53,612 nt of DNA from Candidatus Nanopelagicales bacterium (GTDB lineage Bacteria; Actinomycetota; Actinomycetes; S36-B12). The translations under genes and the position numbers were made by a program. This document shows positions 1-53,612 of this stretch, in pieces. Location: contig JAFMHB010000015.1 of assembly GCA_017854795.1 (NCBI GenBank), positions 11,852 to 65,463 of the forward strand, in the 5' to 3' direction. The number at the start of each line of letters is the position of its first letter. The stretch's first letter is position 1. The notes under the pieces are model-generated. The model had not been told where the DNA came from, searched no databases, and saw only the letters and a program-made list of their open reading frames with translations.

Positions 1-353
1 CGATTCATGACCGTGTAATAAAAACCTGTGACGTGATCGTAACTAATGCGATCAGTTTCTATTTTTAGGCCCTGTTGCCCTGCTATGCAGGATCCGTCTT
101 CGGCGGGAAAAGAGGTATAGAAACAAATATTTGCTGCACGCAGGGGTACTAGTACCTTGACGGGATTTCCATCTGAATTTCTCTCAAGGATCTCACAGAA
201 ATCGTTGTCCCCATTGGCACACAGAATGGATATTGTGTGAAAATCTTCATCTGGTGTGGCACCTGGAGGTGAACTCAGGCCCCAAGCAACCAACAGAGTG
301 AAAATACCTATTGCGAGTGCCACACTCCGAACTACGATCGTGCGGTTCTTCAC
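1..353 (-). CDS. DUF2142 family membrane protein, N-terminal part only (cut by window edge)
   Basis: An open frame on the minus strand runs from a GTG at 353 off the left edge, about 117 codons without a stop. An in-frame TAG four codons upstream of the GTG limits the start. The first 25 residues form a basic stub and a membrane segment. They are followed by SSPPGATPDEDFH, which matches the PPG..PDE..H signature near the N terminus of DUF2142 proteins. That family is polytopic, GT-C-like and usually found in surface polysaccharide clusters. Several cysteines follow (LCANGD, FCEI, ICFY, SCIAG). The location next to other GT-C-like genes agrees with a glycan role. Substrate is unknown. Family assignment is by motif recall only. 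Confidence 0.72.
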   Translation of the reverse strand, partial: MKNRTIVVRSVALAIGIFTLLVAWGLSSPPGATPDEDFHTISILCANGDNDFCEILERNSDGNPVKVLVPLRAANICFYTSFPAEDGSCIAGQQGLKIETDRISYDHVTGFYYTVMN

Positions 354-392
354 TGCGGAAACCTAACACGGTTACAGGATTCGCGAGGAAAG

Positions 393-1964
393 TCAGCGAC
401 CATAAATCTCAAAGTACCGATCTGAGTTGGAGTAGGTAGCTCCCGTGAAGGTAAGGTCGCCGTCAGAGGGATTTCCAATAGTGGCAAGCAACTTGTATTC
501 GGCTAATTCAGGGTGATCACCCGGGTTGAAACTCTGCCATTCACCCTGCCGAACAACAACAAAGTCGGGACGAATTGCTCGCACGGCTGATCCCATATTC
601 CTCTCACCCAAGGGGATCAACTCCAAGGAATTTGACATCGTTCGGGAAGCCAGTCCGGGGTAATCAATAACCGATCCGGCTTTAACTTCCGAACCCATGA
701 AACCTAACGGTTCAAGAATTACAGTCTGCTCATTTTTCATAAGTGAATTGAGTTGCACACCGCCGGCCTGTCGCACACTTATATCAATTTCTTGTTGAAC
801 GTAGGCATCATGTTGAAAATATGACACCGAGGGAATCAAGTACAGAAAAACAATGCCACATGCAACAAAGTATTTGACCGGTAGAAAGACGCGAGTGAAG
901 AGGTTAAACGCTGCCCCCGCGTAGAGAATCAAGATCGCACTAAACGGTGGCACGTACCACATATGGTAATTGCTAACATTGAAAAATCCAACATAGAAGA
1001 TGAATATGAGAACCAGTAGAGATGGAATAGCCCATATGTATGAAAGTCTGGTAACTCGGAAAACTCCGGCGAAAAACAGGACAATCAATGCAATTACAAT
1101 CCACATTCCAACCGAACGAGGAATGATCCCGCTCGTTGCAAAGTAATTGCTGTAGTAGGGAGTCAATCGCTCCCAGGAGTTTAGAGACGCGGTCACCCCA
1201 TTGACAAGTCCTGACTTACTTAGATTAGTTGTGCCAATGAGGGATTTTGCAGTGACGGTCTGTGGAATAAATGTTCCGTAATACATGAAGGAAAAAACGA
1301 CCCACAGTGCTAAGGGTGGAACGGAAATTGCGAGGGCGCGAACTGTAATGAGTCGGGGCCGAATGAAATAAATCAAAATCACCAGCAAGGTCCAAAATAC
1401 TAATTCAGGTCGAACTAAAGGCGCCAAAGCGGCCGTGAGCATGAGCACAATGGGTTTTTGTTCGATTAACGCCCAAATACCCAGGAGAACGAACGCCGTT
1501 GCAAATTGCGACTCCATGCCAGCCATACCAAAGCTAACTTGAATTTGCTCAAACGCGAGAAAGCCCAAGATCAAAATCAACCCGGGGGTATTCACTCTCC
1601 ATTTGCGGGCAATCGAATAAGCAAACCAAATAGTCGCAACGGTGGCCAAGAGCGAGATTAACTTGAGGACAACAACGCCCTGACCAATTGAATTACCCAC
1701 AAGCGAGAAAAGCATCCAGATAACGGAGCTGAAACTCTGAATGGGTGGCTCAGCAACTTGGTGCGTTAAGCTTTCACCTGCCCAAAAATTCCTAGTAACA
1801 AGGTCAAGAATGAGTGCATCTTCCCAAACTCGATTTGTATAAAATGCATAGAGCAGGCGGAAACCGACTGCGGCGCACACGAAGAGAACGAATATCGGAT
1901 TTCGTTTCACGAATACGGTAGCGGGACCCCGGAATTCCAAGCGTAACTTCACCCGCGCACACAA
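393..1964 (-). CDS. polytopic GT-C-like membrane glycosyltransferase
   Basis: About 523 residues, dominated by ten or more hydrophobic segments and ending in a soluble tail of about 120 residues. The first external loop carries the acidic motif WEDALILD (about residue 47), where GT-C enzymes place the catalytic acidic residue. The downstream GESLTHQ..PPIQSFSSVIWML resembles the G.GL.YN..E.VEGYTNFLW region of AftB-like arabinosyl and mannosyl transferases. It probably moves a sugar from a polyprenyl-phosphate donor to an extracellular glycan. The start is uncertain: TTG at 1964 is the longest frame, with GTG codons at 1952 and about 1910 as alternatives, and no strong ribosome site is visible. 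Codon use looks more AT-rich than in the genes around 12-17 kb. Confidence 0.6.
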   Translation of the reverse strand: MCARVKLRLEFRGPATVFVKRNPIFVLFVCAAVGFRLLYAFYTNRVWEDALILDLVTRNFWAGESLTHQVAEPPIQSFSSVIWMLFSLVGNSIGQGVVVLKLISLLATVATIWFAYSIARKWRVNTPGLILILGFLAFEQIQVSFGMAGMESQFATAFVLLGIWALIEQKPIVLMLTAALAPLVRPELVFWTLLVILIYFIRPRLITVRALAISVPPLALWVVFSFMYYGTFIPQTVTAKSLIGTTNLSKSGLVNGVTASLNSWERLTPYYSNYFATSGIIPRSVGMWIVIALIVLFFAGVFRVTRLSYIWAIPSLLVLIFIFYVGFFNVSNYHMWYVPPFSAILILYAGAAFNLFTRVFLPVKYFVACGIVFLYLIPSVSYFQHDAYVQQEIDISVRQAGGVQLNSLMKNEQTVILEPLGFMGSEVKAGSVIDYPGLASRTMSNSLELIPLGERNMGSAVRAIRPDFVVVRQGEWQSFNPGDHPELAEYKLLATIGNPSDGDLTFTGATYSNSDRYFEIYGR

Positions 1965-2212
1965 CCATCAAACACGACCATGAGCCTACTGTTAGCGAGG
2001 CGAGCCATAATCCCCATCCAAGTAATCGAAGGTGCTCCGAATTGCACTGGACCTTTTTCCAAGGCTTGTCTAGATTACCGGACATAGTTTCCAAATCAGA
2101 GCCCTAACACATGGCTATCTGGTTGAAATAATAGACGCTCTAAAAAAGTCAAATCACGTCACGGAAAGGTTGTCGTCGCTTTCATGCGCTTTATGATAGC
2201 TATTGAGATTAC

Positions 2213-3880
2213 CTACTTATTCGAAAAACTCAAGCACAAGTTCGCGCCAGTGGGTGATGTAGGCCAGTCAAAATTAGTGCAGGTGAGCGGACTCAGGTTG
2301 AGATCTGTGGGTAGGGAATTTGCGTATTGCTCTAGAGCAATCTTGTTGGGTCCATAGAGAGCGAATACGGTTGGATTGGTCGCTTTGATTCTTTCGAGGT
2401 CTTCTGGTCGAAGGATTGTGTCGACTCCGGAGCGATTTTCACCCCAGAATTGCATGGCTGCAGCAACATAGAGGTCCCGGTCACCGTCAAGCCAGTTTCC
2501 ATCCACGTAGGTGAGGACTTGATCGGTGGGTTGGGTGTTGTTGATCAGCCATTCTTGGGCCTTGCGAGCGTTGGCAAGTTTGAGTTTGACCGGGTTACTT
2601 TGGTAAGCCCAAGCAAAAGGGCTGGAATAGTAGAGGCCGATTTGATCACGAGAGTTACTAATCAGTTGGGCAGCTGCTAGGAAAAGGATAAGTGCCAATA
2701 TCAGGATTCTATTTATACTCGCTGTGGCTAGGAATACGGTAGTTACGACTGCGACTGCGACTGCGGCAGCGACGTAACCGTTGAAGTCAAGGGCTAGGAA
2801 TCCAACTGCGATCAGGATTGCAAGGGCAATCGGGGTGATCCACATTGGAGCAGCAATGCGCTCAGCAAAGGTGATAGCTAGGGCAATGGATGTGGGGATC
2901 CATAACATGGATGTGTAAATAGTGGCCTCGAGGGTGATCCCGGCCATAGCTGGCAGGAATGCGAGGGAGAGGCCCAGTGTTGTGAGTGAAATGGTGAGAG
3001 CGACTTGCGTTGCTGGAGTTTTGAATCGCCACCATTGGCTGGTTATGACAACAAGCATTGCCAACGGAACAAGCAATGAGGGATCAGTGAGCCAAATGGG
3101 TGACTCACTAGAGAAGTTGGCGTAGTCGAGTTTCGCATTCCACTCCAGATAGGTGGCAAACCAATTCAGGCCCGGAAAAAGTTGTGTGCCAATAAGAAGA
3201 AACACGCCAAAGGTAACTCCGGCGCTGACTGCTGTGATCACGAATTGCCTAAGAAGTTGTGCTGCTTTTCTCGTGTTTTTGTTGGCAAAGTGATGCTGGA
3301 TTGTGATGGCGAACCAGATTGATCCAGCAAGGAGAGCCGCGTAGGGGTTGATCATGGCGAGCCACCCCAAGGATGCGCCGCCGATAGCAGCTGCTGCTCT
3401 ACTGGTGAACAATGCTGCGGTTATCGTGATTGCAATGACAGCGAGGGCTGTCGCGGTGACGTAGGGGTTGCCGAGGTAACTGATGATCACCGTGCTGGTT
3501 GCGAGGGTTCCGGCGAGGAGAGCGCTGGTTTGCCGCGTTGACTTGAATTTTCTTGTCGCGATATAGATCGCGGCAGTGATCGTTGCAAGGAGAAACAGGC
3601 GCCAGATGAAGTAGCCAATCCACGGACCGAAGATTTGGGTAAGGGCATACGTTGGCGCGATTACTCCAAGTCGAGTCCAGTAATAGGAATCAATGGGAGC
3701 GCGGTCAGTTACTTCGGAGCCGAAATTGGCCAAGGAGAAATAGAAACTCGAATCAGGTGTGTCAAGGCCTGCCCACTGTTGCGCGATCAAACCAATAACC
3801 AGCGTAAGCGCCATGATGATGGCCGCATCAGGGGTAAATCGAGTGATTATGGCTCTAGTATTCATGGTCATGTTGGGCAT
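2213..3880 (-). CDS. polytopic membrane protein, GT-C/GT39-like
   Basis: 555 residues with about ten to twelve membrane segments and a C-terminal extracytoplasmic domain of about 130 residues. The first loop has LDTPDSSFYFSLANFG, an acidic pair in the place where GT39/PMT-type enzymes carry the catalytic aspartate. The ATG at 3880 lies inside the end of the upstream gene (13 bp shared), so the two are translationally coupled and probably act together. A lipid-linked sugar donor and an envelope glycan acceptor are likely from fold alone; specificity cannot be read. Confidence 0.58.
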   Translation of the reverse strand: MPNMTMNTRAIITRFTPDAAIIMALTLVIGLIAQQWAGLDTPDSSFYFSLANFGSEVTDRAPIDSYYWTRLGVIAPTYALTQIFGPWIGYFIWRLFLLATITAAIYIATRKFKSTRQTSALLAGTLATSTVIISYLGNPYVTATALAVIAITITAALFTSRAAAAIGGASLGWLAMINPYAALLAGSIWFAITIQHHFANKNTRKAAQLLRQFVITAVSAGVTFGVFLLIGTQLFPGLNWFATYLEWNAKLDYANFSSESPIWLTDPSLLVPLAMLVVITSQWWRFKTPATQVALTISLTTLGLSLAFLPAMAGITLEATIYTSMLWIPTSIALAITFAERIAAPMWITPIALAILIAVGFLALDFNGYVAAAVAVAVVTTVFLATASINRILILALILFLAAAQLISNSRDQIGLYYSSPFAWAYQSNPVKLKLANARKAQEWLINNTQPTDQVLTYVDGNWLDGDRDLYVAAAMQFWGENRSGVDTILRPEDLERIKATNPTVFALYGPNKIALEQYANSLPTDLNLSPLTCTNFDWPTSPTGANLCLSFSNK

Positions 3881-5148
3881 ACTTTCGGCTTGTTAAATGC
3901 TGTGCTCAGCCAGAGGGCTGCTACTCCGGAGAGCAAGATCATGAGAGATAAATCTCCAACAATGATCAGATCCGGAGCCAACTTGAAATCGTTGGGGGTG
4001 GGGATCATGGAAGCTGAGGTGAGTGCACTGATGGTTGCTGTAATCGTGAGTGTGATTCCTATTAATGGGTGTTCTTGACTCAGCAATAGCGCACCGGTGA
4101 CCAAGGGTATGAGAAAGATTAGTCGGTAGTCGTGTGAGTTTCCCAGAAGATAAGGAAAAAGAAGAACGCCACCGCTACCCATGGTGAGAATCCAGGCACG
4201 TGAGGTTATTGGCAAACTCTTTTTGCCGGATCCGTATAGTCGAAGAGCTACCAGCCAAGTGATGAGCAAAGCAATAAAGATTGCATAGCTGATTAGTTTG
4301 ATGGTGGTCCAGTTGTCAACGACTTCAGGTGTCGGGTCGTAGGAAAAATCAGAACCAGTCAGAATGGTAGCCAGCAGAGTCGTCACTGAGAACGCGGACT
4401 TGGTTGTTTGTGGTTGACTCGCCCCGCTGGTGCTCGCCGCCGTCAAAACATCAGGAATTGACGAAATCAAGAACAGTGCACTGAGTACAAGTCCAAGTAG
4501 GGCTGCTCTATTCCATTTGGCGAACAAAGAGAGATTAAGAAATGGCAGGAACATGCCGACGGAAAGATATTTTGTGATTGTTGCTACAAGTGAGGTAATT
4601 GAGCCGATGAATTTAACTCTGGGGCTCCCTGCACTCAAGGCGATTAGGGCGACAACGACGAGGCCAAGAGTCAGTTGCTCGATTTGACCCCGTTCAACTG
4701 CAAGCATGCTGGCCGGAGCAATAGTGATCAAGGCAAGTAGTGCTTGAATGGCGAAAAGCTGTGGGGTTGATCTGGTCCAGCTCGTTGAGACCAGGACCGC
4801 GAGGCTGGTAATAGTGATGAAAAAGATTGCCGCAAGAGTGATTCCAATGGTCCAGGTGTCTTCAATTCCAAGGTTAAAAAAATTCAGAATTCTTGCTGGC
4901 AAAACGACATAAGGTTGAAATGGGCGGGCGTAGGGATCGCACTCTTCGATATCAATTTGGTTGGCGAGACAGCCAGCAGTGGCGGTGATGTTGGCTAGGT
5001 CACCGAAGGAGACTGTCGACGTGGTCTTAGCGGGCAGGGCCTCAATACCCCAAATGGCCCAGTTATTGGTTTTTGTCAGGGTGGTCGTGACAATCGCGAA
5101 AGATGCGGGCGCAATCAGTGCACTCGTTAACTTGGCCACAGAAGTCAC
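3868..5148 (-). CDS. GT87-like (DUF2029) polytopic glycosyltransferase
   Basis: 426 residues, almost entirely hydrophobic helices. Two features recall the GT87 mannosyltransferase family: an early loop with ECDPYARPFQPYVVLPAR (about residues 69-86), and AVERGQIEQLTLGLVVVAL in mid-protein, which resembles the GQ-containing helix of that family. The GTG at 5148 is preceded by a -10-like TACTCT and six bases, so the message probably starts at the GTG. It is the first gene of a leftward operon with the coupled 555-residue protein. Activity would use polyprenyl-phosphate sugar at the outer membrane face. The GT87 label is tentative. Confidence 0.55.
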   Translation of the reverse strand: MTSVAKLTSALIAPASFAIVTTTLTKTNNWAIWGIEALPAKTTSTVSFGDLANITATAGCLANQIDIEECDPYARPFQPYVVLPARILNFFNLGIEDTWTIGITLAAIFFITITSLAVLVSTSWTRSTPQLFAIQALLALITIAPASMLAVERGQIEQLTLGLVVVALIALSAGSPRVKFIGSITSLVATITKYLSVGMFLPFLNLSLFAKWNRAALLGLVLSALFLISSIPDVLTAASTSGASQPQTTKSAFSVTTLLATILTGSDFSYDPTPEVVDNWTTIKLISYAIFIALLITWLVALRLYGSGKKSLPITSRAWILTMGSGGVLLFPYLLGNSHDYRLIFLIPLVTGALLLSQEHPLIGITLTITATISALTSASMIPTPNDFKLAPDLIIVGDLSLMILLSGVAALWLSTAFNKPKVCPT

Positions 5149-5200
5149 GGACCAAGAGTAGTAGGGAGCACAATCTGGTTCGAGATTCCATTAGGGTGTT
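5149..5200. promoter_or_regulatory. 52-bp divergent promoter, both sides probably leaderless
   Basis: Minus side: TACTCT (5160-5155) is followed by six bases and the GTG at 5148. Plus side: TAGGGT (5192-5197) is followed by six bases and the second of two tandem GTG codons (5204), which argues for 5204 rather than 5201 as the true start of the rightward gene. No Shine-Dalgarno sequence is seen for either gene. Confidence 0.5.
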
Positions 5201-6658
5201 GTGGTGCGAAAGGTGGCCAGCTGGATAAGGGTGCCTTCGGTGGCTATTCCGGGTGTTGTTGTCTTCGGGGTGTTGTGGTTGATCATCGTTTTCCAGATTG
5301 ATTACGCCTTAGCGACCACCGAATCGATTGAGACCCTGTGGCAAAGCTTGGGGGTGAATTACCTCAGCGAAGATCCTCTGGGTTCCTTGTCCGTGCTGCA
5401 CATTCAGCCGTGGGGATTGAATGCAATTTACGCCGTAGATTTGTGGTTGACCCCGAGCTCGCACCTGCTGCTGTTATTTCTGTACCTCTTAGCCGGCATT
5501 GGCTCGATTGTTTTGTTGTGCGCAACTCTGATTCGACTTGGGATTCCGCAAATGTGGGCTTTGTGGTCGGGAGTTCTTCTGGGATTACTTCCTGGGACGG
5601 TTCTGTATTCTTTTTGGCCCTATAACGTCACACTGAGTGCTTTTTTGGGCACCGTGGTTGCGTGGGGTTTGGTGGTGATGCGAACGAATCCCGCACGTGG
5701 GGCCTTTGTTAGTGCCCTTGGAATTATCGGTTTGCAGTTCATGCGGGCTACCTTTATTTGGGTCGTAGTGTTGGCATGGTGTGTTTTTCTGCTGGTGATG
5801 ATTTATCGGCGAGTTCCCAAAGGACGTTTAATGATTTCGACTTTGCCGGTGCTGGGTGTAGTTGCGGTGAGTTTGGTGTCCCAAGGTTATTACTGGACTA
5901 ACTACCAACTCCCAGCCATGAGTTCATGGAGTGGCCAGAATGTTGCCAAGGCTTTGTTGACCTCGGGAACGTTGAATGTGACGGTGAATGCTCGAAATGA
6001 AATTGAACAGGATCCGTGCCTGTCTTCCTTACTGAGCGCTTATGAAACCAAAGCATTAAATGTGTGGGATCCAGGAGGTTTATTGCAGCTACCAGGTTGC
6101 CAGACTATTTCTGTTGACGAACCCAACGGTGTTGCGGCGTGGGACCAAGACTTTAGGGATTCAGGAGCAATGAATTACAACTCGCGGGTTGCTTTAGCAG
6201 CCTCGGGTGAGTGGACAAAAATGATGTCGATCATTGTGCGCAACGATCCCATGCAACTTGGGCGCATGGCTTTGACAACCGAGACTGGCCCCAGATCCTC
6301 CGGTATTGGGATTTATTTAGATCCGTCAGAGGAATTTCCTTGGGTTGACGCGCAGCGCGCGGTGCTTCCGCTGGGTTCGGTTACGGGTTTGTTGAGTTTG
6401 GTGTTTGCACCAACAATGCTAGTTCTGATTCTCTTGGGCGTTGGCCAAGCAATATTTGTTCGCGGCTCTTACTTGCGGCGCAATGTTGTGTATTGGGGGG
6501 TATTTGGAATCGTTACTTTCCATGCCGCAGCTAGCACGTTGGCCGAGTACGCCGAGAACATGCGATTTAGGGCAGAGATCGATCCGTTGTTGTTGCTCCT
6601 TGGAGTTATGTCGCTATATGCAATTTCGCGTGGTTCTAGATCGCGCGCTGATGATTAG
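5201..6658 (+). CDS. polytopic membrane protein, GT-C-like, function unknown
   Basis: About 485 residues. An N-terminal membrane segment is followed by a loop containing SVLHIQPWGLNAIYAVDLWL, similar to the H.QPP..N motif in the first loop of several bacterial GT-C-like proteins. About nine further hydrophobic helices surround an extracytoplasmic insert (about residues 235-370) that includes four cysteines or near-cysteine positions (DPCLSS, PGCQTI). GTG starts at 5201 or 5204. It is transcribed away from the two preceding GT-C-like genes. A role in building or exporting a surface sugar is inferred from fold and location only. Confidence 0.55.
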   Translation: MVRKVASWIRVPSVAIPGVVVFGVLWLIIVFQIDYALATTESIETLWQSLGVNYLSEDPLGSLSVLHIQPWGLNAIYAVDLWLTPSSHLLLLFLYLLAGIGSIVLLCATLIRLGIPQMWALWSGVLLGLLPGTVLYSFWPYNVTLSAFLGTVVAWGLVVMRTNPARGAFVSALGIIGLQFMRATFIWVVVLAWCVFLLVMIYRRVPKGRLMISTLPVLGVVAVSLVSQGYYWTNYQLPAMSSWSGQNVAKALLTSGTLNVTVNARNEIEQDPCLSSLLSAYETKALNVWDPGGLLQLPGCQTISVDEPNGVAAWDQDFRDSGAMNYNSRVALAASGEWTKMMSIIVRNDPMQLGRMALTTETGPRSSGIGIYLDPSEEFPWVDAQRAVLPLGSVTGLLSLVFAPTMLVLILLGVGQAIFVRGSYLRRNVVYWGVFGIVTFHAAASTLAEYAENMRFRAEIDPLLLLLGVMSLYAISRGSRSRADD

Positions 6659-6792
6659 CTTAAAGTGGATAAGTGCCCCGGGTAATCGCGTAGTTCGGAT
6701 CACATTCGATCCAAGGGAACTTACTTGTTCAACGCGATGATGGGCTTGGTCTTCAAAACCTGCTGGGCAACAAATAGACCGTGGTTGGGTCT

Positions 6793-7815
6793 TTAAATAG
6801 TCCCGTTTTTAATTGCCTCATCAATCCAAGGGATAACTTCGTCGAGCATGACGTCAAGGGTTGTGGTGGCTTCAAAGCCCAAGACCTCTTTCGCCTTAGT
6901 GACATCAGGAATTCGCTTTTGAACGTCGTGCTCAAACGGGGTGTCACAGGTGTAATTGAATGGAACACCAGGCTTGACCTTGTCCCAGATCACTTCGGCA
7001 AGTTCGAGCACAGTGTGGGACTGTGCCGTGGAAAGGTTAAAGTCGTTGTTGATTGCCTCGGGTGACAGCATTGCTGCCACAATTCCATTGGCCAAGTCGC
7101 CACCGTAGGTATAGTGGCGCACTTGTTGACCATCACCGAGAAGGTGGAGTGGATCCTGACCCTTAATGATTTTCTGAACAAGGTCAGGCACAACGTGGCT
7201 CATGGCCAGTTCAACATTTCCCGACATTACTTCAATGTCGCCCAGTGCTTTGCGTTCGCCAACTCCCACACAATTAAATGGACGACAAATGGTGTAAGGA
7301 ACCTTGTATTGATCCCAAGCGGCACGGGCAAAGTACTCAACGGCGAGCTTTTGGAAACCGTAACTTGACAGTGGTGGGGGAACGATCAGTTCGTCACCTT
7401 CTTTGGACGGCCAACGGTCGGTTGACTCAAAAACCATGGAGCTCGAAAGATAGGTAACCTTTTTTAAAGGCCCTTCATTTTTGATTGTCTGGATTGCCGC
7501 GTCACAGGTTGAAGCGATGATTCGCTCGTTCTGGGCCAGCAGGTCATAAGCGTAGGTGTGGAAGTAGGAGATGCCTCCAATGAGTGCTGCTCCAGCAATA
7601 ACGTGATCAACGTCGGCCATAAGGTCAATCATCAGTTTGGTCTCTTCAACGTCACCACGCACGAAGTGATACTTCGCGTTCGCGTCAAAGGAGCGAGTCA
7701 CTTCACCGTATTTGGAGAGGTTGTCAATCCCAATAACTTCCATTCCTTGGTCGAGCAACTCTTGGACGATATACCCTCCAATAAAGCCAGCACTACCGGT
7801 GACGAGGACCTTCAC
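6793..7815 (-). CDS. NAD-dependent nucleotide-sugar epimerase/dehydratase (extended SDR)
   Basis: 340 residues when started at GTG 7815, chosen because KVLVTGSAGFIGG, the dinucleotide-binding motif, then begins right at the N terminus, as is typical. The longer frame would add a non-family extension. SSSMVFE and SSYGFQK supply the Ser/Tyr/Lys catalytic set, and HYTYGGDLANGIV matches the late conserved block of the family. It is the third gene of an operon: the GTG overlaps the TAG of the upstream GT2 gene by one base (TAGTG). It likely produces the sugar nucleotide used by the adjacent glycosyltransferase. The exact reaction (4-epimerase or 4,6-dehydratase) cannot be fixed. Confidence 0.82.
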   Translation of the reverse strand: MKVLVTGSAGFIGGYIVQELLDQGMEVIGIDNLSKYGEVTRSFDANAKYHFVRGDVEETKLMIDLMADVDHVIAGAALIGGISYFHTYAYDLLAQNERIIASTCDAAIQTIKNEGPLKKVTYLSSSMVFESTDRWPSKEGDELIVPPPLSSYGFQKLAVEYFARAAWDQYKVPYTICRPFNCVGVGERKALGDIEVMSGNVELAMSHVVPDLVQKIIKGQDPLHLLGDGQQVRHYTYGGDLANGIVAAMLSPEAINNDFNLSTAQSHTVLELAEVIWDKVKPGVPFNYTCDTPFEHDVQKRIPDVTKAKEVLGFEATTTLDVMLDEVIPWIDEAIKNGTI

Positions 7816-8558
7816 TACTTTCCTTCTTCCTGCTTTGACTTCAATTGATCGACGGTTAATTCCGGTCCGTAGGCGAATCGGTACCACTTTAAATATTTAG
7901 GGATCCACTTTTTCAACATGAAACGTGACTCGCCCGCGTCCCGATCCAACCAGATTGTGGGGACTTCCGCGATCGGACGACGTAGTCTGCGGGCCTTGGC
8001 CACAAGTTCAAGGGCAATTTCAAAGCCGGCATCACTTTCAATACCGACCTCCTCCACGAATGAGCGGCTATAAGCCTTATAAGAATTTGTGGCATCAGAG
8101 GTGGTAACCCCAGCAAAAATCTTGAGTGATTTACCGGCTGAACGCGACAGGAAAGCTTTAAAACGTGGCCCACCGATCTGCTGCCCACCAGGCATGTAGC
8201 GGGAGGCGGCAGCAATCACGCATCCGCGATCAACAAGTTCCACTAGGGTATCAATTGACGCGGGGTCGTCGGACCCGTCAGCCATGGTCACGATTACCAC
8301 GGGTGCGATTGCTTTGGTAAAGCCGTATTTGATCGCAGCAGCGGGGCCTCGGGATTCCTGAATTTCCACCCGGACCTGGGGGATTTCTTTTTGGATTTGT
8401 TGGATCACTCGGATTGTGGTGTCTTCTGCTAAGTCAACAACCACGATCACTTCAAATGGCAGACTGACATTTCGAGCGATTCTCGCGATCGAGGATTGAA
8501 TCGTCTCAGTCTCGTTGTATGCGGGAATAACAATGCTTACTGACGGAGTCACGTGCAT
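7815..8558 (-). CDS. GT2 family glycosyltransferase (polyprenyl-phosphate sugar synthase-like)
   Basis: 247 residues from ATG 8558. A longer upstream frame exists, but it would overlap the dehydrogenase gene and lies outside the family; the TGATG junction with that gene supports the shorter start. VSIVIPAYNETETI at the N terminus and MADGSDDP (in place of the usual D.D) mark the nucleotide-sugar site. GFEIALELVAKARRLRRPIAEVP and the SRFMLKKWIPKYLKWY tail resemble DPM1-like enzymes. No C-terminal membrane helices, so it probably acts at the inner membrane face. It sits between a nucleotide-sugar dehydrogenase and an epimerase, suggesting transfer of a uronic or modified sugar to a lipid carrier. 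Confidence 0.8.
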   Translation of the reverse strand: MHVTPSVSIVIPAYNETETIQSSIARIARNVSLPFEVIVVVDLAEDTTIRVIQQIQKEIPQVRVEIQESRGPAAAIKYGFTKAIAPVVIVTMADGSDDPASIDTLVELVDRGCVIAAASRYMPGGQQIGGPRFKAFLSRSAGKSLKIFAGVTTSDATNSYKAYSRSFVEEVGIESDAGFEIALELVAKARRLRRPIAEVPTIWLDRDAGESRFMLKKWIPKYLKWYRFAYGPELTVDQLKSKQEEGK

Positions 8559-9730
8559 CAGACGGTGCCAACAATTTTCCAAATATCGAAAAGTGGTTTG
8601 GTAGTAGTAAGCGCCTTGTACGCTGAGTGGGGAGCTCCGATCACCACAACATCGCACTTCTCGAGAAGTTCCTTCTGGGTAACAAAACTCGGGTCGTTAA
8701 ACATGTGAGGGTCGGAGCAAAGGACTTCTTGAGCGCGGAATCGCAGGATTCGGCGGAGTTTGTAACTCAAACTTGAACGGGGGTCATCAGAATCACCCTT
8801 AAACGCCATTCCAAGAATTCCGACGGTCATTGTTGAAAGATCGTGTTCTTTTTCAATTTGTTCAACTAGGAACAGTGGCAGGCCCTCATTAACCAACATT
8901 GCGCTGTGACCTAGGTGAAATGCGTTGTTACTAAAGGCTGCTAGTTGCATGGTGTCTTTGAGTAGGCACGGCCCAGCAGCAAAACCTGCTCTGGGGAGGT
9001 CTTTGGCGCGTGGGTAATTATGGGTGATCGCATGCCGGACATTTTCGTAATCGACGCCAGCCATGGTGGCCATCACGTAAAACTGGTTCGCAATTGCAAA
9101 CTTGATGTAACGCCACGAATTGGTGAACAGTTTTGCCAGTTCAGCTTCTTCAGGGGTGACACGTACCGGCTCAGCGCCAAGTTGGGCGAAGAGTTCCTCA
9201 GATCGAATGAAAGCCGACTCGGTTCGCGCACCGATCACTTGAGGCAAACTGGAGAGCTCCTCCAGGGCGAAACCTTCGGCAATTCGTTCGGGGCAGAACG
9301 AAAGGTCAAGCCTCTTGCCTGACTTTGCCAGGTGATCCTCAATTTTTTTAGTCACACCGGGGAAAATTGTGCTGCGCAGAATCATTAGTTGGCCATCACG
9401 CATGAAGGGCAAGCAGTCGTCAATCGCGTGAACAACGGCGTCGGGTTCTGGGTTTAAGTGCTCGTCAACCGGAGTGCCGATCACAACAATGATCGTGTCA
9501 GCATCGGTGATACTTGTTGGATCGGTCGTCGCCGTAAAGTTTCCATTGGCCAAAACTTTAGGCAGTAGTTGCTCGGTCCCGGGCTCAAGAAATGGCATGT
9601 GACCATCCATGACTTTGAGAACTTTCGCGGCGTCAATATCCAGAGATGTTGTGTTCACTCCAGAATAGGCAAGAGCCAAGGCAAGTGGAAGACCAACATG
9701 GCCACAGCCACCTACGACAACAACAGACAT
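8558..9730 (-). CDS. UDP-glucose/GDP-mannose dehydrogenase family protein
   Basis: 390 residues. The N terminus VVVVGGCGHVGLPLALALA is the NAD-binding glycine motif. IGTPVDEHLNPEPD, the STIFPG turn and FCPERIAEGFALEEL are family landmarks. The catalytic cysteine lies in GFAAGPCLLKDT (about residue 256), followed by GMAFKGDSDDPRSS. The enzyme oxidises the C6 hydroxyl of a nucleotide sugar to a uronate with two NAD+; the pattern is closer to the UDP-ManNAc dehydrogenase (WecC/TuaD) branch than to GDP-mannose dehydrogenase, but this is not certain. A GGGGGAGA ribosome site lies just upstream of ATG 9730. First gene of the three-gene leftward operon. Confidence 0.87.
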   Translation of the reverse strand: MSVVVVGGCGHVGLPLALALAYSGVNTTSLDIDAAKVLKVMDGHMPFLEPGTEQLLPKVLANGNFTATTDPTSITDADTIIVVIGTPVDEHLNPEPDAVVHAIDDCLPFMRDGQLMILRSTIFPGVTKKIEDHLAKSGKRLDLSFCPERIAEGFALEELSSLPQVIGARTESAFIRSEELFAQLGAEPVRVTPEEAELAKLFTNSWRYIKFAIANQFYVMATMAGVDYENVRHAITHNYPRAKDLPRAGFAAGPCLLKDTMQLAAFSNNAFHLGHSAMLVNEGLPLFLVEQIEKEHDLSTMTVGILGMAFKGDSDDPRSSLSYKLRRILRFRAQEVLCSDPHMFNDPSFVTQKELLEKCDVVVIGAPHSAYKALTTTKPLFDIWKIVGTV

Positions 9731-10343
9731 ACTCTCCCCCTGAAACTCTTAGAACACATCTGAGACTAATACAACGCATGTAGCATTGGCATGCGGGCAC
9801 TCCTCTAAGCCCTTTACTCTCAGTCAGACATTCAACCCCTTCTCCTATGTTCCTGAAGGACATCGATTAAAGGTTTTATAATGGAGAGGAAGTGAATGAC
9901 CGAAATAGCCAAGTAATTTCCCGGAAGTTCGCGTAATTTCAATCACAGGGTTTTGGCGGGAATCAAGATAACTGCAATCATGAACCTACAATCATGCTCA
10001 GATCCCGAATGTCATGAAGCTTTAAATTTTCTAGATTCCCAAATTTCGAATGCCTTGTGTTGAGTTGAAAGATACATCGCAGTTCGTGGTTTTTGAATTG
10101 AAATATTGGCGAGGCGGGGTATGGCCTATGGTGAAAGAACTGGAGGCACTGATCGATTGCTGCACCCGAGAATACTCTGAAAGTTTTTGGCAGGTTGTGT
10201 TATGAAAGTCATCTGGTGGATGGATTTCGGTGCAACAAGCGACACGCAGGTGCGTAGTAGGGTCCGGCGACTATTTTGTATTGTTTACTTTAAGTCTAGA
10301 CTTTCGATACAAGATCCTTTTTCTGAATCGAGGGTAAGCGAAT
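9731..10343. other. 613-bp intergenic region between divergent sugar genes
   Basis: No convincing gene is seen. It contains a perfect TATAAT (9877-9882) on the plus strand, followed by a GGAGAGGAAG ribosome-site-like run. Next come overlapping tiny frames: GTG 9892 gives 14 codons and ATG about 9896 gives 6. This may be a promoter with the stub of a lost gene. The rest is AT-rich and without repeats. A GAGGG ribosome-site-like sequence at 10330-10334 serves the next gene. Confidence 0.4.
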
Positions 10344-11501
10344 TTGAAATTTTCAGAAGTGCGCTTCCATTTGGCTTTTTGGCGAGCGGAATTTCGCAGG
10401 CGATTCGCTCAGCGTATTGCTGACATGCTTTCCGCAGATGCAAATGCCTTGGTAGTGCGTGCTCTCGAGATCGAAGGGCAACCCCATGAGGTTGATTTGA
10501 CTATCCCAGACCCGAAATTGTCACAATTTCTTGTAAGCAGCCATATTCTCTCGGAACCAATTTTGTTGCACATTCCAGCGCAAAATGACATTTTGACAGT
10601 TGACGGTCATTGGTGGCCACCTGTCAGAGTGTTTGAACTCAAAGGAGTTCAACTTGATGTTGCATCTGGGCTCTCATTTGCCGATGGTCGCGTTGTTTCA
10701 CAGTCTGGCTCGGGCCATCGATGGAGTCGTGATGCTGCTTTTATTACAGGAGCCTTTAGACGTGTGAAAGCACAGAGAATGACCGAAATGAGTCGACCCA
10801 TTGCTTCCCTTGGTCAAACAACCAATTACTACCACTTCTTGATAGAAACGTTGCCCCGCATACTGCGAATTCTCTCGGTAGCCCCTGAGGTCACATTTCT
10901 CACAAGTGGCGAGGTTCCCGACTTTGCCCTCGAGATACTTGAGTTTGCTGGAATCGAAAACCGAATCATGATCAATAATGATGTAATCGCTGCAAACGAC
11001 TTATGGATATGCGAACCATCCCCCCTTTTTTTCCCGCACCCTGAAGATTTACGACTTGTCTCAGCTAAGTTGACAGACGCGACTTCTCATGAACAATCAA
11101 CCGATTTAAGCGCGTCCGAGTTGGTCTACATTTCGAGATCGAAGTCTTCGCGCTCACTTCAATGCGAAACGGACTTGGAGAACCACTTATTAAAGCAAGG
11201 TTTCGATGTGCTGCACTTAGAAACACTGCCGATACATGAGCAAATTGTTCGTTTGCAGGCAGCTAAAGTAGTTGTATCCCCGCACGGCGCTGGCCTTTCG
11301 AACATACTTTTCCTGAGCAAGGATGCAAGGGTCATTGAGTTGTCAAGTGGAGAATGGTGGTGGCCCTGTTTTCGTCGCATGTCGGGTGGTCTTGGACTTG
11401 GATACGAACTCATAGTTCTCCCGAGTAGCCCCTCGGCACCTCATGGCAGTGCTTCTGATGCTATTCAGATGTTAGACGCCGTATTAAGCCTCAAAAAGTA
11501 A
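10344..11501 (+). CDS. GT61-like (DUF563) glycosyltransferase
   Basis: 385 residues from TTG 10344, the only start with a ribosome site (GAGGG nine bases upstream). The family landmarks are QTTNYYHFLIETLPRI (about 150-165), which carries the substrate-binding His region, ELVYISRSKSSRS, and VVVSPHGAGLSNILFL (about 305-320), the conserved H-G-A-G-L block. Soluble, with no signal peptide, so probably cytoplasmic. GT61 members transfer xylose, GlcNAc or related sugars; the donor here is unknown. It stands alone with long non-coding flanks (613 and 228 bp) and more AT-rich codons than the genes to its right, consistent with acquisition. Confidence 0.82.
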   Translation: MKFSEVRFHLAFWRAEFRRRFAQRIADMLSADANALVVRALEIEGQPHEVDLTIPDPKLSQFLVSSHILSEPILLHIPAQNDILTVDGHWWPPVRVFELKGVQLDVASGLSFADGRVVSQSGSGHRWSRDAAFITGAFRRVKAQRMTEMSRPIASLGQTTNYYHFLIETLPRILRILSVAPEVTFLTSGEVPDFALEILEFAGIENRIMINNDVIAANDLWICEPSPLFFPHPEDLRLVSAKLTDATSHEQSTDLSASELVYISRSKSSRSLQCETDLENHLLKQGFDVLHLETLPIHEQIVRLQAAKVVVSPHGAGLSNILFLSKDARVIELSSGEWWWPCFRRMSGGLGLGYELIVLPSSPSAPHGSASDAIQMLDAVLSLKK

Positions 11502-11729
11502 ATGCGATGGGTAGATGATTCGGTTAGAGCGCAATTGAGTTCAAGTGTTCGGCCCGACGCTGTTTGCTCTGTCGGTTAAATTCATGGAACTCCATCCGAT
11601 GGTTATTGAATATGTTGAGCGAACGAATCAACGTTTTACTTAGGGGTAGTAGGTCATTGCTCTGGGTCGATGAGGCTTGAGGCGTAATTGCGGTCCATCG
11701 GAAATTAATTTTTTACAAGGATTATTGAA

Positions 11730-12449
11730 TCAGGATTTACGCGCGGTAACTGAGTATTTGATCAAGCACCGCATGGCTGAGACCCCGTCTTTCCAGTTGA
11801 TCTTCTTGCCCTCTTCGTAAGTGCGCCCGGAGTAGGAGATACCGACCTCATAGATTCTCACTTTGCGTTTCGCGAGTTTGACGGTGATTTCTGGTTCGAA
11901 ACCGAAGCGGTTTTCCTCGATCGGGATCGATTGAATCAGTTCACGTCGGAATACTTTGTAGCAGGTTTCCATGTCGGTGAGGTTGATGTTTGTGAGCATG
12001 TTGGAAGCTAGGGTGAGTGCCCGGTTGCCAACGCTATGCCAGTAATAGAGGACACGGTGGTAGTCGGTGGTGAGGAATCGGCTGCCGTAGACAGCATCGG
12101 CGAGGCCTGCTTGTAAAGGTGTGAGTAGTCGTTGCAGGTCGGCTGGGTCGTATTCAAGATCGGCGTCTTGGATCCCAACGTAGGGGGCGGTTGCCTCTTG
12201 GATCCCGGTGCGGATTGCTGCGCCCTTACCTTGGTTGATTTCGTGGTGCATCACTTTGACCCGTGGGTCGGTGATTGAGTCTAGGATTTCTTGTGAATTA
12301 TCCGTTGATGCGTCATTGACGGCGATTACTTCGGCGACGAATGGTTGAGCTAGGACCCGGTCGAGGGATTCACGCAAAGTTGCGGCTTCATTGAACACCG
12401 GCATCACGAGGGACAGGCAGCGGTCTGGATTGTCCCCGGCTTGCGTCAT
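11730..12449 (-). CDS. GT2 family glycosyltransferase, dolichyl-phosphate mannose synthase-like
   Basis: 239 residues from ATG 12449. A longer frame exists but would add 40 non-family residues and run into the divergent gene. LSLVMPVFNEAATLRESL, VNDASTDNS, NQGKGAAIRTGI and QDADLEYDP are classic GT2/DPM1 motifs, the last being the metal-binding DxD. MLTNINLTDMETCYKVFR and RFGFEPEITVKLAKR match the family's C-terminal half, and there are no membrane helices. It probably makes polyprenyl-phosphate-linked mannose or glucose on the inner membrane face, the donor type the neighbouring GT-C-like enzymes would need. TAAGGT lies seven bases before the ATG (leaderless promoter). Confidence 0.85.
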   Translation of the reverse strand: MTQAGDNPDRCLSLVMPVFNEAATLRESLDRVLAQPFVAEVIAVNDASTDNSQEILDSITDPRVKVMHHEINQGKGAAIRTGIQEATAPYVGIQDADLEYDPADLQRLLTPLQAGLADAVYGSRFLTTDYHRVLYYWHSVGNRALTLASNMLTNINLTDMETCYKVFRRELIQSIPIEENRFGFEPEITVKLAKRKVRIYEVGISYSGRTYEEGKKINWKDGVSAMRCLIKYSVTARKS

Positions 12450-12488
12450 GCCCACTACCTTAGAGGGAATCGGCTTAGACTCTTGCTC
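12450..12488. promoter_or_regulatory. 39-bp divergent leaderless promoter pair
   Basis: Only 39 bp separate the two ATG codons. Plus side: TAGACT (12476-12481), then seven bases and ATG 12489. Minus side: TAAGGT, then AGTGGGC (seven bases) and ATG 12449. Both match the -10 to start-codon distance of leaderless transcripts, and neither gene has a Shine-Dalgarno sequence. The shared region should tie expression of the donor-making GT2 gene to the GT-C-like operon. Confidence 0.55.
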
Positions 12489-14006
12489 ATGACTACCGGC
12501 AAAGGGAAGGCTGCTTTCTGGGCGCCCGTGGTTTCGGTCTTTGTGGTCTTGTTTCTGTGGTCCTTGCACGCGTATTTAACTGTGCGGTTTAACAGCGACA
12601 TTATTGTTGAAGCAATCGGGGTTCAGGACCTCATGCGGGATCTGTCGTGGGTGTGGTCCTACCCCGGACAGCTACATGGTGGGGTTGTTGAGTACCCGAT
12701 CATGGCGGTGGGCGAGTGGATTGCCCCGGGGAACCCGTACGGCTTCACTTTTATTCGGATTTTCTATGTCCCGGTGACGGGTGTACTGCTGGCTCTGAGT
12801 TTGCGGCGGGTATTTCCTTCGGTGAACCTGTGGTGGTTTGCCGCAGCTAGCGCTGCGGGTCCCGCGTTATTGCACGATTTCCGGGCAATCAGTGACATTT
12901 ACCCTTTCGGTTGGTTGCTGGCGGCAATTGGGGTTTATCTGATTGCCGGGAAGCGTTTCCTGTTTATTGGTGGAGTGTTTCTGGGGCTGGGTGTTTACGA
13001 ACATGCGTCCGCGGCTCTGATGTCCGTGCCACTGGTGTTGGCCATGGCAGTTCGGTTCGGGTTTGTACTTCGCAGTTGGGTGCGCATCGCACTGGGAATT
13101 GCTGTTGGGCTGATCCCGATGGCGTTGGCGCAGTTCACCCAAGGGGACAAAATCGTGGTGTGGTCGCCGGCGAAATTAGAGTTCCCGCGTGTTTTTGATT
13201 TGTTAGGTCTCAGCGAGTCTGGGGCTGCCTGGCCGACTTCCATGTTGCCGGGGGCTTGGGGAATACAGAACGGTGGAACGACTTTTCTGGGCGTGAGTAA
13301 CGGTGTTCAGTTCTATCTCAACCTCGTCCTCATTCTGGGTCTTTTGGCATTTATTACAGTTGGAATTGTTCTCATCCTTCGCGGTCGCTTTACATGGAAA
13401 TCACCGGTTGGGTTCCTAGTCATCATGTGGGTTACCGGCCTGGTGCTGGCCCTCGGGCTGTCAGCGGTTGTGCCAACGGTGTGGTTCTACGGTTTGAGTC
13501 TGGGCTTCTTGGTATGGGTAACCGCGGCTCTTGGGACTCGGTGGGTTGCGATCCCGATTGTTGTCGTGATGGGCGCAATGAGCATTTATTCGGTCTCCGC
13601 TTTTGGTAACACGGTTGACTTGATTTCGGTGAAGTGGGATCAGCAGGAGGAAATTTCAGGAGTCGCCCAGTCGTTGGTTGACAACAATGTGACGTTAATT
13701 TTTGGAGACTACTGGGAGATTTTGCCGGTTGCCTACGCATCAGCAGGTGAAGTTCACCCGATCACCTCAAACTTCAACCGTTTGCCATTGCCGGTTGAAG
13801 TTGTTGATTCACCCGAAGTATTGGTAGGTGTTTCCTCGGGCACCATCGCGTTACCTAGTGGGCGCGAGAGTTGGGATAGTTCACCCGCGGTGAACGAATT
13901 AGTGTCAACCTCGTGCAGGTTTGTTTCACCGTTGCCCGGTGAATATTCTGATCTGGTTTCGTTGTATCGCTGTCCGTCAGACGTTTTGGTGAAAGGCATT
14001 GGTTAG
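12489..14006 (+). CDS. polytopic GT-C-like membrane protein
   Basis: 505 residues from ATG 12489, placed by the leaderless -10 just upstream. After the first helix, FNSDIIVEAIGVQDLMRD and YPGQLHGGVVEYPIM resemble the DSDEA...GLMA and GQ.YGG.LEA blocks of a GT-C family common in envelope clusters. The acidic pair after the first helix is the expected catalytic place. About ten more hydrophobic segments follow, then a soluble C-terminal part of about 120 residues with two cysteines. TAGTG overlap with the next gene makes a coupled three-gene operon. Substrate unknown. Confidence 0.6.
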   Translation: MTTGKGKAAFWAPVVSVFVVLFLWSLHAYLTVRFNSDIIVEAIGVQDLMRDLSWVWSYPGQLHGGVVEYPIMAVGEWIAPGNPYGFTFIRIFYVPVTGVLLALSLRRVFPSVNLWWFAAASAAGPALLHDFRAISDIYPFGWLLAAIGVYLIAGKRFLFIGGVFLGLGVYEHASAALMSVPLVLAMAVRFGFVLRSWVRIALGIAVGLIPMALAQFTQGDKIVVWSPAKLEFPRVFDLLGLSESGAAWPTSMLPGAWGIQNGGTTFLGVSNGVQFYLNLVLILGLLAFITVGIVLILRGRFTWKSPVGFLVIMWVTGLVLALGLSAVVPTVWFYGLSLGFLVWVTAALGTRWVAIPIVVVMGAMSIYSVSAFGNTVDLISVKWDQQEEISGVAQSLVDNNVTLIFGDYWEILPVAYASAGEVHPITSNFNRLPLPVEVVDSPEVLVGVSSGTIALPSGRESWDSSPAVNELVSTSCRFVSPLPGEYSDLVSLYRCPSDVLVKGIG

Positions 14007-15091
14007 TGGGTGTGTTTACTCGATTGCGCCCGTGGCAGATCTCCGTCCTACTGGGACTTTTGGCCGCACTTGTTGGTTTGGTGAAATACGGGATTGGAGT
14101 ATTCCCATCTTGGATTTACATGTACGACCTGTCGGTGAACTGGTCTGATCCGTCACTCTCACCACTTATGGTTGCGCCGGCTGACTATCTCCAATCCAAC
14201 TTCGTTGCAGCGTGGGCTGCGGGCGCACTTGGCTTCACCACGGTGGTTTCTCATTTCACCTTTCACGTGGTTCTCGCCGTTTTTGCGATCGTATTGCCAT
14301 TTCTCATGCCGGTAGTTCGTGAATCAGTGGCGCGATCCCGCTTGATGTTTATCGCAATCGCGGGCGGGGCAACGCTGCCAGTTCTGCTGCTCTGGGTAAA
14401 CGGATACGACGCGGTCACGTTGATCGGGTTGGGGTTCGCTGGACTGTGTCGAAATAAATATTGGGCGGTTCTTGGTTGGTTCATTGCAACCTTGAATCAC
14501 CCTTCGATTGGAATTGTTGCGCTGGTGGCCTGGGCAATCGTGTCGTGGTGGAGTAACCGCTCGGTGGTGCGAATTGTTGTTGCCGGGGTTGGTGTTGTAC
14601 TTGGTAGTTTTCTCAATGGGTACCTCATGGATGTGTGGGGTGGGTCTACCTCGCGGCTTGACTGGTTTAGTGAGCGGCCCTTTGACGAGTACGTTCAGGG
14701 TTTCTTTTCCTCGATGCCCTTGCTGTTTTTCAGTTCCCTTGGTGTGATGTGGTTCGTGTTACTGCGCCCGCGCTTTGTGCGGTTGGGTCTTGTCCGGATC
14801 TTGATCGCGGAAGCGATACTCCTGTCCTTGCTACTGCCATGGATCACGTTGGACACCTCACGAACCGTTGCACTCGCCCTCTTTGCGGCAGTGTTATGTG
14901 TTGTTGCAGCGCTACCAGACCTAGTCGAAGAACGTGATGTTGCTGGCGCCTGGCGGAATACCAGTTTGGTTGCGGTGATTGTTCCCGTACCTGTGATTTG
15001 GTCGGGCGCGCTGCTATTCGGTGGTTGGGAAAGTTTTTTTGAACTTGACACCGCTTTGTTGCCCCCAGAGGGATACGCGGTGCTGGGGTGA
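14006..15091 (+). CDS. polytopic membrane protein of glycan operon
   Basis: 361 residues, about nine hydrophobic helices, no soluble domain of size. After the first helix comes FPSWIYMYDLSVNWSDPSLSP, an aromatic and acidic loop such as GT-C-like proteins carry, but no diagnostic motif is recognised. GTG 14006 shares its first base with the previous stop, and the last four bases overlap the next start (GTGA), so all three proteins of this operon are probably made in comparable amounts. Could be a GT-C-like transferase or a transporter-like partner. Confidence 0.5.
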   Translation: MGVFTRLRPWQISVLLGLLAALVGLVKYGIGVFPSWIYMYDLSVNWSDPSLSPLMVAPADYLQSNFVAAWAAGALGFTTVVSHFTFHVVLAVFAIVLPFLMPVVRESVARSRLMFIAIAGGATLPVLLLWVNGYDAVTLIGLGFAGLCRNKYWAVLGWFIATLNHPSIGIVALVAWAIVSWWSNRSVVRIVVAGVGVVLGSFLNGYLMDVWGGSTSRLDWFSERPFDEYVQGFFSSMPLLFFSSLGVMWFVLLRPRFVRLGLVRILIAEAILLSLLLPWITLDTSRTVALALFAAVLCVVAALPDLVEERDVAGAWRNTSLVAVIVPVPVIWSGALLFGGWESFFELDTALLPPEGYAVLG

Positions 15092-16917
15092 ATCAGGCTC
15101 GAGGAATTTCTTCGCGCAACGCGGGGCTAATTGTTGTTGCGGTCGCGTTCGCGGTGAACATTGCAGCTCTGTTGATCTGGAATGCGCGCGGGCTGTACGG
15201 CTTAAGTGGGGATGAACCCCACTATCTGGTGATCTCCGATGCACTGTGGAGTTTTCGTAGTTTTGATGTTAGCGCGGCATACCTCAAAGAGGCGTTGATC
15301 CCGCAGTTCTATTCACTTGGCCTGGCACCCAGTGGTGTGTCATTAGGTTCGGATTGGTCATGGGGTCATGTCGTGGAAAGCTCCAATGGAGTTTTCAGTT
15401 GGCACGGAGTGCTCGTTGGTTGGTTCCTTGCCATTCCATTGGGATTATTTGGAATCCTTGGCGCGAAAGTTGCCATGATTGCATTGGGTGCGGCTTTCGC
15501 TTGGGTCGTGTATTTACTCAGCGGACAAATCTTTACTTCGGTGCGTTCGAGGCTTTCGGTTTCCCTAGTCTTGGTGTTGACCTACCCGCTGCTACTTGCC
15601 TCCAATCAAATCTTTCCTGACCTGCCGGCCGGTGGCTTGGCGTTACTGGGTGTGTATTGGTTGATCCGCGAAGTTAATGCGCGCTCTTCCGACGATGGAA
15701 AGACGCGACCGGTTGTGACATTCTTTATCGCGCTTTTGGTCGCGATGCTTCCGTGGGTGGGAATTAAGTATGCGCCGATAGCTGCTGTCATTTTGATTGC
15801 CCTGTTGATTGCTTCTCGGTCCAAAGTCTCGGTTGTGTTGGCAGGTGCGCTGAGCGCCGTGTTGCTCATGGCATTTCAGTGGTATGCCTATGACTCGCCC
15901 TTTGGTGCATTTGCCGAAGGGGTTGTGGAATACGGCCCGGAGTTTTGGTTGCGACTCTCTGGTTTGGTACTCGATCAAAATCAAGGCTTCCTGTTTTATT
16001 CCCCATTGCTGTGGCTTGGGCTTTTCGGGATTGTTCCGCTTTTTCGATTCTCGCGCTTGGTCGGTGTTGTGTGGCTGCTGAGCGTGCTGCTGTTTTTGAT
16101 TCCCAGTGCCGCGCACCCAGGTTCCTACGGTGGTGGAAGTTTCGTTGGCCGCTATGGCTGGGGTGCGGCACTGCTTTTCTTTGTGCCCACCATGTTTGTG
16201 CTTGAGGGACTATCGCGGCGCTGGCTCATAGGAGTCCTGAGTGGCAGTTTGGTGTTTTCTGCATGGATTTTTGTGACCCAAGTTTTCATTGGCGGCAGTT
16301 ATCCCGGTGGTCCGGTGGCATTGGATTTGTACACCAAAGCAACCGACACTTGGCTTGAGTCGTACTCAATATTTTTCTTTCCCTTGCAAAAATTCTTCCC
16401 AGCTTTCTACGACCCCGCGTGGGCTTGGACCTATTGGGTTAACTGGGTGTGGGCTGCGCTACTGGTCGGCATTCTTGTATTTTCATTTGTGAAACTGGGT
16501 GCTCGGGTGCTGGCGATTGCGGCTGGAGTTTTCGCGGCTGCGATTCTTTTCGCTGGGGTTGTCTCGGTTCCGGGAGGTCAACGTGTTGTTGTGGAGCAGG
16601 ACGTTCCTGCGGAAGTTGCCGGGGTTGTAGCCGGCGGTCCAACCTGGAATATGCGGGAGGGCGAGTACACGTGGAGTGTTGATTACCGCTGGGTCGGTGA
16701 CGAGTCTTCAGGGGTTGTGGGGAAGTGGGAATTGTTGGAAACTGCGGGTGGAACAACAGTGGCGGCCGGTGAGTTACCGGCCACCACTGGTGATGTTTCA
16801 AGTGTTTCGCAGGTGATTCCCTATCGCAGTTTCCAGCCTCGGGGTTTCACCCTGCGGGTGAGTTGGTTCGGAGAAGGCACCTTTGAGGTCGTGTCCACCT
16901 CTGTCAGTCGTCCCTAA
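15088..16917 (+). CDS. polytopic GT39-like membrane glycosyltransferase
   Basis: 609 residues from GTG 15088. The first external loop has LSGDEPHYLVISDALWSF, a strong match to the GDEPHYL motif of a GT-C/GT39-like family in which the D-E pair is catalytic. A second match is SYGGGSFVGRYGWGAALLFFVP in the later half. About eleven membrane helices, then a beta-rich C-terminal extracytoplasmic domain of about 130 residues. Last gene of the coupled rightward operon. It probably extends or decorates a lipid-linked or wall glycan outside the membrane. Confidence 0.68.
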   Translation: MNQARGISSRNAGLIVVAVAFAVNIAALLIWNARGLYGLSGDEPHYLVISDALWSFRSFDVSAAYLKEALIPQFYSLGLAPSGVSLGSDWSWGHVVESSNGVFSWHGVLVGWFLAIPLGLFGILGAKVAMIALGAAFAWVVYLLSGQIFTSVRSRLSVSLVLVLTYPLLLASNQIFPDLPAGGLALLGVYWLIREVNARSSDDGKTRPVVTFFIALLVAMLPWVGIKYAPIAAVILIALLIASRSKVSVVLAGALSAVLLMAFQWYAYDSPFGAFAEGVVEYGPEFWLRLSGLVLDQNQGFLFYSPLLWLGLFGIVPLFRFSRLVGVVWLLSVLLFLIPSAAHPGSYGGGSFVGRYGWGAALLFFVPTMFVLEGLSRRWLIGVLSGSLVFSAWIFVTQVFIGGSYPGGPVALDLYTKATDTWLESYSIFFFPLQKFFPAFYDPAWAWTYWVNWVWAALLVGILVFSFVKLGARVLAIAAGVFAAAILFAGVVSVPGGQRVVVEQDVPAEVAGVVAGGPTWNMREGEYTWSVDYRWVGDESSGVVGKWELLETAGGTTVAAGELPATTGDVSSVSQVIPYRSFQPRGFTLRVSWFGEGTFEVVSTSVSRP

Positions 16918-16951
16918 CCAGCATTACATGTTTATTTTTGCAGATTGAGGT

Positions 16952-18127
16952 TTACGCAGGAACTACTATCGCTTCTTTACCAGCGGTTGTGATGTACTCA
17001 GATCCATTGTCGGTGTAGCCACTGGGCGGATTGTCTTTTACCTGTTCACTCTTGGTGTAGTTGCTGCCGTTGTCGGTAAAGCCGGCAGGAGCTGCATCTT
17101 TCACCTGTGCGGTTGGTGCGGGTCCATAGAGACGACACCATTTGCCGTTTACTCCATAGTCTTCAAGGTTGTAACCACTGGGGCACACACTTTGGGTCTC
17201 ATATGAGTCAATGATCGGCATAGGTCCGATTGTTTCCGTGTGATATGTGTAGGCCTGATTGGTTACCTCGGTGTGGTAGCTGTAGGGCAGGCTCTTGGTG
17301 CAGTTACTCCCCGTTTCAGTGAAGCCACTTGGGCAGACATAAATGGTTCTCGTGCCCGGCGTAGGAGCTGGTGCTGGCGCGGGTGTCAACTTGACTGCAG
17401 GTGTTTCCAGAACTTTTTGCAGGGTGAGCGCTTGATCCTTTCCGGACATTAAGGATCGTAGAGTGACCGACATTGCCGCTGTTGTTGATTCACCGGGGCC
17501 CATAGCATTAACGGGAGTGACGGTAAATGTGTAGAGCAGGTCAGGATTTATTCCGGAGACAATCGTGGCGGTGCTTGTTGTCTCAGTGCGAATGGTCTCG
17601 GTCCGAATGATCTCCGGGCTTGTCGTTGATGTGTTCGTTTTCTCAGGCGTTGCGGCAATCCGGTATTTCAGATTGCTGCCACCTGTGGCCTTGGTGTTTA
17701 CGTGTTTCCAATTCAGGGCAACCGAATCAGCCAAGGTGGTGGTGAATACGGTCAGATCTGTCGTTGGGGCAACGGTGTTTAGCGCTGTCACCTTGGTTGA
17801 CTGACCGCGGGAGGTAAGGGTGTAGGTCGCTCCGGCGGTGAGCTTGGTAAACACCGCAGTTCCTGCGCTGTTCGCTTTCTTGGACTGCCTAAATCCCTTG
17901 GCCAGTAGATTCACCTGGGCTCCGGGCTGAGTTGAAGCAGTAATCTGTCCCGGTTTGGTAGGTGCTGCGCTGAGTTGTATTTCCTTGACCTGCGCACTTG
18001 TCCCTTGGGCGATCACGACTCCGCCCGGTGTGGGCTCGGCGGCTGCGACAGCACTAACACCACCCATCGTTAGAGCGGAGAGTGTGAGCACTGCAACTGC
18101 TGCAGCACTGAAAAGTTGTGTTTTCAT
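16952..18127 (-). CDS. secreted fibronectin-III-like repeat protein
   Basis: 391 residues. A signal peptide with AVAAAEP cleavage region is followed by a short beta-rich domain (about 45-115). A fibronectin type III-like domain (about 120-235) includes VALNWKHVNTKATGGSNLKYRI and LYTFTVTPVNAMGPGEST. A Pro-rich linker follows, then a tail of repeats: CPSGFTETGSNCTKS, a related CPSGYNLEDYG, and two near-identical units around AGFTDNGSNYTKS and SGYTDNGSEYITT. The repeats alternate with SYHTE/TYHTE stretches. No LPXTG and no C-terminal membrane helix. GAGGA lies upstream of ATG 18127. It is probably a surface or adhesive protein; function unproven. Confidence 0.7.
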   Translation of the reverse strand: MKTQLFSAAAVAVLTLSALTMGGVSAVAAAEPTPGGVVIAQGTSAQVKEIQLSAAPTKPGQITASTQPGAQVNLLAKGFRQSKKANSAGTAVFTKLTAGATYTLTSRGQSTKVTALNTVAPTTDLTVFTTTLADSVALNWKHVNTKATGGSNLKYRIAATPEKTNTSTTSPEIIRTETIRTETTSTATIVSGINPDLLYTFTVTPVNAMGPGESTTAAMSVTLRSLMSGKDQALTLQKVLETPAVKLTPAPAPAPTPGTRTIYVCPSGFTETGSNCTKSLPYSYHTEVTNQAYTYHTETIGPMPIIDSYETQSVCPSGYNLEDYGVNGKWCRLYGPAPTAQVKDAAPAGFTDNGSNYTKSEQVKDNPPSGYTDNGSEYITTAGKEAIVVPA

Positions 18128-18159
18128 GTCGATTCCTCGTTATTCCTTGTGGGTGTTTC

Positions 18160-18189
18160 GTTAACCAAGGTTTACCCAGATTCAGCCAG
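18160..18189 (-). promoter_or_regulatory. 10-bp direct repeats upstream of fibronectin-like gene
   Basis: On the plus strand, GTTAACCAAG (18160-18169), GTTTACCCAG (18170-18179) and a weaker ATTCAGCCAG (18180-18189) repeat every 10 bp, 33-62 bases upstream of the ATG. Helical-turn-spaced direct repeats are the usual target form of OmpR-family regulators. A related pair occurs at 42755-42784. Confidence 0.4.
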
Positions 18190-18223
18190 ATGGAAACGAG
18201 AAGAATTTCCCTGTGGACAACTT

Positions 18224-20500
18224 TTATCGTGCTTGAAGATTGGTGACCCTGATGAATTGTTCAAAGAGTCCGCCCTCGGGGGTGCAGCCCGGCAACTCCG
18301 AACTGATCTCGACGTTAAATGGTTCCATGGGGTCTTGTGGATCCGTTGAATTTGATCGGTCGATCGTGAGTGAAAAGGTGCCGGGGGCGGTGATCTGTGC
18401 GGAATTATTGATGGACACAGAATTATTGATGGATCCTGAGCCTTGGTTGAGCGAGATGGTGACCGGCGTTGTCAACTCCTCAGCGCACTCAGGGATCTCG
18501 ATTGACCCGCTGATTGTGTTTATCCCAACGGTGGGATCGAGTTGGGTGAGGGTGAAACTGCCGGTGGGTTTGGTGGTCCACCACCAGTAGTCGGATCCCT
18601 TTGACCCGCGCGGTGAGATGGATTCAGGGTCGGGCGTGATCGCTGGGGCATAGAAAAAGTCTTTGCGCTCTTGATCCCATTGGGTAGGTTGCATGAGTTC
18701 GGCATCGGGATTAATGGCGAAAAAGGCCCAGTACGGCTGGCCTTTGGGGTTGAACGTGAGAATCGGGGAACCGAATCGCTCGGTGAGTTCGGCAAGGACT
18801 CGAACCTGAGCCGGGCGGACGAAAGCGCGAAGGTCAACGTGGATGCCGCAGAAGCCGGAGCGGGCAAGTAAGTCCGTTGTTGCTGAATCCGGGATCTCTG
18901 GGAGTGAGTTGTACCAGGCCGCCGCCGAGGTGTTTTTCACGGCGCCATAGGTCCACGATTTTGTTGGGTCATTCAGTGAGGTCCAAAAATGTTCATAGTC
19001 GTTCATTTCGAGGATATTGCCGTTTTCAGGGTATTTTGCTGCGGGTAGTTGCAGAACGCCACAGTTTTGTTCAACCACGTTATTGATCAGCCCGGTGTAC
19101 TGGATTGCATCCGTTGTTGTTTGCGCGGCTGCATCTGTCGCTTCACTGTAAGTGCTATTAAATGGTAGGACTTGAGTAATTGTTGTGACAGCAACAATGG
19201 CAGCGGCGAGAATCCAAATCCTTGGACCCTGTTTCGCTCCAAACTTTTTCTGTTGTAACCAGTTCGCCAAAATCGTGGCGGCAAGCAGCAGAACGATCAG
19301 CAAAATAATGGGAAGGAATCGGTTCCAAGCGCGAATTTGCGGGGAGATAAGCCCTGCGAAAAGGTAATTAGCGCCCCAAGGAATAAAGAAAAGAATGGAA
19401 ACTGCAAGCATGGAGGTGAGCAGGCCGAGGTTGAGTCGAAGTGAAGTGAAAGCCGCGAGAGTAATCATTATGAGCGCAAGGAAAGTAATCACGGTCCCGA
19501 AGTTGGCGACCTCAGTGTTCTCCAAAGCGGGTGCGGCTGCCAGAGCTTCGAGAATCTTCGTGTTGTAAAAATCAAGGAAACCAATTGGCGCAGGGAGTAT
19601 CCCGGCAGCAATATTGCCAGCGAAAATCACCGATTCGTATGGCAGTCGAACGGCAAGGGGTGCAAAAGGTGGATCGGTGACTCGCGCAATTAAGGCTGGA
19701 ATGTAGGCAAGGACAATTAATGATGCTACTGCGATCAAAGGAATCGCGTTACGTATCAGTGCCGTACCGCGTTGGCCTTGGGAAATATTCCATGCCCATG
19801 CGGTGCCCATAAGAATTAAAGCGAAGACCGCGAAGTAAATTCCCGACCATGCCGTGACCAGAACGAGAACTACCAATGCTCCTCGTTTGATAACAGTATT
19901 TTTCCTACTGCGTGAGGCATCACGCTTGAGCCATCGGTTGACCCGACCGCTACCAATAAGTTGCGCAAGAATCACCGCGGTCACGGCGCTGTAGAGCACC
20001 CCCAAATAGATATGACCAATGCCGCGCGCAAAATGAAATGGAATGAAAGTAAATGAGATGGCAAGCGCGACCGCTAGTGGTCCACGCAAACCGGTCAAGC
20101 GAATCGAGATGTAGGCCAGTGCGCCGACGAGGGGAAAACTCAACACCAGCAACAGGTTAATTCCAAGGTACGGGTTACCAGAGATCGTATTCACCAGTTG
20201 CGCGAAAGTGTTTTGGGTGATGTCGATGCTGGGGAAGAGGTTGGAGTTCATCCCTAATGGGTAACCAAATGTTGTGCTGTCATTAAACCACAAACCATTC
20301 CATTGGCTGGCATTCACATAAGAGCTGAGCATGTCCCCGGCACCCCAGGCTGAGGTGATGCTGCGAAGTGCGGGGGCGAGCGCAATTAGACTTAGGAGAA
20401 AAGAGATAAAGGCTGTTATGCCAATTTCCCACCAAAATGAAGTCCTCGAAAAGGAGGACGTTGAATGCGCCCCCCGACTGTCTGTTAGTGCACTCCTCAA
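18224..20500 (-). CDS. large polytopic GT-C-like membrane protein with soluble C-terminal domain
   Basis: 758 residues, about eleven helices up to residue 450, then a beta-rich extracytoplasmic domain. The first loop AWGAGDMLSSYVNASQWNGLWFNDSTTFGYPLGMNSNLFPSIDITQN and FIPFHFARGIGHIYLGVLYS recall a GT-C-like family with the same G.D..., G.P.GM, D.TQN and HF.R..GH landmarks. TTG 20500 overlaps the previous stop (TTGA), so it is coupled to the secreted protein upstream. Near the C terminus SINNSVSINNS is a short tandem duplication. Probably a sugar transferase acting outside the membrane. Confidence 0.55.
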   Translation of the reverse strand: MRSALTDSRGAHSTSSFSRTSFWWEIGITAFISFLLSLIALAPALRSITSAWGAGDMLSSYVNASQWNGLWFNDSTTFGYPLGMNSNLFPSIDITQNTFAQLVNTISGNPYLGINLLLVLSFPLVGALAYISIRLTGLRGPLAVALAISFTFIPFHFARGIGHIYLGVLYSAVTAVILAQLIGSGRVNRWLKRDASRSRKNTVIKRGALVVLVLVTAWSGIYFAVFALILMGTAWAWNISQGQRGTALIRNAIPLIAVASLIVLAYIPALIARVTDPPFAPLAVRLPYESVIFAGNIAAGILPAPIGFLDFYNTKILEALAAAPALENTEVANFGTVITFLALIMITLAAFTSLRLNLGLLTSMLAVSILFFIPWGANYLFAGLISPQIRAWNRFLPIILLIVLLLAATILANWLQQKKFGAKQGPRIWILAAAIVAVTTITQVLPFNSTYSEATDAAAQTTTDAIQYTGLINNVVEQNCGVLQLPAAKYPENGNILEMNDYEHFWTSLNDPTKSWTYGAVKNTSAAAWYNSLPEIPDSATTDLLARSGFCGIHVDLRAFVRPAQVRVLAELTERFGSPILTFNPKGQPYWAFFAINPDAELMQPTQWDQERKDFFYAPAITPDPESISPRGSKGSDYWWWTTKPTGSFTLTQLDPTVGINTISGSIEIPECAEELTTPVTISLNQGSGSINNSVSINNSAQITAPGTFSLTIDRSNSTDPQDPMEPFNVEISSELPGCTPEGGLFEQFIRVTNLQAR

Positions 20501-21171
20501 GACGCCGTTCGAGTAACGATTAGATTCGCGTTGGCAAATGTCACGCTGCTGCTAAACACTGTGGTGTCCAGAGTGTCGTTGAGAGTCTGCGCGGTCATTG
20601 CTGATTTGACTTTGATGCTCATGCCGGTGAAGACGGAGGTGCGAATTGATCGGTTACTTGCAAACTCCCGCGAATCAATAGTGTCGATCAGGAATACCGT
20701 GTCATTGAAACCAGTAGAGAGTTTGCAGTCAATCAGTCGTGCTCGAGTGTCTATGGTGGGAATAAAACAGCTAATGGACTCACGGGTTTTTGTGTTCGTG
20801 AACTTGAAACCGCCAGCGGTCGCGTTAGCCGTCCCGGTCTTTGCAACAACGGGAAGTGAAATCCGAGTCGTCGCTGCGGTCACCGACGTGGTTCTGGTAC
20901 CTGGGGAAATGGCTTCAAATGTAATCCCCGCGGCAGTGAGTGCGGGAAGGATCCCCGGCGCCGTGGTCATAGCAAACGCACCGGTGGCGTCTTGCGTGTT
21001 CGGATTGTCATAGGAAAACTCTGCGGCACTTACTGCCGTACTCGTGGTCCCTGAGAAACCGAGCATGGAAATAGCGAGCACACCTACCGTGATCGCGCGG
21101 GCTCTATGGCTACAGATTCGGGCGAATACCACGTTAAACCCCCAATGCTCTTTGAAGCGGAATGAAATCAA
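20497..21171 (-). CDS. secreted protein of unknown function
   Basis: 224 residues if started at TTG 21171. GTG 21132 (13 codons later, after a GGGGG run) is an equally good start. Residues about 25-50 are a signal peptide ending near VSAAEFS. The mature part is Thr- and Ser-rich and beta-strand-like: PGILPALTAAGITFEAISPGTRTTSV and a closing TVFSSSVTFANANLIVTRTAS. This recalls actinobacterial secreted domains that begin LTAAGV.V..V.PA, but I cannot name the family. Two cysteines (SCFIP, DCKLS) could form a disulphide. It is coupled to the downstream 758-residue membrane protein. Confidence 0.55.
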   Translation of the reverse strand: MISFRFKEHWGFNVVFARICSHRARAITVGVLAISMLGFSGTTSTAVSAAEFSYDNPNTQDATGAFAMTTAPGILPALTAAGITFEAISPGTRTTSVTAATTRISLPVVAKTGTANATAGGFKFTNTKTRESISCFIPTIDTRARLIDCKLSTGFNDTVFLIDTIDSREFASNRSIRTSVFTGMSIKVKSAMTAQTLNDTLDTTVFSSSVTFANANLIVTRTAS

Positions 21172-21330
21172 CGGAAATTAAATTGTCCACGTTCAGGATA
21201 ACCCGAATGGGGGTAGTCGAGTCACAACCGGGGGGCGAGTAGCCAAAAATCAACTACCAGTGGGATGCCGCCGGTTCGGATTTCCTAGGGATCAGATTCC
21301 CAGAGTTTCGGTGTACTAGAGAATGGGGCT

Positions 21331-22656
21331 GTGCAAACGAAGGCGGTCGTTGAACAATTGGCAGGCATTGTTGGTGCGAACCAAGTTCTCAGCACCCCTG
21401 ACTTAATGGGTGCGTTTGTGGTGGATTGGACCGGCCGTTACCGCGGTGACGCTATATGTGTTGTGCGAACTCACAGCGTTACTGAAGTGTCTGCGGTGCT
21501 TGCCCTGTGCTCGGGTGCGGGAATTCCGGTTGTGCCACAAGGTGGGAACACCGGATTGGTCGGGGGATCAGTTCCTCAGGTGAACTCGGGCGCAGTGGTG
21601 TTGTCGTTAACCCAAATGAACTCCTTGGGTCCAGTCGATCCGGTGACCGGTCACGTGAGTGTTGGTGCAGGAGTAACCCTTGCCGCGCTCCAAGCACACG
21701 CTCATGCTGCGGGTTGGTCATTCGGGGTTGATCTTGCGGCGCGTGACTCAGCAACAATCGGTGGCATGGTCGCCACCAATGCTGGCGGCATTCATGTTGT
21801 AGGTAACGGCATGATGCGCAAGCAGGTGCTCGGTGTTGAAGTCGTGTTGGCATCGGGTGAAGTAATTCGCAGTATGTCCGGGTTGGCGAAAAACAATACG
21901 GGCTATGACCTGACGCAATTATTCTGCGGATCCGAGGGAACTATTGGCGTAATCACTGAGGTGTCACTGCAATTGATTCGCCCCCACAGCACGGAGTTAA
22001 TTTTGTCGGGGTGCGAATCCGTTGATCAGGCATTGTCGATTGCATCGCGGTTCACCGGGAAACTCGCGGCGGCGGAGATTATGGATCGAGCGGGAATTGA
22101 CGCGGTTTCGCGGGTTACCGGAATTGTTGTCCCGTTCCCAACTCCTTTTCACATCCTTGTAGAAGTTGATGGTGAGATTGCCCCCGGTGATCTGGATGAC
22201 CTGGAATTCGTCACGCTGGCCATGGATTCGGGTGAGCGAGCAAAATACTGGGCACTGCGTGAACGGATCACTGAAGTATTGGCTGTTGAATCAGTGGGTG
22301 TGAGTCACAAACTCGATATCAGCGTTCCTTTGTCAGAACTGGATGCCGTGTATCGGGAAATCACCACTTACCTGGATCAGCCCGGTGTGCGTGATGTTGT
22401 TCTGTTTGGGCACTTAATGGATGGCAACTTCCACGTGTTTTTCACTACTGACACCGATGACACCACCTTGGATGCGGCGGTGCTGGAACTTGTTGCTGCC
22501 TGCGGTGGATCAATCTCGGCTGAACACGGGGTTGGTCACATGAAGGCCGATCACCTGCACCTGTCCCGCAGCGCCCCTGAAATCGCGGCCATGCGCGGGA
22601 TTAAGACTGCGCTGGATCCGAAAGGGATTCTCAACCCCGGGGTGCTGTTTATATAA
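21331..22656 (+). CDS. FAD-linked 2-hydroxyacid oxidase/dehydrogenase (GlcD/D-2-hydroxyglutarate dehydrogenase-like)
   Basis: 441 residues from GTG 21331. The FAD_binding_4 part includes VVPQGGNTGLVGGSVP (about 65-80), the pyrophosphate-binding loop, then DLAARDSATIGGMVATNAGGIHV and NNTGYDLTQLFCGSEGTIGVI. The C-terminal FAD-oxidase domain carries GHLMDGNFHV and SAEHGVGHMKADHL, with the conserved histidines of the active site. It oxidises a D-2-hydroxyacid such as D-lactate, glycolate or D-2-hydroxyglutarate; the substrate is not resolved. Single gene; a weak GAGAAT hexamer lies six bases before the GTG. Its stop codon lies inside the operator of the following gene pair. Confidence 0.85.
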   Translation: MQTKAVVEQLAGIVGANQVLSTPDLMGAFVVDWTGRYRGDAICVVRTHSVTEVSAVLALCSGAGIPVVPQGGNTGLVGGSVPQVNSGAVVLSLTQMNSLGPVDPVTGHVSVGAGVTLAALQAHAHAAGWSFGVDLAARDSATIGGMVATNAGGIHVVGNGMMRKQVLGVEVVLASGEVIRSMSGLAKNNTGYDLTQLFCGSEGTIGVITEVSLQLIRPHSTELILSGCESVDQALSIASRFTGKLAAAEIMDRAGIDAVSRVTGIVVPFPTPFHILVEVDGEIAPGDLDDLEFVTLAMDSGERAKYWALRERITEVLAVESVGVSHKLDISVPLSELDAVYREITTYLDQPGVRDVVLFGHLMDGNFHVFFTTDTDDTTLDAAVLELVAACGGSISAEHGVGHMKADHLHLSRSAPEIAAMRGIKTALDPKGILNPGVLFI

Positions 22657-22675
22657 TCTTAGTCATAGATTATAT
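22651..22675. promoter_or_regulatory. palindromic operator and leaderless promoter of XRE/nucleotidyltransferase pair
   Basis: A perfect inverted repeat, ATATAATCT (22651-22659) and AGATTATAT (22667-22675) with a 7-base spacer, covers the promoter. TATATT (22671-22676) sits six bases before ATG 22683, so the right arm overlaps the -10 hexamer. This layout fits autorepression by the HTH protein. Confidence 0.6.
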
Positions 22676-22682
22676 TTTCTTC

Positions 22683-23321
22683 ATGAACACACTTCTGGCT
22701 AAGCGTCAGGAACTTGGATTGACCCAAGCTCAGGTCGCTCGCATGTTGGGCACCAAGCAGTCAAACATCAGTTCCTACGAGCGCGGGGTCCTTGCACCAG
22801 GCTCGGTTATCGAGCAACGCTTCGCGGGGTTATTGGCACTCACGCTCGATTCCCGGTATCGCTCATTCGAGGTAGGGACTTTTGCGTCCAGCGCCGTCTC
22901 GTTGAGGGATTTCCTTTTGAGTTCAGGAGTCCACCCGAGCGGGCTAAATAAACCGAATGATGAAACCGATCGGATGCTCTGGGAAACAGATGTCATCCGG
23001 TTCATGATCGAGCTGCGCAACCAGTTCACCCATCTTGATAATTCTCAGGATCAAAACTTCTTCATGTCAGAGCCGGCAACAACGGGTAACGCGGACATCG
23101 ATGCGCTATATGCAGGAATGGCTGTACACCTCATCCAGACCTCTTTATTGGAAAGAGTCCCTCTCTGGACCAACAAGAGGCTGCGAACTAATTCCCCAGC
23201 ATGGTTCCCGGGACTGCCCGACCAACGCTCTATTTTGCACAGGGATGCAATTGCGAACGGCATACCGTCGTTGCGTGCGCGCGGTATTTTCATCGACAGA
23301 AAGAATCTGGAGTCAATCTGA
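22683..23321 (+). CDS. XRE-family HTH regulator / antitoxin-like protein
   Basis: 212 residues. Residues 1-55 form an XRE helix-turn-helix: LAKRQELGLTQAQVARMLGTKQSNISSYERG is a textbook match. The remaining about 150 residues are helical, with no family I can name (LRDFLLSSG, DVIRFMIELRNQFTH, IPSLRARGIFID). The stop overlaps the start of the nucleotidyltransferase gene (TGATG), and a palindrome overlaps its promoter. Both are typical of a toxin-antitoxin operon with the HTH protein first. It likely represses the pair and may neutralise the partner; neither is shown. Confidence 0.75.
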   Translation: MNTLLAKRQELGLTQAQVARMLGTKQSNISSYERGVLAPGSVIEQRFAGLLALTLDSRYRSFEVGTFASSAVSLRDFLLSSGVHPSGLNKPNDETDRMLWETDVIRFMIELRNQFTHLDNSQDQNFFMSEPATTGNADIDALYAGMAVHLIQTSLLERVPLWTNKRLRTNSPAWFPGLPDQRSILHRDAIANGIPSLRARGIFIDRKNLESI

Positions 23322-23857
23322 TGTTTACCAGTCGGGAAAAAATTATCGAGTTATTGACAGAACTTGGCCAGCGATTGCAAGAGCGTGGAATTGAGGGTGA
23401 AATTTATTTGGTTGGCGGTGGAGCAATGCTGCTTGGCTACAGTCGATCAGCCGTGACGAAGGACCTTTATGGGATCTACGCTCCGTCTGAAGTTATCGAC
23501 CAAATCGCTGATCAGATGGCGGCCGATCGATCGGACTTAGCGCTTATGCCTGGGTGGCTGAACTCCCAAGTAATACCCCTGTTGCCTCGCGTGCAAGATT
23601 CCCGGGCTTGGCAAGCACTCGAGTTGCCGGGCCTCACAGTTACGGTTGCATCGCCCGAGCATCTCATCGCTATGAAAGCACGAGCCAGTCGTAGTATTCG
23701 CGACTTCGTTGACGTTGCCGTGCTCGCTGATATTCTGCAGATCACATCAATGAATCAAGTGTGGGAAACCTGCGAGGCCGTGTGGGGCTTTGATGTTTTT
23801 TCGCCCGAATCCAAAGAGGCACTCGCTGCCTACCTAAAGACCCGAGGAATCCAGTAA
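23321..23857 (+). CDS. DUF6036-like nucleotidyltransferase (toxin-like), active site altered
   Basis: 178 residues from ATG 23321. VGGGAMLLGYSRSAVTKDLYGIY (about 31-53) is the nucleotidyltransferase core: a Gly-rich turn, then the place where the family has a TKDLDAI-like sequence with two metal-binding aspartates. Here the first (Asp48) is present, but the second is Tyr50 (codon TAT, one base from GAT). VASPEHLIAMKA and RDFVDVAVLADIL match the later family blocks. Partner of the HTH gene. Its last 24 bases overlap the end of the convergent HAD gene. Possibly an inactive or modified toxin. Confidence 0.7.
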   Translation: MFTSREKIIELLTELGQRLQERGIEGEIYLVGGGAMLLGYSRSAVTKDLYGIYAPSEVIDQIADQMAADRSDLALMPGWLNSQVIPLLPRVQDSRAWQALELPGLTVTVASPEHLIAMKARASRSIRDFVDVAVLADILQITSMNQVWETCEAVWGFDVFSPESKEALAAYLKTRGIQ

Positions 23858-24508
23858 CAGGTCTCGAAGTTCAACTGGATTCTGGGCAATATTGATAGCG
23901 CCGGCTTCGTCCAACTCGTCTCGGTCGCCGTAGCCCCACAGCACACCGATTGTGTCGATTCCGTGTTCTTTGGCGCCGTGTACATCGTGATGGCGGTCAC
24001 CGATCATGATCATCGAATGTGTCTCTGGGCGAACGCCCACTGATGCCAACGTGTGCCCGATAACCAGGGATTTGGAATCACGGGAACCGTCCAGAGCAGC
24101 AGCGCCAATAAATTCGAAATACTGATCAAGTTCAAAGTGCTGCAAGATCCGGGTTGCTGAATACTCAGGCTTGCTCGTTGCTGTCGCAAGCCGGAAGCCT
24201 GCTGCCTGCAGTGAAGTGAGCAACTCGGGGATCTCGGGGTAAACACTGTTCTCAAACAGTCCAATGTCGTGGTATCGCTCCCGATATTTATCAATTGCTT
24301 GAGTCACTTGCTCGGAGTTCATATTGAACTCGTTCGCGAAAGTCACTGCTAATGGCGGACCCAGATAAGATCGCATCGCTTCGCGGTCGGGGTACTCGAT
24401 CCCTTGGTCTTGCAGCGCGAATTCCAAGCAATTCAAAATTCCCGGACCCGCATCTGTCAGCGTGCCGTCGAGGTCAAACAGAATTAAATCCAGTTCACGG
24501 TTTAGCAT
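23834..24508 (-). CDS. HAD-superfamily phosphatase, phosphoglycolate phosphatase-like
   Basis: 224 residues from ATG 24508; the longer frame upstream runs antisense through the GDPD gene and is rejected. Motif I LILFDLDGTLTDAG (catalytic aspartates), motif II LATATSKPEY, the lysine region SKSLVIGH and motif IV IMIGDRHHDVHGAKEHGI are all present, with a helical cap between them. Typical of HAD-IA enzymes of the Gph/PpaX type that hydrolyse small phosphates such as 2-phosphoglycolate. Substrate is not certain. A CATGAT hexamer six bases before the ATG suggests a leaderless message. Confidence 0.85.
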   Translation of the reverse strand: MLNRELDLILFDLDGTLTDAGPGILNCLEFALQDQGIEYPDREAMRSYLGPPLAVTFANEFNMNSEQVTQAIDKYRERYHDIGLFENSVYPEIPELLTSLQAAGFRLATATSKPEYSATRILQHFELDQYFEFIGAAALDGSRDSKSLVIGHTLASVGVRPETHSMIMIGDRHHDVHGAKEHGIDTIGVLWGYGDRDELDEAGAINIAQNPVELRDLLLDSSGL

Positions 24509-24520
24509 TAGGGAATCATG
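24503..24520. promoter_or_regulatory. divergent start codons 9 bp apart with mutually embedded promoters
   Basis: ATG of the minus-strand HAD gene is at 24508-24506 and ATG of the plus-strand GDPD gene is at 24518-24520. The minus -10 candidate CATGAT (24520-24515) lies on the GDPD start codon. The plus candidate TAGCAT (24503-24508) lies on the HAD start codon. Each promoter must therefore extend into the other gene's coding sequence. Confidence 0.45.
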
Positions 24521-25336
24521 GCACTCCCGAAAATTATTGCCCACCGCGGTGCAAATGACACTGAGCCCGAGCACTCTCTCGCAGCATATATTCGGGCTAT
24601 CGAGTTCGGGGTTGACGCGGTTGAGTGTGATGTCCGTCTGACTAACGACGGCACATTGGTGTGCGTGCATGACCGGCGAATTGATCGCACGAGTTCAGGG
24701 CGTGGAACAGTGTCGGGGCAACTGCTCGCCGATCTAGTGACCAATGATTTCAGTGGCAGCCTTGACGACTGGATTGATTTTGAGGACCCAAGTCCGGATG
24801 AAAGCCGAACCCGGTTAATGACTTTGGAAACTCTGCTCACGACAATCCTGGACTTCTCTAAAACCATTGAGTTTTCGATTGAGACGAAACACCCGGTACG
24901 TTATGGAAAATATGTTGAGCGTGAGTTATTTGACGTCTTGGAAAGATACGGATTGACCAAGTTGCAAAACGGAAATGAATTCCCGCGAGCTCGAGTCATG
25001 AGTTTCAGTCAGTTTGCGGTTCAGCGATTCAAAAAAATGTCGCCACTGACCGAAGTCGTTTACTTGGCTGGTAAACCTCCCCGCCGCTTCCACAACGGCA
25101 CCTTGCCCGCGGGAGTCAGCATCTCAGGGATTGACATTCACTACCTTAAACAGGATCCGGATTACGTTGATCGCGTACATTCATTCGGTCATAAAGTGCA
25201 TGTATGGACAGTTGATGCAATGGAAGACGTTGATTTTTGTTTGCAACTGGGCGTAGACGCAATTATTAGTAATCATCCCGGTGAAGTAATTGCTAGGGTT
25301 AAAAAATGGAGCCAGCACTCGTCACCCGTGGTCTAA
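24518..25336 (+). CDS. glycerophosphodiester phosphodiesterase family protein
   Basis: 272 residues. IIAHRGANDTEPEHSLAAY, with the catalytic HRG histidine, then DAVECDVRLTNDGTLVCVHDRRIDRTSSGRG, carrying the E.D metal site and second histidine, are the GDPD signature. VHVWTVDAMEDVDFCLQLGVDAIISNHPG closes the TIM barrel. No signal peptide, so it is cytoplasmic. It releases glycerol-3-phosphate and an alcohol from phospholipid head-group diesters. The end overlaps the ABC ATPase start by 31 bases, an unusually long overlap suggesting co-transcription. Confidence 0.88.
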   Translation: MALPKIIAHRGANDTEPEHSLAAYIRAIEFGVDAVECDVRLTNDGTLVCVHDRRIDRTSSGRGTVSGQLLADLVTNDFSGSLDDWIDFEDPSPDESRTRLMTLETLLTTILDFSKTIEFSIETKHPVRYGKYVERELFDVLERYGLTKLQNGNEFPRARVMSFSQFAVQRFKKMSPLTEVVYLAGKPPRRFHNGTLPAGVSISGIDIHYLKQDPDYVDRVHSFGHKVHVWTVDAMEDVDFCLQLGVDAIISNHPGEVIARVKKWSQHSSPVV

Positions 25337-26202
25337 GCAAGAACTATGGGGAACTCCACGCCTTAAATGACATGACGTTAACGGTCGAAGCAGGTGTTGT
25401 ATTTGGATTCCTAGGACCTAATGGTGCTGGCAAAACAACCGCTATTCGAGTGCTCATGGATGAAATTCGGGCAACTAGTGGTAGCGCTTCGATATTGGGA
25501 TTAGACATTCACAAAGACAGCGTCGCTTTGCGGCATAAAATTGGTTACCTTCCCAGTCAACTTGAACTGTATCCAAATATGACTGGAGCAGACTTAATTC
25601 ATTTCTTTGCCAATCTTCGGGGTGGTGTTGATATGAACTACGTCAACGTCTTGGTTGAACGTTTTGACGTGCAAATGAGAAAGAAGATTGGTGACCTTTC
25701 CTCAGGAAATCGACAGAAGATCGGCATTATTCAAGCGTTCATGAACAAGCCTGAATTTTTGATTCTTGACGAACCAAGTGGTGGCCTGGATCCATTGATG
25801 CAACGTGAGCTTCAAAGTTTAATGCGTGAGACCGCTGACTTGGGTGGAACTGTTTTTCTTTCAAGTCACACACTCAGTGAAGTCCAGCGTGTCTCCGATC
25901 AAGTGGGAATAATTCGCATGGGAAAGCTCATCGCGCTGGAATCTATTGGCAGTTTGCGCGCGAAGGGCATTCGAAAAATAGAAATTGAGCTCGGAAGTGA
26001 ACCAGATGCACGTGTTTTTGCTGGTATTAGTGGCATCCGAAGCCTATTAATTGAACGAAATCGGGTGTTTATTTCCTATGAAGGCAAAATGGAAAAACTT
26101 TTGACTGTAGTAATGAGCCAGTGTGAATTGCGAGATATAAGCACAAATGAAGCTGACTTAGAAGAAGTGTTCTTGACGTATTACCACGACGAAACTGTGT
26201 GA
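25306..26202 (+). CDS. ABC transporter ATP-binding protein (ABC-2 exporter type)
   Basis: 298 residues. Walker A GPNGAGKTT (about 39-47), Q-loop region GYLPSQ, signature LSSGNRQKIGI, Walker B FLILDEPSGGLDP and the H-loop SSHTLSEV are complete. The C-terminal about 80 residues are the usual regulatory extension of CcmA/NatA-type exporters, ending LEEVFLTYY. Seven bases separate its stop from the permease gene, so the two form an exporter; one ATPase gene probably supplies both sites. Cargo is unknown. Confidence 0.9.
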   Translation: MEPALVTRGLSKNYGELHALNDMTLTVEAGVVFGFLGPNGAGKTTAIRVLMDEIRATSGSASILGLDIHKDSVALRHKIGYLPSQLELYPNMTGADLIHFFANLRGGVDMNYVNVLVERFDVQMRKKIGDLSSGNRQKIGIIQAFMNKPEFLILDEPSGGLDPLMQRELQSLMRETADLGGTVFLSSHTLSEVQRVSDQVGIIRMGKLIALESIGSLRAKGIRKIEIELGSEPDARVFAGISGIRSLLIERNRVFISYEGKMEKLLTVVMSQCELRDISTNEADLEEVFLTYYHDETV

Positions 26203-26209
26203 TGTTCAC

Positions 26210-27853
26210 ATGAGTGCGATCTATTTGCGGAGTGTGACTTCGCACGCTAGAGCAGTTGCGTTAGGTGTTTTGGCACTCTCGATTCTTTTTGTGTTTGGCA
26301 TGGCAGTTTATCGCAGCATTGATATGTCTATCCTCGATCAATTGCCCGACGACTTGCTTACCGTGATAGGTATTGGGCCCAAAGCTGATGTTGCGTCTTT
26401 GGCTTATAACGCTATTTTCTCAACTTATGGCTCACTTTTACTCGGTGGTGTGGCGATTGCGGTCGGAACCGGCGTGGTCGCGGGGCGCGAACGCGACGGG
26501 AGCATCGGCTTGCTGCTGGCAAATCCGATTAGTCGAGGTCGGCTCGTTTTTGAAAGCGCACTGGCCCTACTGACCCTTTATGTTGTGGCAGCGATTGTGC
26601 TGTTTGGTGTGGGTCTGCTTACCCCACAAATCCTTGACGTGAGTATTGAAGGATTAAGCATTGGAGGATTTGTCACCCAACTGGTCATCGGGACATTGTT
26701 CTACGGTTTCTTAGCTCTGGCGGTTGGTGCCTGGACGGGTAAGACACAGGTCGCGATTGGAGTCAGTTCGAGTGTTTTGATTGTGTCATTTTTAGCTGCA
26801 GGGTTACTGCCGCTAATCTCCGGTTGGGAGGAATTTGCTCGGTTATCCCCCTGGTATTACATCAATTCTGGAGACCCGTTGAGAAACGGACTCGACGTTG
26901 GCGCAGTTTCTATCTTGGGCGGCGCTAGCGCACTATTCGTTCTAGTTGCTTGGATCGGCATTAACCGTAGAGATCTGCAACCCCGGTCGGTGAATATTCG
27001 AATTCTGGATCGACTCAGGGGGAATCCACTGACCGCTCATTTGGCGGAGCGGGTTGCTGGACGAACATTGGTTTCCAAGATTTGGATTAAGACCATTTCA
27101 CAGTTTCAATTTTTATCACTTTTAGTCTCAATATTCATGTTTGGATTGATGGGGTTGGTCATGGGGCCGATCTATGCAGATATGGGAACGACCATGGCGC
27201 AACTGGCTGACTCGTACCCACCAGAAATGATCGCATTTTTTGGCGGGGGTGATTTTGGAACGGCGGAGGGATTTTTTCAAATAGAAATATTTGGGCTTGT
27301 AGCGCCGCTTGCGATCATGATCGTGACAATCGCCATTGGGGCTAAATCCATTGCGGGCGAGGAAAAAGATCACACCCTAGGCCTACTTCTTGCGAACCCA
27401 GTTTCTCGCAGTTACGTGCTCACCCAAAAACTGATAGCACTGTTTATCTGGGGGTTCGTAGTTGCATTCGCAACTTTCGCCGGTGTTGCTTTAGCGAATC
27501 TGATTTCCAATCTTGGAATGGACTACCTCAATATCTTGGCCACCTGCGTGCATTTGATGCTCCTGGGATATTTGTTTGGCGGTCTGGCCGTCTTACTAGG
27601 TGCTGCATTTGGGCGGGTTGGCTTGGCGGTGGGGGTTAGCGCAGGAGCTGCCCTAGCCATACAGGTAATAAATGGGATGGCGGAGATTAATAATGGCTGG
27701 TGGAAAGAATTCACACCCTTTTACTGGTACAGCGGGACGGATCCGCTCAACAATGGTTTAAGCGTCACCGGAATCGTCATTCTGTCGGTCGCCACTGCAA
27801 TCATCATCGGTTCGAGTTACCCGCTGCTTAAACGCCGAGACTTACGTGGCTAG
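26210..27853 (+). CDS. ABC-2 type permease, tandem duplication of two half-permeases
   Basis: 547 residues with about twelve helices in two similar halves. First half: AGRERDGSIGLLLANPISRGRL and LSPWYYINSGDPLRNGLDV. Second half: AGEEKDHTLGLLLANPVSRSYV and FTPFYWYSGTDPLNNGLSV. The E.(D/H)...LLLANP(I/V)SR segment is the coupling helix of ABC-2 permeases. One polypeptide can therefore supply both membrane domains, with the ATPase as homodimer. Similar fused permeases occur in actinobacteria. Substrate not inferable. Confidence 0.85.
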   Translation: MSAIYLRSVTSHARAVALGVLALSILFVFGMAVYRSIDMSILDQLPDDLLTVIGIGPKADVASLAYNAIFSTYGSLLLGGVAIAVGTGVVAGRERDGSIGLLLANPISRGRLVFESALALLTLYVVAAIVLFGVGLLTPQILDVSIEGLSIGGFVTQLVIGTLFYGFLALAVGAWTGKTQVAIGVSSSVLIVSFLAAGLLPLISGWEEFARLSPWYYINSGDPLRNGLDVGAVSILGGASALFVLVAWIGINRRDLQPRSVNIRILDRLRGNPLTAHLAERVAGRTLVSKIWIKTISQFQFLSLLVSIFMFGLMGLVMGPIYADMGTTMAQLADSYPPEMIAFFGGGDFGTAEGFFQIEIFGLVAPLAIMIVTIAIGAKSIAGEEKDHTLGLLLANPVSRSYVLTQKLIALFIWGFVVAFATFAGVALANLISNLGMDYLNILATCVHLMLLGYLFGGLAVLLGAAFGRVGLAVGVSAGAALAIQVINGMAEINNGWWKEFTPFYWYSGTDPLNNGLSVTGIVILSVATAIIIGSSYPLLKRRDLRG

Positions 27854-27920
27854 TTAGTTTGGCAAGTAGCTGTAATCCTCACAAGAGTGGCCGCGCGAGT
27901 TAGGTTTTTGCGAGTTCAGG

Positions 27921-27926
27921 TAAGTT
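27921..27926 (+). promoter_or_regulatory. -10 hexamer of leaderless DUF5926 gene
   Basis: TAAGTT is followed by eight bases and ATG 27935. This decides the start against an upstream in-frame ATG at 27887, which would add 16 residues not typical of the family. Confidence 0.45.
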
Positions 27927-27934
27927 TCCGCACT

Positions 27935-28912
27935 ATGGCAAAGAAAACACAGGGAAAAAACAATCGATCCGACTCCTCGGCGGTCGCTGAGCTTGAAGGT
28001 GAAGTACCCGTAGTTGGTATGCGGGAACCATGTCCCTGTGGATCCGGTCGCCGTTACAAGGCGTGTCACGGTCGCGAAGCTTCGAAAGCTGTTGCAGCGC
28101 CCAACCGACCTTTCCAAGGATTCGCCAGTGAATGCGACATCGTTGCAATGCGTGAGCTGATTCCCTCTGCGACAGCAGAGTTGACCCTCAAGCCTGGAAT
28201 TGCCGATGGACGCAGGGTGACCTTGGCAACCGTGTTGCCAATGGCCTACCCAGCACTCGTGCGCGCAAATGGTGACATTTTGTTAGGCCTGCAAATAAAT
28301 ACGGGGAGCGGCGATCCATCTCGCGACCTTGCCAACGCACTGCAACGCGCATTGGTCGCCCCTTACGGCGAACCGGTTGGCCTTGAGCGGGTCACCACGG
28401 ATTCACCCTCGTTCCAAGACTTTATTGACGCCTCCGTTGCTTTGGATGTAGTAGTTCATGAAAATTTTGATTTCTGGATTGAAGAGGACGCCGATTTAAC
28501 AGATGAAATCAAAGCATCCCTTGAGCGTGCGAGTGAATACGCGAATCCAACGGTGAAGCTTGCATCAATAGATTCGGGTTACTGGACACAAATGGGGGAG
28601 AAGGAACACCTTCGGTGGATTATGTCCACCCCGGAAAACGAGTTGCTGAACGCGTTGGCGCGTTTGCATGCGGCCGAGGAAGACACAATCGGTCCTGACA
28701 CCAGGTTGGTCGGAATGTTTCGCGCTCAAGGACTGATCGTTCCCGTTTGGGATATTCCACTCGGTCGTGGTGCTGCTGCAACAGAAGAGCCAGCCGCTCA
28801 ATTCGGTGAGCGTTTAGACAAGGCATTAGCCGAGTCCAAGCCGTTGTCTGATGCGGAGCGACGTGCACGTTCGGGACTCACTTCACGTCAAGTTACCCTG
28901 CGCGACGCTTGA
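27935..28912 (+). CDS. DUF5926 family protein with SEC-C zinc motif
   Basis: 325 residues starting MAKKTQGKNNRS. Residues about 32-48, PCPCGSGRRYKACHGR, are a SEC-C motif (CxC...C-H) that binds zinc. The rest, including LATVLPMAYPALVRANGDILLGLQINTGSGDPSRDLA and YWTQMGEKEHLRWI, matches my memory of the actinobacterial DUF5926 family, whose role is unknown. No signal peptide or membrane helix. SEC-C motifs are often seen in proteins contacting SecB, ribosome or chaperone partners, but nothing more can be claimed. Confidence 0.82.
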   Translation: MAKKTQGKNNRSDSSAVAELEGEVPVVGMREPCPCGSGRRYKACHGREASKAVAAPNRPFQGFASECDIVAMRELIPSATAELTLKPGIADGRRVTLATVLPMAYPALVRANGDILLGLQINTGSGDPSRDLANALQRALVAPYGEPVGLERVTTDSPSFQDFIDASVALDVVVHENFDFWIEEDADLTDEIKASLERASEYANPTVKLASIDSGYWTQMGEKEHLRWIMSTPENELLNALARLHAAEEDTIGPDTRLVGMFRAQGLIVPVWDIPLGRGAAATEEPAAQFGERLDKALAESKPLSDAERRARSGLTSRQVTLRDA

Positions 28913-28917
28913 AAAGC

Positions 28918-30234
28918 CTAGGACGGTTCGCTGTTCGTATCGCTGTCTTTGAGTTTCTCTTCGTAAATGTCAACGGATGACGTTGGCCAGAGAGTTTCGA
29001 AATTCGTTCTACGTCCGCCGCTCCAGGGTGCGGGAACGACGTTGAGTGTGTAAGCAAGTTGATAGGCGATGAACTCGTAACGAGTTCGCAAGGTTGAGAA
29101 CTGCGCCCAAGCGGTATCAAGATCAACTTCAACGGGATAGCCGGCACGCTTGAGCATGTTCACAGTATCTGTGAATTCGTCTTTCGTGATCGCCGTAGCC
29201 TCTTTTTCCCCTTCGCTCATGAGCCGAACAGCGTCAGCTGAAAAACTACGCGCTGAGTCCGCTGTAGCGGCCTGTTCCACGGCAACCGTTCCAGAATTGT
29301 AATCATGCATTTGGCTCAGAGTGCGGTGCTGGGGATCTGGTGCACCAAGAAAGCGGCCGACAAATGGCAATCTCTTGAGCACTTTCTTGCGAACGAACAA
29401 TGCTGCATACAGGCTTTCCAGTGTCTGAGTTCCATGAATAATTACCTGCGCACACTCTGCGCGGGGTAGTTTTGTTGTAAGGGATAGTTGCAGGGCAGCA
29501 GTGTCAAGAACCGCGATACTGGCAATCACCCAATGCCGGTAGGGGGACGAGGATCGAATTTGAACAAGCACCGGATAGGTCGTGTGAGTAAGTCGCAGGT
29601 TGCCGAACCATTTGGTCCAGGAATTCATGACCGTGGGCACGTCAGTTAGTTGGTTATTAAGTGTGAGGCGCGCAAGAAGCTCAGGTCCCCAGCTGGGTTG
29701 ACCACCGGAAACACCTAGCAGTGAAATGTCTACCTCACGGTCAATATAAGCGCCATAAATTGTCGGTAGAAAACCGATAAGTAGCGCGATCACGATCGGA
29801 CCGGTTGCCGCTGCCATGAAAGCTAAAAGTGTAGGACCGAGGTTAGTAGTATCAGCGAAACCGAGGGTAAACAAACTGGATCCAGATTCGCGAAATGCGT
29901 TCATGAAATCGACGCCACCAATTCCATAAATCCACAGGCCATAAGAGATGAAGTAAAGAAGCAGCCAAGTGACAAGTTGTGACACGATGATCATCGGGCC
30001 ATTCCAGGCCAATATCGAGTCCTGTTTCACATATGTTTTACGATGGTTGCTAGTGAATCGATAAAGCCCTGTAACGCTGTGGGAAAGAGCGTCGGAAATC
30101 AGTGACGTGAGAGTTCGAGGAACCACAATCGTCCGCAAAAGACTAGATGTAGTTGCGATGAAAAGAAAAAGCCCAAATATCGTTGCCGCTGATCGCGAGA
30201 ACAGGTCAAAGATCAGGAGTTGCACGTCATTCAC
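28918..30234 (-). CDS. channel-like membrane protein (two-helix pore type) with cytoplasmic domain
   Basis: 438 residues from GTG 30234; GTG 30225 is an alternative. The longer frame upstream has no membrane or family signal and crosses the divergent gene. Helices lie at about 17-37, 80-103 and 138-158. Between the last two, residues 118-130 (SGSSLFTLGFADTT) resemble a K+ channel pore loop, with TLGFA in place of the T-x-G-Y-G filter. A cytoplasmic region of about 280 residues follows, of no recognised family. Actinobacterial homologues are often annotated as two-pore-domain potassium channel family; ion selectivity is open. Confidence 0.6.
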   Translation of the reverse strand: MNDVQLLIFDLFSRSAATIFGLFLFIATTSSLLRTIVVPRTLTSLISDALSHSVTGLYRFTSNHRKTYVKQDSILAWNGPMIIVSQLVTWLLLYFISYGLWIYGIGGVDFMNAFRESGSSLFTLGFADTTNLGPTLLAFMAAATGPIVIALLIGFLPTIYGAYIDREVDISLLGVSGGQPSWGPELLARLTLNNQLTDVPTVMNSWTKWFGNLRLTHTTYPVLVQIRSSSPYRHWVIASIAVLDTAALQLSLTTKLPRAECAQVIIHGTQTLESLYAALFVRKKVLKRLPFVGRFLGAPDPQHRTLSQMHDYNSGTVAVEQAATADSARSFSADAVRLMSEGEKEATAITKDEFTDTVNMLKRAGYPVEVDLDTAWAQFSTLRTRYEFIAYQLAYTLNVVPAPWSGGRRTNFETLWPTSSVDIYEEKLKDSDTNSEPS

Positions 30235-30306
30235 AGGACTATGTTTGCACGGGTAGCAAAGACGCGGGCACTTTGGTGCGGTTCCTATTGCGTGCTGTGA
30301 TGCCGC

Positions 30307-30312
30307 TACGCT
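30307..30312 (+). promoter_or_regulatory. -10 hexamer of leaderless DUF4446-pheA-rml operon
   Basis: TACGCT is followed by seven bases and GTG 30320, with no Shine-Dalgarno sequence. It should drive the four coupled genes through 33649. Confidence 0.5.
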
Positions 30313-30319
30313 TACAAGC

Positions 30320-30856
30320 GTGAATCTAGACGCCCAAACCGCCACCATTGTGGGGCTCATTGGTGTTGTCGTAGGGGTAATCGGGGTGATTATCGGGACT
30401 ATTGCATTGGCCAAGCTTTCCCGCCTACACCGCTCATACTCGCTGCTAGAAGTCGCTGAGGGTCGGGAAACATACATTGACGTGCTCGCTAGGACTTTGG
30501 AACAATTCAACCTGGTCCAAGACGAAATGTTGGCCCAGGAATACGCGATTAGACAGATAAAGTCCGGCTTGCGAGACTCCCTCAATCACATCGCGGTGGT
30601 GCGCTACGACGCATTGGACAATCTGAGTGGTCGCTACTCCTTCTCAGCGGCAATCGTGGACGACTACGGTGACGGCCTGATCATCACAACAATTCACGGC
30701 CGGTCCGACACTCGTTCTTACCTGAAGGAGATCATGGGCGGGAAGTCTGAAATTGACCTATCCCCCGAGGAACAGGACGCAATTCGTACCGCACTGGGTC
30801 GTAATAGGGCATTTTTGAAACCCGATAAAGCCGATTTAGATGAGAGAAGCGCATGA
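30320..30856 (+). CDS. DUF4446 family protein
   Basis: 178 residues: one N-terminal membrane helix (about 8-32), a helical linker, then the DUF4446 core NHIAVVRYDALDNLSGRYSFSAAIVDDYGDGLIITTIHGRSDTRSYLKEI. LSPEEQDAIRTAL closes the domain. The family is widespread in Gram-positives and lies upstream of pheA in many actinobacteria, as here; function unknown. The last four bases overlap the pheA start (ATGA). Confidence 0.85.
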   Translation: MNLDAQTATIVGLIGVVVGVIGVIIGTIALAKLSRLHRSYSLLEVAEGRETYIDVLARTLEQFNLVQDEMLAQEYAIRQIKSGLRDSLNHIAVVRYDALDNLSGRYSFSAAIVDDYGDGLIITTIHGRSDTRSYLKEIMGGKSEIDLSPEEQDAIRTALGRNRAFLKPDKADLDERSA

Positions 30857-31794
30857 GCGACTCACCCCGAAAGATCGCATACCTTGGTCCATCAGGTTCA
30901 TTTGCCGAAGCGGCCCTTCGCGCATCAACTATTTTCAACGCTGGTGGCGTAAACGCCGTTCCTGCCAAGTCTGTTTTGCATGCGCTTGATGCAGTACGCA
31001 ACGGTGATGTAAGCGCTGCACTCGTTCCCATTGAAAATTCGGTTGAAGGTTCGGTAACAATTACCCTTGATGAACTTGCAAGTGGAAAACGCCTTGTGAT
31101 CACCAACGAAGTTGTTCTCCCCGTTCAATTTTCACTCCTCGTTCGTCCGGGCACAAAGCTTGCAGATATTCGTACGATTGGGACACACCCGCATGCTCAA
31201 GCGCAGGTGCGAAATTGGCTCAATGCACATTTACCCAGTGCTGACGTAATTCCCGCCATGTCCACTTCGGCCGCTGCCGCCGCACTCGTCGGCGATAACT
31301 CGCCATTTGATGCCGCAATTGGTCAGGCACTCAATGCTGAAATTTACGGGCTCGAAATTTTGGCCGATGAAATCGGTGACAACTCTGATGCTCACACACG
31401 TTTCGTCATTGTTGAACTACCCGGTGAGCTCCCTGCTCCAACGGGTGCGGACAAAACAACATTGAGTGTTTTTCAACGCAGCAACCATCCCGGTGGTTTG
31501 CTTGAGATTTTGACCGAATTTTCCGTTCGGGGAATCAACCTGACACGTCTTGAGTCTCGCCCCACCAAGAAAACGTTGGGTGATTACTACTTCAGTTTGG
31601 ATTTTGAAGGCCACGTCAATGATCTGCGCGTTGAAGAGGCACTCATGGGTTTGCACCGGGTATGTCTTGATATTCGCTTCCTCGGCTCTTATCCTCGCCA
31701 TGACGGGCGGGAACCAGTTTTGCGCCCCGGCGTAACCGATCTAGATTTTGTGACCGCCCAAGCTTGGTTGGATAAATTGAAGGGAACGGAATGA
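30853..31794 (+). CDS. pheA: prephenate dehydratase
   Basis: 313 residues. It converts prephenate to phenylpyruvate in phenylalanine synthesis, in the cytoplasm. KIAYLGPSGSFAEAAL, ALVPIENSVEGSVTITLDEL and NSDAHTRFVIV (the TRF block next to the active site) mark the catalytic domain. LEILTEFSVRGINLTRLESRPTKKTLGDYYF is the ACT regulatory domain with the ESRP motif that binds phenylalanine. No chorismate mutase domain is fused. ATGA overlaps at both ends couple it to DUF4446 and rmlB. Confidence 0.95.
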   Translation: MSDSPRKIAYLGPSGSFAEAALRASTIFNAGGVNAVPAKSVLHALDAVRNGDVSAALVPIENSVEGSVTITLDELASGKRLVITNEVVLPVQFSLLVRPGTKLADIRTIGTHPHAQAQVRNWLNAHLPSADVIPAMSTSAAAAALVGDNSPFDAAIGQALNAEIYGLEILADEIGDNSDAHTRFVIVELPGELPAPTGADKTTLSVFQRSNHPGGLLEILTEFSVRGINLTRLESRPTKKTLGDYYFSLDFEGHVNDLRVEEALMGLHRVCLDIRFLGSYPRHDGREPVLRPGVTDLDFVTAQAWLDKLKGTE

Positions 31795-32777
31795 AAATTC
31801 TGGTAACCGGCGCCGCTGGTTTCATTGGTAGTCACTTTGTGCGGGAGCTGCTCGCTGGTTCCTACCCGTGGCTCGGTGAAATCGATGGTGTCACCGTGTA
31901 CGACAAGTTGACCTACGCCGGCAACTTGGAAAACCTCGCTAGCGTTTCCACCGACCCGCGCTATTCATTTGTCCAGGGTGACATTTGCGACGGGGATCTA
32001 CTCGACCAGGTTTTGCCGGGCCACGACGTAGTCGTCAATTTTGCAGCAGAAACCCACGTCGACCGTTCAATTCACGGACCGCAGGACTTTATTGTCACAA
32101 ATGTCGTTGGAACACAGACCGTCCTTGACGCATGTCTTCGAAACAATATTTCGCGGGTTGTTCACATCGGAACCGATGAAGTTTACGGCTCTATTGATGA
32201 AGGTTCGTGGACGGAAGCTGAGCCACTTGAGCCGAATTCACCGTACTCGGCCGCGAAAGCTGCCGCCGAAATGTTGGTGCGCGCCTACCACGTAACTTAC
32301 GGACTCAATGTGAGCAGCACTCGTTGTTCGAATAATTACGGCCCGTATCAATTCCCTGAAAAAGTGATCCCACTTTTTGTGACCAATTTGATTGACGGCA
32401 AAAACGTTCCGCTGTACGGCGACGGACTCAATGTTCGTGACTGGTTACACGTTGACGACCACTGCAGGGGAATTGCTCTCGTTATTTCTAAGGGTGCTCC
32501 GGGTGAGTCCTACAACATTGGTGGCGGCTTGGAACTCAGCAACAAGGAGCTCACTGAAAGAGTCCTTGAGGCGATGGGAGTGGATTGGTCAATGGTTACC
32601 CCGGTTGAAGACCGCAAGGGCCACGATCGGCGCTATTCCGTTGATGACTCAAAACTGCGCGCAATGGGTTATGAACCACAACACAAATTTGAGGACGGCC
32701 TAGCCGAAACAATCGCGTGGTACAAAGCTAATGAAGCATGGTGGCGCCCCCTTCAAGCCAAGGCAGCGATTAAGTAA
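31791..32777 (+). CDS. rmlB: dTDP-glucose 4,6-dehydratase
   Basis: 328 residues. It makes dTDP-4-keto-6-deoxyglucose for dTDP-rhamnose. The motifs are ILVTGAAGFIGSHFV (NAD binding), FAAETHVDRSI, GTDEVYGS (catalytic Thr-Asp-Glu) and SPYSAAKAAAEMLV (Tyr-x3-Lys). The C-terminal NVRDWLHVDDHCRGI and GHDRRY are as in RmlB. The start overlaps pheA (ATGA), an unusual pairing of aromatic amino acid and surface-sugar synthesis. rmlA and rmlC are not in the window. The product probably feeds rhamnose-containing wall or surface glycan. Confidence 0.94.
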   Translation: MKILVTGAAGFIGSHFVRELLAGSYPWLGEIDGVTVYDKLTYAGNLENLASVSTDPRYSFVQGDICDGDLLDQVLPGHDVVVNFAAETHVDRSIHGPQDFIVTNVVGTQTVLDACLRNNISRVVHIGTDEVYGSIDEGSWTEAEPLEPNSPYSAAKAAAEMLVRAYHVTYGLNVSSTRCSNNYGPYQFPEKVIPLFVTNLIDGKNVPLYGDGLNVRDWLHVDDHCRGIALVISKGAPGESYNIGGGLELSNKELTERVLEAMGVDWSMVTPVEDRKGHDRRYSVDDSKLRAMGYEPQHKFEDGLAETIAWYKANEAWWRPLQAKAAIK

Positions 32778-32782
32778 ACGAC

Positions 32783-33649
32783 ATGAAGATATTGATCACT
32801 GGCAGCAACGGACAACTCGGCACCGAGTTAGCCGCTCGTTACCTTGATCGAGCAGAGGATGAACTCTTTGTTGGTGATTTACCAGACCTTGATATCACTT
32901 CTGAATTATCAATCGCGTCAACGTTTGCGAGTATCGCACCGGATCTCGTTATTAACTGTGCTGCTTGGACCGCGGTTGACGCAGCGGAGGAAAAAGAAAG
33001 TTCCGCCTTTACCGTCAATGCAGAAGGGCCGGCAATTCTGGCTACTTACTGCGCACGATCGGGGACCCGCCTCGTGCAGATCTCAACAGACTACGTTTTC
33101 TCAGGAGATGCGACCGAGCCGTACCAAGAAGACGCGCAACCAGGGCCAGTTACCGCTTACGGTCGCACAAAACTAGCTGGTGAAAACTTCGTGCGCGAAC
33201 TCTTGCCCGATAACCACGTAATCATTCGCACCGCTTGGTTGTATAGCTCGATCGGGCACAATTTCGTCAAAACCATTGTGAACGCGCAAAAGGAACGCGA
33301 AACCTTGAGTGTGGTGACCGACCAAATTGGGCAACCAACTTCCGCTTCCGACTTGGCCGACCAGATCGTCACATTGCTCGATAATTACTCGGGTTCGGGA
33401 ATTTTTCACGGTACCAATAGTGGCGTCACTTCTTGGTTTGAATTTGCTCGCGCAATCATGTCTGAGATCGGGGAAGACCCCGAGCGAATACTTCCCACTG
33501 ATTCTTCCAGTTACGTTCAACTCGCTCCGCGACCCGCGTACTCGGTGTTGGGCCACCAAGGCTGGGCCTCAGTGGGAATGGCTCCAATGCGGGACTGGCG
33601 AGTGGCATTGCATGACGCAATCCCCGAAATCATGCAAACCCTCGAATAA
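32783..33649 (+). CDS. rmlD: dTDP-4-dehydrorhamnose reductase
   Basis: 288 residues, five bases after rmlB. It reduces dTDP-4-keto-L-rhamnose to dTDP-L-rhamnose. ILITGSNGQLGTEL is the nucleotide-binding motif. NCAAWTAVDAAEEKESSAFTVNAEG, ISTDYVFSG and VTAYGRTKLAGE (Tyr-x3-Lys) are characteristic of RmlD, as is IIRTAWLYSSIGHNFVKT. Last gene of the DUF4446-pheA-rmlB-rmlD operon. Convergent with the HAD gene 40 bp away; no clear terminator hairpin seen between them. Confidence 0.93.
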   Translation: MKILITGSNGQLGTELAARYLDRAEDELFVGDLPDLDITSELSIASTFASIAPDLVINCAAWTAVDAAEEKESSAFTVNAEGPAILATYCARSGTRLVQISTDYVFSGDATEPYQEDAQPGPVTAYGRTKLAGENFVRELLPDNHVIIRTAWLYSSIGHNFVKTIVNAQKERETLSVVTDQIGQPTSASDLADQIVTLLDNYSGSGIFHGTNSGVTSWFEFARAIMSEIGEDPERILPTDSSSYVQLAPRPAYSVLGHQGWASVGMAPMRDWRVALHDAIPEIMQTLE

Positions 33650-33689
33650 ATCTGCTTGAAGGCGTTTGCTCGAATTGAATGTTTGGTAG

Positions 33690-34532
33690 CTACAACTCGA
33701 TTGCGTTAAGGATCTGAGCAACACCTATCCCCGGTTCGGGTGACGTTATGAGATCTGCATGTGCCGCGACTTTTGGTACAGCACTTCCCATGGCCACGCT
33801 CAGGCCAGCCCAGTCCATCATTTCAATGTCATTCCACGAATCCCCGATTGCAATAGTTTTTGTGGGATCGATCTTTCGACGGGCACAGACCTCTTTGAGC
33901 ATGTTTGCTTTGTTGACCCCCTGGGGGGCGATGTCCATCCAAGATATTCGGTCGATGCCGAAGACAACTGAGTGGAACCCAAGGCTCTTGGCGACTTCGC
34001 TGTACGTTTGGGCAGTCGCGGTTTCACTGCGAACAACCAACCTGACGACATGTTGTTCGGTGAGTTCGGCAAGTTTGACTTCTCGAATATTGATTCCTAG
34101 GGCTCCAGTATCAAATAGGTGCGTTGTAAAGAAGTTGCCATCGGTGTTTTCAACTGCAAAGACGGCGTCAGGAACCAGGATTGTGAGTTGCTCAATTGCT
34201 TCGGATGCATCAAATGTGATTGCTTCCATGATCTTGCGGGTTTCAACCATGGCCAACACACCACCGTTACTACAGACAATTAGGTCCTCGATCCCAGCTG
34301 CCCGAGCGATAGGGAAAGTAGTACTTACTGAGCGCCCGGTTGCCAGAGTTACTTTGATACCGGCTTCGGTGATCCGCTCGATTGCGTCAACGGCCTCCCC
34401 TGGAAGGCTCCCCATGTGTTGTACGAGTGTGTCGTCAATGTCGAGGCAAATGAGTTCGGGTCGCCAATCAATTGGCAGTGTTTCCCCGGCGACGTGTAAG
34501 GGGACTTGTCCTGGAGCATGCGTTTGTGTCAC
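33690..34532 (-). CDS. HAD-superfamily phosphatase, Cof type
   Basis: 280 residues from GTG 34532, chosen because it overlaps the serS stop as GTGA; the longer frame would sit wholly inside ser[17 protein letters not shown] (motif I), [19 protein letters not shown], the lysine region [12 protein letters not shown] and [17 protein letters not shown] (motif IV) define a Cof/HAD-IIB enzyme with a C2 cap. Such enzymes dephosphorylate sugar phosphates or cofactors; the substrate is not predictable. Placement after serS is conserved in actinobacteria. Confidence 0.88.
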
Positions 34533-35827
34533 GCGAGCACTTTCTTTCCTCCGAGGAAAGGTTGCAGTGCTTTGGGCACAGTCACGGTTCCGTCGGCTTG
34601 TTGGTGGTTTTCCAAAATTGCAACAATGATGCGCGGCATTGCGCACAAAGTGCCATTGAGGGTTGCCAGTGGTTTTGTTCCTTCTGAATCGCGCATCCGA
34701 ATTTTCAACCGGCGGGCTTGATACTCGGTTGTGTTTGAAGTTGATGTCACCTCGCGGTACGTGCCCTGCGTTGGGATCCATGCTTCAATGTCGAACTTGC
34801 GAGCAGCACTTGATCCAAGGTCACCTGATGCGACATCAATTACCCGGTAGGGAAGCTCGAGGGCGTCAAGGAAATCTTTCTCCCATTGCAAGATTCGTTC
34901 ATGTTCTGCTTCAGCCTCTGCAGGATCGCAGTAAACAAACATTTCAACTTTATCGAATTGGTGAACACGAATAATTCCGGTGGTGTCCTTGCCGTAGGAA
35001 CCTGCCTCCCTTCGGAAACACGTTGACCAACCTGCATAACGCAGCGGCAGTTCAGCGGCAGGGATGATTTCGTCTGAGTGATACGCGGCAAGCGGAACTT
35101 CGGAGGTGCCCACCAGATACATGTCGTCGGATTCAATGCGGTAAACATTTTCTTCCGCTTGCCCGAGGAAGCCTGTTCCCTCCATTGCTGCAGGCAGCAC
35201 CAACGCGGGTGTGATCATGGGGATGAACCCGTTAGCGGTCGCTTGGGCCATGGCGAGATTCAGAAGTGCGAACTCCAAGAGTGCGCCCGGTCCGGTGAGG
35301 AAGTAAAAGCGTGAACCAGAAACCTTCGCACCGCGATCAACGTCAATTGCTTTAATCGCCTCGCCAATTTCTAAATGAGTCTTGGGTTCGAAACCCTCAG
35401 CTGCGAAATCACGTGGAGTCCCCACTAATTCGATTAGTTCAAATTTTTCTTCACCACCAACGGGTGAGCGAGGATCAACGATATTGGAAAGAGCTCCCGC
35501 AATCGCGTGTACTTTGTCATTGAGATTGGACGCGTTTTCATCGGCAATTTTTACTCGTGCGGCAAGATCCGTTGCCTTAACCATTAGGGCATCGACTTGC
35601 GCGGTGAGTTCTGCTGTTGGGTTCTTCTTGAGTGCACCCTGCAGCGGACCCATCTCTTTCCCAAGAATTTTCTGCTCATTACGCAGAAGGTCAAAGGCTA
35701 GTCTTCCTTCGCGCGCCGCGATGTCGGCTGCCAGCCACTGGTCGACCAGGGTCGCATCCTCGCCACGTTTGATTTGGGACTCGCGAACAAGCTCGGGGTG
35801 TGCACGCAGGATATTTGGATCAATCAC
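34529..35827 (-). CDS. serS: seryl-tRNA synthetase
   Basis: 432 residues from GTG 35827, beginning [17 protein letters not shown], the usual SerRS N terminus. The long coiled-coil arm (about 30-105) that binds the tRNA-Ser variable arm is present. Class II motif 2 is in [30 protein letters not shown] and motif 3 in [27 protein letters not shown] hexamer six bases before the GTG indicates a leaderless message. A tRNA-Ser(UGA) lies far away at the right end of the window. Confidence 0.96.
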
Positions 35828-35833
35828 GCTCCT

Positions 35834-35839
35834 AGTCTA
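35834..35839 (-). promoter_or_regulatory. -10 hexamer of leaderless serS
   Basis: TAGACT on the minus strand, then AGGAGC and GTG 35827. AGGAG is too close to the GTG to act as a normal ribosome site, so the leaderless reading is preferred. Confidence 0.5.
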
Positions 35840-35880
35840 CTTTTTGCTGGATAAGTAGATTTTTCGCGCTCATCAGGTCT

Positions 35881-35977
35881 AGAGGAAGGGTGCCTATAGG
35901 CAGGGTGGGTGAGACTCCCACGTTTTCATGTGGCACGATTCGCTGACTTTGCCTGATTGTCGGGCGAAGTGAGCCAC
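35881..35977 (+). ncRNA. possible structured RNA element upstream of SET-domain gene
   Basis: Several perfect stems lie in a row. TGCCTATAGGCA (35891-35902) is a 12-base palindrome. GTGGG (35905-35909) pairs with CCCAC (35917-35921). A longer hairpin has outer stem GTGGC/GCCAC (35930-35934 with 35973-35977), opposed internal-loop tetranucleotides ACGA and GTGA, and an inner stem TTCGC/GCGAA (35939-35943 with 35964-35968). Inside it GCCTGA/TCGGGC can also pair. The sense, promoter and family are unknown. It may be a leader, an independent RNA, or only a protein-binding region. Confidence 0.3.
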
Positions 35978-36026
35978 CAAGACACTGACAGACTTTATCT
36001 TTAAACACCGAATTGAGGGAGCCTTC

Positions 36027-36524
36027 ATGGACTACAACTGGTTGACACCAAAAGCGCAGGCTCGCCCGGCCGGTGAAAAAGGGTGGGGCTCTTTCGTCAT
36101 TGAGCGGATCAGCAAGGGTGAGACCGTTGCCGGTTTCGGCGGCTGGGTAATCGAGCGGGGGACTCTTGAGACCATGAGTGAAGACCGCCAGGGTCGCTCA
36201 ATCCAAATTGACCACGATCTTTATTTAGTGTCCAGTGACACCCCAGAAGCGGGTGACATGTTGAACCATTCGTGCGAACCAAACTGTGGTCTGATTGGAT
36301 CCCAGGTATTAGTTGCGATGCGCGATATTGAGCTCGGTGAAGAACTCTCATTTGATTACGCAATGTGTGACGCCTCAGATTACGACGAGTTCCCGTGCTT
36401 GTGTGAGTTGCCAACCTGTCGCGGTGTAGTGACCGGTATGGATTGGCGCAATCCTGAGCTTCAAGCAAAGTACACCGGTTATTTCTCACCGTACTTGATG
36501 CGCAGAATTGCAGCGCTCGTCTAA
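36027..36524 (+). CDS. SET-domain protein methyltransferase
   Basis: 165 residues after a clear GAGGGAG ribosome site. The SET fold is complete: KGWGSFVIERISKGETVAGFGG at the N terminus, NHSCEPNC (80-87), the SAM/pseudoknot motif, and GEELSFDY (104-111) with the catalytic tyrosine. The post-SET-like zinc motif is CLCELPTC (Cys124, Cys126, Cys131). The short length is typical of free-standing bacterial SET proteins. It should methylate lysine in a protein using SAM; the target is unknown. Its stop overlaps the convergent oxidoreductase stop by four bases. Confidence 0.88.
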   Translation: MDYNWLTPKAQARPAGEKGWGSFVIERISKGETVAGFGGWVIERGTLETMSEDRQGRSIQIDHDLYLVSSDTPEAGDMLNHSCEPNCGLIGSQVLVAMRDIELGEELSFDYAMCDASDYDEFPCLCELPTCRGVVTGMDWRNPELQAKYTGYFSPYLMRRIAALV

Positions 36525-37495
36525 CGAACCTGTAGGAGAATCTTTCCGGTAGCTTCGCCAGCTTCGATGATTTTTTGGGCGTCTGCGGCTTGCTCAATTG
36601 GCATGATCCGATCAATCACCTGTTTAACCGTTCCGTCGGTGATCCACGGCCAAACAACCTTCTCAACTTCACGGCAGATCGCTGACTTTTCGGATTCTGG
36701 TCGACCCCGAAGTGAGGTTGCCGTGATTGTGGCGTTCTTACGCAGCAGTTGGTCGATCTGGAAATCAACTTTGGTTCCACCCTGCATTCCAATAATGGCT
36801 AAGTGACCATTGCGCTTAAGGGCTTCAACATTTTTTGACAGGTAACTAGCACCCATGTTGTCCAAGATATTTTCGGTACCACCCCAGGTATCCTGAATCA
36901 CTTCGACGAAGTCTTGTTCTTTGTAGTTGATCAAGACGTCCGCACCCAAGGACGCGCACACATTCAGTTTCTCTTGGCTGCCGGCGGTTACGGCAACTTT
37001 TACACCGAGCGCCTTTGCCACCTGAATGGCAAACGTTCCTATTCCTCCGCCACCACCGTGAATCAGGAGCGTGTTTCCCTCACGTAAACGCAGTACTTTT
37101 GTGAAGTTGCTCCACACTGTGGCGGCGACTTCAGGCAGGGCACCTGCTTTAAGGACGCTAACCCCTTCAGGAACACTCATGACTTGACCCAATGGGACCG
37201 CTACTTTTTGCGCGTATCCGCCGCCATTTAACAGTGCGGTTACGCGCTCACCGATTCGGTCCATGGTGAGGGCGGCACCAACGGAGACGATTGTTCCCGA
37301 ACATTCGAGGCCAAGAATGGTGCTGGATCCCGCGGGGGGCGGGTAGTTGCCTTGGCGTTGGAGGAGATCCGCACGGTTCACCGACGTCGCTGTGATGTCA
37401 ATGATGACTTCACCGGGTTCAGGTCGAGGGTCATCTACTTTCGACCATTCGAGAGTCTCTGGACCACCAAAATCTTTTTGGGTAATAGCAAACAT
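36521..37495 (-). CDS. zinc-independent quinone oxidoreductase-like protein (MDR family)
   Basis: 324 residues. PGEVIIDITATSVNRADLLQRQGNYPPPAG and GLECSGTIVSVG are the N-terminal GroES-like domain of QOR/PIG3-type reductases. NTLLIHGGGGGIGTFAIQVAKALG is the NADPH-binding fold, and there are no zinc ligands. PIEQAADAQKIIEAGEATGKILLQV closes the family pattern. It reduces quinones or enones with NADPH in the cytoplasm. ATG 37495 lies two bases after the K+ channel stop and shares its GAGGAT ribosome site, so the two are co-transcribed. Confidence 0.9.
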   Translation of the reverse strand: MFAITQKDFGGPETLEWSKVDDPRPEPGEVIIDITATSVNRADLLQRQGNYPPPAGSSTILGLECSGTIVSVGAALTMDRIGERVTALLNGGGYAQKVAVPLGQVMSVPEGVSVLKAGALPEVAATVWSNFTKVLRLREGNTLLIHGGGGGIGTFAIQVAKALGVKVAVTAGSQEKLNVCASLGADVLINYKEQDFVEVIQDTWGGTENILDNMGASYLSKNVEALKRNGHLAIIGMQGGTKVDFQIDQLLRKNATITATSLRGRPESEKSAICREVEKVVWPWITDGTVKQVIDRIMPIEQAADAQKIIEAGEATGKILLQVR

Positions 37496-37497
37496 GA

Positions 37498-38589
37498 TTA
37501 ATCCTCATCCCGATTGTAATTAATAACAACGACTCGGTCGCCTTGCTCCAGAAGACGAATACTTTCACTGTAGAAACGGTGTGTGATACCTCCCCGAATA
37601 ACCGCCAACACGATTTGACCTTTTTCATTGAGATCACCGGGAGACATGCTCAGTTCCTCCTTGGTCACAGCCCTCTCGGTAACTTCCAGTCCGCGGGAGG
37701 AATCAAGGAGGTCTTCCATGATTGCACCAGCTTCAGAGCTAATGACTGAAAGGCCCATGAGCCGTCCGGCAGATTCAGCGGTGGGAATGACGCTGGTCGC
37801 CCCTGATTGGCGCATGACATCAGCGTTTTGTGACTCGCGGACGGCGGCAATGATTTGGGCATCAGGTGGTGCAAGCCGACGAGCGGTGAGGGTTACCAGC
37901 ACCGAGGTGTCATCCTCGTTGGTCGCAACAATTACTTGTCCGGCGCGCTCTATTGAGACATCACGCAACACTTCCTCTTGACGACCGTCACCGACGAAGG
38001 CGACGAGTCCATCTCTCGTTGCTAGATCGCATGACTCGCGATCGGGTGCGACGACAACAATTGTGTTGGGGTTGTAACCAGCATCGAGGAGCGCCTTGGC
38101 GGCGCTTCGACCTTTGACTCCGTAACCAATGATGATGGTGTGGTTTTCCACTTTCTTCCTCCATTGCCGGGAGCGGATTTCACTTCGAGTTTTTTTGGTT
38201 AAGACTTCGATCGTTGTACCGATCAGAACAATTAGGAAGAGGAAGCGAAGTGGGGTGATTACTAATACGTTGACAATTCGTGAGGACTCACACACCGGAA
38301 CGATGTCGCCGTATCCGGTTGTGGAAAGGCTCACGGTTGCGTAGTAGAAAGCGTCAACCAGGGTTAGTTCACCGGTGACACCTCGGTCCGCGTAACAGGT
38401 GCGCTCGAAGTAAACAATCAGAGCGGTAATGACCAGGGCAAAAATCGCAACACCGATTCGCAAACTGACGTTTTGGATCGGGGAGATTTTGCTGCCGCGA
38501 AAAAGCAAGGACCGCATCGATTCGCCGGACTCAATTTCTTCTTTTTCTTCTCGTGATTTGCGGGAACCGCTGCTTTTAGCGTCGTGCAT
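37498..38589 (-). CDS. two-helix potassium channel with RCK (TrkA-N) domain
   Basis: 363 residues. A charged N-terminal stub is followed by helix 1 (about 42-61) and a pore loop with the exact filter TTGYGD (90-95). Helix 2 spans about 108-130. The cytoplasmic RCK domain begins TIIIGYGVKGRSAAKALLDAG (GxGxxG, about 151-171) and continues VGDGRQEEVLRDV and SVIPTAESAGRLMG, with a C-terminal TrkA-C-like part (VLAVIRGGITHRFYSESIRLLEQGDRVVVI). It forms a tetrameric K+ channel gated by a cytoplasmic ligand. A GGAAGG ribosome site precedes ATG 38589. Confidence 0.92.
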   Translation of the reverse strand: MHDAKSSGSRKSREEKEEIESGESMRSLLFRGSKISPIQNVSLRIGVAIFALVITALIVYFERTCYADRGVTGELTLVDAFYYATVSLSTTGYGDIVPVCESSRIVNVLVITPLRFLFLIVLIGTTIEVLTKKTRSEIRSRQWRKKVENHTIIIGYGVKGRSAAKALLDAGYNPNTIVVVAPDRESCDLATRDGLVAFVGDGRQEEVLRDVSIERAGQVIVATNEDDTSVLVTLTARRLAPPDAQIIAAVRESQNADVMRQSGATSVIPTAESAGRLMGLSVISSEAGAIMEDLLDSSRGLEVTERAVTKEELSMSPGDLNEKGQIVLAVIRGGITHRFYSESIRLLEQGDRVVVINYNRDED

Positions 38590-38661
38590 AGCGGTTGCCT
38601 TCCATTCTCACGCCCTCAATCATGCCAGCAAAGACGCCAGAGGTGCGCTTAGCCATTGTTA

Positions 38662-39897
38662 TTAGCGTCCCAGGGAGGAAAGCGTCATGACAACGTCACC
38701 CGGTGAGCCCAATCCTGGAGGAACAATCGCAAAATCAGTTGCGTTCGCCCATCCGGTTAAACCTGCGGGTCCACCGGAGTGAAGTACCTGTGCCGTTCGA
38801 CCAGCGGGGCTATGAGTCACACGCACCGGAACTATTGCGGCGTCCTCGGCGTATTCGGGAAGCGGGGTTTCATCGATGAGCACCGCTGTTTGGGTACTTT
38901 CACTCCATTTTGCCCCACGCAGCCCAGCGATCAGAGGCGGAGCAACGGTCAGGAGAGCGGCCAGTGCACTGCGCGGATCACCGGGAAGGCCGAGCAGAAG
39001 TTTTCCATCGGGTAAACGTGCGAGGAGAACTTGAGCACCAGGAGTCATTGTTACGCCATCAATTAACCAGTGAGCGGCAAGATCCCGAAGAACATTACGT
39101 AACAGGTTGCCGCCACCGGGAGCCGTTGATCCCGTTGTAATAAGTAGGTCCGCGTGTGAGTCATCAATTTCTTCAAGAAGTAAGTCCCGACTTTCAGGTG
39201 CCCGCACATGTGGGTTGCCCCGTGCACCGAGTGCACCAACAAATGCAGGGACACTGATGCCCAATGCGTCACGCACTCGCCCACCGCGCGGCGTACCCTG
39301 TTCAAGAAGCGAAGTACCAATAATCAATGTGCTCACAATGGGTGGTCGGCAAATTCGCAAATGGTCGTAACCCGCTGCCGCCGCGAGTGAGATCACTTGC
39401 GGGGTAATCAGTGCATCAGCAGGAACAAGTTCGCGCCCAGCACTCGCGATGGCCGCTTGACGAATAATTCCGGAGCCAAATTCGGGGCGGGCGTATTCAT
39501 CGGGTGTTCCATTGAGTGAATCAAATGCAATGAGTTGGTGCTCGCCCGGCTGAATCTCGCGCATTTGCCCTTGTGAGAGTGCGAGAACAGCGTCCGTGTG
39601 CGGGGGTATTGGTTCAAATGCGCGCAATTTTGTGGCGTAATGCTGGGGGAGCGCGACATCGGGTGCTAACTCAATAACCGTCCAAGGCCCAGCAGCGCAT
39701 AAGGCGAAGCCGTCGAATTCTGCAACGTCTGCACTGGGTTCATCGGAAATTGCTACTAAAGGCTCACCGAGTAATGACCCATTCGCTTCATCAAGTCGAG
39801 CGGTCGCAAAGGGAAGCGGCTTGCCTGCTGCGTGAGCAACAAGCCTTGCCTGAGTCCAAGAAAGGAGTCCATCAAGGCCCAATGCCGAGTTATTCAC
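38662..39897 (-). CDS. moeA: MoeA-like molybdopterin molybdenumtransferase, divergent
   Basis: 411 residues from GTG 39897, with AGGAGG a suitable distance upstream. EFDGFALCA corresponds to the (M)DG(Y/F)A motif. LIITTGSTAPGGGNLLRNVL-like sequence (about 230-248) is the molybdopterin-binding loop, where most MoeA proteins have TTGG.S.GD. GLPGDPRSALAALL replaces GLPGNPVS. The departures suggest a divergent MoeA or a related enzyme. MoeA inserts molybdate into adenylated molybdopterin. It follows the ferric-reductase-like gene by 55 bp on the same strand. No molybdoenzyme is visible in the window. Confidence 0.72.
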   Translation of the reverse strand: MNNSALGLDGLLSWTQARLVAHAAGKPLPFATARLDEANGSLLGEPLVAISDEPSADVAEFDGFALCAAGPWTVIELAPDVALPQHYATKLRAFEPIPPHTDAVLALSQGQMREIQPGEHQLIAFDSLNGTPDEYARPEFGSGIIRQAAIASAGRELVPADALITPQVISLAAAAGYDHLRICRPPIVSTLIIGTSLLEQGTPRGGRVRDALGISVPAFVGALGARGNPHVRAPESRDLLLEEIDDSHADLLITTGSTAPGGGNLLRNVLRDLAAHWLIDGVTMTPGAQVLLARLPDGKLLLGLPGDPRSALAALLTVAPPLIAGLRGAKWSESTQTAVLIDETPLPEYAEDAAIVPVRVTHSPAGRTAQVLHSGGPAGLTGWANATDFAIVPPGLGSPGDVVMTLSSLGR

Positions 39898-39952
39898 GCT
39901 CTCGCCCTCCTACTCGACTCCAGGGTCCAGAGCCACCCCGTCGCTGGAGTGA

Positions 39953-40627
39953 CTACACGGAAGCGTCGTGAAGCTCGCGTGGTTCCACTGTTTCCGGTAG
40001 TCCCAAAGTATCTGGATTAGTCGTACCAAGCGTAGTGGTTGTAGCTCGTGGTCGGGGTGCACGTCGAGCCGGTTGCACGAATCCGCGAGTAAGTAAGAGG
40101 AAGATCAGAATGACCGACACGGTGATGACAAGTGCAATGGACCATTCCGTCATGGCGTCAGTTCCCGCGAGAACGTAATGCGCCGTGGCAAGTGGCCAAG
40201 CGAAGTAAGCGATCAAGTGCGACTTTTTGAAGAATGCATTTCCCTTTTTACCCATTTTGGTGCGAATACGACCGATAAGGGAGACGGGCAGCATGCACCA
40301 CAGTGCCAGTGTGCCGAGTGCTACCGGGATCGGTTGCCATGAAGCTAAACCGGGAACCAAGATTTCAGGGATGGTGAATTTCACCACGGGATCAATCAGC
40401 AAAGCACCCAAGTGCACGGCCAAGGCGACTAACGCGAGTGTCCCCAACCAACGGTGCAGGTGCAACAGATTGACGGGAGTTGACCTCGTGCCAAGAATGC
40501 GAGTGCGCAGGAACAATCCCCAGAACACCACAGCGGATAGCAATGCCCAAGCGACTACCCCGCTGGAACGAATAATCAGCCACGTCCAAGCGATGTCACC
40601 ATTAAATAAGTTGCTCAGGTTGTTCAT
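39953..40627 (-). CDS. ferric-reductase-like transmembrane haem protein
   Basis: 224 residues with six helices and no NAD or FAD domain. Histidines at 56 and 58 (LHLHRWLG), 72 (VHLGAL), 137 (KKSHLIAY) and 150 (ATAHYVLAG) sit in or near helices, as in the ferric reductase/MsrQ-like family that binds two b haems. It likely passes electrons across the membrane. ATGA overlap with apbE upstream ties it to protein flavinylation. Electron donor and acceptor unknown. A basic, Pro-rich tail follows the last helix. Confidence 0.8.
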   Translation of the reverse strand: MNNLSNLFNGDIAWTWLIIRSSGVVAWALLSAVVFWGLFLRTRILGTRSTPVNLLHLHRWLGTLALVALAVHLGALLIDPVVKFTIPEILVPGLASWQPIPVALGTLALWCMLPVSLIGRIRTKMGKKGNAFFKKSHLIAYFAWPLATAHYVLAGTDAMTEWSIALVITVSVILIFLLLTRGFVQPARRAPRPRATTTTLGTTNPDTLGLPETVEPRELHDASV

Positions 40628-41550
40628 GCGAATGCGACCTCTCCATTATTTCGAACCAGGTAGTGCGAAATTTCCATATTTTTGAGAAATGTTTGAGCCT
40701 CGTCAAATCCGAGCACCATGGCCGCGGTAGCAAACGCCTCAGCGACCCAGCCTTGTTCGGCGACAACTGTTGCTTGGACGAGATCCGTTGTTGACACTGT
40801 GCCGGTGCGGGGATCGATCACGTGATGGATTCCTTCACCCCACACCCGCCGAGCTGTGGTGCTCGTGGCGACGGCGAGTGAATCTGCTTCGGAGTTCACC
40901 ATGGCGATGATTTGATTGCGATCACGTTCATTGATTACACCAACGCTCCAACCCTGCGGGCCTGGTGTTCCAGAAGCCACAACGTCGCCACCAATATTTG
41001 CCATTACTCCGATTGCACCTGCAGCCAGAAACTCCCGACACAAGATGTCCCCTGCTAATCCTTTACCCAGTGCACCCGGATCCAATGCGATTCCAGAATC
41101 CAGGGAAAGGAGGTTTTCCTGCAGGTGGATTCCAGATGGGGACGAAATTCGTGGTAAGGATTTGGCGGCTGCGGTGTCTACTGAGATCTTGTTAAAGTCG
41201 ACGCTGTAACCCAAGGCGTCCATGACCCGAGCCATCGTCGGATTGAACAGATCCTGGGTCAGTGTCGCCGCGTCCAGCATGGAAGCTGCAAGTTCTCTCA
41301 AGTCATCTGAGATCACCATCTCACCGTTTCCAGCATGCTCATTGTTTCGTGAGAGTTCACTGTCGGAACGGAACCGGCTCCAGCTTTGTTCGAGAATCTC
41401 GATACGAGCGGGAACCAACTTGATGAGCTGATCAATGACCACCCGGTCACCCCACAGCGTCACCTCAACGGGAGAACCCATGGCTCGGAAAGCCAGGGAA
41501 GTGCGTTCCGTGACCCTTGGCTTGAGACGGGGGGCGAGTGTGGTGATCAT
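40624..41550 (-). CDS. apbE: ApbE-like FAD:protein FMN transferase
   Basis: 308 residues. FRAMGSPVEVTLWG, DPGALGKGLAGD (157-168), corresponding to the family's D.GG.AKGYA.D, ANIGGDVVASG and IHHVIDPRTG (241-250) identify the family. ApbE enzymes use FAD and Mg2+ to attach FMN covalently to Ser/Thr of extracytoplasmic redox proteins. No lipobox or clear signal peptide is seen at the N terminus, which is unusual for export and may mean cytosolic action. Coupled by ATGA at both ends to the coiled secreted protein and the haem protein. No FMN-binding-domain substrate is encoded nearby. Confidence 0.87.
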   Translation of the reverse strand: MITTLAPRLKPRVTERTSLAFRAMGSPVEVTLWGDRVVIDQLIKLVPARIEILEQSWSRFRSDSELSRNNEHAGNGEMVISDDLRELAASMLDAATLTQDLFNPTMARVMDALGYSVDFNKISVDTAAAKSLPRISSPSGIHLQENLLSLDSGIALDPGALGKGLAGDILCREFLAAGAIGVMANIGGDVVASGTPGPQGWSVGVINERDRNQIIAMVNSEADSLAVATSTTARRVWGEGIHHVIDPRTGTVSTTDLVQATVVAEQGWVAEAFATAAMVLGFDEAQTFLKNMEISHYLVRNNGEVAFA

Positions 41551-42053
41551 CCTGATCCTTGTGAGTTGGTTTGTGGTGCGGGCTTTTGAGTGGCGGGTAC
41601 GGGTGCAACCTTCGGAGCGGTGGGTACGGGTGCAACCTTCGGAGCGGTGGTTGCCTTTGATGAATCCGCAGGCTGTGATGAGACAGCAGGCTGCGATGAC
41701 TTCGCAGGTTGTGACGATTTCGTCGGCTTCGATGAAACGGTCACTTTGCCACCAGATTGATTAGCAAGTTGCTTTGCTACTTTGTTCAATTGATCTCGAT
41801 AGTCACTGAGGCGAACAGCTTCCTGTTTAAGTGCCTCTGCATACGCTTGCAGTTGTTGCGCTGAGTAGCCATCAAGTGTGGGAACTTCTGCGATTACCGC
41901 ATCAACATTTCCGACTTCAGATGAATTTTGAGCCGATGCGTCAACAGCGGTACGAAATCCAATGACTCCAACAATTCCAATACCTGTGGCAACTGCCAGA
42001 CCCGTAGAAATGATCTTCGTGTTGCGTTCCTTCACGCTTTTCGAATTAGTCAT
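41547..42053 (-). CDS. membrane-anchored secreted protein, helical and Ser/Pro-rich
   Basis: 168 residues from ATG 42053, which overlaps the upstream stop by eight bases; the longer frame reads the acidic tail of that gene out of frame. An N-terminal hydrophobic segment (about 14-36) is a signal or anchor. A helical stretch rich in Gln, Lys and Glu (about 60-100, YSAQQLQAYAEALKQEAVRL) is probably a coiled coil. The tail repeats SSQPA four times and TAPKVAPVP twice, ending in a Pro/Gln/Ser-rich segment as in wall-spanning linkers. No FMN-binding motif (GAT-S/T) is visible. Same operon as apbE. Confidence 0.68.
   Translation of the reverse strand: MTNSKSVKERNTKIISTGLAVATGIGIVGVIGFRTAVDASAQNSSEVGNVDAVIAEVPTLDGYSAQQLQAYAEALKQEAVRLSDYRDQLNKVAKQLANQSGGKVTVSSKPTKSSQPAKSSQPAVSSQPADSSKATTAPKVAPVPTAPKVAPVPATQKPAPQTNSQGSG
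41595..41648. repeat. perfect 27-bp tandem duplication in coding sequence
   Basis: Two identical 27-bp copies (41595-41621 and 41622-41648) encode the nine-residue unit TAPKVAPVP twice in the tail of the secreted protein. Exact identity at DNA level points to a recent duplication and a likely length polymorphism. Confidence 0.85.
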
Positions 42054-42723
42054 CGTCGTTGTCTCTTTCATCATCTTCATCTTCGTCATGATCTTCGTCA
42101 TGATCTTCTTCGTACTTTTCGTCCTCGTAATCATCTTCTTGGTATTCGTCATCTACGTATTGCTTGGCAGGAGTGGGTTTGGGGGCAGGAGCTTTTTGCA
42201 CAACAACCCATTCGTAGATGTCTCCGGTGGATCGATCGACGTATCCCGTGACCACCGATCCGTCAGTACGTTTTACGGTGACGGCAAAGGACTCGATGCC
42301 GTTGCGAGTTACAATTTCAATTGAAGTAACCGTTCCTTCAGTGGCATTAACAACTGCATTTGTGGCGAAGTCACGAGTCACTTGGTTAGTGCTTGCCACA
42401 GATGTCTGTGGCGCATTTGGCGGGGGTGCTGACGGGTTTGGAGTCACTGCACTAGTAGGGGATGACTTGGTAGGGGCTGAGTTTGAGATCACGGGGGTCT
42501 CAGGGGCTGAGTCCGGAATCGCGGGGATCTCAGGTAGTGGTTCAGGTGTGAACACCAAATCAGTTGGTGTTGGGACGGTGGCACTCGGAGCGGCCAGCAT
42601 GACGGTGTCATTCTCTGACCCATTGGAGACCGTGGCCTGCATCAGTGAGATGGCGGCGATAACGGTTGCCCCGACAATTCCGGTGGCTGCGGCGACTGAA
42701 GCGATTGTGCTGTTTCTTTTCAT
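42046..42723 (-). CDS. secreted PepSY-like protein with acidic His-containing tail
   Basis: 225 residues. Signal peptide or anchor at 1-33, a Pro/Ser-rich spacer to about 112, then a PepSY-like domain (about 119-173) with the A...EGTVTSIEI...G...FAVTVKRTDGSVVTGYVDRSTGDIYEW pattern. The last 36 residues (190-225) are almost all Asp, Glu, Tyr and His, for example DHDEDHDEDEDDERDNDDD, a possible cation- or iron-binding tail. A CATGGT hexamer six bases before ATG 42723 suggests a leaderless start. First gene of the apbE/ferric-reductase-like operon and divergent from a two-component system; it may be the sensor ligand, the redox partner or the metal buffer. Confidence 0.72.
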   Translation of the reverse strand: MKRNSTIASVAAATGIVGATVIAAISLMQATVSNGSENDTVMLAAPSATVPTPTDLVFTPEPLPEIPAIPDSAPETPVISNSAPTKSSPTSAVTPNPSAPPPNAPQTSVASTNQVTRDFATNAVVNATEGTVTSIEIVTRNGIESFAVTVKRTDGSVVTGYVDRSTGDIYEWVVVQKAPAPKPTPAKQYVDDEYQEDDYEDEKYEEDHDEDHDEDEDDERDNDDD

Positions 42724-42754
42724 GACTCAACCATGCCAAAATGAACATTAAGTC

Positions 42755-42784
42755 AAGGTTGCCCAAGGTTAAGTCTGGGTAAGG
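42755..42784. promoter_or_regulatory. 10-bp direct repeats between divergent redox operon and response regulator
   Basis: AAGGTTGCCC (42755-42764) and AAGGTTAAGT (42765-42774) repeat at 10 bp, followed by CTGGGTAAGG. Seen as GTTGCCCAAG and GTTAAGTCTG, they resemble the GTTAACCAAG/GTTTACCCAG units at 18160-18179. The site lies 32 bases before the minus gene and 40 before the regulator, suitable for control of both. Confidence 0.45.
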
Positions 42785-42823
42785 AATCCAAGTTCCATAT
42801 TGATCGTCTGGCACGATGACCCT

Positions 42824-43474
42824 ATGCACGTACTTGTAGTGGAAGACGACCCGGCAATTTCGGGACCTCTCGTCCAAGGTTTAGTGCGAAACGGCATTGA
42901 TGCGACATGCGTGGAATTTGGTGGACTTGCCGTCGAGGCTCTCCCAGGTAAGGACTTAGTGATCCTTGATCTTGGATTACCCGACATGGATGGCCTCGAG
43001 GTTCTCAAGGCGATAAGAAAAATTTCTGATGTGCCAGTGATTATTGCGACCGCACGCGGTGATGAGATGGATCGAATAATTGGTCTTGAAATTGGCGCTG
43101 ACGACTATGTAGTGAAACCTTTTTCCGTTCGTGAGCTTGCAGCTCGTGTTCGCGCGATCTCACGCAGGCGCGTTGTTGAGGCCCCCAGTGAAATGGGTCA
43201 AGTAACCCTTGATCGAAACCGAAGGTCAGTGCTGGTGTCCGGCGAACCAATTGACCTCACCGCAAAGGAGTTTGATCTCCTTGCTGTTCTGCTCGAGGAA
43301 CCAGGGCGAGTCGTTCCACGCCAAGAGCTTTACTCGCGGGTGTGGGATCCCATTTGGATTGGGAGTGGAAAAACACTTGACGTCCATGTCGCGGGGTTGC
43401 GGAAGAAACTGGGAAATAGTGACTTAATTGAAACTGTCCGGGGTGTTGGTTACCGATACGTAGACCTCCCGTGA
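42824..43474 (+). CDS. OmpR/PhoB-family response regulator
   Basis: 216 residues from ATG 42824; the alternative start 24 bases upstream adds residues before the conserved HVLVVEDD. The receiver has Asp8-Asp9, phospho-acceptor Asp49 (VILDLGLPD) and Lys98 (VVKPF). The C-terminal winged helix ends TLDVHVAGLRKKLG...IETVRGVGYRY, as in OmpR-type regulators. GTGA overlap with the kinase gene. Its promoter faces that of the redox operon with shared direct repeats, so it probably controls that operon and itself. Confidence 0.93.
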   Translation: MHVLVVEDDPAISGPLVQGLVRNGIDATCVEFGGLAVEALPGKDLVILDLGLPDMDGLEVLKAIRKISDVPVIIATARGDEMDRIIGLEIGADDYVVKPFSVRELAARVRAISRRRVVEAPSEMGQVTLDRNRRSVLVSGEPIDLTAKEFDLLAVLLEEPGRVVPRQELYSRVWDPIWIGSGKTLDVHVAGLRKKLGNSDLIETVRGVGYRYVDLP

Positions 43475-44820
43475 CCCAACGATTAGTGATAGCAATGACC
43501 GCTCTCGTCGCTGTCATCGCTTTGGCGCTAGCGATTCCACTGGGACTGGCAATTAGCAATTATGAGCGTGAAAATTTCTTGAATTCCTTGGAATTCGACA
43601 CGTTAACTACCGCGTCGGTTATGTCCTCACAGCCCTATATTGATTGGCAGGCAACCGCTGACAACACGGCTGATCGCACGGGTGCTCGAGTTGTTGTTGT
43701 TGACTCGGACTTGACGTTGGTTGCCGACAGTGACTCAACGGGTGTGGATCGAAGTTTTGACCGCCCCGAGATTGAGGCTGCTCTCGCGGGTGAGTTAGCT
43801 TCCAATGTTCGGCCGTCTGTTACGTTGAATGACGAATTACGTTTTGTGGCGGCCCCGATTGTTCAGAACTTTAATGTTGTCGCGGTAGTCAGACTTTCTC
43901 TTAGTGAGAGTGCGGTTGAGAGGGCAGTCTTAATTGCTGAACTGTGGCTGATTGCATTTGTTGCCAGTGTTATTTTCGCTGCGGGTCTCGTTGCGTGGTT
44001 GTTATCGCGCTCAATTGCTCGACCAGTCGATGCTTTGACCGAAGTCGTGGAACTGATGCCACAGGACTTGTCAATTCGCGCGGATGAAACGCATGGAACG
44101 AAAGAGATTCGGCAGGCGGCAACCGCTTTGAACTCCACCGCAGCCCGGCTAGAAGGACTGTTAAGTCGTACACAAAGAGTTGCAGCGGACGCGTCCCATC
44201 ACTTGCGAAGTCCACTGACGGGTGTGCGCTTGCGACTCGAAGCGATCTCCGATGTTTCCAAGGACCCGGAGGTTACATCTAATGCAGATGCTGCTATCGC
44301 CGAAGTGGATCGATTAGCGCACCGAATCGATCAGATTTTGCTTCTGACCCGTTCGGACTCGGGAATGCTCAACATGCGTCAAGAGTCTTTGAGTGAAATT
44401 GTGCGTGGTCGTGTCGAAGCAGCCACCGTGATCGCACAAGAAAAGGGAATTCAGATTCGATCAGATCTGGAGGATTGCACGGTCACCGTTCCCGCAGGTA
44501 CATGTTCTCGAATTATTGATGAACTGTTGGGCAATGCGCTGAAATATGCGGAGTCTGAAGTCGTTGTTCACCTGGGGAAAGTGGGAGCCTTCTGCGAATT
44601 GACGGTCTCCGATGACGGCCTCGGGCTACCCGAGGGTGAGGGTTACACCCAGATATTTGATCGGTTCTACCGCGCGGCGAATTCCCAGGCGGGTGGAAGC
44701 GGGCTAGGACTGGCCCTGGTTCAGGAAAGTGCCCGCATGGCCGGAGGGGATGCCTGGGCCGAATCAGCCCCAGCGGGTAGCGGACTTCGAATTTCGGTGC
44801 GTCTTCCGCTCACTGCGTGA
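43471..44820 (+). CDS. sensor histidine kinase
   Basis: 449 residues from GTG 43471. Membrane helices at about 5-29 and 155-178 enclose an extracytoplasmic sensor of about 125 residues. A HAMP region follows (about 179-232). ADASHHLRSPLTGV carries the phospho-acceptor His243, with His instead of the usual Glu at the next position. The ATP domain has DELLGNALKYA (N box), VSDDGLGLP (G1), IFDRFYRA (F) and GGSGLGLALV (G2). Cognate of the preceding regulator. The neighbouring PepSY-like secreted protein could supply its signal, an inference from position only. Confidence 0.93.
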   Translation: MTQRLVIAMTALVAVIALALAIPLGLAISNYERENFLNSLEFDTLTTASVMSSQPYIDWQATADNTADRTGARVVVVDSDLTLVADSDSTGVDRSFDRPEIEAALAGELASNVRPSVTLNDELRFVAAPIVQNFNVVAVVRLSLSESAVERAVLIAELWLIAFVASVIFAAGLVAWLLSRSIARPVDALTEVVELMPQDLSIRADETHGTKEIRQAATALNSTAARLEGLLSRTQRVAADASHHLRSPLTGVRLRLEAISDVSKDPEVTSNADAAIAEVDRLAHRIDQILLLTRSDSGMLNMRQESLSEIVRGRVEAATVIAQEKGIQIRSDLEDCTVTVPAGTCSRIIDELLGNALKYAESEVVVHLGKVGAFCELTVSDDGLGLPEGEGYTQIFDRFYRAANSQAGGSGLGLALVQESARMAGGDAWAESAPAGSGLRISVRLPLTA

Positions 44821-44822
44821 TT

Positions 44823-44828
44823 TATTAT
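44823..44828 (+). promoter_or_regulatory. -10 hexamer of leaderless thioredoxin gene
   Basis: TATTAT, then six bases and ATG 44835. It begins just after the kinase stop, so thioredoxin can be transcribed independently of the two-component system. It supports ATG 44835 over the GTG at 44817. Confidence 0.5.
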
Positions 44829-44834
44829 CGGGCC

Positions 44835-45272
44835 ATGGCTACTGATTTCCGAATAACACCCTGCCCAGGTTGCGGGGCGAAGAATCGCGTTCCGTCAGTG
44901 AGTAAAGGAAAGCCGACCTGCGCGAGTTGCAAGAAGGCATTGCCATGGATCGCCGATGCAACAGATGCTTCGCTGACCGGTGCACTTGACACCAAACAAC
45001 TTGTTCTCGTGGATCTGTGGGCACCTTGGTGCGGACCCTGCCGCATGGTCGCGCCAATTCTCGAAAAGTTGGCCGCGCGATACGCCGGATCTATGAAGGT
45101 TGTGAAGATCAATGTGGATGACAATCCACGTTCGGCTCAGATGTATGACGCCAGTTCAATTCCCACCCTGGTTATGGTCCGCAACGGACAGGTTGTTGAT
45201 CGGGTGATTGGAGCTCAGCCCGAGCCGGCGCTCGCGGCCAAAATTGATCAACTCCTGACAGCGGTTGGCTAA
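44835..45272 (+). CDS. trxC: thioredoxin 2-like protein with N-terminal zinc ribbon
   Basis: 145 residues. Four cysteines in CPGC (10-13) and CASC (29-32) form the zinc ribbon typical of TrxC. The thioredoxin fold has the active site WCGPC (65-69) and the cis-proline region SSIPTLVMVRNGQ. It reduces disulphides in the cytoplasm. Position next to a redox operon and its regulators fits a shared redox theme, but thioredoxins are common everywhere. Confidence 0.9.
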   Translation: MATDFRITPCPGCGAKNRVPSVSKGKPTCASCKKALPWIADATDASLTGALDTKQLVLVDLWAPWCGPCRMVAPILEKLAARYAGSMKVVKINVDDNPRSAQMYDASSIPTLVMVRNGQVVDRVIGAQPEPALAAKIDQLLTAVG

Positions 45273-45336
45273 AGCGACATTGACGCCCCCGATGCTGTAA
45301 TTGTGATCAAACAATCTCAAAAATGTTGTTTTATAT

Positions 45337-45351
45337 CTCAATATGATTGAG
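45337..45351. promoter_or_regulatory. inverted repeat upstream of MtrA/CseB-like regulator
   Basis: CTCAAT-ATG-ATTGAG is a perfect 6-bp inverted repeat. The left arm lies in ATCTCAATATG (from 45335), which repeats ATCTCAAAAATG (from 45314) 21 bp upstream. A possible promoter, TTGAGT (45347-45352), 18 bases, TAGGCT (45371-45376), would place the palindrome over the -35 box. Confidence 0.35.
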
Positions 45352-45437
45352 TTGGGTTGTTGTCGCGAGGTAGGCTGTTGTTCTCAGCAGTCACACTCAC
45401 TATCCCAGTTACCGATCCAGAACGGTTATATAGAGAC

Positions 45438-46118
45438 ATGATGCGCACGGTAATGGTCGTCGAGGACGACGACGCAATCCGTATGGTTCTCCGCACAAAC
45501 CTTGAGGACGAGGGGTATCGGGTCCTAGAGGCAGTAACTGCGGAGCAGGGGCTCGTGATTGTTCAAGACGAACAGCCTGACGTGGTGTTAGTTGATCTGC
45601 GACTCCCCGGGATTCACGGGCTCGATCTGGTCCGTTCACTGCGCGCCACCAGTTCGGTGCCAATTGTGATTGTGACCGCTCAGACTGACAGTCATGACGT
45701 TGTTGCAGGACTTGAGGCAGGCGCTGACGACTACGTGACCAAGCCGTTTGTGGCCAAAGAACTCATGGCTCGGATCCGCACCCAACTTCGGCGAGCAAAC
45801 AACGAAGACGAGACTGCCGAGTCCATGGTGTGTGGACCAATTGAGCTACGAACCGATACCGCAGAAGTTGTGCGTAATGGCGAAGTCATTCCCGTGTCTC
45901 GCATTGAGTTTTATGTGTTGGCCGAATTGATCGGTGCCCAAGGGCGGGTGCTGAGCCGTGACCACCTGCTGCGCAAAGTTTGGGGTTACGGAAATGCGGG
46001 CGACGGCCGCGTTGTGGACAACTTGATTTACCGGTTACGCAATAAAATCGAAGAAGACCCCGCCAACCCCGAATATCTGCTTACCGTTCGGGGTTTTGGC
46101 TACCGGATGAAAGCTTAA
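45438..46118 (+). CDS. OmpR-family response regulator, MtrA/CseB-like
   Basis: 226 residues from ATG 45438 (or the next ATG, 45441); the longer frame adds 27 residues before RTVMVVEDDD. Phospho-acceptor Asp53 lies in VLVDLRLPG. VTAQTDSHDVVAGLEAGADDYVTKPF is close to MtrA and CseB. The winged helix ends VVDNLIYRLRNKIEEDPANPEYLLTVRGFGYRM. The kinase gene follows with no gap. The three-gene set with a GerMN lipoprotein resembles mtrA-mtrB-lpqB, which controls cell-wall and division genes in actinobacteria. Confidence 0.9.
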   Translation: MMRTVMVVEDDDAIRMVLRTNLEDEGYRVLEAVTAEQGLVIVQDEQPDVVLVDLRLPGIHGLDLVRSLRATSSVPIVIVTAQTDSHDVVAGLEAGADDYVTKPFVAKELMARIRTQLRRANNEDETAESMVCGPIELRTDTAEVVRNGEVIPVSRIEFYVLAELIGAQGRVLSRDHLLRKVWGYGNAGDGRVVDNLIYRLRNKIEEDPANPEYLLTVRGFGYRMKA

Positions 46119-47489
46119 ATGCGTTTTGGCCTTAGAGCCCGAGTCGCGTTGGCATTTGGTTTGCTTTCGCTAGTTATTGCTGGCGCAGTTGCGGGCGCAA
46201 CCTACGGTGTTGCTCGCTGGTATCTGATCAATCAACGGGAAGACGCAGCAATAACCCGTGCGGTACTGGATTCACGTTCGGTAGCGGCATCTTTGACCGC
46301 CGGTCTCACACCTGAAGTTGCCCTTGGGCAAGTTCCTTCAGTGGGAACCTCACAGCCCATGGTCCAAGTCCAAGGCATTTGGTACACCTCCGGTGTCACA
46401 ATTCCACCTGATGCATTACCCAACTCACTACTTTCCGTGACCGCAAAAGATGGTGGGGCGCAACAACGAACGACCATAGGTGACGAACAATATTTACTGG
46501 TGGCTGTGCAGTTGGAGACAGGAATTTATGTTGAGGTGTTTCCGTTACGTGAACTCGACTTGGGTCTCACAATTGGTGGTTGGCTCCTGATCGTCCAAAC
46601 TTTGCTCGCTGGAATCGTAGGAGTATTCATTGGACGCTACACGTTTGCAAAAGTTATTCGACCATTATTGCGTCTCGGAGCTGGTGCTCGGCGCATTGCA
46701 AGTGGTGAGTTTTCCACCCGCATCCCATTAACTCGTGATCCGGATTTAGATCCGATTGCTGCTTCATTTAACGGTATGGCCGAATCGGTTCAGTCTCGGA
46801 TCAAGCGGGAGCAGCGCTTTAGTGCCAACGTTTCCCACGAATTGCGGTCACCGCTCACGGCTGTTGTCGGCACGGTCGAACTCCTTGAACGCAATGTTGA
46901 CGACCTACCTGAACGTGAGCAGCGGCTGATTGGCACTTTGCAGGCTCAGACCGCGCGCATGTCCCAGATGTTGCTTGATCTACTGGAAATTAGTCGAATC
47001 GGTAACGACGATCCACTCCTCAAAGAAACGGTCAGTGTCACAACTCTGTGCCTTGATGCAATTCATGTCCGCGGTTTATCCGAGGAATTGATTCACGTCG
47101 ATGACTCGCAAGAGCACCTAATCACGACGGACACCCGCCGCTTTGAGCGTATTGTCGGTAATCTGATTGATAACGCGAATCGACATGGTGGCGGGGTCAC
47201 AGCAATTCGAATTTCACGTGTAACACAATCGGATCCGCAATGCATCATTGTGGAAGTTGAAGATCAGGGTCCAGGGATCCCTACAGATGAAATACCCAGG
47301 CTATTTGAGCCTTTCACCCGCGGTGGAGACGCCAAGGAAACTGCAGGCGCGGGTTTAGGCCTGGCAATCGCTATTGAGCAGGCCCAACTTCTTGGCGTTG
47401 AACTGCGCGTTGAAAATGTTGAACCGAAAGGCGCCCGATTTGTTATTGAAATTCCAGTGGCCGAGGCACTGGAGGAGCAACATGAATAG
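46119..47489 (+). CDS. sensor histidine kinase, MtrB/CseC-like
   Basis: 456 residues. Helices at about 10-33 and 152-174 flank an external domain. A HAMP domain (about 175-228) is followed by RFSANVSHELRSPLTAV with phospho-acceptor His240. LLDLLEISRIG, NLIDNANRHGG (N box), DQGPGIP (G1), LFEPFTRGG and AGLGLAIA (G2) complete the kinase. The last eight bases overlap the lipoprotein gene, so the three proteins are probably made together. Confidence 0.9.
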   Translation: MRFGLRARVALAFGLLSLVIAGAVAGATYGVARWYLINQREDAAITRAVLDSRSVAASLTAGLTPEVALGQVPSVGTSQPMVQVQGIWYTSGVTIPPDALPNSLLSVTAKDGGAQQRTTIGDEQYLLVAVQLETGIYVEVFPLRELDLGLTIGGWLLIVQTLLAGIVGVFIGRYTFAKVIRPLLRLGAGARRIASGEFSTRIPLTRDPDLDPIAASFNGMAESVQSRIKREQRFSANVSHELRSPLTAVVGTVELLERNVDDLPEREQRLIGTLQAQTARMSQMLLDLLEISRIGNDDPLLKETVSVTTLCLDAIHVRGLSEELIHVDDSQEHLITTDTRRFERIVGNLIDNANRHGGGVTAIRISRVTQSDPQCIIVEVEDQGPGIPTDEIPRLFEPFTRGGDAKETAGAGLGLAIAIEQAQLLGVELRVENVEPKGARFVIEIPVAEALEEQHE

Positions 47490-48135
47490 GTGCTGGTTCA
47501 ACCGAAATATTTCACTGCGATGTATTGGGGCGTGGGGCGCGACCGTGGCCGTGTGCCTTTCCTTGGTCGCCTGTGGTGTACCGACCCAAGACATAGCTCA
47601 ACCACTGAACAGTGGAATCATTGCGCCGCCTGCAGTGCCGGCTGAGACACCTACCCCAACCGCATCCCAATCTCTCACCGCGCAACCTTCCCCGATCGAG
47701 CCAGCGGAGCAGGTGAGATTGTGGTTTGCCGGGGGCGCGGGTTTGGTCCCGGTGCTCACTCCTGTGACGCCCGTCGTTGACGCGGAGGCGGTCGTGGCCG
47801 GCTTAGTTGCAGGGCCACCGGAGAATAAAGAATTGCGAACCGTTGTGGTCGACCCGCTTACCGGTTTACCTTTGATTTCCGTGTTTCTTGATGAACCTGT
47901 GGAGACGACCGATCCGGGTGATGTCAATATTGCACTTTCACCCGAGTTCGCGTCCCTGCCACCCAATGAGCAGGTTTTGGTGCTGGGGCAGGTTGTGTTG
48001 AGCATTGCAGGTGGTGGTTTAGGCACCGTCGCTTTTGTCGATCAAACCGGATCACCTGTTGCAGTGCCTCTCCCCGACGGCCGGCTACTTGACCGCCCAT
48101 CAACCGTTGCCGATTACAGCTCGCTCGTTGTTTAA
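47482..48135 (+). CDS. GerMN-domain lipoprotein, short LpqB-like
   Basis: 217 residues from ATG 47482, after a GGAGGAG ribosome site. Lipobox LVAC places the lipidated cysteine at 31. A Pro/Thr-rich spacer leads to a GerMN-like domain (about 75-190: QVRLWFAGGAGLVPVL, VVAGLVAGPPENKELRTVV, INIALS-like VNIALSPEF, ALGQVVLSI-like VLGQVVLSIAG). LpqB of the MtrAB system has GerMN plus a large beta-propeller domain; here only GerMN is present. It probably sits outside the membrane and modulates the kinase. Confidence 0.75.
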   Translation: MNRCWFNRNISLRCIGAWGATVAVCLSLVACGVPTQDIAQPLNSGIIAPPAVPAETPTPTASQSLTAQPSPIEPAEQVRLWFAGGAGLVPVLTPVTPVVDAEAVVAGLVAGPPENKELRTVVVDPLTGLPLISVFLDEPVETTDPGDVNIALSPEFASLPPNEQVLVLGQVVLSIAGGGLGTVAFVDQTGSPVAVPLPDGRLLDRPSTVADYSSLVV

Positions 48136-48146
48136 ACCCGATTTGC

Positions 48147-48860
48147 TCAAGCAGGGAGCAAGCGACCCATGCCGGTATAGCTGCGACCCCACCATGATCC
48201 TGTGATCGGGCTAACTCGTACGTGCTTGCCAGCATTGGGGGCATCGATCATTTTTCCATTTCCAATGTAAATACCGACGTGGTGCGCTCCTCTTTGAAAG
48301 AAGAATACGAGGTCACCTGGCTGGGCCTTGCTTTTCTTTATCTTCCGAGTTTGCTTGTATTGCGCCTTGGAGTAGTGGGGGAGCGTCTTGCCGGTAATTT
48401 GCTTGTAGACATAGCGCACGAGACCAGAGCAATCGAAGGCATCGGGGCCGGAACGGCCAGCGCGATAGGGGTCACCGATTTGTTTGCGGGCAAATGACAC
48501 CAGTTTGTTCCGAACAATGCGGACCTCGGCCTTTTTGCCGGCCACGCGGTTTATCTTGATCAAGCGCTTATTTTCATTTTTTGTTGCAGCGAGAGACCTC
48601 ACCGCGAGTTCACCGGGGGTCGCTGCACGATCGGCGCTTTGAACACGATCGGCGGTCTGAATTTTGACCGTTGGGGCAACAGCATGGGCAGCCGTTGAGG
48701 TAAGAGTGACCAGTCCCATTGCACTCATCACGATTGCCATCAACAGGGCAATGTGGGAAATCATTTCTGAACGCAGGGAAGCAGGCTCAGTCGTTACAGG
48801 GCTAACAGTTCTCACAGGGTTCGAGTTCGTGCCGTTCGTTTTTTTCGTCTTGCGGATCAT
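48147..48860 (-). CDS. secreted NlpC/P60 peptidoglycan hydrolase
   Basis: 237 residues from ATG 48860, set by a GAGGAG ribosome site six bases upstream. An unusually long charged N-terminal stub (about 33 residues) precedes a signal helix ending TSTAAHAV. A linker with basic residues follows, then the NlpC/P60 domain (about 125-237): FDCSGLVRYVY with the catalytic cysteine, QPGDLVFFF, and HHVGIYIGNGKMIDAP with the catalytic histidine. It cleaves cell-wall stem peptides. Adjacent to the MtrAB-like system, a known regulator of such genes. Confidence 0.88.
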   Translation of the reverse strand: MIRKTKKTNGTNSNPVRTVSPVTTEPASLRSEMISHIALLMAIVMSAMGLVTLTSTAAHAVAPTVKIQTADRVQSADRAATPGELAVRSLAATKNENKRLIKINRVAGKKAEVRIVRNKLVSFARKQIGDPYRAGRSGPDAFDCSGLVRYVYKQITGKTLPHYSKAQYKQTRKIKKSKAQPGDLVFFFQRGAHHVGIYIGNGKMIDAPNAGKHVRVSPITGSWWGRSYTGMGRLLPA

Positions 48861-48951
48861 CTGATCTCCTCGTCCCCCGACTTGGCGGCTCACAATCCGG
48901 TTTCACGAGCTCCACGTGCAACTCATGCTTTCCGAAAGTGAGTTTGAGGTT

Positions 48952-48981
48952 GATCCCAATTTGATCCCAAATGGATCCCAA
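48952..48981. promoter_or_regulatory. three GATCCCAA direct repeats at 11-bp period
   Basis: GATCCCAA occurs at 48952-48959, 48963-48970 and 48974-48981, exactly 11 bp apart. It lies in the probable 5' leader of the NlpC/P60 message, or upstream of it if transcription starts closer to the gene. It could be a cooperative protein-binding array or an RNA element. Confidence 0.45.
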
Positions 48982-49032
48982 ATGAAGCTCAACCCCAAGG
49001 TCAGAGGAATGACGCTAGGGTCATTTGGAAAA

Positions 49033-49048
49033 TAACGGAAATGTAACG
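49033..49048. promoter_or_regulatory. TAACG direct repeat, MtrA-like site
   Basis: TAACG at 49033-49037 and GTAACG at 49043-49048 lie 11 bp apart and about 15 bases upstream of a TAGCGT -10 candidate on the minus strand. GTAAC-type direct repeats are the reported MtrA target form in actinobacteria. Confidence 0.45.
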
Positions 49049-49078
49049 TTCGCTTATCGGACAGGTTTGCGACCAGTC

Positions 49079-49094
49079 TGTGACATAAGTCACG
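49079..49094. promoter_or_regulatory. CRP/GlxR-like palindrome
   Basis: TGTGA-CATAAG-TCACG matches the CRP-family consensus TGTGA-N6-TCACA at nine of ten fixed bases. It lies about 80 bases upstream of the inferred transcription start of the NlpC/P60 gene. No crp gene is in the window. Confidence 0.5.
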
Positions 49095-49193
49095 GGTACT
49101 CCCTCATGGAGCAAAAGGACTAAAGTCCCTTGGGATTTGGGCATTTTTGACCATCGCTACTGCGTCGATCCCCTGATAAAAGTGCCCCGTGAG

Positions 49194-49199
49194 TAGGCT
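49194..49199 (+). promoter_or_regulatory. -10 hexamer of leaderless flippase gene
   Basis: TAGGCT, then seven bases and GTG 49207; no Shine-Dalgarno sequence. Confidence 0.5.
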
Positions 49200-49206
49200 C
49201 TAGCCC

Positions 49207-50451
49207 GTGGATCCCCAAGCGCTCAACCCCGGATCAGAGCGGTCCGCGGTCGCAAAAGGAATGATCTTCGTAGGGGCCGCAACCCTGGTTGGTAACGGGA
49301 TCGCCTATCTACTGAGCATGATCTCGGCCAGAATCCTGGATCCGGCCGACTTCGGAGCCCTCGGAGCACTGCTAGGTCTTCTGGTGATCATTGCCACCCT
49401 TGGAATTTCTGTTCAGGCACTCACCGCCCGCCGCGTTTCCACGGCACCCGCAGCGCAGCGCAAAGACGTTGAAGGCCAAGCAATCCGACTATCAATTCTT
49501 GTAGCCATTGCCATTGCAATTGCCTCTGTGGTCCTCGCCTGGCCGGTGAGCGTCCTCTTCTCAATCCCGATTCTGGCCGTACTCACGGGCGTTGCCTCCC
49601 TCGGTTTTGTCGTGATCGGGTCGGCCGCAATGGGAATCGCGCAGGGTCGCGAGCAGCACGTGAAGCTGTCAGTCGCCTTTATCGCCAACTCAGGGGGACG
49701 TGCACTCGGTGGAATCATCGGTGTCGTTGTATTGCAGAGCGTTACCGGTGTTGGATTCGGAATCTTGATCGGCTGCGCAGTCGGTGCTGCCGTCGCGTAT
49801 CAATTGATTTCGCCTAAAACATTTAGCCCAAAACTTAAAGATGGCATCAGTATCGAATTCGGCCATGTAGCCCACGCACTGATCGTTCTTTTCACTCTCA
49901 CAAACATTGACGTCCTGCTCGCTCGAGTTTTTCTCACAGAAGACCTTTCAGGTGAATACTCCGTCGGTGTACTTCTCGCTAAAATCGCCTTCTTCCTACC
50001 CAATGCAATCATCATTGTCTTATTCCCCAAAATGAGTGGAGGAGGCTCACACCGCGCTCTCTACATTGCAACGGGACTCACCGCGATGGTGGGAGTTGTC
50101 ATCACACTCGCGAGTGTGTTCGCCGGCGATCTAGTCATTGGGATTCTTGGCGGTTCACAATACAAAGAACTCGGTAGTGAAGCATGGCTGTTCGCACTTG
50201 AAGGTTCAGCATTTGCCCTCGTTCAAGTATTGCTCTACTCCCGACTCGCAGCCCAGGACCGACGAGCGGTGCTCGCGGTATGGGGAGCCTTAGCGGTACT
50301 GGCCGTAGTTGTTGTTGGCTGGCGCCACAACACGGTGGCGGAAATTGTTACCAGCGTTGTTGCCGTTTCACTGGCACTCACGGTGGTCGGTTTCATCCTT
50401 GATCGACGTCAAAGCGTACGAGTTGACCTTCCGATTGAAGCTGCCGAATAA
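49207..50451 (+). CDS. Wzx/MATE-like polysaccharide flippase
   Basis: 414 residues with twelve hydrophobic helices. AVAKGMIFVGAATLVGNGIAYLLSMISARILDPADFGALGAL is the typical first helix pair of polysaccharide-synthase/flippase proteins (R-L-P-..-FG-..). LTNIDVLLARVFLTEDLSGEYSVGVLLAKIAFFLPNAIIIVLFPKMS is the family's mid-protein block. It probably flips a lipid-linked sugar to the outside, feeding the GT-C-like enzymes encoded elsewhere. Single gene; its stop is three bases from the convergent anti-sigma gene. Confidence 0.85.
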   Translation: MDPQALNPGSERSAVAKGMIFVGAATLVGNGIAYLLSMISARILDPADFGALGALLGLLVIIATLGISVQALTARRVSTAPAAQRKDVEGQAIRLSILVAIAIAIASVVLAWPVSVLFSIPILAVLTGVASLGFVVIGSAAMGIAQGREQHVKLSVAFIANSGGRALGGIIGVVVLQSVTGVGFGILIGCAVGAAVAYQLISPKTFSPKLKDGISIEFGHVAHALIVLFTLTNIDVLLARVFLTEDLSGEYSVGVLLAKIAFFLPNAIIIVLFPKMSGGGSHRALYIATGLTAMVGVVITLASVFAGDLVIGILGGSQYKELGSEAWLFALEGSAFALVQVLLYSRLAAQDRRAVLAVWGALAVLAVVVVGWRHNTVAEIVTSVVAVSLALTVVGFILDRRQSVRVDLPIEAAE

Positions 50452-50454
50452 AAC

Positions 50455-51150
50455 TCAGATCTCGAGTTTGCCGCGCAAAACACTGTCGGCACTGTGGGCT
50501 GCAATCCCGTCAAAGTGCTCAAGTGAGATGTCAACAATGGGGAATGCGGCCAGATCAATGCCGGCGGGCAATGGGAACTGTCCACCCTCACTTGCATCGA
50601 GCATTCCGACCGAAATCATGCTGACAGCATCCGGTGCCAACAGCCACACTTCGTAGAAACCATCCGTTGCGGGCAAGCCACTTGCTTGCACACTTAACAC
50701 CTGATCACCATTAATCTGCTGCACCGAAGCTTGAGCGGGTTCTGTGACATCACGCAAAGGATCCAGGCTCGCTTGGGCCACTATTGTTGCGCGTGAATCA
50801 GAAGAATCCGTCGACACGGCAATGTAGGTACCGAGTCCGCCGACGAGCACACCAACACTTGCAGCTAGAGCAAACATGCCCCGATGGGCGCCACGGGATT
50901 TTGGTTCCACGGCCACTTCGGTGACAGGCGCATCCAATCCGAGTTCCGCTTCAATCCGATCCCAGACCTGTGCCGGTGGTGACACCGGTCGATCCGCTGG
51001 GCTGATCGAGCGCGCAGCATTTGCTATGGCGGTGAGTTCATCAACTTCACCTTGACACGCAACGCAGTTGCGCACGTGATCAAGGTCTTCGGGCAGTGCA
51101 CTTTCGCCGAGGGCGATCAGTGCAATTGAGTCGGGGTCAACGTGTGACAC
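50455..51150 (-). CDS. RskA-like transmembrane anti-sigma factor
   Basis: 231 residues from GTG 51150, which overlaps the sigma gene by 14 bases; the longer frame adds 11 residues without support. DLDHVRNCVACQGEVDEL is the zinc-binding HxxxCxxC of the anti-sigma domain (about 30-47). One membrane helix lies at about 105-125. The external RskA domain includes VQASGLPATDGFYEVWLLAP and ISLEHFDG. It holds the partner sigma factor until regulated proteolysis. Coupled translation with sigma helps keep the stoichiometry. Confidence 0.9.
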   Translation of the reverse strand: MSHVDPDSIALIALGESALPEDLDHVRNCVACQGEVDELTAIANAARSISPADRPVSPPAQVWDRIEAELGLDAPVTEVAVEPKSRGAHRGMFALAASVGVLVGGLGTYIAVSTDSSDSRATIVAQASLDPLRDVTEPAQASVQQINGDQVLSVQASGLPATDGFYEVWLLAPDAVSMISVGMLDASEGGQFPLPAGIDLAAFPIVDISLEHFDGIAAHSADSVLRGKLEI

Positions 51151-51778
51151 TGTTCGCCTCCAATCGTGTTTTAAGCCGATCAAGTGATCGACGAATATGG
51201 CTTTTAACTGTTCCTAGTGGCAAGTCGAGAACACTAGCAATCTGTATGTGGGTCAGGTCATTGAAGAACGCGAGTTCCATTATTTTTTGTTGCGGGTCGC
51301 CGAGCCGAGCTAGTTCGTCGGCTAAGACCACTCGGTCAATCACCGTGTCGAACGAATCCGTGTCGACGTGGTGCAAAATTTGAGCGTCAGCTTGCTCGAC
51401 ACTCTCTGAAGCCGCCGTCTCCACGCGAACCTTAGCGGAAAAAAAATCGGCCGTCTTCCGGCGGCAAATACCGAGCAACCATGCGGGCAGCGCACCCGAG
51501 TTGGGATCAAAACCGGCACGACCCTTCCAAGCGGCTATGAACACCATCTGGGTGATGTCAGCTGCATCAGCGTCATTTCGGGTGGCTCGAAGGGCAATTG
51601 TGTACACCAAGCTCGACCATCGTTCATAAATATCTCGCATTGCGCTTTCATGACCCAATGCGAATCTTTCGGTGAGTTCCCGATCCGCTGTCTCTTTCAC
51701 CGTGAGAGCCCTTTGATCGGGCTGAACTCGCGCGCTTTCCCCGTAGCGTTCATCTGAATAAGTGTGCATCACGTTCAC
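51137..51778 (-). CDS. ECF RNA polymerase sigma factor
   Basis: 213 residues from GTG 51778, which overlaps the sortase stop (GTGA). Region 2: RDIYERWSSLVYTIALRATRNDADAADITQMVFIAAWKG. Region 4: DPQQKIMELAFFNDLTHIQIASVLDLPLGTVKSHIRRSLDRLK, a clear helix-turn-helix. With the RskA-like partner it resembles the SigK group. Because it is downstream of the sortase and DUF4397 genes in one operon, it may control their promoter and thus itself. Confidence 0.93.
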   Translation of the reverse strand: MNVMHTYSDERYGESARVQPDQRALTVKETADRELTERFALGHESAMRDIYERWSSLVYTIALRATRNDADAADITQMVFIAAWKGRAGFDPNSGALPAWLLGICRRKTADFFSAKVRVETAASESVEQADAQILHHVDTDSFDTVIDRVVLADELARLGDPQQKIMELAFFNDLTHIQIASVLDLPLGTVKSHIRRSLDRLKTRLEANSVTR

Positions 51779-52503
51779 GATTTTTGCGAATCTATTGGGG
51801 AATTATTGACCGATGAATGGGGAATCGCGCTCACAATAATGTTTGCGTCATACCCCACACCCGGCTCGAAATAGCCGATACACGAGATCAAGGTCAGGGT
51901 TTCCTCGCCGGTCTCCCGAAAAAGCTCTCGGAAGGGGAGCTTAGATTTTTTGATGCTCTCGACACCGGTGACCTGGTAGGTCATCTCTGTCCCTGCTTCA
52001 TTTGTCACTGAGATTGGGTCACCAATGCCCACGCGACCTAGGTCGTAGAAAGCACCAATTCCGTAGTTGCGGCCGTCACGGTGACCCACAATCACGCTGG
52101 ATCCAATGCCCGTGCCCGGTGTTGCACCGAAGCGGTACCAGCCCACCTGGGAAATATCTTCGGGGATTACTACCTGCTGTTCCGAGTCAACACCCACGGG
52201 AATAACTACTGCATCAACGTCAATCGCGGGTATTTCTAAGGCGATCGGCGACGGTGCCGTCACTGCTTCTACCGCGGGAACAACTTCGCCGATTCGCTCG
52301 GGAACGGATTTCCCTCTTGCACTCTGTTGAGTTGTATTTGATTCATTGGTCACTACTCGACTTTGTCCAGCGCTTTCGAGCTGGGCCGAGTCCTGGCTAG
52401 GCGAAGAACCAAGCCCCGCCACCGCGAACCACACGGATGAGACAACCAGCGCCAGAGCGCTGATTCCCATCACTATGTGCGCGGGGCGGGGTTTGGTTTT
52501 CAT
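51775..52503 (-). CDS. class F-like sortase, catalytic arginine apparently replaced
   Basis: 242 residues. An N-terminal membrane anchor (about 9-31) and a linker are followed by a sortase domain from about 85. IVGHRDGRNYG gives the catalytic His141 and LTLISCIG the catalytic Cys208. Ten residues further on, where class F enzymes have Arg in a YRDN-like motif, the sequence is Tyr218-Asp219-Ala-Asn (YDAN). Sortases join surface proteins to the wall or pili. Four bases separate it from the DUF4397 gene, its likely substrate. Confidence 0.85.
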   Translation of the reverse strand: MKTKPRPAHIVMGISALALVVSSVWFAVAGLGSSPSQDSAQLESAGQSRVVTNESNTTQQSARGKSVPERIGEVVPAVEAVTAPSPIALEIPAIDVDAVVIPVGVDSEQQVVIPEDISQVGWYRFGATPGTGIGSSVIVGHRDGRNYGIGAFYDLGRVGIGDPISVTNEAGTEMTYQVTGVESIKKSKLPFRELFRETGEETLTLISCIGYFEPGVGYDANIIVSAIPHSSVNNSPIDSQKS

Positions 52504-52507
52504 CGAG

Positions 52508-53353
52508 TTACGCGCGGCTGCGGTTCAAACGAACTGCGGCACCCGCGACACCGGCTGCAGCAACGGTCATGAGACCAGCGGCAATCAGTGCTGAATTGGT
52601 TCCGCTACCTGAAGCAGCGCCACCACCGGCTGGGACGCCACCGGGCATTCCGTCAAGACCGTCAATTGTTTGAACGGCAAGGGCAAGGTCGCCAGCTTCT
52701 GCTGATCCCCATGCGTAGACGATCGTGTTTGTGCCTTCGACCAAATCAAGATCTGCTGGACCGATTGCAACCGTGTCAGTCCCGGCCAACACAACATCTG
52801 CGGTGTAAGGGCCTGCGGGTACGTCCACAATTGCTTCGTCTGGATTCACCAGGTTCGCTGCGATGACGTTGCCGTCGGCGCGAACATCAACCGCTGGTGC
52901 GGCAGCAATGTGACGGACGGTCAGGCGAGCTTCGCCGGCCATGACTTCACTGATGTCGTTCACGTAGACATTCAGCGCAGGACTACCTGTTGCATCAAGG
53001 TTTGCGGTGACTGTTGCGTTGGCACCTGCGGGTACCTCAACGCCCATTGCGGAAAGGACGGCATCGCTGTCTGCTGGGGTTGCGCCGTCGGCATACACGC
53101 CGAGGTCATAACTTCCGGCAGGAACGGTCAGGGTCTCGAGGGAACCGGGTGTGAAGTTGTCAATTAGCAGTGCATCTCCGGCATAGACGTCAACAACGTC
53201 AGCGCCGAGGCCTGCTGGGATCGCGTGAAGGACGGATACGGTTGCGTCGTCGGCAGCCATTGCGGGGGCCGCGAACAATCCGGCCGGGATGATCATGGCG
53301 CCGGCAACAATCGCCGATGCACGCAGTCGAGTCTTGGTTCGAGTGGTTTTCAT
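52508..53353 (-). CDS. DUF4397 surface protein with C-terminal membrane anchor
   Basis: 281 residues. The signal peptide ends APAMAADD. Two DUF4397 repeats follow: VSVLHAIPAGLGADVVDVYAGD with LTVPAGSYDLGVYADG, and LTVRHIAAAPAVDVRADG with VDVPAGPYTADVVLAG. A Gly-rich spacer, a hydrophobic helix (about 255-275) and RLNRSRA form a sorting-signal-like C terminus, but no LPXTG precedes the helix; the sequence there is ASGSGTN. AGGAG lies ahead of ATG 53353. First gene of the sortase-sigma-anti-sigma operon. Confidence 0.87.
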   Translation of the reverse strand: MKTTRTKTRLRASAIVAGAMIIPAGLFAAPAMAADDATVSVLHAIPAGLGADVVDVYAGDALLIDNFTPGSLETLTVPAGSYDLGVYADGATPADSDAVLSAMGVEVPAGANATVTANLDATGSPALNVYVNDISEVMAGEARLTVRHIAAAPAVDVRADGNVIAANLVNPDEAIVDVPAGPYTADVVLAGTDTVAIGPADLDLVEGTNTIVYAWGSAEAGDLALAVQTIDGLDGMPGGVPAGGGAASGSGTNSALIAAGLMTVAAAGVAGAAVRLNRSRA

Positions 53354-53412
53354 GGTTACTCCTAACTAGTGGGGCATGCAGCGACCCGGGTTTTTCCGGT
53401 CGTTACCCCCTT

Positions 53413-53439
53413 TACCGGCATTTAGACCACTTTGGATGC
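53413..53439 (-). promoter_or_regulatory. possible ECF-type promoter of DUF4397-sortase-sigma operon
   Basis: On the minus strand GCATCC (53439-53434), 15 bases, and CCGGTA (53418-53413) resemble the CCATCC and CCGAAT boxes reported for SigK of mycobacteria. The spacer is one or two bases short, so this is a weak candidate. Confidence 0.25.
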
Positions 53440-53493
53440 AGCAAGTGCAAATTAATTTTGGCCGTCCTCTAGAGTTAACGCGCTCACACACCA

Positions 53494-53578
53494 GGCGAGG
53501 TGGCAGAGCGGCCGAATGCAGGCGCCTTGAAAGCGCCCGAGGGGAAACTCTCCGGGGGTTCAAATCCCTCCCTCGCCG
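53494..53578 (+). tRNA. tRNA-Ser (anticodon TGA)
   Basis: Acceptor stem GGCGAGG (53494-53500) pairs with CCTCGCC (53571-53577), discriminator G at 53578. The anticodon stem GGCGC/GCGCC encloses CTTGAAA with anticodon TGA (53528-53530). A long variable arm (GAGGGGAAACTCTC) is characteristic of tRNA-Ser, and the T loop is TTCAAAT. CCA is not encoded. It reads UCA and, by wobble, other UCN codons. Confidence 0.95.
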
Positions 53579-53612
53579 CTTTATCTGGCGTGGGATTTGG
53601 GAGGAGGTTGGG

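Follow-up and report, generated by a model that had tools for sequence, protein, structure and literature searches.

The region between serS and a SET-domain gene in the window (the whole stretch of 53,612 nt that was analysed, from a Candidatus Nanopelagicales bacterium) is best read as an ordinary promoter with a small hairpin at the start of the mRNA, and the look of a riboswitch is absent. Judged by comparison with related loci, the anatomy very probably consists of an extended -10 element, a transcription start near 35945/35946, and a hairpin at 35946-35970. The whole explanation, in which this promoter and SET leader start carry a hairpin that protects the 5' end, is held with slightly better than even confidence. 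An earlier note had proposed a structured RNA over 35881-35977, possibly a metabolite sensor, and this was partly supported. Something in the SET leader is probably conserved as RNA, as the small hairpin is kept there, but the remainder of the interval is promoter and upstream DNA, and the earlier reader was right that part of the leader seems to be kept as RNA and wrong on its extent and on the sensor. The riboswitch candidate is replaced by a testable anatomy of promoter, start site, and small covarying 5' hairpin, and a recognisable promoter core is offered for a freshwater actinobacterial group. The parts are ordinary, and the lineage is little-studied. Coordinates of the features are collected in Table 1.

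Table 1. Features of the serS-SET region, in positions of the window.
Feature	Position	Strand	Basis or remark
serS (seryl-tRNA synthetase), divergent neighbour	34529..35827	-	TIGR00414, 421.9 bits vs cutoff 301.65
Possible serS -10, TAGACT	35834..35839	-	By inspection; ends 6 bases before GTG start
Inverted repeat GTGGGTGAGACTCCCAC (GTGGG/CCCAC)	35905..35921	+	Upstream of promoter; no supported function
Extended -10, TGG-CACGAT	35931..35939	+	Consensus in relatives TGKCASACT
Predicted SET mRNA start, G or A	35945..35946	+	6-7 nt past hexamer, spacing taken from cimA
5' stem-loop of SET leader, ACTTTGCCTGA-TTG-TCGGGCGAAGT	35946..35970	+	11 pairs, 3-base loop; fold of 35946-36035
CTTTGCC, conserved first transcribed bases (predicted) and hairpin 5' arm	35947..35953	+	Alignment A1, anchored base counts
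Shine-Dalgarno-like GAGGGAG	36015..36021	+	By inspection
SET-domain gene, 165 aa	36027..36524	+	PF00856 SET, E 3.5e-10, 40.7 bits vs cutoff 22.4

The two genes diverge, serS lying on the minus strand and SET on the plus, so the 199 bp between them should carry two divergent promoters; serS may be leaderless, as the sequence at 35827-35839 suggests. The SET protein had no NCBIfam match at E 0.001. The stretch is present as a single copy in its own genome. No tRNA remnant was detected in the region by ARAGORN, the only tRNA found being tRNA-Ser at 53494-53579. Relatives of the SET gene were collected as 68 loci from one genome scan, together with genus, family, and order searches. SET matches were found in 6 of 12 genus genomes, 51 of 85 family genomes, and 87 of 166 order genomes (the last at the stricter cutoff of 1e-20). 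Several of the six genus genomes without a match are incomplete. L002 and L006, which are among the nearest named records, are titled Candidatus Nanopelagicales. At one locus (L168, G063:C221), the SET gene is cut down to about its first 16-20 codons with the promoter block retained, and the decayed gene sits between seemingly intact serS and quinone oxidoreductase genes.

Distinct SET upstream regions (n=68) were compared, and a loose pattern, TGNCANNNT, was sought 30-100 nt upstream of the SET start codon. It was present in 47 of them, from which L050 and L062 were dropped as doubtful, leaving 45 regions. The 21 regions without the pattern have mixed titles, several being Mycobacterium/Mycolicibacterium and one Acidimicrobiia, and one of them at least, L053, is a member of the same order; TAGNNT stands instead in several of the 21 (by inspection). 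The ungapped alignment A1, with 33 of the 45 regions chosen for a recognisable block, reads GTTCACCT-N3-RTGGCACACT-N7-CTTTGCC, and the block stands in the window as TTTTCATGTGGCACGATTCGCTGACTTTGCC. The conserved block is RTGKCASACT, with CTTTGCC 7-9 nt further on, and the upstream bases GTTCAC are likewise conserved in the alignment. T, G, C, A, and the final T are invariant in all 33 rows, bases that the search pattern itself had fixed.

TGn is the extension of extended -10 promoters. TGn followed by nANNNT, as in SigA-type extended -10 elements, is found at 35931-35939. According to the part of PMC6448022 that was available, ANNNT occurs at -13 to -6 in 79% of 6,090 promoters of M. smegmatis, where VANNNT promoters exist with lower expression than TANNNT promoters. 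In common with actinobacterial SigA-type promoters, the SET element has a TG that a single base separates from the hexamer, A as the second and T as the sixth hexamer base, and a start predicted 6-7 nt downstream. It differs in that the hexamer starts with C, not T, and the conserved block (RTGKCASACT with flanks) is longer than the generic element; a -35 is not evident. A sigma-70 consensus scan, which asks for a pair of hexamers close to the E. coli consensus, found no promoter. One literature search on Nanopelagicales promoters brought up no promoter map, as judged by titles and the starts of abstracts.

R1, a sequence-only model built from 33 SET upstream regions with the window among the training rows, matches the window at 35922-35954 (24.1 bits, E 1.8e-6) and nowhere else in it at E values up to 10. 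In 85 family genomes, 34 matches were obtained at E <= 1e-3, of which 32 are directly before SET, a count that is partly circular since many of the matched loci had trained R1. The two others are at the decayed SET locus in G063 and inside an ORF of G032 that we take to be clpX-like. Weaker matches, with E between 0.001 and 1, numbered 51, with 16 before rplS and 4 before SET (hand-matched). Among the other 31, L169-L170 have no clear target gene, and L170 lies upstream of an ORF that is presumably orn-like. In six SET upstream regions (L008, L011, L022, L028, L033, and L038), TGAACGTTCA was seen by inspection, and TTTCAC or TTTCCC stands some 18 bases ahead of the -10; this may be a further type of promoter, one that has a -35.

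Exact scans with two core versions in 82 family genomes located the core at 44 places, 12 before SET, 19 before rplS, 7 before cimA, and 6 elsewhere. In neither version does the core outnumber its reversed control (24 vs 26 for one, 20 vs 33 for the other), so it is the placement before the three genes alone that speaks. The rplS gene (L19, TIGR01024) was matched in 78 genomes, and 40 of its leaders (L257-L296) were sampled. RTGGCASACT is present in 36 of these and a near version in the remaining 4, all located by pattern. The rplS leader of the same genome as the window (G000:C16) carries an R1 match at 9806-9827 on the minus strand. In rplS leaders, TGTGGCA has a downstream inverse copy TGCCACA (longest match 6.65 vs 4.06, reached by 0/300 shuffles; the sequences are related), which in most of them lies inside a downstream TCTGCCAYAGGGGA-like block. 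This inverted repeat has two readings, a repeat at the level of DNA or an L19 leader structure not yet described; if TGTGGCA and TGCCACA pair in the rplS RNA, the element would be transcribed there, which would argue against a -10. A search of Rfam with 13 of the 40 leaders returned nothing but one sub-threshold hit.

The third gene, cimA, codes for citramalate synthase (TIGR00977 for L307, the other six loci by like sequence). At all seven cimA loci, the start codon of a putative leader peptide follows the hexamer at 6-7 nt (spacings of 5-9 were considered), as expected if transcription begins at that codon. Because the same element has this spacing before cimA, the SET mRNA is predicted to start near 35945/35946. 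The cimA loci L237, L299, L307, L309, L310, L312, and L316 have putative leaderless leader peptides with isoleucine codons, e.g., VHRTAIIIN, MSLDLIIIN, and VLSTAIIIP. By inspection, several of the cimA leaders also have GC-rich repeats and a T run like a classical attenuator. Leader peptides have been described for ilvB and leuA, and the word cimA is absent from the part of that paper available (PMC1262725).

The TGTGGCACA block could also be the operator of a DNA-binding regulator common to SET, rplS, and cimA, and not a core promoter. The near-dyad GTGTGGCACAC at some loci, the inverse copy downstream in rplS leaders (6.65 vs 4.06, 0/300), and the conservation of upstream GTTCAC would fit such a site, but the dyad is not kept, as the common form GTATGGCACACT breaks it. 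T, G, A, and T are also placed as an extended -10 needs, though the search pattern fixed these bases, the putative leader peptides start 6-7 nt downstream, and relatives from f7, another family of the same order, show GATAGCAT at the corresponding place (by inspection). An operator is therefore considered improbable, and the extended -10 element is preferred.

The region 35860-36000 folds with -51.2 kcal/mol on the plus strand (z -2.17; 5 of 200 shuffles equally good), and with z -1.23 on the minus strand (25 of 200). The complementary segments reported in the earlier note are present, namely GTGGC (35930-35934) with GCCAC (35973-35977), TTCGC (35939-35943) with GCGAA (35964-35968), and GTGGG with CCCAC within 35905-35921. 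The sequences for the suggested two-tier hairpin with tandem G-A pairs exist, but the lowest-energy fold differs from it and pairs CTTTGCC with GGGCGAAG (35947-35969) and draws on the same GCGAA bases. TTCGC/GCGAA thus competes with CTTTGC/GCGAAG, the pairing favoured by the fold program and supported by relatives, while the outer tier is at chance in relatives. The 5' arms of the two-tier hairpin would lie outside the mRNA, being upstream of the predicted transcription start. GTGGC/GCCAC, one of the two pairings proposed for checking, is at chance level in relatives. Pairing of the -10 region, which contains GTGGC, with the downstream leader was no commoner in 45 upstream regions than in shuffles (mean longest match 2.33 vs 2.37, or 2.40 vs 2.56 when the limits were shifted a little), and a complement of 9 bases between the two occurs in L003 alone.

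From 35881 to about 35921, the sequence is unconserved, upstream of the promoter block even genus members differ (four compared), and this part is probably untranscribed. L002 keeps the GTGGG/CCCAC repeat (GTGGG/CCCGC), in L003 it is disrupted (GCGGG/CGTCT), and L005 and L006 lack it. A terminator at this repeat was rejected, with one scan hit against 0.3 expected and the repeat not kept in relatives. The 17-mer GTGGGTGAGACTCCCAC was also found in 27 viral contigs.

Relatives gave no excess when the whole leader was folded (mean z -0.21, n=45), and the SET leader of the window has z -1.06 (35 of 200 shuffles as good); the signal is therefore one small hairpin and not a large fold. The hairpin at 35946-35970 is the only one of the pairings examined that relatives support, and what the homologous leaders have in common is the promoter block and this 5' hairpin. 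No Rfam family reached its gathering score in the region, and the only permissive hit (E up to 10) was a trypanosomatid snoRNA, scoring 18.3 bits where the cutoff is 50. Sensing of a SAM-related metabolite has no supporting sign, and the likeness of GAGCCACC to the end of cobalamin elements found no backing either, as there is neither an Rfam match nor a conserved multi-helix core. SAM and cobalamin riboswitches can be matched in Rfam and have a multi-helix core; the SET leader has neither and is like them in being leader RNA, nothing more. A riboswitch of a known class (SAM, cobalamin) was rejected, with no match at the curated Rfam score and the outer helix at chance in relatives. A riboswitch or other large structured RNA spanning all of 35881-35977 is extremely improbable. 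Its z of -2.17 over 35860-36000 speaks for it, but it lacks an Rfam match and support for the outer helix, its upstream half is not kept among the four genus members, and its 5' half would lie upstream of the predicted start of transcription.

From the predicted start, the RNA folds as ACUUUGCCUGA-UUG-UCGGGCGAAGU. The stem would begin at +1/+2, about 45 bases before the Shine-Dalgarno sequence. In relatives, the hairpin is stronger than in dinucleotide shuffles, with a mean of -5.39 vs -2.34 kcal/mol (0 of 300 shuffled sets as good), for the 33 of 45 sequences that were long enough (12 were too short) and at a location picked after the sequences had been read. The same test at two upstream offsets gave nothing (275 and 264 of 300 sets as good; 44 sequences). 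Single leaders at p 0.05 or below number about 9 of 33. In a swap test, in which the 5' arm was joined to the downstream part of another genome, the values were -5.18 vs -2.87 (0/20000) for a different set of 33 regions, namely the members of the 45 in which a CTTTG-like anchor occurs, and 1/20000 remained after thinning to 21 sequences. The rplS leaders used as control have no shuffle excess (-2.78 vs -2.67, 125/300), but their swap test still gave 200/20000, so this test is somewhat liberal.

Examples of changed pairs are GCCTG/CGGGC in the window, GTCTC/GGGGC in L002, GTTTC/GAGGC in L003, GTCGGC/GCCGAC in L029, and GCTGGC/GCCGGC in L016. Among seven leaders that share a stem of 6 pairs and a loop of 5 bases, rows selected for having that stem, all 42 cells pair and two of the six pairs change on both sides. 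By swap tests and pair counts, the structure is kept while the sequence varies; by a perfect-stem rule, the hairpin is absent in 11 of 33 leaders. In family f7, which is mostly AT-richer, the hairpin has -3.21 vs -1.39 in shuffles (0/300 sets) for the 16 of 21 leaders that were usable by a recognisable -10, several rows being close relatives. The f7 hairpin is absent from 6 of the 16, and the evidence from single sequences is weak (Fisher 0.016).

A hairpin that arose by chance from GC-rich sequence and shared descent would agree with the whole-leader z near zero, the liberal swap test on the rplS control, and the leaders without a hairpin. Such an origin is nevertheless improbable in view of the shuffle and swap tests at a fixed place, the result after thinning to 21, and the mostly AT-richer f7.

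A conserved hairpin is thus preferred, and a possible working can be outlined from it. RNA polymerase, presumably with the housekeeping sigma, would recognise TGG-CACGAT (35931-35939), and the SET mRNA would start near 35945/35946. Its first 25 bases would fold into the hairpin with at most about one free base ahead, and the paired 5' end would be hidden from end-dependent decay enzymes, so that decay would be slower. It is tentatively suggested, by analogy, that the hairpin shields the 5' end of the SET mRNA and stabilises the transcript, though we put this somewhat short of probable. A 5'-terminal stem-loop of the ompA type is a known stabiliser of mRNA. Stem-loops in the 5'-UTR stabilise recA mRNA in Acinetobacter and vacA mRNA in Helicobacter, according to the part of a review that was available (PMC7509114). 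Like these stabilisers (ompA, recA, and vacA), the SET leader has a simple hairpin that would lie at its 5' end or close to it, and a ribosome site well downstream; the stability effect is known there and predicted here, and the phylum is different and the sequence unrelated. Should this protection hold true, Actinomycetota would have in this hairpin a stabiliser of the 5' end that is conserved in evolution.

The hairpin could be real and act on translation, or on transcription during its initiation or early elongation (through promoter escape or pausing), instead of on decay, which we consider rather unlikely. It takes in the very first bases predicted to be transcribed, and the sequence of its 5' arm, CTTTGCC, is conserved, which a pure role in stability would not demand. 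Against these roles stands the distance of about 45 bases to the Shine-Dalgarno sequence, at which the hairpin cannot directly hide the ribosome site. The hairpin is also not terminator-like, as the scan lists the repeat at 35905-35921 only. Quite improbable is a protein-binding or autoregulatory RNA site, with the SET protein or another factor on the hairpin. The full 42-base block is nearly confined to SET (32 of 34 R1 matches at E <= 1e-3 in 85 genomes), but R1 was built from many of the same loci, so that this count is partly circular, and the loops have no obvious common sequence and 11 of 33 leaders have no hairpin. A wider proposal, that the hairpin is a dedicated regulatory site setting the expression of the SET methyltransferase (e.g., by autoregulation) and that the shared core ties SET to the L19 ribosomal protein and to the synthesis of isoleucine within a single growth-linked group of Nanopelagicales promoters, is given similarly little credence. 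Protection of the 5' end is the preferred role of the hairpin.

In family f3 (L197-L205 and L227), many SET leaders have a different, strongly conserved block, CACCGGACCC...GGGGCACCGGGC, which by inspection could form a hairpin.
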